Shown here: positions 1-35,201 of the stretch, one piece after another | How positions within the stretch are numbered: the first letter of the stretch is position 1 | Layout: every line of letters starts with the position of its first letter | Origin: a virus | Reading direction: 5' to 3' (one strand) | Virus record (IMG/VR): IMGVR_UViG_3300025120_000222 | Span: 1 to 35,201 of that record | Length of the DNA: 35,201 bases | Notes under the pieces: generated by a model | What the model saw: only the letters and a program-made list of their open reading frames with translations | Databases searched by the model: none | What the model was told of the DNA's origin: nothing | Program-made: the position numbers and the translations under genes

Positions 1-2123
1 CCAGAAGAAACAGAACCAGTAGAGTTAGCAGTAATATTAACGTCAAACTGCTTTCTAATAGTTAAATTAGAATTAGTTAGATCAACAGAAGCAATTTTTT
101 GCTTTGGAAGAATTGTATAAAGAGTTTTATCTAAACCTTCTTGGAAACTAGAAGAAAGGATTGTAAAATCACTTGGGTTGATATTAGAACTTGGAAGACT
201 TCCGTCGCAAACACCAGTTACACTTGTAACTACTGATAAAGTCAAAGTATGTTGAGAAACAGACTCAACCTTGGAGAAAGTTGGAACAGTAAGTCCTGGA
301 ACAGAATAAGATACTAAATCTCCAACAGTAGTAATTCCAACAAAGAATTTGGATAAATCTGTGTTGGTTACTGTACTAATACCACCACTACTTCCAGTAA
401 TATTAACTTGACCAAGATTTATTAAAGGAGTTTGAATAACATCAGCATTAAATGTAGATGCACTACCAACGATACCAAAGATTGACTGAACGTCTTTTGT
501 AGTATATGCAGTTACTGCGGTTGATACTCTAGTATTTTCTACACTATCAAATTCAAATTCTTCTCCTTGAACAAATCTACCATGCGTGTTATATGCAGTG
601 ATAATACCGGCATTTGTTATACCATATCTAAGGAATCCAGTAGCACCGCTTGCTTTTCCTTTAATATACGTTGGAGTTGACAACGTAATATTTTGATTTA
701 ATGTAATTGTAGTATATGGTTGAATGTCAAACAGAGAAGCATCCCACACGTTTGCATCTGCATTAGTTGTACTATAAGAACCAGACTCTAATGCAAAGTC
801 ATAAACTCTTGCTACACCAATTTCTTTACCTGCAACAGTAGTTTTAGTAGCACCAATTCTATTATCTCTTAAACTTACAGTATAAGATGTAGACAGTCCA
901 ATGATTGGAGAACCACTTACTCTGTTAAGACCATATGTTGATCCAGTTGTATAATTGATGCTTTGATTTGATAAAAGTTTTGTAGTTCTTGGTTTTTCAA
1001 AGTCCAAATATGTTGGACTGACAGTTTCTACCTCATATCCTCTTACATATGCTTTAGATGGACTAATTACATATGTGCCCAGACTTTCCGCTGGTACATT
1101 TCCATTATAAGTTGCTTGAGTGTCAAGAAAAACTCCTCTGTTTCCTTTTAAATTGTTTAAAGTTTCCTTAACTTCAAGAGTTGGTTCTTTTACATAGTAA
1201 TCGCCAGACTCATCATAAGTTCTTCTTGCAAATTCTTTTCCAATCTCATTATACTCTGTATCTTTTCTAATGGAAGTGATTTCACCACCATTAACCGTCA
1301 TCAATTCAATAAAATTTTCATACTTTTCCTGATCAAGTGGTTTTTTCGTTAAATATGCTCTAATTTTTAATCTGTCTGCACCTGCAGCAGTATAATTTGA
1401 AAATCCTTGAGCATTATCATTTAGATCCGAATCAATATCAGAATTAATTAACTCTTCAAAAACCTCCAAACCAATTCTATATGTTGGAACATTGCTATAT
1501 GGTTCTAAAATAATCGTTTGTTTGGGAATTTCTACAAAATATCCTCTAACAAAATAAACTCCATCATCTAAAACTGCTGAAGAACCTACTGCTGTAGCAT
1601 TTTGTGCGATTGCAGTAGCGACTGCTTCTCCATCTTGAAAAGTTATAAAACTATTTGAAAAACCACTATCAATGAGTAATGTTTCTCCATCAAGAAATAC
1701 ATCAGTGTTCCCATCTGCCGAAGAACTAATATAGTTAATGTATAAAGTATATGGTTGTCCAGGAAAAGCACTTACATTCAGATGTGCTTTTACTTTTGCT
1801 CTAACCCCAGAAACAGAACCTGTTAATATTTTGTCATTTAAATCATCAACATAATTAGTGACACTAATTCCTGAGAAGTTTGTGTCAATAAGAACACAAT
1901 CAATGTTATTATTATAACGAACACCTCCGCCTGTTACAGAATCTCCCTCTTTGAAGATGTGATTACCAAACTTTTCAATCTGATCTTGTAAAGTTGATTG
2001 AAGAGTTGTTAATTCTCTAGCCTGAACAGGATATCCTGGTTTGAATAGAACCTTAAAATAGTTATTTTGAGGATCAAAATCGTCAAAATATGGTGCGGTA
2101 TTGAGATTAGTTTCCTGGGGCAT
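1..2123 (-). CDS. DUF4815-type virion structural protein (gp10-like), 3' end outside window
   Basis: The reading frame starts at 2123 with MPQETNLN and stays open to the window edge, giving about 707 residues without a stop. The N-terminus (YFDDFDPQNNYFKVLF, then PGYPVQARELTTLQS and IEKFGNHIFKEG) matches what I recall of the DUF4815 domain of T4-like cyanophage structural proteins. These are usually placed with baseplate wedge gp10 or short-tail-fibre attachment proteins. The start is supported by AAGGA three bases upstream of the ATG and by the upstream gp8 stop only six bases away. The rest is Ser/Thr/Gly-rich beta-type sequence, as expected for a tail appendage. It is probably co-transcribed late with gp8. 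The exact T4 counterpart (gp9 or gp10) is inferred from gene order. Confidence 0.85.
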   Translation of the reverse strand, partial: MPQETNLNTAPYFDDFDPQNNYFKVLFKPGYPVQARELTTLQSTLQDQIEKFGNHIFKEGDSVTGGGVRYNNNIDCVLIDTNFSGISVTNYVDDLNDKILTGSVSGVRAKVKAHLNVSAFPGQPYTLYINYISSSADGNTDVFLDGETLLIDSGFSNSFITFQDGEAVATAIAQNATAVGSSAVLDDGVYFVRGYFVEIPKQTIILEPYSNVPTYRIGLEVFEELINSDIDSDLNDNAQGFSNYTAAGADRLKIRAYLTKKPLDQEKYENFIELMTVNGGEITSIRKDTEYNEIGKEFARRTYDESGDYYVKEPTLEVKETLNNLKGNRGVFLDTQATYNGNVPAESLGTYVISPSKAYVRGYEVETVSPTYLDFEKPRTTKLLSNQSINYTTGSTYGLNRVSGSPIIGLSTSYTVSLRDNRIGATKTTVAGKEIGVARVYDFALESGSYSTTNADANVWDASLFDIQPYTTITLNQNITLSTPTYIKGKASGATGFLRYGITNAGIITAYNTHGRFVQGEEFEFDSVENTRVSTAVTAYTTKDVQSIFGIVGSASTFNADVIQTPLINLGQVNITGSSGGISTVTNTDLSKFFVGITTVGDLVSYSVPGLTVPTFSKVESVSQHTLTLSVVTSVTGVCDGSLPSSNINPSDFTILSSSFQEGLDKTLYTILPKQKIASVDLTNSNLTIRKQFDVNITANSTGSVSS

Positions 2124-2129
2124 GATTCC

Positions 2130-3689
2130 TTAGAATTGCAAAATGACTTTGATATCTTCTTTTTGATTAGTTGACCTTGTGATAGAAGGTCTATTATCTA
2201 CATAAATTATGTTTCCAGAATATTTTTTGACTTCTGGATCGGCAACACCATTGATAAAAGAGTTCCCAAGGTAATACGTTCTATTATTTATTGAGGTGGA
2301 AACACCCGAAAAATTAGTATCAATGCCTAAAGTGGCGCTACCACCGATAATATTTACAGTGCCACTATTTCCATAATTAGGGTCTGCAGTAAATCTGTTC
2401 AGATTGAATCCATATTTTGGATTTGTTTTTAAAGAACCATCACTATTAAATCCAACAATGCTCTTATCTTGCCAATACTTCAGCACTCCGGTATTCTGAT
2501 CATAAGAAATTACTCTTCCAGCAGCAGTTGAACCCAGACCGACAGTTTGAGTAATCTCTGCATCGGGAGTAAATGTTGTAGTGCTATATCCAGTGCCAAC
2601 TAATTTCAATGCATAAGATGCACTTGCCTTATCAGTAGTCAGTATAGTAGAAGAGTTGAATGTTTCTGGATTTTCAATAAGTCCAACTCTAGCAATTTGA
2701 TTGCCAGTAATAAAGTCTGGATTCTCAGTATCATTTTCAATTCTAGAATAAACCAGAACATTGTATGCTCCAAGTTCTCTGTAAACATCTGCCCCATGAC
2801 CCCCCTGTGGAGGAATAATTACATTGAAAACAGGTACTGTTGTTCCAGTAGGAACACTCCCTGTCGCTAAATCAACAGTTCCATAAGTATAATTTGATCC
2901 ACCCTTGGAAACTGTTACAGACTCTAATTTGGAGTCATTATTGATAACGATAGTTGCTTCTGCGCCAGAACCGTCTCCTTTAATAGGAACTCCAGTATAA
3001 GTTCTGTTTGCAGTACCGATGCCTGCACCCCTATTAGTAACCGTGACAACCTTTAATTGTCCACTTGTATTTGCATTATTTCTAACTGGCGCATCAGTTG
3101 TATTTGAATCCCAATCTCTTGGCACTGGCATAAAGTTTGTAGAATCAAACTTTACAATATCGCTTGGCTTAATTGTATAAAGATATTTCCAAATATATCC
3201 ATCACCACTGTCCCCAGCAGTTCTCGGTTCAAGGTCAGTAAATGTTGGTTGATCTAAAGATGATTTGCCAGTTGTATTTTCTGGATCTGTTCCGTTATCA
3301 AGACAAATATAAACCTGAAAATCCTCATTTACAACATAATAATTTGCGGAATATAAACTTGTCGCACCTGAAGGTTTTGATGTATTGGTTCTACTTATAT
3401 CATGACGATACATATCATAGGTAGTTCCTGATTTCCAGGTAATTTTTCTAATTACTTGGCGAACATCACTCCCTCCAATTTTCTTCACAGCTATCATTGT
3501 ATCCCAATAATCATTTTCCTGCTCAAAGGAATCCTTAGGAGCAGGAGGATTATTATCCCAAGTTGAAGAATAATTAGTAGCGTTTGGCAAACCCACAAAT
3601 GAATAGTATGCATTTGTAGATGAAGTCGCTGCTGCTACAAAATTCTTTGCATTTAAAATCCTTAACTGGTCAGTTATAATTGCAGACAT
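2130..3689 (-). CDS. 8: Baseplate wedge subunit gp8
   Basis: This 519-residue protein begins MSAIITDQLRILNAKNF. Its N-terminal half has the gp8 style of T4-like cyanophages: a YWDTMIAVKKI segment, VIRKITWKSG, YVCLD-like strands and a DGYIWKYLYTI block near residue 165. gp8 sits in the baseplate wedge with gp6, gp7, gp10, gp11, gp25 and gp53. T4 gp8 is 334 aa, so this version is much longer. Residues about 212-275 carry a VVTVTNRGAG / ESVTVSKGGSNY repeat like those in the giant neighbour. It follows the giant gene by 24 bases, and AATAAATA boxes lie in that gap. The product call rests on N-terminal similarity and on position between the gp7-position protein and the DUF4815 protein. Confidence 0.85.
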   Translation of the reverse strand: MSAIITDQLRILNAKNFVAAATSSTNAYYSFVGLPNATNYSSTWDNNPPAPKDSFEQENDYWDTMIAVKKIGGSDVRQVIRKITWKSGTTYDMYRHDISRTNTSKPSGATSLYSANYYVVNEDFQVYICLDNGTDPENTTGKSSLDQPTFTDLEPRTAGDSGDGYIWKYLYTIKPSDIVKFDSTNFMPVPRDWDSNTTDAPVRNNANTSGQLKVVTVTNRGAGIGTANRTYTGVPIKGDGSGAEATIVINNDSKLESVTVSKGGSNYTYGTVDLATGSVPTGTTVPVFNVIIPPQGGHGADVYRELGAYNVLVYSRIENDTENPDFITGNQIARVGLIENPETFNSSTILTTDKASASYALKLVGTGYSTTTFTPDAEITQTVGLGSTAAGRVISYDQNTGVLKYWQDKSIVGFNSDGSLKTNPKYGFNLNRFTADPNYGNSGTVNIIGGSATLGIDTNFSGVSTSINNRTYYLGNSFINGVADPEVKKYSGNIIYVDNRPSITRSTNQKEDIKVILQF

Positions 3690-3703
3690 TTTTGCGAGGT
3701 TTT

Positions 3704-3715
3704 TATTTATTTATT
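3704..3715 (-). promoter_or_regulatory. Late-promoter-like AT box before gp8
   Basis: Two overlapping AATAAATA boxes on the minus strand lie 15 to 26 bases before the gp8 ATG and overlap the stop codon of the giant gene. T4 late promoters use TATAAATA; this differs by one base. A similar GATAAATA box precedes gp25. Assigning it as a late promoter is inference. Confidence 0.4.
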
Positions 3716-6700
3716 AGTTATAATTTAAATACTTGAGCGGGTCAAATCTCTCAACGATTGGAGATGTAGAAACTCCAACTAACCCATTATTATATGATGT
3801 AAATACATTTGCATCAGTTCTAGTTGGAATTGCAATTCTGCCCCAACTATACTCACCGAAGAAATTGCTATATCCTGTTCCAACAAGACCATTAAAGTCT
3901 TCAACACTAACTGTGACCTGGGCGACATATGTGATGCCGATACCTTGAACAGCAGTTTGTGCTATAGAAACAGCAGCGACTTCATAGATATTGTCGAGGA
4001 AAGTTGATCCAACACCAACAACACTATTATCTTGTCTCAAGGATGTCACTCCAAACCCAAGATTTGTCTTCAATGTGACAAAGTAGTATCCAGTCTGAAT
4101 TCCACTTACTGTAATTGCAGTTCCAACGATATTAGAATCTCTGAATAGAGAATCGCTTGGAATAACAAGGTCAAATATGATACCAGTAGAAGCAACACCA
4201 ACAGAAGTTGTAGAAACTCCCGATATAATTCCAAAGTCGCCTGTATAGGATACGGTCTTGATTTCTTCAACGGGAGTTCTTGATTTTTCGATCAAAACTA
4301 CCGGTGGATTTGTGGAAGTGTATCCAGTTCCTGGCGAAGAAACAGTTATTGTAGAAACTGTACCAACCCCAGAAATAGTTACATCTGCCGATGCTCTTTG
4401 TGTTGTTCCCAATCCAACTGGATTTGCGATAGTTATGGAAGGGGCGAAAGTATAACCAATACCACTTCCAGTAATAGAAATAGAACTGATAGTTCCCAAT
4501 CCAGATACGACTGTAGTTGCGGAAGCACCAACAATAACGTCTTGAGATATTATTCTAATATGCTTGTTGTCAGTCGTATTCTCTTTTGCATTATCGAAGA
4601 ATGTTCTTACATTTTCAACAAAGATAAATGTAGATCCAACACCAACAGACTGAATAATTCTTGTATTTGGATGAATCAGTGGTTCGTAGATAATTCTATC
4701 TTTTGCGACAAACTCGCCATTTACAAATTTATCCTCAGTCTGTCTACACCACTTAACTGATCTATCATAAGATTCATCTGTGGTGATTCCTGGGCCAACG
4801 TACAGATTTGTATCAATTGTGTCAGCGGAATTTACATTATAAACTGCTCTGGTGTTTTGTTGGAAAGTGAAATCGTCATCATCCAATCTAACAGTATCAC
4901 CTTTCTTAATAGTCTCTAATATATCAACATCAAGAACGTCTACAGAAGAAGAACCTTGATAGAAGAGAATCTTTGTTGTATCTCCTACTTTTGGTGCTTC
5001 TGTGAAGTTAATGAAACTACCACCATTAAATGTATATCCTTGTCCAGGAACCTGGAGAATATCATTAACAAATACAAGCAGTGTTGCTTCAACATCAATC
5101 AAAGAACCAGCAGAAGATCTAATGGTTTTTTGATTCAATTCAACTTTAATTGGGAATGACTTTCTTGAACCATCAAATAAGTTATCAATATTATCAATAA
5201 CTAAAAGATTTCCAATAGACCAACCGGAGAAACTATCAGAATAAGTTGTCTCAATTGTGAGTTGGAATTCCTCATATGAAAGTGTTGGATTTGTTGGAAT
5301 TCCTGTAAGTCCACCAATAGATGCTGTTAAGATTTCTCCCTGGCCATATGCATAACCACTATTTTCAATAGAGAACTCAATAATACTAGAACCTTGACCA
5401 ACTACAATATTAGCAGTTGCCTGACTTCCTAAACCAGAAGCGGAAGAAGAACTATAAACAAGAGGAATATTTGAATAAGATAATGGATCATCAAAGATAA
5501 TGAGTGGCGGATTTGTGGAAGTGTATCCAGTTCCTGGGTTAGTAATAGCAACACTTACAATATGTCCGCCACTGATAGCAGCAGTACCGATAAATTCAAT
5601 GTTAGAAATTCCAGTACTGAACGTCGCAACTCCAACATTTACAACAGTTTGGATTCCTACTCTATATCCAGAACCACTATTTCCAATACTGATAGAAGAA
5701 ATAGTTCCAAGACCAGATACAGTAGCAGTGCCTCCAGCAGCAACCAGTGGTTGATATCCAAATCCTTGAGTGGAACCAACAGAAACGATGACTCCTCCAA
5801 GAGGAACATTTGCAGTATTGATATCAGATGTTATTGAAGAAATTGTTCCAGTGAAGTTTACACTAGTAATACCAACATTCTCCCCAAGGGTATAATCTCC
5901 TTTCTTTTGAGTTGCTTGTGGTCCTTGGAATATCTGATTGACCAAAATAACTGCATTATCTGTAGAGAATCCAGTCACATCCGAACCGCGTGACTTCAAA
6001 TTGAATGAGGTGACAAGACCAGTAAATTGTGATGATACATCATCAAAAACATAATTGTGTGCATAAGGTTCAGTGGTGGTATCGGGTATACCAGATCTCA
6101 TAAATGATCTTCCACTAAATGTGGAATGAGTAGCAATACCAACATAATCCACATCATCTGGACTTCCTGTAGTTGTTCCAATTGGAGTTAATCCTTTTGG
6201 TGGAGATATGAAACTAATTTTGTTATCTACGATGTTATAATCACCATCAACTTTTGTCACTAACGCACCACTTGAATGGGTTGAAATTCCAGTTCCCATC
6301 CATTTTCTTCTAACTCTCATTATGTTAGTGCTTCCAACACCAACTGCTTCAACCCGTATAACCTCATTACCAATTTCAAGTAGATTGCCACTAAAGATTG
6401 ATGTAATACCACTCAATGTAATAGTGTTTTCAGTGACTTTAAACTCTTGTGACAGTGTTGTTGTAACTGCGATAGCGACGATTGGAGATTGAATTACATT
6501 ATCAATGGAAAGAACGACTCTGGAGTTTTGCTGCTTAGAAGTAAGTGAGTGAGAAGTTCCAATACCAACAGAAGTAATATCTAAAGGTGTTGGAACAGTT
6601 TTGAGTGCATTCTCAACACTACCTGCAAGTTTAATTGAAATATCATCAACTTTAATAGCATACACGGTAGTAGGAAGTTTGTCTGTTACACCAACTCCAG

Positions 6701-9700
6701 GAATATTTGTAGAACTAATCCCAATTGCCTGAGTTGTTCCTGCACCAGCGTGTTCATAAACTAATTCCTCTCCAGTAACAAAGAAGTGGTTTGGAACCTG
6801 AATAGTATCTTTAGCAACACTAACGACAGTGGATGCGCTACCAACAAAGTATCTTTCAAAAATTGGAAGTTGCTTATGAGTTAATTGGAACTCTCTCTTA
6901 ACATCACTATCTGTTCCAGTGTAATCTCCATTTCCAGTTAAGATTGATGCGTTAGTAAGGTTGATTCTGGTATTAGTATTGCTAGTATCTACCAAACGAA
7001 GTGCGTTTTGGAAAACACGAACTTCAACATCTGCAGATGCAATTGGAGTAAATGTAAGTTCAGTATTGCTACCAGATAATTGAGCATCAAAAGAACCAAG
7101 ACTAGATTCGGTTTCCAAATTACCAAACTCCGAAATATATGCATCTCTAGAATCGCTGGCCAGAGTTATTTCTGAGATTTGATATTGAGAATTTGTCTTA
7201 TCTTCAATAGTTGCGATATAGTATGCACAATCAAAGTCACCTGATGGATATTGGGCAACTGATGTTGCTACTGGAGAAGATGTGGACGCAATAGATGTTA
7301 TTCTGGAGTCTAATCGTGCAGTATCCATAGTATAAGTTCCGACACCAACTGAAGCAGTATCTGCAATAGAAACCCTTATGGTGTTGACATGATGAGTAAC
7401 CCCAAGTGCAACGTTTGGAGTAAAATCAATATTAACATTAGAACCAGATAAGTATGCACTATAAGTACCAATTCCTGCAGAAAGTGTTCCAGTATCTGAT
7501 ACTAATTGTCCATATTCAATAAGGTTTACTTCACTTCCATCATGAATTACTGTCAGTTCGTCAAACTCAAAATAAGAACTATCGTCTGCTGCATATTGAA
7601 CCTGTATTTTAGATGCTCTGTATGTTGAGGCAATTCCAACAATTGTAGTTGCACTGCTAGTTCCTGTAGTAATAGATGTTGTACTACTAGCAACCTTAAC
7701 AGTATCTCCAAAATCAGTACTACCAATACCCGCAAAAGTATCTTCAAGAGTATATGCAAGTGTGCTTACATTATAATCATTTAATGAATACTTAGTTGGA
7801 TAGAATAATAATTGACCTTCAGTTCCAAGAATATTAAATTCAAAAGAACCAAGGTTATCAAAGGTTGGAATATCTCCATATTCATTTGTATATCCAATTC
7901 CATTGTCATCATGAATTAGAGTAACAATACTAAGTTGTTTTTCATCCGAAAATCTTACATCATCAATAAGTACAAAATACTTTTTAGATCTTGCAAGAGA
8001 AATGTCAAACAGATTGACGGTACTAAATCTTTCTACTCTTGGAAGGTCATTAAACTGTGGACTCAAATCATCAATAGTAAGAACTCTGTTCCCAACAGAT
8101 TCAATATAATCTTGAAGTGTGCGACTATTGAATACAATTTCATTTGATGCAACAGTAGAATCAACATTTAAAGTCAACTCTGTTGCTAAGTCAAAATCGT
8201 TTACGCAATTTAAATCAACTTCTGATATGAAGTCTGCAATTCCAATGAAAGTCCCTTCATTTTGATTGGTGCTAATGCCAACATCATCAGGATCTTTAGA
8301 TTCTACAATCAAGTCGGAGAACTTCTTAAATCCTGCAGTATGATTAAGAGAACTTACTGCATTATCCCACTTTGCATATTCAACTCTAGACTTCAGTGCA
8401 TATGAGAAGTACTGATAATAGTCATTATCATGCAATCTTTGAATGCTGTTATTGAGGAATCCAACTTCATTCAACCACCCTTTCTTGACCACAGAAGAAT
8501 CGTCAACGTTATATAAAGAATTAAACAGATTGACTGCTACAATATTTGCTATAGATTTTGAAGAAGAACCAACAACATTCTCTTCAATCTTGAAAGCATT
8601 AATTGCAGATACCTTAAGGTGTCCAAGTCTTGGATTCCAAGAATTGACAATACCAGAAGAAGATGGAGAAGTTATAGGTTCTCCTCTAAAGAACTCATTT
8701 ACACCTAAAGTAATGTCAAATATTGGGAAGTGCTTTGATGGAATTACTCTACCGACAGAATTTAATGCATCATATGTGCCTGGAATTTCTCCACTAGCAA
8801 GGTACTCTGAAAGATTATATGTAATTGATCCATTTGCGCCACCAATGTTTGGATCCATTTGAGTAACATTGAATCGACTGTAGTTGTATCGAGATGAATT
8901 ATATCCTTTTACAGTATTTCCAACTCCAACACTGATGTTTTCAATTAAAACAGTTTCGCCAACAGCGAAGGGGAAGTCTGATAAACTACTATAACTAGAA
9001 CCCAAAGAAACAGTAACATCTTTAGTTGCTGAATCAAATGTAATATTTTTAATTGAAACTCCGTTTGTATTATTGATTGGAATAATAGTTGGAGTAGTAT
9101 CACTTAAAGAAAATGTGTTTCTAGAAATGGTAACAGTATCGTCCCCAAGTTCATAATTCAAATCAACATCAGAAACAACTTGATTTGTTAAACCATCAAG
9201 AACAACCAAGTCTGGAGCAAGGATATAGTTTTGACCAACAGAAGATATACCAATAGAAGCAAATTTATTATAAGGATTTACTATTAAAATCTGCGGAAGT
9301 TGTGCTTCAGGTCTTAACGTTTTATCTACAGAATATTCAAAACCAATATCTTGAATATCAACTTTAGTGACCTTACCAATATCAAAACCTGCAGGGACAA
9401 GAATAGCATCTGTTCCTAGTCCACTATTAATTCTTGAAATGTTTGGCAAAGAATGATAGTTTCTACCTCTAGAAACCATAGAAACTTCTGCAATTGAACC
9501 ATAAGCAGTTGTGGAGTTTGTATTATAAAATAATTCACCATCAGTAGGAATATATTGATCTTCTGAAGGAGCAGCAAAAATACTAAATGAGAACGTAGTA
9601 GATCCAATTCCACTTATATAATTTTGCTGCGTAAGAACATTGTTTTTTACAACTAATTCGTTGTAGTTTTTAATATTCTCCGAATCAGAAGTAATTTCTT

Positions 9701-12700
9701 TCTTAACTGCAGTGTTAAGAGTTAGATTGATGGGAACTGCTCCATAATATAAAACCTGCGGTAGATTTTCTGTAACCTTGATAGTTAGTTTTGCCAGGGT
9801 GCTTAATCCAACAGAACCACTCTTAGTTACTTCAAAGTTTTCGGTAACAGACGAAGAATAGAATTGATTTTTAAGTTCTCTGTCCGAGAAAATTCCAAAG
9901 TCAAATGCTGAGTAAGATGTTGAATTATTTGTGAATGAAAGAGAAGAATCAGAAAGATCAAACTCTAAAGTTTTATTTCTTTCCAAAATCAATGGTGGAT
10001 TTACTTTTGAAATCGTTCCAGAAGAAGTTCCTGTAATATTGACAAAAATTGGAGATGCCTTCAGTGCATCTGTTATACTTTTGCATAGTTTAATTTTATC
10101 ATTGCCTACAACAAAAACATAGTAGATTTCATTGTCTGCAAGGCCGGTAGCGGGAGTTATGGCAGTATGAATTACTTTCTGCCCTCTAGACAGATTGTGA
10201 TTCGTAATTGTTATAATATCAGATGCAGTATCAACATCAGAAGCAGTAAAACTTCTAGGATCAATTACAAGTCTTCTATGGTAATCATTATATGCTACAG
10301 AAATAGTAGTCGTAATACCTGCAAGAACATTTAAAGACACATAATCATTAAATTGAAGACCGTGAGTTGAACCGGTGGTTATGGTTGCACTGTTCTTGTT
10401 AACAGTAGCAATTAAGATATTCTCTGGATTTGTTTTTAAACTATGCTTTTCTCCGGTTCCAATACCGGTAAAGAATAATGTATTAACATAAACTGAACTG
10501 TTGATACCAACAAAAGAACCAGTTGTACCAATACCAATTTTCGCAGTTGCAATTCCAATCAGATCATTAGATATTTTTCCTGCATATACTGTCTGACCAT
10601 TTGTAAGACTGAAGATATCAATACCATCGGTGGATACACCGATAGAGTCTCCACTATTATTGAAATATGTTAAAGTATCTCCAGTTGTTAATTTGTGCTC
10701 TGGAAGATAAAATGCTTTAGTTGGAATGTTAATATTTGAGATTCCGGCACCAGGATTAGCAAAAACTAAAGTTAAACCAATTCCAACTCCAGCGGTCGTT
10801 CCTACCCCAACGGTTTCTTGTGGATCAAAATATAATTCTCTACTATAATCAAACTTTGATTCATTGTTAACTAAGTAAATGGAGGTTGTTAACTTTCTTG
10901 GTTTTTCTTCTAGTAATGAAGAAGCAGTATGTGAGGAACCAACAGTTCCATCATATGCTCTTTCAACACGTAGTCTAGATGATAACTTATCTATATTTAA
11001 GATTCTAACTTTTTCTGTACCAATTCCCAGAACATCATTTTCTCTAAATCTTGGGAATGAAAGATCACCAGTTACATTAAAGTATGTTACTATTCCTGTA
11101 GAAGAAGTAGATTCAACATCTAGAGCAAGATTTAATGACTCTGTATGAATTCCTACCAGGAAAAATCTATCTTCAATATTAGTTGATGATGTCGATACTC
11201 CAGACAAAGATATTTTATCAAAGTTGGATAACCCATGAGGTGCAGTTGCAAAACCAACAAAACCGCTTCCGTTGGTCAATGGGAAAAACTCTACATTTGA
11301 TACAGTAGACTTTGCAATACTTATATTATTGATTCTCTGTCCAGTTATTTGGGACACCACTGCACGTGCGCCATTTCCGCCGGTATCTTGATTGTCAAAT
11401 ATGACTTTATCATTTACTTGATAATTCTGCCCACTACTGCTGATGCCAACAAATAAAACATTACCCTTTGTAGTATTTGCTACAATAATGTTCTGCTTTT
11501 GAATTTTATTAGAATCAACAATAAAATCATACTCAGTGTTGGGATTCAATACACCATATGGAGTAGTATTTCTAGACAGATTGGTTTCATTTAAATTGAT
11601 ATCATCTTGGTTTGATTTGATATCGTAGTTGTATGGGATAGGAGTTGACTTATATTTGTCTCCAATAAAATATGGGAACTCTGGTTTTCTATAACTCTTA
11701 AACTGTCCACTAGACTCTATAGCATTTGTATTGATTGTAGTAAAATATGCATAAACACCGTTAGGAAATTCTGGAGTCTTGCAAAATCTTCCATTATATT
11801 CATCAAGGTCCCCAGAACCATCATAAACATAATCATTAGTAAAGAATCCGTCAATATAAGTTACATTACCATTGGAGTCTAATGGATTTGGTCTATCAGT
11901 AGATGGTGATAATGTATATCCAGATTTTAGTAGTCTTGGAGTTCCTCCAGTTATCGTGCCATATCCATAAGGTCCATAGATTGGATTGCCATCATAAGCA
12001 TATCCAATAATTGGAGAATGAGTGTCTGATAATACTTCCCTTCCATTCTGAAGTTTAAGGTCAGTGATAAATGTTTCTTGACCGTTTACAATTTTGGTTC
12101 CTAAAATGGATCTTCTCAGTTTTCTTGGTGAATATATGTGAGTATATTGAAGTCCATAAGAAGAGTTTGCTCCCTCAAATATTACACCATCATCTTCAGA
12201 TATTTTATTGTTGGAAATAAGTCTATCAAAAATATTAATATTCCATATTTTTGGATTAAATCCAAACTGTGCATTCTTTCCAGCACTAATTACCTTAATT
12301 GTAGTATCTTTTTCTAAGTATGCTCTACCACCAGTGATTACTTTAACTTCCGTTATAACTCCACCAGAAATTACAGGAGTAAGAATTGCGCCATTTCCAG
12401 TTCCAATTACTTCTAAAGTTGGAGGAGCATTATATGAACTGCCAGAATTAAAGATCAATACTTGAACAATCTTTCCATCATTGATAATTGGTTTTAGTTG
12501 AGCACCAGAACCACTATCCAAACTGAACGTTGGTTGTTTATTGTAATTTAAGATTTCAGAGGAACCATAACCAACACCACCATCTTCAACAAATACAGAC
12601 TTAACTTCTCCCCTAAAGATAGGTTGAATCTCTGCGTTGAAGTTTTGTCCAGTGAGAGTAGATACTCCAATCTCACCTTTTACTTCTACTGTAATTGAAG

Positions 12701-15686
12701 GGTAGTTGAAAGATTGTGTTCCAGATCCAGAAGAAGTAAAGTTAATGTACTCTGCATTTGCATAGTAAAATTCTGGTGCAGTTGAACCAACACCAACTTG
12801 AGAAAGTAGTACACTATTATTATCAATTTTAGTTACATAATAAGATCCATCAGTAAGTCCACCAATTGCAGTAGTTCCTGAAGTATACTTGATTAACTCA
12901 CCACTTCTATAACCATGAGACTTTAATGTGATTATATTAGATGAAGTATCAACGCCAACAGATGTTGCTGTGGTTATTCTATTCTTATATCCACTGCCTG
13001 GATTAACTACCGAAATTGAAGAAATAATACTCTTCTGATTTGCACATCTGAAGGAATGATTTCCTGCACCATACTCAGTAAGATTAATTACGTTTGATGC
13101 AGAAATCGCATCATCATAATTCTTATGAAGCTTTACAGCATATGCATCCTGAACAGATGCATAGTATTGTGCATCTGTAGACAATCCACCAACTGCAGTC
13201 TGTCCATCAGTTTTATAGATTACTAACTCACCATCTCTAAATTTGTGGAATGATGAGAATTTAATAGTGTTGTTTGTTAAATTAACTAATCCAGCATCTT
13301 GAATAGAGTTAAAACTAACTGAATGTGAAATAGACTTAAGAATTGGTTTTGCAACCGCACCTTTACCACTTCCGCCACTAATTGTAACTATAGGATTTGA
13401 AACATAATCAAAACCAGGGTCTATAATGCTAATTCCTTCCAAAGAACCTTCTATGCCACAGAAAGCAGAAAGACCTGCTCCTACGTCTCCTGTGGTCTGT
13501 AGAATGGGTGGATTGACTATATCATAATCCTCACCATTTGAAAGAACATCGACAGTCTGAATTGCACCATAGAAAATGGAATCTCTAGACTTGTAGTTTA
13601 AAATCTCTACACCATTAACAAGAATACCCGTAGTTCCTGGAAGTGTTGTATGCTCTACACTATCAGTTACTGGATCTTGAATTTTTCTAATAAGTTTTTG
13701 AGTTTCTAACTCTTGATAAGCAAAATCAGTATATCTTAAAACACTGTTGGTTACTGTTCCAGTAAGAGTTATATAAATGCCACTACTAATATTTGCTCTA
13801 CTATTAGACAATCTAATAGTACTATCATCAATTCTTTTGGCGAAATATACTCCTTCATCTATATTAAGAGTATTAGTAGAACTTTCTGGAATATAGGTTA
13901 CTGAATCACCAGTTTGAAATCCGTGGTTTGCAAATATAATATCTAAACCATTAAATGTTCCAGAGAACTTTATAGATCTATCAGTTGTATCAAGGGGTTC
14001 GTTCAGATAACTTGGGATAGATGAAGATGCAACATATAAGAATTCCTTATCAGAGTAAACATTCTGAACGTTTGTGGAGTAGATTTCAGAAGTTGGATAT
14101 GCACTAGAGTCAACCTTTGATATTAGTTTCTCAATATTTTGTACTGTTTGTGTTTGAATTTCTCCTTGACCACCAACAATAATACTATTTTTGTTTAAGA
14201 TGGAAATGATATTTGTTTCCTTTGTAGTTCCATCATTAAGAATTATATTTGCAGAATTACCAACAGAAAACCCATGCTCATCAATTGTGTTGATTCTGTA
14301 TGTAAAGTTTGCATTATCTACAACTGATGCCAAATCTACAGTATACTTTGTTGCAACGTTAAAGAACCAATCATTTCCAAAAGAAGAACTTAAAGTAATA
14401 CCTAAATTTTTATTTTGTATTACGTCTCCTGGTTGATAATAATAAGGATTCTCGTAAAAATCTAAATCAGAGATAACTCCAGTAACTCTAACTTTAACTT
14501 TTGAATCTTTATCATTCGGATCTGTCAATACATATGCAAATGCATCAACTCTCACATTCTGCTTTGGTTCAATATCACGAGATATTCCACTACACCCATA
14601 AAATTGAGTTAATGATTTTGACTTATATTGAATCTCAATAACATCGGTATCAGAGTAATTAAGAATTAAAGTTCCCGATGAAGGAAATCCAACAGTAGAA
14701 TCTACATCAATAGTAGTGTCTCCTACTAATGTCTTCGTAATTACTTTAGTAGTTGCATGAATAGAGAACTTGCCAAAGATAGAACCTTCAACATCAATAT
14801 CTTTGTCATAATCATAGTCTAAACTTATGACATGATATGTTTTGCCGCCTCTTACAATTTCCTCAACTTTATTAATAGAACCACTTGCGGCAGGATATTC
14901 ATTAGTTTCATCCTGAAAAAGAGTTCTATTTTCTAAATCATCTGCACTACCTTCTAATAATTCTACAACAAGGTCTCTAGAAACTCTATATTCTGCATCC
15001 GAAGGAATAAAAAGATAGTCTCTTGGTCTGATGACTTCTACGTCTTCACCATAAAGTGCTCTGAATAAAATTTCAAAAGATTGGTCTGCACCCTTTGAAG
15101 TATAAAAGTCGTTAGATTGCTTAAGAAAGATTCTTTCATCGAGACCAGTATATAACTCTCTATTTTCAAATCCTGGAGTTATTTGCTTTTTAACTTTAGT
15201 GAAGAACTGCTTTAAGAAAAGTACACTTAAATTAGTTACAGTACTTTCAGATACGTGCTGATCAATATCAGTATCTTCAAATACTAATTCATCAGGAGTG
15301 TTCGATCCTTGATATGAAGTGACACCACTAAATCCACGAATACATCCAGTAAACGTAGTGGAAGTGATTCCAGTATATGTAATAATTTCAGAACCAATCT
15401 TAATCAATCCATAGGACTTTGGAAATCCATAAGTTGATTTAACAGTAATTGTATCATCAATAAAGGATACATCAGCACCTAATGTCGTTGAATCAACAAT
15501 ATTTGTTAGATTATCTACCTTTACGTACTGATCGATATTCTGTAAAATATCTAAAGTTGAACCCTGCCCCTCTAAAGAAAGATAATATTGTGATAAAAAC
15601 TCACTTACAAGAGGAAATTCTTCTCTTACAAACTCTGGAAGTTGGTTTGCAACGATTGCACTAATCTTGATTCTAGTTTCTATCAT
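3714..15686 (-). CDS. Giant virion structural protein in the gp7 position (YHYH-like domain, beta repeats)
   Basis: This single uninterrupted frame encodes 3990 residues and occupies a third of the window. It starts three bases after the gp6 stop. The N-terminal 250 residues (MIETRIKISAIVANQLPEF, then LKQFFTKVKKQITPGFENR) match the start of large gp7-position proteins I recall from cyanophages. A YHYH-like domain lies at about residues 1190-1330, with HSPIIGYAYDGNPIYGPYG and later VYAYFTTI. Three related modules of about 125 residues occupy about 2560-2935. At least a dozen short units of the form I.SI.V.N.GSGY..P.V.I are scattered through the chain, densest near the C-terminus. The likely place is the baseplate wedge or a tail appendage. 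Most of the length has no T4 gp7 equivalent (1032 aa), so homology over the full chain is not claimed. Confidence 0.8.
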   Translation of the reverse strand: MIETRIKISAIVANQLPEFVREEFPLVSEFLSQYYLSLEGQGSTLDILQNIDQYVKVDNLTNIVDSTTLGADVSFIDDTITVKSTYGFPKSYGLIKIGSEIITYTGITSTTFTGCIRGFSGVTSYQGSNTPDELVFEDTDIDQHVSESTVTNLSVLFLKQFFTKVKKQITPGFENRELYTGLDERIFLKQSNDFYTSKGADQSFEILFRALYGEDVEVIRPRDYLFIPSDAEYRVSRDLVVELLEGSADDLENRTLFQDETNEYPAASGSINKVEEIVRGGKTYHVISLDYDYDKDIDVEGSIFGKFSIHATTKVITKTLVGDTTIDVDSTVGFPSSGTLILNYSDTDVIEIQYKSKSLTQFYGCSGISRDIEPKQNVRVDAFAYVLTDPNDKDSKVKVRVTGVISDLDFYENPYYYQPGDVIQNKNLGITLSSSFGNDWFFNVATKYTVDLASVVDNANFTYRINTIDEHGFSVGNSANIILNDGTTKETNIISILNKNSIIVGGQGEIQTQTVQNIEKLISKVDSSAYPTSEIYSTNVQNVYSDKEFLYVASSSIPSYLNEPLDTTDRSIKFSGTFNGLDIIFANHGFQTGDSVTYIPESSTNTLNIDEGVYFAKRIDDSTIRLSNSRANISSGIYITLTGTVTNSVLRYTDFAYQELETQKLIRKIQDPVTDSVEHTTLPGTTGILVNGVEILNYKSRDSIFYGAIQTVDVLSNGEDYDIVNPPILQTTGDVGAGLSAFCGIEGSLEGISIIDPGFDYVSNPIVTISGGSGKGAVAKPILKSISHSVSFNSIQDAGLVNLTNNTIKFSSFHKFRDGELVIYKTDGQTAVGGLSTDAQYYASVQDAYAVKLHKNYDDAISASNVINLTEYGAGNHSFRCANQKSIISSISVVNPGSGYKNRITTATSVGVDTSSNIITLKSHGYRSGELIKYTSGTTAIGGLTDGSYYVTKIDNNSVLLSQVGVGSTAPEFYYANAEYINFTSSGSGTQSFNYPSITVEVKGEIGVSTLTGQNFNAEIQPIFRGEVKSVFVEDGGVGYGSSEILNYNKQPTFSLDSGSGAQLKPIINDGKIVQVLIFNSGSSYNAPPTLEVIGTGNGAILTPVISGGVITEVKVITGGRAYLEKDTTIKVISAGKNAQFGFNPKIWNINIFDRLISNNKISEDDGVIFEGANSSYGLQYTHIYSPRKLRRSILGTKIVNGQETFITDLKLQNGREVLSDTHSPIIGYAYDGNPIYGPYGYGTITGGTPRLLKSGYTLSPSTDRPNPLDSNGNVTYIDGFFTNDYVYDGSGDLDEYNGRFCKTPEFPNGVYAYFTTINTNAIESSGQFKSYRKPEFPYFIGDKYKSTPIPYNYDIKSNQDDINLNETNLSRNTTPYGVLNPNTEYDFIVDSNKIQKQNIIVANTTKGNVLFVGISSSGQNYQVNDKVIFDNQDTGGNGARAVVSQITGQRINNISIAKSTVSNVEFFPLTNGSGFVGFATAPHGLSNFDKISLSGVSTSSTNIEDRFFLVGIHTESLNLALDVESTSSTGIVTYFNVTGDLSFPRFRENDVLGIGTEKVRILNIDKLSSRLRVERAYDGTVGSSHTASSLLEEKPRKLTTSIYLVNNESKFDYSRELYFDPQETVGVGTTAGVGIGLTLVFANPGAGISNINIPTKAFYLPEHKLTTGDTLTYFNNSGDSIGVSTDGIDIFSLTNGQTVYAGKISNDLIGIATAKIGIGTTGSFVGINSSVYVNTLFFTGIGTGEKHSLKTNPENILIATVNKNSATITTGSTHGLQFNDYVSLNVLAGITTTISVAYNDYHRRLVIDPRSFTASDVDTASDIITITNHNLSRGQKVIHTAITPATGLADNEIYYVFVVGNDKIKLCKSITDALKASPIFVNITGTSSGTISKVNPPLILERNKTLEFDLSDSSLSFTNNSTSYSAFDFGIFSDRELKNQFYSSSVTENFEVTKSGSVGLSTLAKLTIKVTENLPQVLYYGAVPINLTLNTAVKKEITSDSENIKNYNELVVKNNVLTQQNYISGIGSTTFSFSIFAAPSEDQYIPTDGELFYNTNSTTAYGSIAEVSMVSRGRNYHSLPNISRINSGLGTDAILVPAGFDIGKVTKVDIQDIGFEYSVDKTLRPEAQLPQILIVNPYNKFASIGISSVGQNYILAPDLVVLDGLTNQVVSDVDLNYELGDDTVTISRNTFSLSDTTPTIIPINNTNGVSIKNITFDSATKDVTVSLGSSYSSLSDFPFAVGETVLIENISVGVGNTVKGYNSSRYNYSRFNVTQMDPNIGGANGSITYNLSEYLASGEIPGTYDALNSVGRVIPSKHFPIFDITLGVNEFFRGEPITSPSSSGIVNSWNPRLGHLKVSAINAFKIEENVVGSSSKSIANIVAVNLFNSLYNVDDSSVVKKGWLNEVGFLNNSIQRLHDNDYYQYFSYALKSRVEYAKWDNAVSSLNHTAGFKKFSDLIVESKDPDDVGISTNQNEGTFIGIADFISEVDLNCVNDFDLATELTLNVDSTVASNEIVFNSRTLQDYIESVGNRVLTIDDLSPQFNDLPRVERFSTVNLFDISLARSKKYFVLIDDVRFSDEKQLSIVTLIHDDNGIGYTNEYGDIPTFDNLGSFEFNILGTEGQLLFYPTKYSLNDYNVSTLAYTLEDTFAGIGSTDFGDTVKVASSTTSITTGTSSATTIVGIASTYRASKIQVQYAADDSSYFEFDELTVIHDGSEVNLIEYGQLVSDTGTLSAGIGTYSAYLSGSNVNIDFTPNVALGVTHHVNTIRVSIADTASVGVGTYTMDTARLDSRITSIASTSSPVATSVAQYPSGDFDCAYYIATIEDKTNSQYQISEITLASDSRDAYISEFGNLETESSLGSFDAQLSGSNTELTFTPIASADVEVRVFQNALRLVDTSNTNTRINLTNASILTGNGDYTGTDSDVKREFQLTHKQLPIFERYFVGSASTVVSVAKDTIQVPNHFFVTGEELVYEHAGAGTTQAIGISSTNIPGVGVTDKLPTTVYAIKVDDISIKLAGSVENALKTVPTPLDITSVGIGTSHSLTSKQQNSRVVLSIDNVIQSPIVAIAVTTTLSQEFKVTENTITLSGITSIFSGNLLEIGNEVIRVEAVGVGSTNIMRVRRKWMGTGISTHSSGALVTKVDGDYNIVDNKISFISPPKGLTPIGTTTGSPDDVDYVGIATHSTFSGRSFMRSGIPDTTTEPYAHNYVFDDVSSQFTGLVTSFNLKSRGSDVTGFSTDNAVILVNQIFQGPQATQKKGDYTLGENVGITSVNFTGTISSITSDINTANVPLGGVIVSVGSTQGFGYQPLVAAGGTATVSGLGTISSISIGNSGSGYRVGIQTVVNVGVATFSTGISNIEFIGTAAISGGHIVSVAITNPGTGYTSTNPPLIIFDDPLSYSNIPLVYSSSSASGLGSQATANIVVGQGSSIIEFSIENSGYAYGQGEILTASIGGLTGIPTNPTLSYEEFQLTIETTYSDSFSGWSIGNLLVIDNIDNLFDGSRKSFPIKVELNQKTIRSSAGSLIDVEATLLVFVNDILQVPGQGYTFNGGSFINFTEAPKVGDTTKILFYQGSSSVDVLDVDILETIKKGDTVRLDDDDFTFQQNTRAVYNVNSADTIDTNLYVGPGITTDESYDRSVKWCRQTEDKFVNGEFVAKDRIIYEPLIHPNTRIIQSVGVGSTFIFVENVRTFFDNAKENTTDNKHIRIISQDVIVGASATTVVSGLGTISSISITGSGIGYTFAPSITIANPVGLGTTQRASADVTISGVGTVSTITVSSPGTGYTSTNPPVVLIEKSRTPVEEIKTVSYTGDFGIISGVSTTSVGVASTGIIFDLVIPSDSLFRDSNIVGTAITVSGIQTGYYFVTLKTNLGFGVTSLRQDNSVVGVGSTFLDNIYEVAAVSIAQTAVQGIGITYVAQVTVSVEDFNGLVGTGYSNFFGEYSWGRIAIPTRTDANVFTSYNNGLVGVSTSPIVERFDPLKYLNYN
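4306..4334. repeat. 29-bp exact direct repeat, copy 1
   Basis: This 29-base sequence inside the giant gene recurs identically at 5509-5537. On the minus strand it encodes the PGTGYTSTNPP part of the beta-type repeat. Exact identity over 29 bases inside diverged protein repeats suggests recent duplication or gene conversion. Confidence 0.85.
5509..5537. repeat. 29-bp exact direct repeat, copy 2
   Basis: Second copy of the 29-base sequence at 4306-4334, about 1.2 kb away and in the same orientation within the giant gene. It again encodes the PGTGYTSTNPP segment. Bases outside the unit diverge at once. Confidence 0.85.
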
Positions 15687-15689
15687 TTC

Positions 15690-17603
15690 TTATGAACGTA
15701 CTAAATTTCCGTTTGTGTAGCTTGAGGTCGTTATATACGTAGTTCCTGATGGATCTGCGCCAGAAGAAACTTCATCGCTTAACATATTTAACACACTATT
15801 GCTAGCGTCTAACTGAAGATATAGATCTTGTAACCCAATCACATCATTAGACCTTGGACAAGCAGAGATTTCAATAACTGGTTGTCTCTGCGTCCTTTTA
15901 GAAGTTGAAACAATATTAATATTATCTAATAGTATTTCTCCCTTTTCATAATTAATCGTTCCTACAGATCTTCTCACAATCGCTGGTTGAGTTGGAGATA
16001 CAAGTTTGAATAAGAACACTTCTCCAGTGGGCTGGTTATCGTTCGGATTGTCACCAAGATATACAACATCATCAATTCCAAATACTCTAAATCCAGAGGT
16101 TTTAATATTATATCCATCAAGTCTCTTTATATAGAACTCATTTCCAAAGCAAATTTCGTAGTTTGCTATACGATTTAATTTTGCTCTTAAGTCTCTTCTG
16201 ATTTGTACTTTAGTAATGTTTGATGTAATAGATTCATGACTATTATCAATAATGTTCTGGAATCTACTATATTTAAACCTTGCACCATATTTGTTCAGTT
16301 CAATTGAGTTGGAGTAATTATCAACATTAGTAGAAACAATAGACTTAACAAAGTCTGGTCCTGGTGCTAGATTCTGGTTGTAGTAGATAGAAGAATCAAC
16401 TTCAACATACAGATACTTAAGGTCTAGTATTTCTGGAACAATACCAGCGACACTATATCTTCTTAAAATATTTTTTAAATTATCTTTAATCGAGTTAGGT
16501 AAAAATGGACCAAAGTATGGTTTGATTGTAATGAAAACCTTTCCATATTGTGGAGGTGTTAAGTCTTCTCCGCCAAATACAGAAACAGATTGTGTCTCTG
16601 GATAAATTTTTGGAATTAATGCTTCATAATCTGCAGCAGTGACTGCTCTGTTTTGTGATGCATAAATTCTAGTTGCATAATTTTTAACAGAATCAACAGA
16701 TTCAATTTCTTTTCCACTTTCAGATGCATTAATGGTAGTAATTAGTGAAATACCTTCTGCAACAGAGACGCCGTTATTATCTGCAAGTATTCCACTGAAA
16801 CTAAAGTTTGATAAACCATTTGCTGCTTCGCCTGATGTTCTGATATATGAAACTTCAATATAATTTAATTCCTCAAGTTTCTCACCAAAAATACCATCAC
16901 CAAAAATTAATTCATATCTTTGATCTTCAATCTCTTGAATAAAGTAAACTCTTGAATCTGCAGTAACATCAAAGAGACTCTCTGATAATAAAAACTTTCT
17001 ACTAATTGTACTTGACTCTGTACCTCTAACTAAAACACTTAAAGTAGAGGTATCAATATTAGAATTGTTTAAAATATATTTCTGTGGTGGTGCAGGATTT
17101 TCTGATTCTACAGTAAAGTTATCAACTAAAAATTCTCCTTCAAATATTTGAATACTATCGAAAGTTGCGGTCTTATTGACCACAGGAACAGTGATATCTT
17201 CTGGTATGGCAAATGTATAACTATCTCCTCCAAACGCGCTTGTAGAAGCAACTATACCCTTCTTAAGGGTGATTGCGGTTGGATTGGTAGCAAAGTCTGT
17301 AGTATCAACAGAAAAGGTAACTAAGGATCTTGATGCTGTTCTTGATCTTGGCACATATCCAATATTACGTGCTAATGAAACAACGTTCTCTCTTAATGTT
17401 GCACTATCAATAAAAACCTCATTGCTAACCATGTTAGCATTATATGAGGAAATATATGTATTATAGGCTAATACATCAACTATCGTTGAAAGGTTAGAAC
17501 CTTCAAAATCATAGTCAGTAAAGTTTGAGTTTGATCGAAGATAACTCTTGATAGATGTTTTTATCTGATCAAAGTCCAGATTTGTGAAATTGACTAATGG
17601 CAT
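15690..17603 (-). CDS. 6: Baseplate wedge subunit gp6
   Basis: The 637-residue product is close to T4 gp6 (660 aa). It starts MPLVNFTNLDFDQIKTSIK and continues with a helical SNLSTIVDVLAYNTYISSYNANM block, typical of gp6/gpJ-family baseplate wedge proteins. Near residue 315 it has NRAVTAADYEALIPKIYPE, a conserved part of that family. gp6 forms the ring that holds the baseplate wedges together and contacts gp7 and gp25. Its ATG overlaps the gp25 stop by one base (TAATG), so the two are translationally coupled. Only three bases separate its stop from the giant gene. No strong Shine-Dalgarno was seen. Confidence 0.93.
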   Translation of the reverse strand: MPLVNFTNLDFDQIKTSIKSYLRSNSNFTDYDFEGSNLSTIVDVLAYNTYISSYNANMVSNEVFIDSATLRENVVSLARNIGYVPRSRTASRSLVTFSVDTTDFATNPTAITLKKGIVASTSAFGGDSYTFAIPEDITVPVVNKTATFDSIQIFEGEFLVDNFTVESENPAPPQKYILNNSNIDTSTLSVLVRGTESSTISRKFLLSESLFDVTADSRVYFIQEIEDQRYELIFGDGIFGEKLEELNYIEVSYIRTSGEAANGLSNFSFSGILADNNGVSVAEGISLITTINASESGKEIESVDSVKNYATRIYASQNRAVTAADYEALIPKIYPETQSVSVFGGEDLTPPQYGKVFITIKPYFGPFLPNSIKDNLKNILRRYSVAGIVPEILDLKYLYVEVDSSIYYNQNLAPGPDFVKSIVSTNVDNYSNSIELNKYGARFKYSRFQNIIDNSHESITSNITKVQIRRDLRAKLNRIANYEICFGNEFYIKRLDGYNIKTSGFRVFGIDDVVYLGDNPNDNQPTGEVFLFKLVSPTQPAIVRRSVGTINYEKGEILLDNINIVSTSKRTQRQPVIEISACPRSNDVIGLQDLYLQLDASNSVLNMLSDEVSSGADPSGTTYITTSSYTNGNLVRS

Positions 17604-18004
17604 TATCGTGTCTGCTGTAATGCGAATGATAACTGTTGCTGTAAGGCATCAACCCCTACAATATTATAACTAATCGTCACATTAAATTCATTGCCATCGT
17701 AGTTTGGTGCGACGACTACATTGACCAATTCAACCCTTGGTTCAAAATTATTAATAGTATTTCTAATTTCATCCTCGATTAGAGATGCAGAAATACCATC
17801 AATGTTTTCAAATAGCGATCTTGATACTCTAGAACCAAGGTCTTCGTTAAAAAATCTCTCACCTGGAAGGGTAAATACCAGATTTCTTACTGATCTTGCG
17901 ATTGCAGTCTCATTTTTGATTGCAAGAAGATCATTAGACAATGGATTTACTTGAAAAGCACTCCCAATATCTTTAAAACCTCTACTTACCCTTTCGACAG
18001 GCAT
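17603..18004 (-). CDS. 25: Baseplate wedge subunit gp25
   Basis: At 133 residues it is the same size as T4 gp25 (132 aa). The family's conserved EPR tripeptide is present in NNFEPRVELV (residues 88-90). An LPGERFFNEDLGSRV stretch at 46-60 is typical of the gp25-like / type VI secretion TssE family. In the phage the protein fixes the first sheath ring to the baseplate wedge. It is the first gene of the compact wedge operon gp25-gp6-giant-gp8-DUF4815. A GATAAATA late-promoter-like box lies 22 bases before the start. No frameshift or missing key residue is visible. Confidence 0.95.
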   Translation of the reverse strand: MPVERVSRGFKDIGSAFQVNPLSNDLLAIKNETAIARSVRNLVFTLPGERFFNEDLGSRVSRSLFENIDGISASLIEDEIRNTINNFEPRVELVNVVVAPNYDGNEFNVTISYNIVGVDALQQQLSFALQQTR

Positions 18005-18026
18005 AATACATGTATAAACGTATCTT

Positions 18027-18034
18027 TATTTATC
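18027..18034 (-). promoter_or_regulatory. Late-promoter-like GATAAATA before gp25
   Basis: GATAAATA on the minus strand differs from the T4 late consensus TATAAATA by one base. It ends 22 bases before the gp25 ATG, so a transcript would start about 15 bases ahead of the gene. It overlaps the last codons of the preceding 57-aa gene. Promoter function is inferred. Confidence 0.5.
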
Positions 18035-18206
18035 AGTCTTGTAAGAAAGTTTTGTCATCAATCTCTTCATAATCTACTTCTTTTAGATTTTTTTCTTTCT
18101 TTTCCGCCCATCGATCATAGACATTTCCATAATCAGTGATTAATGCTTCAGTCCCATACTCATTTTTCATAAAATCTTGATCTCTATCAACTCTAGAATT
18201 ACCCAT
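18033..18206 (-). CDS. Conserved small phage protein, 57 aa
   Basis: I chose MGNSRVDRDQDF at 18206 as the start because GAGGAG sits five bases upstream. A longer start at 18218 would lack this site. The gene overlaps the end of the 228-aa gene by eight bases, so the ribosome site lies inside that gene and the two are probably coupled. The product is acidic and charged, with a WAEKKEKNLKEVDYEEIDD stretch and no membrane segment. Function is not recognised. Its place just ahead of gp25 would fit an assembly or chaperone role, but that is only positional. Confidence 0.75.
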   Translation of the reverse strand: MGNSRVDRDQDFMKNEYGTEALITDYGNVYDRWAEKKEKNLKEVDYEEIDDKTFLQD

Positions 18207-18885
18207 TTTGCTCCTCATCAGTGTTTTTTTCTAAATTTTGACGTTCTTTTGAAGTTTTCCAAAAATATTCGTCCTCCCGACCCATTCCAAGACGGTCAAA
18301 ACCATTCTCAACCTGATAATATTGGGTAGAAACCTTAAAATCAGGCATTTTTGGTTCAACAGGGGTCAGACTGTTGTCATAGATACGCATTCTATTGTTT
18401 GGATAGAGTGCATATTGTCCATTTTCAAGTTCAATTAGATTATGAGACTTATGTTCGGCAGGATTTTCGCTTGTAGCATAGTCAACATAATCTGGATCAT
18501 GATGATAATTGTCAATAGTACATACATAAGTGCCTTTTACATTACCATAGTCCCTTGTATAAACCTCAAAGTCCATACTACCGATGAACTTCTTATTAAT
18601 ATTAACTACACCATAGTCCATACAATTCCAGAATTGTAGGTTGGGTAGATTCATATCAGGTGAAGGTGTCTCAGGATTAGTTACAAAGGCACTGATAGGT
18701 AGTTTATCGTACATTGCAGCATACTCTGGTAAGTATGTTTCAAAATAAAAAGCACGCCCAGGAATCGATTTACACGATACCCAGACGCCCTTTACAAATT
18801 CACCATGACCACTTTGATGATCAGTGAGGTATTCTTTTCTTACCCACACTTCAACAGATGGTAAGTTAGTAATTAAACAAGACAT
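18199..18885 (-). CDS. Conserved cyanophage protein, 228 aa, function unknown
   Basis: This protein starts MSCLITNLPSVEVWVRKEYL and contains VSCKSIPGRAFYFETYLPEY, LQFWNCMDYGVV and ENPAEHKSHNLIELENGQYA. I recall closely similar proteins near the baseplate genes in T4-like cyanophages, with no known function. The C-terminus is charged and probably disordered (TSKERQNLEKNTDEE). It lies downstream of the glycosyltransferase group and immediately upstream of the 57-aa gene and gp25. No signal peptide, membrane helix or catalytic motif is visible. A virion or assembly role is possible from position alone. Confidence 0.85.
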   Translation of the reverse strand: MSCLITNLPSVEVWVRKEYLTDHQSGHGEFVKGVWVSCKSIPGRAFYFETYLPEYAAMYDKLPISAFVTNPETPSPDMNLPNLQFWNCMDYGVVNINKKFIGSMDFEVYTRDYGNVKGTYVCTIDNYHHDPDYVDYATSENPAEHKSHNLIELENGQYALYPNNRMRIYDNSLTPVEPKMPDFKVSTQYYQVENGFDRLGMGREDEYFWKTSKERQNLEKNTDEEQNG

Positions 18886-18907
18886 TCATAACTTTTTTTC
18901 ACTATTC

Positions 18908-19036
18908 TTATTTACCTTGGCCACGATAACGCTTTTTTGCTTTATTACGAGAAGTCGCAGAAAGTAACGTATTTTGTGAATTGCCTTGACGAGTTTTCTT
19001 GGGATTTCCAGGAATATAACTACCGTTTTTCATCAT
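18908..19036 (-). CDS. Small basic cyanophage protein, 42 aa
   Basis: The product MMKNGSYIPGNPKKTRQG ends SATSRNKAKKRYRGQGK. This SATSRN...KKRYRGQG tail is one I recall from short conserved cyanophage proteins. It is strongly basic and could bind nucleic acid, but no function is known. Three ATGs (19042, 19036, 19033) are close together; 19036 is a compromise. The frame overlaps the last 17 bases of the 58-aa gene. Upstream codons in the same frame look like out-of-frame shadow of that gene, so the longer open frame from 19150 was not used. Confidence 0.65.
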   Translation of the reverse strand: MMKNGSYIPGNPKKTRQGNSQNTLLSATSRNKAKKRYRGQGK

Positions 19037-19196
19037 TGCCATGAGAGTTAATTGCCTCAATTTTAAATTGGTTTGGATTGTTGCTTTGATCAGTAGTATC
19101 ATAATACTTCTGAGCATATTCGTCGAGAATCTCAGCACATTCTTCTGCACTCAGATTCTGATGTATCTTACGTCCATTACATAAGATATTATACAT
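19020..19196 (-). CDS. Conserved small phage protein, 58 aa
   Basis: It starts MYNILCNGRKIHQNLSAEE at 19196, two bases after the glycosyltransferase stop. The layout (short beta-strand start, NLSAEECAEILDEYAQKYY helix, then NPNQFKIEAIN) is a common small-protein type in cyanophages, with a short strand followed by a 'do this if the helix forms' alpha/beta fold. No function is known. Coupling to the glycosyltransferase upstream and the 42-aa protein downstream suggests one transcript from the promoter at 19989-20017. Confidence 0.75.
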   Translation of the reverse strand: MYNILCNGRKIHQNLSAEECAEILDEYAQKYYDTTDQSNNPNQFKIEAINSHGNDEKR

Positions 19197-19198
19197 GA

Positions 19199-19966
19199 TC
19201 AGATAACACGAGTTTTTTCGTGACCAACACGAATCCGAGGATCGCACCAAATATCAAATCCTTTTTCAATTGCATCAAGACAGAATGAGACATCCTCTCC
19301 ACACATGTCTTGTACTGCACCAGACTCAAAGACTTGCATCTTCGGTGCAAACCAAGGATACTCAAGATTCTCAAAGACTCCCTTCTTAATGAGCACCCAT
19401 CCAAAACCTGTGTAATCTACAGTGAATGGCTTACGCCGCTTCTGAATTGAGTCCACAGTCTCGTGGTTCATAACTCCACCATTCTTACGGAAATCATCTT
19501 CTTCTAACCAATGTGCAACAGATGTCGTATGTCCATCTTCAGTTGCATACCATCCACCAACAATTTCTTTCTCCTCACCTTCAGCATTTAATGCTAAATC
19601 ACATAACTGCCAAAACTTGTTAGTGTCAAATACAATATCACTATCAATCCATAACTGATAATCATACGTTAGTTTTCCATCCCATGGAATTTGCTTCGGA
19701 CCACGTAATACATTTGCTCCAAGTACTTTACAACGTGCAAAGTTTACCATTGATGAATAGTCTTGACTAATCTGAATACCCATACCATTCTGTACCATAT
19801 CAAAGCACAGTTGTACAAAGTTCTTCAGAAATACAAATGAACACCCACGTCCAGGTAAACAAAATACAATCTGCTTACCTCGCATTCGCTCCTTAATAGC
19901 AGTAATATCCCAGTCTTCTTCTTTCTTCTTCGGTGCTGATGCTTTTACAGTAAATCCTTTTGCCAT
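19199..19966 (-). CDS. Putative glycosyltransferase (GT-A-like fold)
   Basis: The 255-residue protein starts MAKGFTVKASAPKKKEED. KQIVFCLPGRGCSFVFLKNF lies near residue 35. A DxD-type metal/sugar-nucleotide site occurs in QLWIDSDIVFD (D108/D110). A GEDVSFC motif (E224, D225) sits near the C-terminus, with a late His in VGHEKTR. This order is typical of GT-A glycosyltransferases; the sugar and acceptor cannot be told. Phage enzymes of this type modify virion proteins, DNA or the host surface. The ATG at 19966 is preferred over a TTG six codons upstream because it lies about 16 bases after the predicted transcription start of a perfect sigma-70 promoter. Confidence 0.8.
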   Translation of the reverse strand: MAKGFTVKASAPKKKEEDWDITAIKERMRGKQIVFCLPGRGCSFVFLKNFVQLCFDMVQNGMGIQISQDYSSMVNFARCKVLGANVLRGPKQIPWDGKLTYDYQLWIDSDIVFDTNKFWQLCDLALNAEGEEKEIVGGWYATEDGHTTSVAHWLEEDDFRKNGGVMNHETVDSIQKRRKPFTVDYTGFGWVLIKKGVFENLEYPWFAPKMQVFESGAVQDMCGEDVSFCLDAIEKGFDIWCDPRIRVGHEKTRVI

Positions 19967-19988
19967 AAGTCTTAAAAAACTCAATTCA

Positions 19989-20017
19989 ATTATACTGTGT
20001 TATCTATCCGCTGTCAA
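19989..20017 (-). promoter_or_regulatory. Perfect-consensus sigma-70 promoter before glycosyltransferase
   Basis: On the minus strand TTGACA (20017-20012) and TATAAT (19994-19989) are separated by exactly 17 bases, matching the bacterial consensus in every position. The -35 box overlaps the stop codon of the 65-aa gene. Expected transcription start is near 19982. Such sequences are typical of phage early promoters read by host polymerase. Confidence 0.85.
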
Positions 20018-20211
20018 TGACTAGTGTCTACTGTTGAAGTTCGGTTTACCTCACATACCTCATAACTAATATCCTCTTCTGTATAGTCAGTCTTCATAAG
20101 CCCTACCATACCCTTTAATACTATCCATGTATTCTTAAACTCATTCTCTGTAAGATTATTGTATATACATTCCTCCTTTGCATAAATGTGATATATTTTT
20201 TCCTTTTTCAT
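20014..20211 (-). CDS. Conserved cyanophage protein, 65 aa
   Basis: MKKEKIYHIYAKEECIYNNL followed by TENEFKNTWIVLKGMVGLMKTDY resembles a small protein family I recall as widespread in T4-like cyanophages (IYHIYAK...CIYHNLTEEEF..W). The pattern is two short strands followed by an amphipathic helix. No function is known and no catalytic motif is visible. It is the first gene after a roughly 200-base leader that begins at the consensus promoter 20425-20454. Its stop codon forms part of the next promoter. Confidence 0.8.
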   Translation of the reverse strand: MKKEKIYHIYAKEECIYNNLTENEFKNTWIVLKGMVGLMKTDYTEEDISYEVCEVNRTSTVDTSH

Positions 20212-20491
20212 AGATTTTTTATGGGGGAAAATTTTTTTTATATAGCAAACCTCTGCAGCGTTTTTATATCTGCTGGAATTTTTTTTATGAATGTGATATA
20301 GAGAGGTCGATCTGTCACCTCTGTAGGTTAGGGTAGTTATGGGTTTTTATAACGCCCCGCCCCCGTTACGCCCCCCGGACGTTAACACATAAGGGCGCAA
20401 TAACTGCCGAATACGCATACTGCCATTATAGCAAATAAGGGGACAATGTGTCAACAACTGCCCCTCACTAAGTATCACTTAACTCGTACTA
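20212..20491. other. Non-coding leader region with G-rich island and hairpins
   Basis: No convincing gene lies here. Reading the minus strand from the promoter at 20454-20425, the leader first carries a G-rich block (about 20392-20358; runs of six, five and four G). It then has a hairpin with arms AGAGGT / ACCTCT around 20303-20325, and finally very AT-rich sequence with TATATAAAA just before the 65-aa gene. The G block is striking in this AT-rich genome. Confidence 0.6.
20425..20454 (-). promoter_or_regulatory. Consensus sigma-70 promoter (18-bp spacer)
   Basis: Minus-strand TTGACA (20454-20449) and TATAAT (20430-20425) are both perfect, with an 18-base spacer. The transcript would start near 20418 and run through a leader of about 200 bases to the 65-aa gene at 20211. 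It lies directly after the stop of the 87-aa gene. Confidence 0.8.
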
Positions 20492-20755
20492 TTAAACACC
20501 GAAGTAGCAATCAGAATTGATCTCGACGATGTTAACTTTAGGATCTCTGTAGTTAACACCGTCAGGGGTCGATAAGTCATTGAAAGAACAACCCTCGAGA
20601 GCATCTACAAAATCCTCATAACTACCTGCCAGACGCGCAAGATCATAAAGACCCTCATCATTACCGATCCAGAGTGCAACATTCCAGGTCTCATAATTCG
20701 TCCAACCGTTATAGGTGGTATCGGTGAGATTGGTTTGGAAGGTGGAGACTGTCAT
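20492..20755 (-). CDS. DUF7249-like phage protein, 87 aa
   Basis: The N-terminal part contains YNGWTNYETWNVALWIGNDE (residues 15-34). This aromatic-rich NGWTNYETW signature is typical of small phage proteins placed, as I recall, in DUF7249. No biochemical function is known. The remainder is acidic, with a helix around EDFVDALEGCSF. It starts 12 bases after copy 1 of the conserved intergenic element, so it is probably transcribed on its own. A strong sigma-70 promoter follows its stop. Confidence 0.8.
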   Translation of the reverse strand: MTVSTFQTNLTDTTYNGWTNYETWNVALWIGNDEGLYDLARLAGSYEDFVDALEGCSFNDLSTPDGVNYRDPKVNIVEINSDCYFGV

Positions 20756-20767
20756 GAGTGGATTGAG

Positions 20768-20806
20768 TGCTTACGCTATTAGGACACTTTGAAGGTGAGT
20801 AACTTT
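20768..20806 (-). promoter_or_regulatory. TTACTCACC element, copy 1
   Basis: Box TTACTCACC, then 13 bases, then hexamer AATAGC and GTAAGCA on the minus strand. It lies between the 110-aa gene and the 87-aa gene. Its geometry is that of a middle-type promoter. Confidence 0.65.
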
Positions 20807-20835
20807 AAAGGGAGAATAAGTACCTCCCTTAAGTA

Positions 20836-21168
20836 TTAACGACGATCTAGTGCTGCTGCTTTACGATCTGCTTTAATCTGTGCAGCATAACGACTCTTAA
20901 CCTTTGAAAGATTTGATACCATCTCTTTACCAATACCACAGACTGGGGTCATTGTTTGTTCACGTCCCCCGCCTGCTGTTGTTGCTTTGGTGGTAGAATC
21001 TCCCGTCTTAACTGTACCTAATGCGCGACCTGAAACCATCCCCATTGGCAACTTTGACCATGTTTCACCCTTACGGGGTCCACGAGTCTTAAGTTTCTTA
21101 ACAGTAACTGTCTTGCCACTATCTTGCAGATTGTCAATGATATTGGTCAATTGAGTGACTGAATTCAT
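20836..21168 (-). CDS. Basic phage protein, 110 aa, unknown
   Basis: The protein starts MNSVTQLTNIIDNLQDSGK and is rich in Lys and Arg, with KKLKTRGPRKGETW in the first third and RYAAQIKADRKAAALDRR at the C-terminus. The glycine/threonine-rich middle (TTKATTAGGGREQ) is probably a linker. The charge suggests nucleic-acid binding, but no known domain is visible. It is preceded by copy 2 of the conserved element and followed by copy 1, so it looks like a single-gene unit. Confidence 0.75.
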   Translation of the reverse strand: MNSVTQLTNIIDNLQDSGKTVTVKKLKTRGPRKGETWSKLPMGMVSGRALGTVKTGDSTTKATTAGGGREQTMTPVCGIGKEMVSNLSKVKSRYAAQIKADRKAAALDRR

Positions 21169-21181
21169 TGGGTCGGTTTGC

Positions 21182-21220
21182 TGCTTACACTATAAGGACA
21201 CTTTGAAGGTGAGTAACTTT
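21182..21220 (-). promoter_or_regulatory. TTACTCACC element, copy 2
   Basis: One of the cleanest copies: TTACTCACC, 13 bases, TATAGT, then GTAAGCA. It lies 14 bases before the 110-aa gene and follows the 57-aa gene. Confidence 0.7.
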
Positions 21221-21233
21221 AATTCCTATACAA

Positions 21234-21407
21234 TCACCACGTGTCTGGAGTACTTAAGTTTTCCACATAAGCATCACACCTCTCAGATCCTTCGAGTTCA
21301 AACAACCTTTCCCAATTGATATTGTTGGGATCAAAATCTCCCAGTGCTTCAATATTCAAGGTGATCCGATAACGTTGCTTCTGTGCTTGTTGATAGATAG
21401 CAGGCAT
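21234..21407 (-). CDS. Small hypothetical protein, 57 aa
   Basis: Translation gives MPAIYQQAQKQRYRITLNIE with LGDFDPNNINWERLFELEG next and a stop after STPDTW. The codon pattern is protein-like and the gene fills the space between a sigma-70-like promoter (21437-21465) and copy 2 of the conserved element. The fold is probably a strand (RYRITLNIE) plus a helix (NWERLFEL). It falls just under common length cut-offs and is easily missed. I do not recognise a function, though the strand-linker-helix form recalls other small phage proteins here. Confidence 0.65.
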   Translation of the reverse strand: MPAIYQQAQKQRYRITLNIEALGDFDPNNINWERLFELEGSERCDAYVENLSTPDTW

Positions 21408-21436
21408 GATTCTCCGAGTGGTGTGAAGACTTTAAC

Positions 21437-21465
21437 AGTGTAGAATGGGCGTGGCTATATGTCAA
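21437..21465 (-). promoter_or_regulatory. Sigma-70-like promoter before 57-aa gene
   Basis: Minus-strand TTGACA (21465-21460), 17-base spacer and TACACT (21442-21437; four of six consensus bases). The transcript would start near 21430, about 23 bases before the 57-aa gene at 21407. Confidence 0.55.
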
Positions 21466-21540
21466 CCTCATAACCGCTATTTATGAGGAATGCTTATGTT
21501 TTTTGAGTGTCAAGTCCCCAAAAAACTTATGAGCGGGTGC

Positions 21541-21569
21541 TTGACATTTTTGCGCGGTTGTGATAGAGT
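21541..21569 (+). promoter_or_regulatory. Plus-strand sigma-70-like promoter
   Basis: TTGACA at 21541-21546, 17-base spacer and TAGAGT at 21564-21569. It points away from every gene in the window; nothing on the plus strand downstream looks coding. A transcript would run through the stem-loop at 21627-21667. Confidence 0.4.
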
Positions 21570-21592
21570 GCGTGCTTAGATCACAAGACTCT

Positions 21593-21638
21593 GAGACATT
21601 TAATTGATCATAAGATTAGGATCTATGAGACATTTAAT
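21593..21638. repeat. Direct repeats GAGACATTTAAT
   Basis: The 12-mer GAGACATTTAAT occurs at 21593-21604 and 21627-21638, 34 bases apart. The second copy also forms one arm of the stem-loop at 21627-21667. Confidence 0.8.
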
Positions 21639-21667
21639 AAGACCTAAGTATAAGGTCTATATGTCTC
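21627..21667. repeat. Two-step stem-loop
   Basis: The outer stem GAGACAT/ATGTCTC (21627-21633 with 21661-21667) encloses the inner stem AGACCT/AGGTCT (21640-21645 with 21653-21658) around a 7-base loop. Both stems are perfect. It could form in RNA from either strand or as a DNA cruciform. Confidence 0.7.
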
Positions 21668-21786
21668 TTAATCATACTCATGGATAGTATCCTGAGAACA
21701 TTCTCAATAGCAACATAAAACAGCAATATACCTTTTTTAATACATTAATAAACGTTTTTTAATGAAAAAATGGTATTTATCCTGTT

Positions 21787-21814
21787 AAAAAAGGGGTATT
21801 TTGAGATATACCCC
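21787..21814 (-). terminator. Rho-independent terminator (minus strand)
   Basis: Read on the minus strand, GGGGTAT (21814-21808) pairs with ATACCCC (21799-21793) across an 8-base loop and is followed directly by six T (21792-21787). It lies 26 bases after the stop of the 30-aa frame and should end transcripts from the small-gene group at 21840-22728. Confidence 0.85.
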
Positions 21815-21839
21815 CATTTCTTATGTTATGTACTGTCTA

Positions 21840-21932
21840 TCAATAAAGAGTATCAATTGCCTCAAGAATGAGAAGAATATCATTGCCATTCTGTGCAGAT
21901 TCAAGAGCAGAGAAGAGATCAGACTTAGACAT
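21840..21932 (-). CDS. Very small protein, 30 aa
   Basis: The frame MSKSDLFSALESAQNGNDIL ends LILEAIDTLY and would form one amphipathic helix pair. I recall similar peptides of about 30-50 residues (FxxALExAQNGNELL.IL) in cyanophages, which is the main reason to believe it. It ends just before the terminator at 21787-21814, which fits a last gene of a unit. There is no clear ribosome-binding site, so confidence is moderate. Confidence 0.5.
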   Translation of the reverse strand: MSKSDLFSALESAQNGNDILLILEAIDTLY

Positions 21933-22002
21933 TAAAATAGTAAGTTAGTGTGTGTGATTAGTGAGTTTTAAGTCATCACCAGGACTGTTGTAATACTAGG
22001 TT

Positions 22003-22206
22003 TTAAGGATTCAAATCAAACCAAGTTTCTACACCATAGCAATCAATAATCTCTTCTTTAATATCATCTATCTTATAACCTTTTAGATTTTCAACAATAC
22101 CATCTACAGCAAAAGTAATCAAGGTATTCATATCCATTCCTTCTACAATCATCTCTGCATAACGTTGCTTAAGTCCTTCAATCTGTTCGGTTTGAGTGAT
22201 AGTCAT
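22003..22206 (-). CDS. Conserved cyanophage protein, 67 aa
   Basis: MTITQTEQIEGLKQRYAEMI leads into a mostly helical acidic protein with GYKIDDIKEEIIDCYGVETW at the C-terminal half. Proteins of this kind (TEQI.GLK.RYAE, then LKEEVIDTY) are, from memory, frequent in the small-gene regions of T4-like cyanophages. No function is known. Its ATG overlaps the stop of the 48-aa membrane protein by four bases (ATGA), so the pair is translationally coupled. Confidence 0.8.
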   Translation of the reverse strand: MTITQTEQIEGLKQRYAEMIVEGMDMNTLITFAVDGIVENLKGYKIDDIKEEIIDCYGVETWFDLNP

Positions 22207-22349
22207 TCGATTACGTTTGAGGGTGGATTAAGTAGTCTTTCGAGTGCTTCATTCCTTTCAGTGATTGTATCTGTAAGATTACTATCTAACACTTGAATCA
22301 TTAGATTAGCACCTAGTATAATGAAGAGAGCAAGGAAGATAAGTCTCAT
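22203..22349 (-). CDS. Small membrane protein, 48 aa
   Basis: The start MRLIFLALFIILGANLMIQV at 22349 opens with a hydrophobic helix (residues 2-20) that could span the inner membrane or act as an uncleaved signal anchor. A short polar tail follows (TERNEALERLLNPPSNVIE). A longer open frame upstream is Ser/His-rich and looks like non-coding leader. It overlaps the 67-aa gene by four bases. Function unknown; small phage membrane proteins may act in lysis control or superinfection exclusion, but nothing here shows it. Confidence 0.65.
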   Translation of the reverse strand: MRLIFLALFIILGANLMIQVLDSNLTDTITERNEALERLLNPPSNVIE

Positions 22350-22386
22350 GATTAGAAAAAGTGTAAATGAGTGTGAGTAAGAATGA

Positions 22387-22728
22387 CTAGGCAAAGATGA
22401 AACCATTCGTGAAATCATTGACATTAAAGACTTTACTTTGTCCTGCCATTCCTACAAACTTTCTTACAAACCACTTGTAGTTCTTCTGAAATACTCCTTC
22501 TCCAGCAATACAAAATTCATCACAAAGTGCATTGAGTCTAGACTTGGTTGTTGTTGATTGATAACCACCATCAAAGATTGTCATTGTATCATCATCGATA
22601 GTTGCAATCTGATTGCCATGAAGATAAACGAAACTTACACCCTCAATTGTAATGACTTGAGTGTTACCAGATTTCCAATCAAGATTAGACTGGATTGCTT
22701 GACACATTTGAGTTTCGATTTTTCTCAT
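22387..22728 (-). CDS. Conserved cyanophage protein, 113 aa
   Basis: MRKIETQMCQAIQSNLDWKS is the likely start; conserved-looking sequence begins there, and the upstream extension to 22782 reads as leader. The central part VSFVYLHGNQIATIDDDTMT and FDGGYQSTTTKSRLNALCDE, followed by VFQKNYKWFV, matches a common cyanophage protein I remember as unnamed. It looks like a small beta-rich domain. The gene follows copy 3 of the conserved element after a 90-base pyrimidine-rich leader. No function is known. Confidence 0.85.
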   Translation of the reverse strand: MRKIETQMCQAIQSNLDWKSGNTQVITIEGVSFVYLHGNQIATIDDDTMTIFDGGYQSTTTKSRLNALCDEFCIAGEGVFQKNYKWFVRKFVGMAGQSKVFNVNDFTNGFIFA

Positions 22729-22818
22729 GATTTGAATTGATTGATTGGTGAGGTGGTTCGGTGAAACAATTCTCAGAAACAATTCGTTAAGAAGAGAAGT
22801 GAGAGAGAGAAGACTGAA

Positions 22819-22857
22819 CCCTTATACTATAAGGACACTTTAGAGGTGAGTAACTTT
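22819..22857 (-). promoter_or_regulatory. TTACTCACC element, copy 3
   Basis: TTACTCACC, 13 bases, TATAGT. The hexamer is the centre of a perfect palindrome CCTTATA-G-TATAAGG. A leader of about 90 bases containing two GAATTGTTTC repeats separates it from the 113-aa gene. Confidence 0.7.
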
Positions 22858-22869
22858 AATCAGGAAGAA

Positions 22870-22977
22870 TCAACGCAGTTTTAAATATCCGTGCTCAACC
22901 ATTAAGTCGATAAACTTAACACATTGATTACCTGTTTCCATCTGAGAGAGATGATAGAAAAGAGTTGAGAGATTCAT
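22870..22977 (-). CDS. Very small protein, 35 aa
   Basis: The frame reads MNLSTLFYHLSQMETGNQCV then KFIDLMVEHGYLKLR and stop. It fills the gap between the 61-aa gene (stop at 22998) and copy 3 of the conserved element, the same spacing pattern as the longer genes around it. The sequence is helical and balanced in composition. No ribosome-binding site stands out and no relative is recognised, so the call rests on position and on the absence of any other content in this stretch. Confidence 0.5.
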   Translation of the reverse strand: MNLSTLFYHLSQMETGNQCVKFIDLMVEHGYLKLR

Positions 22978-22997
22978 TTGATTATGTTTATAGTGAT

Positions 22998-23183
22998 TCA
23001 GTTTGATGCATCCATGAATACATCGTAGAAGCAATCAAATGCAGCACCATCATGACAGAATGATTTAATTCCACTCTGATCAGCAACCCAATCATATGCC
23101 ATATCAATATCAGCACCTGTCTCAATCACAAAGGATTGCAGACCTTGAAGAGCAGAGATAAAAGCAGAATTGTTGAGAAGCAT
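22998..23183 (-). CDS. Small hypothetical protein, 61 aa
   Basis: MLLNNSAFISALQGLQSFVI is followed by an acidic, aromatic-rich part (DMAYDWVADQSGIKSFCHDG) and ends VFMDASN. It is mostly helical by eye and has no membrane segment. It starts 25 bases after copy 4 of the conserved element and is followed by the 35-aa frame, so these two probably share a transcript. I do not recognise a function. Confidence 0.7.
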   Translation of the reverse strand: MLLNNSAFISALQGLQSFVIETGADIDMAYDWVADQSGIKSFCHDGAAFDCFYDVFMDASN

Positions 23184-23208
23184 TGAATTGAGTTTGTTTG
23201 GTGTGGTG

Positions 23209-23245
23209 TCTATACTATAAAGACACTTTCGAGGTGAGTAACTTT
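23209..23245 (-). promoter_or_regulatory. TTACTCACC element, copy 4
   Basis: TTACTCACC, 13 bases, TATAGT, then ATAGAC in place of the usual GTAAGC. It lies between two 61-aa genes. Confidence 0.7.
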
Positions 23246-23258
23246 AATCTTATCTAAT

Positions 23259-23444
23259 TTACATTCCATTCATATACTCATGTAGTTCAGCAAAGTATTG
23301 TTCTTCAGTATCAAATGAACGACCATGGATCACACAAGGGAACGTTTTCTTTTGAAACATTGTTGATACAACTTCGCAATCTTGACGATCATAGCCCATC
23401 TCGACTAGGTTGTTCACGTAAGGGTTGTTTGAAAGTGTTCTCAT
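23259..23444 (-). CDS. Small hypothetical protein, 61 aa
   Basis: It starts MRTLSNNPYVNNLVEMGYDR and continues DCEVVSTMFQKKTFPCVIHG, ending in an acidic helix (TEEQYFAELHEYMNGM). The Cys pair and the small size might suggest metal binding but the spacing is not a known finger. Its ATG immediately follows the TATAGT hexamer of element copy 5. If that hexamer is a -10 box, the transcript would begin inside the gene and translation would have to start at Met16 (MGYDRQ). Function unknown. Confidence 0.7.
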   Translation of the reverse strand: MRTLSNNPYVNNLVEMGYDRQDCEVVSTMFQKKTFPCVIHGRSFDTEEQYFAELHEYMNGM

Positions 23445-23476
23445 ACTATAGTGACACTTTCGAGGTGAGTAACTTT
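23441..23476 (-). promoter_or_regulatory. TTACTCACC element, copy 5
   Basis: TTACTCACC, 13 bases, TATAGT, directly followed by the ATG of the 61-aa gene. This arrangement conflicts with a simple promoter for the full-length frame. Confidence 0.65.
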
Positions 23477-23481
23477 ATTCT

Positions 23482-23643
23482 TTAAAATACGTTAGTCCAT
23501 CGTTCATGTTGAATTGCAGTAATACGACCCTCTGCTAACATTTTGTCGCAAACATCACAAAAGATGAAGAACTTCTCATTTCTGTTCAATGTATGACTTT
23601 GTGCTGTAGTCTTGATTACGTTGAGAAGATTAGTCTTGAGCAT
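23482..23643 (-). CDS. Small hypothetical protein, 53 aa
   Basis: The start MLKTNLLNVIKTTAQSHTLN at 23643 is preferred because it lies four bases after the stop of the 55-aa gene; the upstream open extension overlaps that gene. It contains EKFFIFCDVCDKMLAEGRIT with a CxxC pair and then QHERWTNVF. A CxxC pair alone does not prove zinc binding. It is the last gene before element copy 5 and is probably translated from the same message as the 55- and 90-aa genes. Confidence 0.7.
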   Translation of the reverse strand: MLKTNLLNVIKTTAQSHTLNRNEKFFIFCDVCDKMLAEGRITAIQHERWTNVF

Positions 23644-23647
23644 GATG

Positions 23648-23815
23648 TTAGTTAGTGGGGAAGTTTTTGCAGACGGCATCAGATAGAAGCATCACCAATT
23701 TTTCTGCTTCTGATACATCTCCATTATAGTTGCTATAAAAGAAATCATCGATTATAGAATCAATGTCTTCCATCAACTGTTCGCGACTCATTAACATGTC
23801 AAGTTGTGCGTTCAT
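23648..23815 (-). CDS. Conserved small phage protein, 55 aa
   Basis: MNAQLDMLMSREQLMEDIDS at 23815 is the likely start; the longer frame from 23863 overlaps the 90-aa gene in a non-conserved way. The body is acidic and helical with SEAEKLVMLLSDAVCKNF at the C-terminus, a pattern I recall from cyanophage small proteins (DEAEKL...LSDAVCK.FP). No function is known. It lies in a tight group with the 90-aa gene upstream and the 53-aa gene downstream. Confidence 0.75.
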   Translation of the reverse strand: MNAQLDMLMSREQLMEDIDSIIDDFFYSNYNGDVSEAEKLVMLLSDAVCKNFPTN

Positions 23816-23850
23816 GATGTTAGATAAGGATTTACAGTGAGTGAGGGGAA

Positions 23851-24123
23851 TCAACCCACACATGCCATGGGAGCATACTCAGAGCGGGGCATCTTGTCGG
23901 TGTGGTAGTCTGTTACCTCAGCACCTCCAACAATACGTTCTGCCCACTCGTGCTTTGCATTTAGCATCGTTACAGTTGAATATGACTTCTGACCATTAGC
24001 ACGGAAGGTAACACGCTTATTGAAACGTTTGACAACAACTTTCATGCCTTTGACTTCATCTGCTTCAGCGATGAATGCCTCAGGAAAGAAATCGACGATA
24101 CAGACAGAGTTTGTGAGTTGCAT
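23851..24123 (-). CDS. Hypothetical phage protein, 90 aa
   Basis: The protein starts MQLTNSVCIVDFFPEAFIAE and has a basic middle (VVVKRFNKRVTFRANGQKSY) followed by a STVTMLNAKHEWAERI segment. By eye it is beta strands followed by a helix, as in many nucleic-acid or protein binding mini-domains, but I cannot name the family. It is the first gene after element copy 6 and heads the group 90 aa, 55 aa, 53 aa. No membrane or signal sequence is present. Confidence 0.75.
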   Translation of the reverse strand: MQLTNSVCIVDFFPEAFIAEADEVKGMKVVVKRFNKRVTFRANGQKSYSTVTMLNAKHEWAERIVGGAEVTDYHTDKMPRSEYAPMACVG

Positions 24124-24135
24124 AATGAAGTGAGT

Positions 24136-24174
24136 TGCTTACGTTATTGAAACACTTTGAAGGTGAGTAACTTT
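24136..24174 (-). promoter_or_regulatory. TTACTCACC element, copy 6
   Basis: TTACTCACC, 13 bases, AATAAC, then GTAAGCA. It touches the stop codon of the 87-aa gene and lies 12 bases before the 90-aa gene. Confidence 0.65.
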
Positions 24175-24437
24175 CAAAATGCCAAACATGACCAACGATC
24201 TAATTTTGTGCCATAATACTTGTTGATAGTTTGAGTTACAACTTCATTGCACTCGCTATCACAAAAACCCCATTCTGAATATACACCAAGATAACGATAC
24301 ATTACACTTTGAGTGTTGATTGCATCATCACTATCAGCAAGAAGTAGAGTGAAGAAACTATTCACCTTATCAAGAACATCATCAGGAGTGTCAATGTAAC
24401 ATTCCCATTCGCTACGCTTCAGTGTGATTGTTTTCAT
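24174..24437 (-). CDS. Hypothetical phage protein, 87 aa
   Basis: MKTITLKRSEWECYIDTPDD at 24437 is taken as the start; an in-frame ATG six codons upstream (24455) is also possible. The protein is acidic with a long helix (VLDKVNSFFTLLLADSDDAI) and a Cys-bearing segment (WGFCDSECNEVV). The start pattern 'MKTI.L.RSEWE' is common among small phage proteins. It follows the 60-aa coiled-coil gene and is followed at once by element copy 6. Function is not recognised. Confidence 0.7.
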   Translation of the reverse strand: MKTITLKRSEWECYIDTPDDVLDKVNSFFTLLLADSDDAINTQSVMYRYLGVYSEWGFCDSECNEVVTQTINKYYGTKLDRWSCLAF

Positions 24438-24485
24438 TACGTTAGAAATAGTCATGAAGAATGAACTTAGAATCTTATATGTTAA

Positions 24486-24668
24486 TCAACCGCCAAACAT
24501 TTCATCAAATAATGGTGTGTCACGATTCTCACGATCGTATTGTGAATTGACTGCCATAATTTCAGTTTCAATCCATGCCAACTCCATACGCTTCTTATCA
24601 AGTTGTTGACGAAGATCGTAAAGTTTTTGATTGCGTTCGGTGATTGTCATCATTTTAGTCTTGCTCAT
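24486..24668 (-). CDS. Small coiled-coil protein, 60 aa
   Basis: The start is MSKTKMMTITERNQKLYDLR at 24668, just after element copy 7; the open frame further upstream reads through the element and is not credible. Residues about 9-45 form one long charged helix with heptad-like Leu/Met/Ile spacing (LYDLRQQLDKKRMELAWIET), suggesting a coiled coil. Met6 or Met7 could also start translation and would leave a short leader after the element. Function unknown. Confidence 0.7.
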   Translation of the reverse strand: MSKTKMMTITERNQKLYDLRQQLDKKRMELAWIETEIMAVNSQYDRENRDTPLFDEMFGG

Positions 24669-24700
24669 ACAACTATGACAGTTTCGAGGTGAGTAACTTT
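24664..24700 (-). promoter_or_regulatory. TTACTCACC element, copy 7 (shortened)
   Basis: TTACTCACC is intact, but the following hexamer CATAGT comes after only 10 bases, and the ATG of the 60-aa gene follows three bases later. This is one of three deviating copies. Confidence 0.6.
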
Positions 24701-25014
24701 TAATCTTTGAACTTTTCCAATAATATAGCAATAACTACAAAAGCAGCGATAGGTGCAGCAATATACCAATACTCAATAAGTAACCAAAGCATGAAAATAA
24801 TCCCTAGTAGTATAATCCAACCCAGGGCATTTCCTGCATCACTAATAGCAGAACTTTCGCACGGTTTATTGTAAGTTCTCTCACATTGTACGAGACAATC
24901 AGGGTTCCTACGTTGCACCATACAAATAGCATCATGTGCCGTCAATGCTGTCACTGTTTCAACATATTGTTGACCATCACCAATTTTAGGATATACTTTG
25001 ATGTCGTAAATCAT
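24700..25014 (-). CDS. Membrane protein with conserved N-terminal domain, 104 aa
   Basis: MIYDIKVYPKIGDGQQYVET is followed by VTALTAHDAICMVQRRNPDC, a small alpha/beta domain I recall from many cyanophage proteins (IYDVKVYPKVGNG.QYVETVTA..A.DA...V..RNPG). Residues about 65-100 contain two hydrophobic helices (WIILLGIIFMLWLLIEYWYI and AAPIAAFVVIAILL), so it is probably anchored in the host membrane. Two further Cys lie before the helices. ATG at 25014 fits the conserved start better than one two codons upstream. Function unknown. Confidence 0.8.
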   Translation of the reverse strand: MIYDIKVYPKIGDGQQYVETVTALTAHDAICMVQRRNPDCLVQCERTYNKPCESSAISDAGNALGWIILLGIIFMLWLLIEYWYIAAPIAAFVVIAILLEKFKD

Positions 25015-25036
25015 AACCAATTCTCATAGTGTTTTT

Positions 25037-25195
25037 TTATGCTGGTTTTACATTCCATTCATCTGTGGGAACCATCGTTTTGATGACATGTTCAACATTT
25101 TCGATTCCATAAACTACAACCTCCTGAGTTGAAATGTAACCACTTTTCTTCTCACGTTTCCATGAGACAATCCATCGATCACAAGATACTTTCAT
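25037..25195 (-). CDS. Small hypothetical protein, 52 aa
   Basis: The frame reads MKVSCDRWIVSWKREKKSGY then ISTQEVVVYGIENVEHVIKT and ends EWNVKPA. It has strand-strand-helix character. Its ATG overlaps the stop of the 67-aa gene by four bases (ATGA), strong evidence for translation by coupling. It is too short for usual cut-offs and easily overlooked. No family is recognised. Confidence 0.7.
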   Translation of the reverse strand: MKVSCDRWIVSWKREKKSGYISTQEVVVYGIENVEHVIKTMVPTDEWNVKPA

Positions 25196-25395
25196 GCCCA
25201 ATTCTCCATAAATTCATCAAGGGTGTAAAACTCACTGTCTGTTGAGGTTTCTTCAATCAATTGTTCGGTTGTAAGTTCTTCCATCTTCAAACGATACTCC
25301 TCTGGTGTGTCATCATTAGGGTCATAATCATCATGACAAAGATAGTCCCACTCACGAACAAGTGCATCAATCAGTTGTTCTTTAGTATAATCCAT
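25192..25395 (-). CDS. Conserved acidic cyanophage protein, 67 aa
   Basis: MDYTKEQLIDALVREWDYLC followed by HDDYDPNDDTPEEYRLKMEE and TLDEFMENWA is, from memory, a widely distributed cyanophage small protein (MTKEQLI..LV.EWEYLCHDD.D). It is strongly acidic and helical. The start at 25395 lies two bases after the stop of the 128-aa gene, and its own stop overlaps the 52-aa gene. The three form one coupled unit behind element copy 8. No function is known; acidity could suit DNA mimicry or protein binding, but this is speculation. Confidence 0.82.
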   Translation of the reverse strand: MDYTKEQLIDALVREWDYLCHDDYDPNDDTPEEYRLKMEELTTEQLIEETSTDSEFYTLDEFMENWA

Positions 25396-25397
25396 AA

Positions 25398-25784
25398 TCA
25401 AGCACCCTGATAGTATGCATTACGATAGAGATAACCACCTGCCCAATCACAATTCTCTAATACAAACTCACGTTCTTGAATGATTAGCAGATTGAAACGT
25501 ACACCTTTAGCAGCTGCTTTGATTGATGCTGGTTTGTATACTTCACCAGTCTTCTTATCAATAAAGGCATGAACTGATTCAGTCTCACCATTGACACACT
25601 GCATCACCTTGTGATACTTACGGCCAGAGACTACTGCATAAGAATAGTTCTTACCATTAGGATGTGAACGTTGATGTGATTGTTGCAGTGCATCACAAAG
25701 CATGAGAGCATACTTAGTCACATTCAACTGAATGGTGTTCTGAGCATCTTTCTGAGCAACGTAATCAGTGAATGTGGCGGTCAT
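25398..25784 (-). CDS. Conserved cyanophage protein, 128 aa
   Basis: The C-terminal half contains SVHAFIDKKTGEVYKPASIK, then GVRFNLLIIQEREFVLENCD and WAGGYLYRN, a combination I recall from many cyanophage genomes without a function. The N-terminus is helical (MTATFTDYVAQKDAQNTIQL). It begins 11 bases after element copy 8 and heads the 128-, 67- and 52-aa unit. No catalytic motif is visible; the basic beta-rich core could bind DNA or protein. Confidence 0.85.
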   Translation of the reverse strand: MTATFTDYVAQKDAQNTIQLNVTKYALMLCDALQQSHQRSHPNGKNYSYAVVSGRKYHKVMQCVNGETESVHAFIDKKTGEVYKPASIKAAAKGVRFNLLIIQEREFVLENCDWAGGYLYRNAYYQGA

Positions 25785-25794
25785 AATGTTTGAG

Positions 25795-25833
25795 TGCTTA
25801 TACTATAAGGACAGTTTGGAGGTGAGTAACTTT
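25795..25833 (-). promoter_or_regulatory. TTACTCACC element, copy 8
   Basis: TTACTCACC, 13 bases, TATAGT, then ATAAGCA; CTTATAGTATAAG is a perfect palindrome. It starts three bases after the DUF6267-like gene stop. Confidence 0.7.
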
Positions 25834-25836
25834 AAT

Positions 25837-26739
25837 TCACCACGTTTTTGCCATCAAAAAATTCGCACGACTGAACTCTTTACGGTCAACAACCTTGAAT
25901 ATACCATATTGATTGCTGATAACATAACCTTCATGCAGACTATAAGTATCACCAATCATACAGGTAATGTCATCGGTTTCATTGGTGAACCAGAACAAAT
26001 CGTCCTTGATAGTTGCAACCAACTTCCACAATCGCATCACATTAATATCAATATCGAATTTTTCTGCAATTTCATTTTCGTCAATGTCATTCTCAGTACG
26101 GATACAGTCATTGATATGTTTTTTGACCTTTGCAGCAGTTTTATCATTCAAAAAAGAACCACGACATAAAGTTGCCATTTGTTTGGCAAATGCACATATA
26201 TCTGCCAAATCTTCACGATAAGGATTCAATGAAACTTCTGGTTTTACAAAGAAACATTTATAGGTACTCTTAGGACAAAGTATCATAGGTGATGAAACTG
26301 CATTACGAAGGTCATCATCTGCCACATAGATTGTATGGGGTGCAATGATAATATCTTCTGCAATTATTTCAGGAAAGATGTAAGTGATCGTGTTGGGACG
26401 ATAAGTAAGGCTACCACCATAACCAATAAAATCACCTTGAAAGATAGAATCTGTGCGAGGCAAACAATCAAAGCAAGCATGAAGAATACGCGCAACTTTA
26501 CCCTGATGGTTTTTGTCAATTTCTTCATGAGAATGATTGATTTTGATTTTTACTTTGTTGAAAACAGATTTGGTGCCAACAAAAAATGTATTGGTGGCAG
26601 GATCTGTACCCCAAACAATAGCAGGAGCACCATCCATTTTAGTGCTGATGAAACTATCAGGTTCAGAAAACCAATCAAGAACCGAAAGATCTCCAGTCAA
26701 GATAGAATCTTCAGGATGTTGTAGGTGGGTGTTCTTCAT
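25837..26739 (-). CDS. Ligase-like nucleotidyltransferase (DUF6267-like), 300 aa
   Basis: The protein shows the ordered motifs of the covalent nucleotidyltransferase (DNA/RNA ligase, capping enzyme) superfamily. Motif I is STKMDGAPA, with the presumed adenylated Lys34. A motif III-like FQGDFIGYG occupies 100-108, a motif IV-like HEGYVIS 269-275 and a motif V-like FKVVDR 281-286. VGTKSVFNK at 54-62 and the HPEDSILTGD start match what I recall of phage DUF6267 proteins. A role in sealing DNA or RNA ends is plausible; the substrate is unknown. A 100-residue helical insert separates motifs III and IV. It sits directly downstream of a terminator and element copy 9. Confidence 0.78.
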   Translation of the reverse strand: MKNTHLQHPEDSILTGDLSVLDWFSEPDSFISTKMDGAPAIVWGTDPATNTFFVGTKSVFNKVKIKINHSHEEIDKNHQGKVARILHACFDCLPRTDSIFQGDFIGYGGSLTYRPNTITYIFPEIIAEDIIIAPHTIYVADDDLRNAVSSPMILCPKSTYKCFFVKPEVSLNPYREDLADICAFAKQMATLCRGSFLNDKTAAKVKKHINDCIRTENDIDENEIAEKFDIDINVMRLWKLVATIKDDLFWFTNETDDITCMIGDTYSLHEGYVISNQYGIFKVVDRKEFSRANFLMAKTW

Positions 26740-26770
26740 ACTACTAAAACAGTTTGGAGGTGAGTAATTT
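26737..26770 (-). promoter_or_regulatory. TTACTCACC element, copy 9 (shortened)
   Basis: TTACTCACC is followed after 10-12 bases by TTTAGTAG and then at once by the ATG of the ligase-like gene. It lies just after a terminator, so transcription has to restart here or read through. Confidence 0.6.
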
Positions 26771-26782
26771 TTACATGAGCAT

Positions 26783-26808
26783 AAAAAAGGAGGGTGATAA
26801 TACCCTCC
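26783..26808 (-). terminator. Rho-independent terminator (minus strand)
   Basis: On the minus strand GGAGGGT (26808-26802) pairs with ACCCTCC (26795-26789) across a 6-base loop, followed directly by six T. It lies nine bases after the 60-aa gene and closes the transcript that includes the restriction-modification-like genes. Confidence 0.88.
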
Positions 26809-26816
26809 TCATAATA

Positions 26817-26999
26817 TCACCGATCAATAGCAGAATAATATGCTTTGTCAGTGATAGCATTAAACAGAAGAGAAAGATCCTCTCTTAGTTTTTTCATTTC
26901 GTAATTATGAATACGGAGACGTGCTTTGAAATCTAAGAACAAAAGTTCAAAGGTGGCATCATAGTCCTCACGTTCCATAATTGCGGTGGGACGAGTCAT
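26817..26999 (-). CDS. Small hypothetical protein, 60 aa
   Basis: MTRPTAIMEREDYDATFELL and LFLDFKARLRIHNYEMKKLR form a mostly helical, charged protein with possible coiled-coil character. An alternative start is Met8 (MEREDY). It lies between element copy 10 and a strong terminator, so it is a one-gene unit or the last gene of the methyltransferase operon. No family is recognised and no membrane segment is present. Confidence 0.7.
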   Translation of the reverse strand: MTRPTAIMEREDYDATFELLFLDFKARLRIHNYEMKKLREDLSLLFNAITDKAYYSAIDR

Positions 27000-27011
27000 A
27001 AAAGAATCGTG

Positions 27012-27050
27012 TGCTTACACTACAGATACACTTTGATGGTGAGTAACTTT
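27012..27050 (-). promoter_or_regulatory. TTACTCACC element, copy 10
   Basis: TTACTCACC, 13 bases, TGTAGT, then GTAAGCA. It overlaps the stop codon of the 141-aa methyltransferase half and precedes the 60-aa gene by 12 bases. Confidence 0.65.
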
Positions 27051-27474
27051 AATTGAAGAAAGATTCCAGTCCTACAGGGTCACCAAATCCATAATCATAT
27101 TCTAGTGCATTAGTACAAACGTAGTGAGGGTGATCAACTGGAACACCAATTCTTTTACACAACTCAGCGTGATTATCTTCCATAAGTTCTACTGCAAACA
27201 GCATATTATCATTGATATGTGTTAAGTCATGATACTTCAATAATTCTGTTTGCAGTGCCAATAGGAAGTTCCCTGACCCCGCAGAATTATCAAGAAAAGT
27301 AGACTTAGGATCTTTTAGCGTAGATTTAGAGATTTCTGATACCATTTCAACACAAAGTTCAGCAGGAGTGAATACTTCACCTGTCTCATCAATTCTATCA
27401 TCGGTCCTTTCAATGTCCGACCCTGTAGTAGAGTTGTGCTGATTCTTTTTGGAAGTATCGTCTTTTCTAAACAT
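27049..27474 (-). CDS. SAM-binding half of an N6-adenine DNA methyltransferase, 141 aa
   Basis: The protein carries TGEVFTPAEL (31-40), the motif X region typical of type I/II adenine methyltransferases. LDNSAGSGNF (61-70) is motif I for SAM binding, AVELMED (94-100) is the acidic motif II, and CTNALEYD fits motif III. It then ends, before any NPPY motif IV. The catalytic motif sits in the preceding gene instead, so the two probably form one enzyme. The start MFRKDD at 27474 overlaps that gene by eight bases; an ATG at 27552 would overlap by 86. Could also be a regulatory or decoy fragment. Confidence 0.82.
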   Translation of the reverse strand: MFRKDDTSKKNQHNSTTGSDIERTDDRIDETGEVFTPAELCVEMVSEISKSTLKDPKSTFLDNSAGSGNFLLALQTELLKYHDLTHINDNMLFAVELMEDNHAELCKRIGVPVDHPHYVCTNALEYDYGFGDPVGLESFFN

Positions 27475-28474
27475 AAAAATTTGGAATGAAGTTATTGATA
27501 TATTCTCTATCTTCTTGTGAAATGTTGTAGTAGTCAAAGACAGAATCGTCATCCCATTGTTGATTCAATGGCGGCATAGGTACACAGTCAAGGTATCTTT
27601 TAATATACAAATGTTGGGAAACTTTGTTGATAGACAGAGCAAACCTTGCAAACTTAGTCTTTAGATAAGACACCATATTTGCTCTCTCTTCAGAACTATT
27701 CAGAAGAAAACAACGTGCTCCTTTTTTGTAACCATACAGATCACTTCTTTCATAGAAGAATGTCCAGAAGTCATCTTTACAAGTCTTAGTCTTATCTTTT
27801 GCCCTACCATCTCCACAAATTTCAGGTGCCTTCAGTGTGCAATCTGTTGCACGATCTTCCAACTTAGCAACATGCTGATAAACATTACTAGAAATAGCAA
27901 GTTCTTTGATATTGTTGACAATATCCCAATGCTTTTCTGTTGGTTCCCAGTATCCACTAGGGAGATCATCTAGACTGTCAATATAATACTTATTGCCAGT
28001 GAAATCATACTCAACTTCAATAGGGCCAACGTGGTTTTTTGCAGCATAAGTGATAACCAATGGAGCAGCAAATTGTGCAGGAGCAAAGACATGATTGCCA
28101 TTGAAGAACTTCAACTTCTTGACTCTACCTTTTAGAGCATTCTTTACCTGTCGCTCAATATCTTTTGTGGTACGATACAACCAACCAGCAGGATGAATTA
28201 AACTCACATTGTCCGAATTATTAAGTGCCATGAGTAAGAACTCAAGGTGAATGTTTTTTAGATAAGGTGGATTGCCAATGGTATGAGTAAAGTGCATATT
28301 GGTAAGAGATTCGCGGTCAGTAGTTACATTTATTCTATCATCAATCTGCTTAATTGCATAGATGTGTCTGGGATCATCTTCCCACACAGTAATATCTTCG
28401 GGAGCATATCCTTGGTGCTTGATTGCACACAAAGAGTGCAAACCTGAAGGGTCTCCAGTGATAAGAAGTTTCAT
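27467..28474 (-). CDS. Catalytic half of an Eco57I-like N6-adenine DNA methyltransferase, 335 aa
   Basis: GNPPYLK (67-73) is motif IV of N6-adenine methyltransferases, followed by VSLIHPAGWLY. The C-terminus (VPMPPLNQQWDDDSVFDYYN) resembles the end of Eco57I/type IIG enzymes, where W.D..L...f.L...E..yI is common. The first 50 residues (LLITGDPSGLHSL, then VWEDD) look like a worn Rossmann SAM site lacking the usual D-AGSG. The intact motif I is in the next gene. The ATG overlaps the helicase stop by one base (TGATG), so translation is coupled. Target-recognition specificity, probably in about residues 130-290, cannot be read from sequence. Confidence 0.85.
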   Translation of the reverse strand: MKLLITGDPSGLHSLCAIKHQGYAPEDITVWEDDPRHIYAIKQIDDRINVTTDRESLTNMHFTHTIGNPPYLKNIHLEFLLMALNNSDNVSLIHPAGWLYRTTKDIERQVKNALKGRVKKLKFFNGNHVFAPAQFAAPLVITYAAKNHVGPIEVEYDFTGNKYYIDSLDDLPSGYWEPTEKHWDIVNNIKELAISSNVYQHVAKLEDRATDCTLKAPEICGDGRAKDKTKTCKDDFWTFFYERSDLYGYKKGARCFLLNSSEERANMVSYLKTKFARFALSINKVSQHLYIKRYLDCVPMPPLNQQWDDDSVFDYYNISQEDREYINNFIPNFYV

Positions 28475-30552
28475 CAGATGAACAGTTCGTCAAACAATTC
28501 TACACTAAGTTGCTGCTGAGTCTTACCTGAGCACGACAGTTTATGAAGTGTCTTACACTCATCTTCGTTCATAGAGTGTCGAATATCGTCCGCTGCTTGA
28601 GTAATAATGTGACTCAAAGTTTTTGGATTGATAACATCCTCGTTGATTAATTGACGAAGAATCTCCTCACAATCCATAGTATCATGAATGTAATTCTCAG
28701 ATTCAATTACGGTATAGATTGAGTTGACTTGCTCTCCACACTTAAGACAGTGGTAGATAACCAAGGGCACACGTTCTAGGATTGCCTTGATAGTCTCTTG
28801 CTTGGAATAAAGCATAGACTTCTCAGACTTCTCCGATTGATTCTCCTTCTTCTTGTTAGTTTTGCCATTAGCGTTGTTATCATTCAGAAGGACGGACTTA
28901 ACAACATTGCCATAACTTGCTTCAAGATTTACATCAAACTCAATGTTCTCCAAGTTCTTGAAATTCAGGTGATCTGCAATACCAGAGACCAAATTGATTG
29001 TGTTACCTACATCAGCAGCGAGAACTGCAACAACCTGATCCTGATTAAGAGTGACAAACTCTTCATTCCACTCAAAAATAGCAGCGAAGTCAGTGTAAGT
29101 GTACTGAGTAAGTTCTGGATTAGATTCACATGCAGCAGCATAAGTCTGTCGAAGAGATTCAAGACAACGCTGTGGGCAGAAGTCAATCACCTGCCAATCA
29201 TGCTCACCGGATCCTCCCCTGAACGCAAATTGTGTCCAGAATTCAATACTCTTACCCTCTTTACAATTGATAATGGTATCAATCTTCTTCGCAGTTACTC
29301 CGCGAACGTTAGCACTTTGAGTAATAATGCAGGAAGCAACATTCTCATTAATATGCTTGTTGATCATATCGGAATCAACTTTAGCACTGCCATGTGCAAC
29401 TAGAGGAGCAAATCGTGTGCCCTTCATATACTCTGCAAATGCATCACATGCTTTTACAGATGACAGAGTAATATAAAGATGGGTTGCATCTTTTAGAAGA
29501 CGATTGTTGCAATGAACATGGCGTTCCCCAACAAACATTCTACTTACAAACTCCTGGACAAGTGCAGGTTCCATGAAGTTACCTTCCTCATCAACATTGA
29601 AGAGATTCTTCATAGCATCGGGGTCATCTCCATAGACTGCCTGATACTGAGCAGATTCATACTTGGCAAGGATAATCTTCATCGAAGGACAGTTATTAAG
29701 TCCCAACTTCTTCTCAAGTTGCTCTTCAAAATAGGAGTAAATGAAACGATTGGAATCTGGAAAATCCCATACCATTTTGTATGCAGTTCCAGTCACATAC
29801 AGCACGGGGCAGTTAATTGCCTCGCACAGTTTGTTGATCATTCCTTTGCTGTAACCATGATCTGCTTCATCAAAAACAAGCAGGTCAACATCAACAGGAA
29901 GGTTCAAAGTTTTACGCTGACCTTGAACAGTAGACCACAGAATAATTTGCTTGTCCGTGTTGTACCAATACTCAATCTGTTCTTTATAGTCTTTGTCTTT
30001 GAGGTTAATATAGACAAGGTTATCAAAGTTCCTGAACTTAACAATATCGTCCTTCCATGATTGCTCGGGAGAACTGAACATGGCAACAACCAAAGTTACC
30101 TTGAATCCCTTATCAACAATGTGCGAAAGTGTCATGATAGATTTACCTGCACGACACTTTGCAAACAACAAGAACTCCAGGTAATCTGCCTGTGCCTTAG
30201 CAACAAATTCTTTCTGATACTTTGCAAGTATAATGGTATCTTTCTTGTCAGGAGTTGTAGTAAAGAACTTTTCTTCAATAATGTTCTTGATAATATCCAG
30301 CGTGGTCTTATGTGAGAACCACTCTGCATATTTGCGAACGTTAGGAAGTTTCTTTAGATATGCATGAATCTCCGTGTCAAGATAAGAGGAATCTTTCCAC
30401 CAACCAAGTAAAACAAGTTTTTCTCCTCTTGCTTTCAAATAGTTGTGAAACTTTGCCCAATCTCCATCTTTATGCCGCTCTTCAAACGTGCGTTCAGTTT
30501 GTCCCACACCAAACACTTTGTGATCTTCAGATGCAATCAAATAGATATTCAT
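28474..30552 (-). CDS. GIY-YIG-like / SF2 helicase fusion, restriction-type, 692 aa
   Basis: Residues 1-80 resemble GIY-YIG (T5orf172-type) nucleases: NIYLI, VFGVGQTERTFEER with Arg26, an acidic TEIHAYL (Glu61, His63) and EWF at 77-79. An SF2 motor follows with Walker A AKCRAGKS (131-138), DEADH (228-232), VTGTA (253-257) and an arginine-finger motif VI QFAFRGGSG near 444. A CLKC pair (602-605) may bind zinc with later Cys. Helicase plus nuclease beside a methyltransferase is the architecture of ATP-dependent restriction enzymes. The GIY of the first motif is NIY, so nuclease activity is inferred. It is co-transcribed with both methyltransferase halves. Confidence 0.85.
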   Translation of the reverse strand: MNIYLIASEDHKVFGVGQTERTFEERHKDGDWAKFHNYLKARGEKLVLLGWWKDSSYLDTEIHAYLKKLPNVRKYAEWFSHKTTLDIIKNIIEEKFFTTTPDKKDTIILAKYQKEFVAKAQADYLEFLLFAKCRAGKSIMTLSHIVDKGFKVTLVVAMFSSPEQSWKDDIVKFRNFDNLVYINLKDKDYKEQIEYWYNTDKQIILWSTVQGQRKTLNLPVDVDLLVFDEADHGYSKGMINKLCEAINCPVLYVTGTAYKMVWDFPDSNRFIYSYFEEQLEKKLGLNNCPSMKIILAKYESAQYQAVYGDDPDAMKNLFNVDEEGNFMEPALVQEFVSRMFVGERHVHCNNRLLKDATHLYITLSSVKACDAFAEYMKGTRFAPLVAHGSAKVDSDMINKHINENVASCIITQSANVRGVTAKKIDTIINCKEGKSIEFWTQFAFRGGSGEHDWQVIDFCPQRCLESLRQTYAAACESNPELTQYTYTDFAAIFEWNEEFVTLNQDQVVAVLAADVGNTINLVSGIADHLNFKNLENIEFDVNLEASYGNVVKSVLLNDNNANGKTNKKKENQSEKSEKSMLYSKQETIKAILERVPLVIYHCLKCGEQVNSIYTVIESENYIHDTMDCEEILRQLINEDVINPKTLSHIITQAADDIRHSMNEDECKTLHKLSCSGKTQQQLSVELFDELFI

Positions 30553-30595
30553 AATAAAAGGTTGTTCAATAAGTTAAGTATATGGCACTATGTGC

Positions 30596-30784
30596 TCACT
30601 CATATTCAGTCATATAAGGTTTCAATGCTTCAACAATATCTTGCATTGCTATCCGCGAGTATCCAGCAGCATAAGGATAACCCCGCTCTGGATTATCCGA
30701 TGAAAGATAGTTTACTTCAATCGCTTCCTCTAAACGGGCAATTACAGTCTCAAGGGTGTCAAGGTAAATAGAAACCTTTTTCAT
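30596..30784 (-). CDS. Conserved small phage protein, 62 aa
   Basis: MKKVSIYLDTLETVIARLEE is followed by a loop NPERGYPYAAGYSRIAMQDI and a helix ending KPYMTEYE. I recall the ERGYPYAAGYSR segment from cyanophage and other phage small proteins of unknown function. It is the first gene after element copy 11 and lies 43 bases ahead of the helicase gene with no element or terminator between them. It therefore probably heads the restriction-modification-like transcript and could be a regulator or small partner. Confidence 0.78.
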   Translation of the reverse strand: MKKVSIYLDTLETVIARLEEAIEVNYLSSDNPERGYPYAAGYSRIAMQDIVEALKPYMTEYE

Positions 30785-30815
30785 AGTGTTAGAGGTGATC
30801 GTGGGGGTGTCTAGT

Positions 30816-30853
30816 AGCGTTCTATTAATGAAACGCTTTAGAGGTGAGTAATA
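30816..30853 (-). promoter_or_regulatory. TTACTCACC element, copy 11 (hairpin variant)
   Basis: TTACTCACC is followed by a perfect inverted repeat AGCGTT/AACGCT with a 10-base loop. The -10-like TAATAG is 15 bases away instead of 13. It is the only element upstream of the restriction-modification-like genes. Confidence 0.6.
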
Positions 30854-30854
30854 A

Positions 30855-31514
30855 TCAAATGCCTGCTTTTACAGATTTATGTGCCAAACCAACAAGTTTT
30901 GTGCGTTCTATACCTTTAGGCGCACGACCATTCTTCTCAGTGAAGTCCTTAATAAGTTCTGCTTTTCGTGCTTTTAGTTTAGCACCTTGCTCTTTATTTT
31001 TAGCAGCATCTCTCTCTTTTCGAGTCATACCACCACCATCATCGGTTTTCCAATCACGACGTGGTTTTGATTCAGTTTTCTTCTCTTCTTTCTTCTTGGT
31101 TGTGAGAAGTTTTGTTGCTACTTTTTCTGCTTCTCTAGATGATGTCTTTGACGCTTTTGATGCTGCTTCAGTACCACCAGATGCTCTTGCTGCTGCTCTT
31201 GCTTGTGCTGCTTTCCTCCTTTCTGCTTTTACTTTATCAGCATAGGATTGTTTAACTTCAGCACTACCTCTTTCTTGTGTTGGTTGTTGTTGACGAGTGC
31301 TTACCTGTCTTTGTGTTCCAATATCTTTTCTATCTTTATATGATTTAGAAGGAACCATTTTGCCGCCACCAACAGCTATCATTCTCCTTTTTTCTGGTTC
31401 AGATTTTCTTCTATCTGCACCAACTCTACCACCTTCGCCAGACTTTTTGATTTGACTACTTCCCATAACGTCACGGTCATAAACTTCCGCAATAAAGTGA
31501 GAAAAATTTTTCAT
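30855..31514 (-). CDS. Highly basic cyanophage protein, 219 aa
   Basis: MKNFSHFIAEVYDRDVMGSS starts a low-complexity, very Lys/Arg/Ala/Gln-rich protein. The block EKRRMIAVGGGKMVPSKSY, then DIGTQRQVSTRQQQPTQERG (about 42-85), is one I recall from T4-like cyanophages. Long stretches of charged helix follow (KAERRKAAQARAAARA). It probably binds DNA or is packaged in the virion; neither is proven. Its own promoter at 31536-31564 contains both sigma-70-like boxes and an AATAAATA late-type box. Element copy 11 follows its stop, separating it from the restriction-type genes. Confidence 0.8.
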   Translation of the reverse strand: MKNFSHFIAEVYDRDVMGSSQIKKSGEGGRVGADRRKSEPEKRRMIAVGGGKMVPSKSYKDRKDIGTQRQVSTRQQQPTQERGSAEVKQSYADKVKAERRKAAQARAAARASGGTEAASKASKTSSREAEKVATKLLTTKKKEEKKTESKPRRDWKTDDGGGMTRKERDAAKNKEQGAKLKARKAELIKDFTEKNGRAPKGIERTKLVGLAHKSVKAGI

Positions 31515-31535
31515 CGGTGGTTTTGACTTATCACT

Positions 31536-31564
31536 ATTCTATATTTATTGTCCCCGAAAGTCAA
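31536..31564 (-). promoter_or_regulatory. Promoter before 219-aa basic protein (sigma-70-like with late-type box)
   Basis: Minus-strand TTGACT (31564-31559), 17-base spacer and TAGAAT (31541-31536), each five of six consensus bases. The spacer also contains AATAAATA (31549-31542), the box seen before gp8. Start codon is 22 bases beyond the -10. Confidence 0.6.
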
Positions 31565-31599
31565 GGGTTCAGGGACACTTCTTCAACTGTCCTATTTTT

Positions 31600-31818
31600 T
31601 CAATCGTCTTGCTCTTCCTGTTGCTCTTCTTTTTTATTAAGTCTCTCACCAGGTTTTGCTACCAGTCCCGCTTCATAAAAATATTTTACTCGCTCACGAC
31701 GTGCTTCAATTAACATATTATATTGTTTTTGTTGATCTTTAGTGTATCGGAAATCTTGACGCCTCCAAGTTTCACGGAGCTCTTGAAGATGATGCAGGAC
31801 GTTAACAGTTTCAGTCAT
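31600..31818 (-). CDS. Conserved cyanophage protein, 72 aa
   Basis: The sequence MTETVNVLHHLQELRETWRR, QDFRYTKDQQKQYNMLIEAR and RERVKYFYEAGLV is nearly all helix and charged. I recall the pattern (Y)T..QQ..Y..LLEARR.RVKYFYE from cyanophages. The C-terminus is a very acidic tail (KKEEQQEEQDD). Length and style are complete. It lies 20 bases after the 44-aa gene and before the basic 219-aa gene, whose promoter begins after its stop. Function unknown. Confidence 0.82.
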   Translation of the reverse strand: MTETVNVLHHLQELRETWRRQDFRYTKDQQKQYNMLIEARRERVKYFYEAGLVAKPGERLNKKEEQQEEQDD

Positions 31819-31838
31819 TGTTTTGTGTGGTTGTGGTT

Positions 31839-31973
31839 TTAGTAGTCGATGTTGCCGTTAAGATATTCTTTCATATTGAAGTCCTTTTGTTTTTGAACAA
31901 GGTCTTCAATATCTTCAGAAACGAAATCGAAGTTTTTCATTTCTTCAACTTGAATGTCGTCGAACCAGTCCAT
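31839..31973 (-). CDS. Small acidic protein, 44 aa
   Basis: The start MDWFDDIQVEEMKNFDFVSE at 31973 lies just after element copy 12; the frame upstream of it reads through the element and is discarded. The protein is acidic and helical, ending LNGNIDY. It forms a likely two-gene unit with the 72-aa gene downstream. No family is recognised. Net negative charge and small size are the only notable features. Confidence 0.65.
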   Translation of the reverse strand: MDWFDDIQVEEMKNFDFVSEDIEDLVQKQKDFNMKEYLNGNIDY

Positions 31974-31980
31974 AAGTGAT

Positions 31981-32020
31981 GCGCTTACAATAATAGAACA
32001 CTTTGAAGGTGAGTAATAAT
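31981..32020 (-). promoter_or_regulatory. TTACTCACC element, copy 12
   Basis: TTACTCACC, 13 bases, ATTATT, then GTAAGCG. The upstream AAAG of most copies is replaced by ATTA. It abuts the stop codon of the 145-aa gene. Confidence 0.6.
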
Positions 32021-32457
32021 CAGCAGGCAAGAATGCCGTCAGGGATTTCCACAGGTTCTGGTGCTACCATATCATCGAAATAGTTCATATCATAGGCAAA
32101 CCAGTTACCATTGCGGAAGATATAGGAGTATTCTTCACCATCAGAGAAAAACTCTTCCATATCTTTATCAAGACGTGGTGGGCAACTTTCACCGCGAGCA
32201 GAATAGTATTGAGGACCATATTCCTCAACCTCAACATTTTCGATCACATACTTTGCAACTTGCTTACCAGTCCAGCGGTCTTTTGTCCACGCACAGGACA
32301 TATCACCACCGTCAATCAGTTCTGCTACTTTCTCCTTTGAATTGTAGTGTGTGTTAAGAATTTTGCCCAACCAAGTAGGATAACCGTCCCAATGATGATA
32401 AACAGAAAGAATAGACTCATCTGAAAGTTGAATACCAATGCGTGAACGAGTTCCCAT
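32020..32457 (-). CDS. Conserved phage protein, 145 aa (MGTRSRIG type)
   Basis: MGTRSRIGIQLSDESILSVY then HHWDGYPTWLGKILNTHY is a strongly conserved start found, as I recall, in unnamed proteins of many phages and some bacteria. WTKDRWTGKQ and FSDGEEYSYIFRNGNWFAYD lie further on. It looks like a compact alpha/beta domain with conserved Arg, His, Trp and Asp that could be functional, but no reaction is known. Its 70-base leader after element copy 13 contains a terminator-like hairpin, so expression may be attenuated. Confidence 0.85.
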   Translation of the reverse strand: MGTRSRIGIQLSDESILSVYHHWDGYPTWLGKILNTHYNSKEKVAELIDGGDMSCAWTKDRWTGKQVAKYVIENVEVEEYGPQYYSARGESCPPRLDKDMEEFFSDGEEYSYIFRNGNWFAYDMNYFDDMVAPEPVEIPDGILAC

Positions 32458-32460
32458 GAT

Positions 32461-32494
32461 AAAGAAAAAAAGGAAACCAAGAGACCACCTTGGT
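32461..32494 (-). terminator. Terminator-like hairpin in the leader of the 145-aa gene
   Basis: On the minus strand ACCAAG (32494-32489) pairs with CTTGGT (32481-32476) over a 7-base loop, followed by TTCC and a run of seven T. An upstream AACCAA could pair with TTGGTT instead. It precedes the ATG at 32457 and follows element copy 13, so it may act as an attenuator. Confidence 0.5.
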
Positions 32495-32522
32495 AATTGG
32501 TTTAGTGGGGCGAATGCCGCAG

Positions 32523-32560
32523 GTCACACTATTGAAACACTTTAGAGGTGAGTAACTTTA
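32523..32560 (-). promoter_or_regulatory. TTACTCACC element, copy 13
   Basis: TTACTCACC, 13 bases, AATAGT, then GTGACC. It is the most upstream copy in the window and begins just after the stop of the 101-aa gene. Confidence 0.68.
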
Positions 32561-32561
32561 A

Positions 32562-32867
32562 TTACTTCTTTTTTCGTTTAGACTTTGAAACGCCAGAAGT
32601 GTTTCTAGGGGTATCCACGCGGGTGGTTCGTCTTTTACTTGAACTTGGACTTCTGTCACTGTTTTTTCTAGTTGACGATCCCACGTTTTTCTTGTATTTT
32701 TTACGGGACTCAAAGGGTTCTCCATCTTTGTTACTGATATTATACTGCCGTGCGTTTAGTTTATATCTATCAAGGTATTTTTGCAAGTGCTCTTTACATT
32801 CAAAATGACACACAGTGGTGCCATTCTCTAATCTCCAAGGGAAACCATTTTGATGTTTTTCATTCAT
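32562..32867 (-). CDS. Hypothetical phage protein with Cys/His cluster, 101 aa
   Basis: The start MNEKHQNGFPWRLENGTTVC at 32867 lies ten bases after the preceding gene's stop; the upstream open extension overlaps that gene. VCHFECKEHLQKYLDRYKLN contains Cys-x3-Cys-x2-His and an earlier His, which could hold a metal. The C-terminal third is Ser/Lys/Arg-rich and probably disordered (SSTRKNSDRSPSSSKRR). DNA binding is plausible. It ends the long overlapping operon; element copy 13 follows. Confidence 0.72.
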   Translation of the reverse strand: MNEKHQNGFPWRLENGTTVCHFECKEHLQKYLDRYKLNARQYNISNKDGEPFESRKKYKKNVGSSTRKNSDRSPSSSKRRTTRVDTPRNTSGVSKSKRKKK

Positions 32868-32877
32868 ATAAATTAGA

Positions 32878-33111
32878 TTAATTGCGTTTGGTACACCAAT
32901 AGCCACCACTAGGTTTATCAGCACAAACATATACATTTGTGCCAGTATCATTCCAATGTCTCACGACTCCAGAAACAATAACCATATTAGTAGTGAGTAG
33001 ACTGACGAATATGATGCTGCGAATGATAGCAACATAATTGTCATAAGGTTTTGTTTTATCATCACTAAAACTCCCTAATGAATACTTCCATATCTTCCAC
33101 AGTTTCAGCAT
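32878..33111 (-). CDS. Small membrane protein, 77 aa
   Basis: MLKLWKIWKYSLGSFSDDKT opens a conserved type of cyanophage protein (LWQIWKYSLGSFSD...PYDN) that I remember without a function. A hydrophobic helix at about residues 27-48 (VAIIRSIIFVSLLTTNMVIV) should place it in the membrane. A short segment with two Cys follows (YVCADKPSGGYWC). The gene overlaps the 93-aa gene by 47 bases; the conserved start argues that the overlap is real. Confidence 0.8.
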   Translation of the reverse strand: MLKLWKIWKYSLGSFSDDKTKPYDNYVAIIRSIIFVSLLTTNMVIVSGVVRHWNDTGTNVYVCADKPSGGYWCTKRN

Positions 33112-33346
33112 AACGATTTTTTCTTGTATAAACGTATTCTAATTCTTTCCATTGTTTTGGAAAGCATAATAAGAGTGTGTGAATATACTTGTGTCTTTCA
33201 TTCTTTGTGTATTGACAATTGGGTTTTGGTTTAATGCCAGTTTCAATTGTAATATACATTTCATCATAAAAATATACCCAACCCTCAACGTTTATGTGAT
33301 CAGATTTCCACCGAACATAGTCATCAACTTGAGGAATATACTTCAT
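33065..33346 (-). CDS. Conserved cyanophage protein, 93 aa
   Basis: MKYIPQVDDYVRWKSDHINV followed by EGWVYFYDEMYITIETGIKP resembles a cyanophage small protein with the pattern DYV.W..G...EGWVYF.D.EYITIE, likely a small beta barrel. The last third is helical (MEVFIREF end). It overlaps the 95-aa gene upstream by four bases (ATGA) and the 77-aa gene downstream by 47. All sit in one coupled operon. Function unknown; SH3-like barrels of this size often bind protein or nucleic acid. Confidence 0.8.
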   Translation of the reverse strand: MKYIPQVDDYVRWKSDHINVEGWVYFYDEMYITIETGIKPKPNCQYTKNERHKYIHTLLLCFPKQWKELEYVYTRKNRYAETVEDMEVFIREF

Positions 33347-33630
33347 GAGAACGCTGCCATTAAAGGGTTAAGATTTAACTGCATCGCAGTGTAAGGTCGA
33401 GTATTAGATATATCTACCTTATCTCCGTGCTTGGTGGAGTTAATAGGCGCATGATAGCATCTCTTTGTTCTACTGTAGAAACCCCAGATTGACTGAGGTG
33501 GTGTGTCAGTATAAGAGAACATACCATGGTTAATAATCCAAATAGCAAGCATATTTTTTCGATGCTCTGTAACCTCATAGGAGTAACCTTCTGGTGGTTC
33601 ATGAATGAAATCAGGGGGTAGTTCAATCAT
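33343..33630 (-). CDS. Conserved cyanophage protein, 95 aa
   Basis: The end of the protein has SIWGFYSRTKRCYHAPINS, HGDKVDISNTRPYTAMQLN and LNPLMAAF, and the start is MIELPPDFIHEPPEGYSYEV. I recall the SIWGF...YAPINA...VDI..T.PYTAMQ.KL.PLE.AF pattern as one of the most common small cyanophage proteins; its role is unknown. Its ATG overlaps the preceding stop by one base (TGATG). Full length, no membrane helix. Confidence 0.87.
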   Translation of the reverse strand: MIELPPDFIHEPPEGYSYEVTEHRKNMLAIWIINHGMFSYTDTPPQSIWGFYSRTKRCYHAPINSTKHGDKVDISNTRPYTAMQLNLNPLMAAFS

Positions 33631-33866
33631 CAGGTAGTAAACTCTTCAACAATACAGGAGTCAAGATCTTCTGCTAGAGCATAAGTTAGTGCTTTCATGA
33701 TATTCCCACGAAGGCGGTTGTAGTGTGGTTGATTGAAACCATCATCACTATTTACAATCAAGTCAAAACATTCGTCATCATGTTCCGCAACTACATTCCA
33801 TAACCCACCATATTCAGACTGCGGAAAAGGAACAAAGTGCTCAACAATGTAAAGATACTTGGTCAT
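33630..33866 (-). CDS. Conserved cyanophage protein, 78 aa
   Basis: MTKYLYIVEHFVPFPQSEYG then GLWNVVAEHDDECFDLIVNS matches a family I recall from cyanophages (LYVVEHWVPFPSSEYGGL..VIA..DDEC.ELL). The remainder is helical and acidic. It starts 13 bases after the 63-aa gene, whose last codons supply AAGGAG as a distant ribosome site. Function unknown. Coupled by TGATG to the 95-aa gene. Confidence 0.85.
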   Translation of the reverse strand: MTKYLYIVEHFVPFPQSEYGGLWNVVAEHDDECFDLIVNSDDGFNQPHYNRLRGNIMKALTYALAEDLDSCIVEEFTT

Positions 33867-33879
33867 TAGTTTGTGTAAA

Positions 33880-34071
33880 TTACTCCTTGATTTTAGTATA
33901 AGGTGAGGTGTTAGTCAAGTTGGAGAGTTGTCTTTGCAACTCATATTTGACAGGGATGAGATGATGATACAAAAATGTTTTGTATTCATTATCTTCAAGT
34001 AGTTTGGTTAAGTTATCTACTTGCTCATGGGCAAGTGTCAACGTTGTTTTTTGAGACTCTACTTTTTTCAT
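33880..34071 (-). CDS. Small helical protein, 63 aa
   Basis: MKKVESQKTTLTLAHEQVDN and LTKLLEDNEYKTFLYHHLIP then VKYELQRQLSNL form one long, heptad-like helix that may be a coiled coil. Its ATG overlaps the stop of the 79-aa gene by four bases. It is complete, soluble by eye, and has no catalytic motif. Small coiled-coil proteins of this kind are frequent in phage early regions; no function can be assigned. Confidence 0.78.
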   Translation of the reverse strand: MKKVESQKTTLTLAHEQVDNLTKLLEDNEYKTFLYHHLIPVKYELQRQLSNLTNTSPYTKIKE

Positions 34072-34307
34072 AGTGGCAGTTTAGCAACAGACTTTTTCTT
34101 CCGATGTCTATCTATAAAGTTTAATGCAGACTGACGATTGCGACAGACTTTGAGAACATTTGCTTGATGAACTACTGCTAATTGTACAGTACTACCACTA
34201 ATGGGAACTGCTGCATACATCATAGGATCATCATATTTTCCAACGATGAACCCTTGCTCTACAGGTTTAGGGTCTAGAATGTCGCTCTTTTGTTGTATTA
34301 GTTTCAT
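34068..34307 (-). CDS. Hypothetical phage protein, 79 aa
   Basis: MKLIQQKSDILDPKPVEQGF is followed by strands (YAAVPISGSTVQLAVVHQAN) and a basic C-terminus (DRHRKKKSVAKLPL). The gene overlaps both neighbours by four bases (ATGA on each side), so it is part of the coupled operon that begins in the helicase outside the window. The basic tail could contact nucleic acid. No family is recognised. Confidence 0.78.
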   Translation of the reverse strand: MKLIQQKSDILDPKPVEQGFIVGKYDDPMMYAAVPISGSTVQLAVVHQANVLKVCRNRQSALNFIDRHRKKKSVAKLPL

Positions 34308-34939
34308 ACAGTATCCATAGGAGTAAACTTTTTCTCATACTCCAACAATTCCTGTGGAGCATCAACTAGATTTGACTCTAATTTAAGAGTTCTATCTTTC
34401 CATTTACGATGTGTGCTGTAAGAGTATAGATCAAAACCAGCATGAATATACTGCTGATCTGTAGAAACTTTAATAATATATGACCCACATCGGTTATCAA
34501 TACCCTCCACACTCAAAAAGTCGTTCTCTTTACCAACAACAAGAATAGTAGAACAACACATTATGTACCATTTGCGGAACATAGAGAACTCGCAAAAACT
34601 TTCACGGTTATCTAACATGTATTGGTATGTATTTTGTGGGCGAAAACAATGGTCTTTCGTTGCAACAAATTTCTTGTTGCTTTGTAGTTTCTCAAATGCA
34701 GTTTTTGTAATCAATCCTGTGGAAACAGAGCAAGCATGAACTAGATCATAAAAAGGTCTGGTGATAGCCCTCACAACATCTTTGTCGTTTCTTTTAGTCT
34801 TCCACCAGTCAATAATGGCAGGGTTCATGAAATCATAGTAGCAACGTTGTGCATAGATTTCAATCTTTTTTGCACTTGATGGTTTGATTTCAGATAACCT
34901 ATCCAATGCATCTTCCATTGTAATAATAGATTTTTTCAT
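34304..34939 (-). CDS. Phage protein of unknown function beside helicase, 211 aa
   Basis: It starts six bases after the helicase stop (MKKSIITMEDALDRLSEIKP). Visible segments are ITRPFYDLVHACSVSTGLIT, then FVATKDHCFRPQNTYQYMLD, then FRKWYIMCCSTILVVGKEND. I have a faint memory of a KDH..SPQ...Y..DN pattern in phage proteins near helicases. The KDH residues could be catalytic, but no nuclease family can be named safely. The C-terminal part has a beta-rich IDNRCGSYIIKVSTDQQYIH. Coupling to the helicase suggests a shared task. Confidence 0.75.
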   Translation of the reverse strand: MKKSIITMEDALDRLSEIKPSSAKKIEIYAQRCYYDFMNPAIIDWWKTKRNDKDVVRAITRPFYDLVHACSVSTGLITKTAFEKLQSNKKFVATKDHCFRPQNTYQYMLDNRESFCEFSMFRKWYIMCCSTILVVGKENDFLSVEGIDNRCGSYIIKVSTDQQYIHAGFDLYSYSTHRKWKDRTLKLESNLVDAPQELLEYEKKFTPMDTV

Positions 34940-34945
34940 GATAAA

Positions 34946-35201
34946 TTAGCGACGGATTTCACTGATAGCGGGTTGACCCTGATTGAATACAACATCAACA
35001 ACTGCCTGAACTTTCTTAGCAGTGCTGATACCAACTCGGTCATAAGTTGGAATACAAACTAAACCAAATGTCTTCTCACTTCCACCAAGTCTGATAACTC
35101 GTCCGATACTTTGGCTGATACCAATGTAGTTCATGTTCCGCATGAAGATAACAGCCTCAAGACCACTAACGTTGATACCTTCAGACAGGATAGAGTGGTG
35201 A
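34946..35201 (-). CDS. SF2 helicase, C-terminal end only
   Basis: The frame is open to the window edge and its start lies outside. The visible 84 residues read HHSILSEGINVSGLEAVIFM, then SQSIGRVIRLGG. These are motif V and the arginine-finger motif VI (QSIGRVIR) of DEAD/DEAH-type SF2 helicases. The tail ends QGQPAISEIRR. It could be a replication/recombination helicase of the T4 UvsW kind or a restriction-type motor; the N-terminal part would decide. It heads the overlapping operon that runs down to 32562. Confidence 0.85.
   Translation of the reverse strand, partial: HHSILSEGINVSGLEAVIFMRNMNYIGISQSIGRVIRLGGSEKTFGLVCIPTYDRVGISTAKKVQAVVDVVFNQGQPAISEIRR

Follow-up and report, generated by a model that had tools for sequence, protein, structure and literature searches.

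Organization of the non-coding gap

The window, by which we mean the whole stretch of 35,201 nucleotides analysed here, is a 35.2-kb virus record of a T4-like cyanophage of the Kyanoviridae, and its nearest BLAST matches are the Synechococcus phages Bellamy and S-SM2 and other Kyanoviridae. Its genes include gp6, gp25, and Kyano_Gp96, and apart from two shadow ORFs all ORFs of at least 150 aa lie on the minus strand. A gap of 432 nt (21408-21839), which is exactly non-coding, separates two short minus-strand ORFs of 57 and 30 aa. The 30-aa ORF is probably a real small gene that falls under the usual size limits of annotation; its DNA is kept in two sibling loci (L063 and L069). The gap and its borders hold the following features:

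21234-21407, minus strand: 57-aa ORF of unknown function (phrog_12516), under control of the divergent promoter
21465-21437, minus strand: divergent sigma70-type promoter of the 57-aa gene, TTGACA-17-TACACT
21541-21569, plus strand: antisense sigma70-type promoter, TTGACA-17-TAGAGT and a TG ahead of the -10; a primer or R-loop RNA is proposed to start here
21578-21587, plus strand: AGATCACAAG box, expected 5' end of the transcript
21589-21656, plus strand: two iteron-like 34-nt units, each with one GAGACATTTAAT
21627-21667, plus strand: two-step perfect stem-loop, in which the second iteron pairs with ATGTCTC around an inner AGACCT/AGGTCT
21682-21709: protein-box slot, which holds DnaA boxes in about half of the relatives
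21682-21692: dyad GGATAGTATCC, in the box slot
21693-21706: dyad TGAGAACATTCTCA, in the box slot
21700-21709: ATTCTCAATA, in the box slot
21725-21800: 72% inverted repeat enclosing an AT-rich inverted repeat (21743-21764), proposed unwinding element
21815-21792, minus strand: intrinsic terminator, proposed to shield the AT tract against gene transcription arriving from the right
21840-21932, minus strand: 30-aa ORF bordering the element, translation MSKSDLFSALESAQNGNDILLILEAIDTLY

All the features listed in an earlier note on this DNA, namely direct repeats, a two-step stem, two dyads, an AT-rich inverted repeat, promoters on both strands, and a terminator, are present in these 432 nt. Taken singly they are weak, and it is their combination and above all their conservation that carry the case. 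The pattern of the antisense promoter has one match in the window and none in 100 shuffles. By number, promoter-like sites show no excess (12 found versus 12.5 expected); the weight of the promoters lies in their conservation. The terminator is good on the minus strand, and its plus-strand version has a poor T-run.

Exact copies of GAGACATTTAAT occur at 21593-21604 and 21627-21638, spaced 34 nt within units that are 71% identical to each other; allowing at most one mismatch, there is no third match in the 35.2 kb (0.59 expected). The pair alone is weak evidence because two copies anywhere were reached by 11 of 100 shuffles. When near-exact 12-mer repeat pairs were considered in the 180 bp past the promoter, the window exceeded all 60 shuffles (p = 0.016). 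The outer stem of the two-step structure is formed by GAGACAT/ATGTCTC (21627-21633 and 21661-21667) and the inner one by AGACCT/AGGTCT (21640-21645 and 21653-21658), with an MFE of -14.6 and z = -2.84. This stem, one of the features listed in the earlier note, is absent from L063 and L069, the two close siblings examined, and is therefore probably not the working part.

Conservation in related phages

A conserved element, of which the gap is a single copy, was recognised at 104 loci, 90 of them distinct. The element consists, in this order, of the antisense sigma70 promoter, the AGATCACAAG box, direct repeats, the protein-box slot, and the DNA that has the lowest stability in its surroundings. 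With the gap as query, BLAST matched 41 phage records, mostly in short pieces. Seven of the matched phages, set side by side, have this common order, with the promoter opposing most neighbour genes and followed by a AGATCACAAG-like box, direct repeats, TTTTCCACA boxes in some of them, and an AT-rich tract. The exact pattern of promoter and AGATCACAAG matched 96 IMG/VR stretches and had no match in 84,980 prokaryote genomes; a relaxed second pattern brought only five additional IMG/VR stretches. These 96 stretches, the seven named phages, and the window make up the 104 loci, which the removal of 14 duplicates reduced to 90.

Important for the reading of these numbers is that the 96 IMG/VR stretches were chosen by promoter and AGATCACAAG, so that the conservation of these two parts is built in, for the AGATCACAAG box only partly, as it is also present in most of the BLAST-found loci. 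The search pattern made no demand on repeats, boxes, AT tract, polarity, or gene position. Loci ending too early were left out, leaving 79 of the 90 for the analysis of boxes, 80 for that of repeats, 73 for that of stability, and 71 for that of terminators.

The element is present across the Kyanoviridae. A model of the core sequence (R1) matched nine of 12 cyanomyovirus records in ten places, that is, in a single place per record except for a second, weak match in S-CAM9. The element of S-RSM4 was recognised by eye, as probably was that of P-SSM4, and P-SSM2 has no recognisable element, though gp25 and gp6 are present. It was further seen in six of seven additional named phages. S-SZBM1, one of these seven, which has DnaA boxes only and lacks the promoter part, was not counted. 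When the ACG-2014b copy served as query, BLAST returned 219 phage records, and in 141 the match covered 80% or more of the query. The earlier note had named conservation in related phages as a check and its lack in close relatives as one of the outcomes that would refute its proposal; this outcome did not occur.

Near-exact 12-mer repeats in the 180 bp past the promoter are found in 51 of 80 elements versus 53 of 373 control segments, and in 41 of the 80 the repeats exceed shuffles at p < 0.05. The repeat unit varies by phage: it is 34 nt in the window and 22 nt in five copies in S-SKS1, and L089 has a perfect triple.

Several phages have short ORFs annotated on the opposite strand that overlap the element. 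A same-strand downstream gene is too rare to explain it. In S-CAM9 a 222-aa ORF of no known family lies downstream on the same strand. At another locus (L022, plus strand) a reading frame that by eye resembles a GIY-YIG endonuclease starts 198 bp past the promoter, right after the element; in T4, SegC lies beside oriE.

Position, polarity, and duplex stability

Relative to the gp25-gp6 baseplate genes, the element is antisense and located 2.6-7.5 kb on their 5' side; in Syn9 it is at 52.6 kb and in S-PM2 at 19.3 kb. In all nine records with the element gp25 is antisense to its transcript, at a distance of 2.7-7.5 kb, and among the IMG/VR-type loci with a near-full match the same holds for gp25 (50/50), gp6 (31/31), and gp96 (27/27). 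The flanking ORFs oppose the transcript in 76 of 85 loci, and six of the other nine have no 100-aa ORF by which to judge. T4 oriE has a similar place and polarity, being 5' of the gp6 baseplate genes with an antisense primer.

Near the element of the window, duplex stability is lowest in the 50-mer at 21732-21781, a value undercut at only 21 of the 35,152 positions of the window. The 50-mer of lowest stability follows the promoter in 71 of 73 loci, at a median distance of +167 bp, and for the median locus no other part of the DNA fetched is less stable. The order of T4-type origins, a promoter followed by an AT-rich unwinding element, is thus found in the window and in these 71 loci.

An exchangeable slot for protein boxes

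Most cyanobacteria have TTTTCCACA as their DnaA box according to PMC4674748, which also describes Prochlorococcus as having no DnaA box near dnaA. The motif TT(A/T)TCCACA occurs 91 times in 41 of the 79 elements (23.6 kb in all) versus 14 times in 568 kb of flanks, an approximately 156-fold enrichment, and clustered DnaA boxes are a feature of the family in these 41 elements. The largest 300-bp cluster of TTTTCCACA is at the element in Syn9 (two of four copies), S-PM2 (three of eight), ACG-2014b (two of seven), and S-SM2 (two of three); no TTTTCCACA is found at the element of S-CAM9 and Bellamy. The boxes are also regularly spaced. Of 44 tandem spacings, 29 are 20-22 bp and ten are 42 bp (together 39 of 44), and inverted pairs have a 13-14 bp spacing in 16 of 21 cases; in other genera inverted pairs are mostly spaced 23 bp. 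Judged from these distances, the phasing suggests that the bound protein would sit on a single face of the helix.

The window itself has no TTWTCCACA within 21408-21839 and hence no DnaA-box cluster there; its one TTTTCCACA is at 21259, inside a gene (1.33 expected by chance). Its slot is of a second type, characterized by TTGAGAA boxes: TGAGAACATTCTCA together with ATTCTCAATA. Among the 79 elements at least two DnaA boxes only were found in 38, TTGAGAA boxes only in 21, both in one, and neither in 19, so the two types nearly exclude each other (Fisher p = 4e-7). ATTCTCAATA is an exact match to the ten-base core of the Anabaena FurA consensus, published as AAATAAATTCTCAATAAAT (PMC4788461, PMC4005646). 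Its two copies in the window are not significant alone (two were reached by 5 of 100 shuffles), and over the family it occurs 12 times in 11 elements versus eight times in 568 kb of flanks. By this resemblance the window's slot is a candidate site for a Fur-type protein. In two other loci the slot holds different repeats, TGTGTTACA in L013 and a repeated 21-nt unit in L047, which are candidate sites for other proteins.

Compared with the window in 50-nt bins, the siblings L063 and L069 are 82-100% identical from 20050 to about 21600, 34-54% identical at 21650-21850, and 82-88% identical just beyond. The low-identity stretch of both siblings holds DnaA boxes. Since close siblings of the window carry DnaA boxes at this place, the slot is swapped as a cassette. 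On a gp25 tree (47 rows, few well-supported forks) the box type needs 13 changes, versus a minimum of two and a shuffled mean of 17.8, and on a gp6 tree (30 rows) it needs eight. As judged from these comparisons, the slot is exchanged repeatedly between phages.

A likely origin of replication and its alternatives

We consider it likely that the gap serves this T4-like cyanophage as its replication origin, or as its main early origin, and read it as an origin that would combine T4-like priming by a transcript with swappable boxes. The direct basis is the anatomy of the element, its conservation, position, and polarity, the enrichment and spacing of the DnaA boxes, the low duplex stability, and the cassette exchange. 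From these we infer that RNA is made, that it primes DNA synthesis, that DnaA binds the boxes where they are present, and what kind of protein may bind the slot of the window. The earlier note had left the choice between an origin and a small-RNA locus. Of these, the origin is well supported by the comparison (conserved order and place, antisense direction, clusters of phased DnaA boxes in roughly half of the relatives, and the most meltable local DNA). The support for it is partial in that the RNA folds more stably than shuffles and the GC skew shows no turn at the element.

In the proposed mechanism, unmodified host RNA polymerase would start at the antisense sigma70 promoter, and the transcript would cross the repeats and the slot before reaching the AT-rich tract. 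In this tract it may remain hybridised as an R-loop or aid melting, and it would prime synthesis of the leading strand in the manner of T4 oriF and, by annotation, of T4 oriE. Proteins on the repeats and the slot might hold the tract, open it, or load replication proteins; the slot binder would be DnaA of the host in roughly half of the phages of the family and another protein in the window. The minus-strand terminator would keep gene transcription out of the AT tract.

Several results count against an origin. GC skew, tried as a proof, has no extremum at the element in any of six genomes (S-SM2, S-CAM9, Bellamy, ACG-2014b, Syn9, and S-PM2). The folding of the RNA, the lack of a DnaA box in the window's gap and of DnaA boxes in half of the family, the lack of the element in P-SSM2, and the ORFs that overlap it in several phages point in the same direction.

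The main rival is a regulated early non-coding RNA in antisense orientation, tuned by host DnaA or a Fur protein, with the AT tract and the repeats being part of the RNA gene. The promoter is strong, its own strand has no conserved ORF, and the slot boxes are like regulator sites. Moreover, the RNA starting at the promoter is more stable than shuffles (z = -3.58 for 240 nt in the window, mean z = -1.7 over 80 loci). Yet the downstream half of the element is swapped wholesale, Rfam covariance models gave no match at gathering scores, and the two-step stem is not kept in L063 and L069; on the last two grounds a structured RNA gene was rejected despite the folding. The AT tract, extreme in its instability and fixed in place, is not accounted for by such a gene either. 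Furthermore, a terminator on the transcript's own strand was found in none of 71 loci, which fits a primer better than a discrete small RNA. Altogether we regard the regulated RNA as unlikely.

It is still less probable that the gap is no more than a region of divergent promoters with a terminator, in which the repeats are incidental. As this explanation would have it, 79 of 85 loci have a divergent promoter at most 200 bp upstream, versus 46 of 239 control segments, and a minus-strand terminator is present in 36 of 71 (7 of 204 control segments). The antisense promoter, however, aims away from every neighbour gene in 76 of the 85 loci, and the DnaA-box enrichment, the box spacing, and the duplex instability would be unexpected. 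Least probable is that the gap, without being an origin, acts as a decoy for the titration of host DnaA or some other factor of the host, by which host replication would be disturbed. A decoy would explain the clustered DnaA boxes of 41 of 79 loci but would need neither promoter, meltable tract, nor fixed polarity, would have to work with only two or three boxes, and leaves out the half of the elements, the window included, that have no DnaA box.

Comparison with known origins

The preferred reading, an origin primed by a transcript, has its closest parallels in T4. In the T4 record, oriE is annotated at 79355, 1.7 kb 5' of gene 6, with a primer RNA complementary to the gene 5 transcript. According to PMC3016281, oriF and oriG of T4 combine a promoter with an AT-rich unwinding element and are primed through an R-loop, oriE depends on an early promoter and has 12-nt repeats of unproven role, and the T4 origins have no common motif. 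Like oriE, itself early-promoter dependent, the cyanophage element lies upstream of the gp6-gp7 baseplate genes, has a putative primer antisense to late genes, and contains direct repeats. The element differs from oriE in being non-coding and in its frequent DnaA boxes; oriE lies inside gene 5, with RepEA and RepEB. Model R1 matched neither T4 nor KVP40, an empty result of little weight. Within 800 bp around T4 oriE the only multi-copy repeats found have a 24-nt period and are gene 5 coding sequence; these repeats (L226:2903-3070) may reflect repeats of the protein and not an iteron array. With oriF and oriG the element shares the promoter followed by an AT-rich downstream unwinding element, but those origins use MotA middle promoters and the cyanophage element has a plain sigma70-type promoter with repeats and a protein-box slot. 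By analogy, the element most plausibly works like a T4 origin and sits at the place of oriE, its likeness to oriE being one of place and polarity.

Clustered TTTTCCACA boxes beside AT-rich DNA also recall cyanobacterial oriC. The phage element differs in having only two or three boxes, downstream of an antisense promoter, and in that roughly half of the family lacks them. The iteron origins of plasmids are another parallel, as the element has an AT-rich tract adjoined by direct repeats, 10-36 nt long and varying by phage. The element is distinguished from them by being promoter-led and by having no recognised initiator gene adjacent to it.

Origins of cyanomyoviruses, which are very abundant phages, are apparently unmapped: a review (PMC2984593) cites a single theta origin predicted for Syn9, and no paper was recognised as describing the element, subscription journals being mostly outside the search. 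The element thus provides a precise, family-wide origin candidate for cyanomyoviruses. It suggests that T4-like phages, transcript-primed in T4 itself, may here recruit the host initiator DnaA or alternatives to it through a swappable cassette. More tentatively, and with less confidence than in an origin at the gap, we suggest that T4-like cyanophages share a promoter-led origin with an exchangeable initiator cassette, into which different lineages plug DnaA, Fur-type, or other boxes, and that replication start could in this way be wired to the host initiator or to the nutrient state.

Other features of the window

The best sigma70 promoter in the 3.5 kb scanned lies outside the gap, at 20425-20454 (minus strand) between two minus-strand ORFs; it is a perfect 12/12 match with TG before the -10. 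Within the baseplate cluster a 3990-aa ORF (3714-15686, minus strand) is much longer than T4 gp7. At 27049-28474 (minus strand) two overlapping ORFs of 167 and 335 aa resemble, by eye, pieces of one DNA methylase-type gene, and adjoining them is a 692-aa ORF (28474-30552) that is helicase-like by eye and has no Pfam match.
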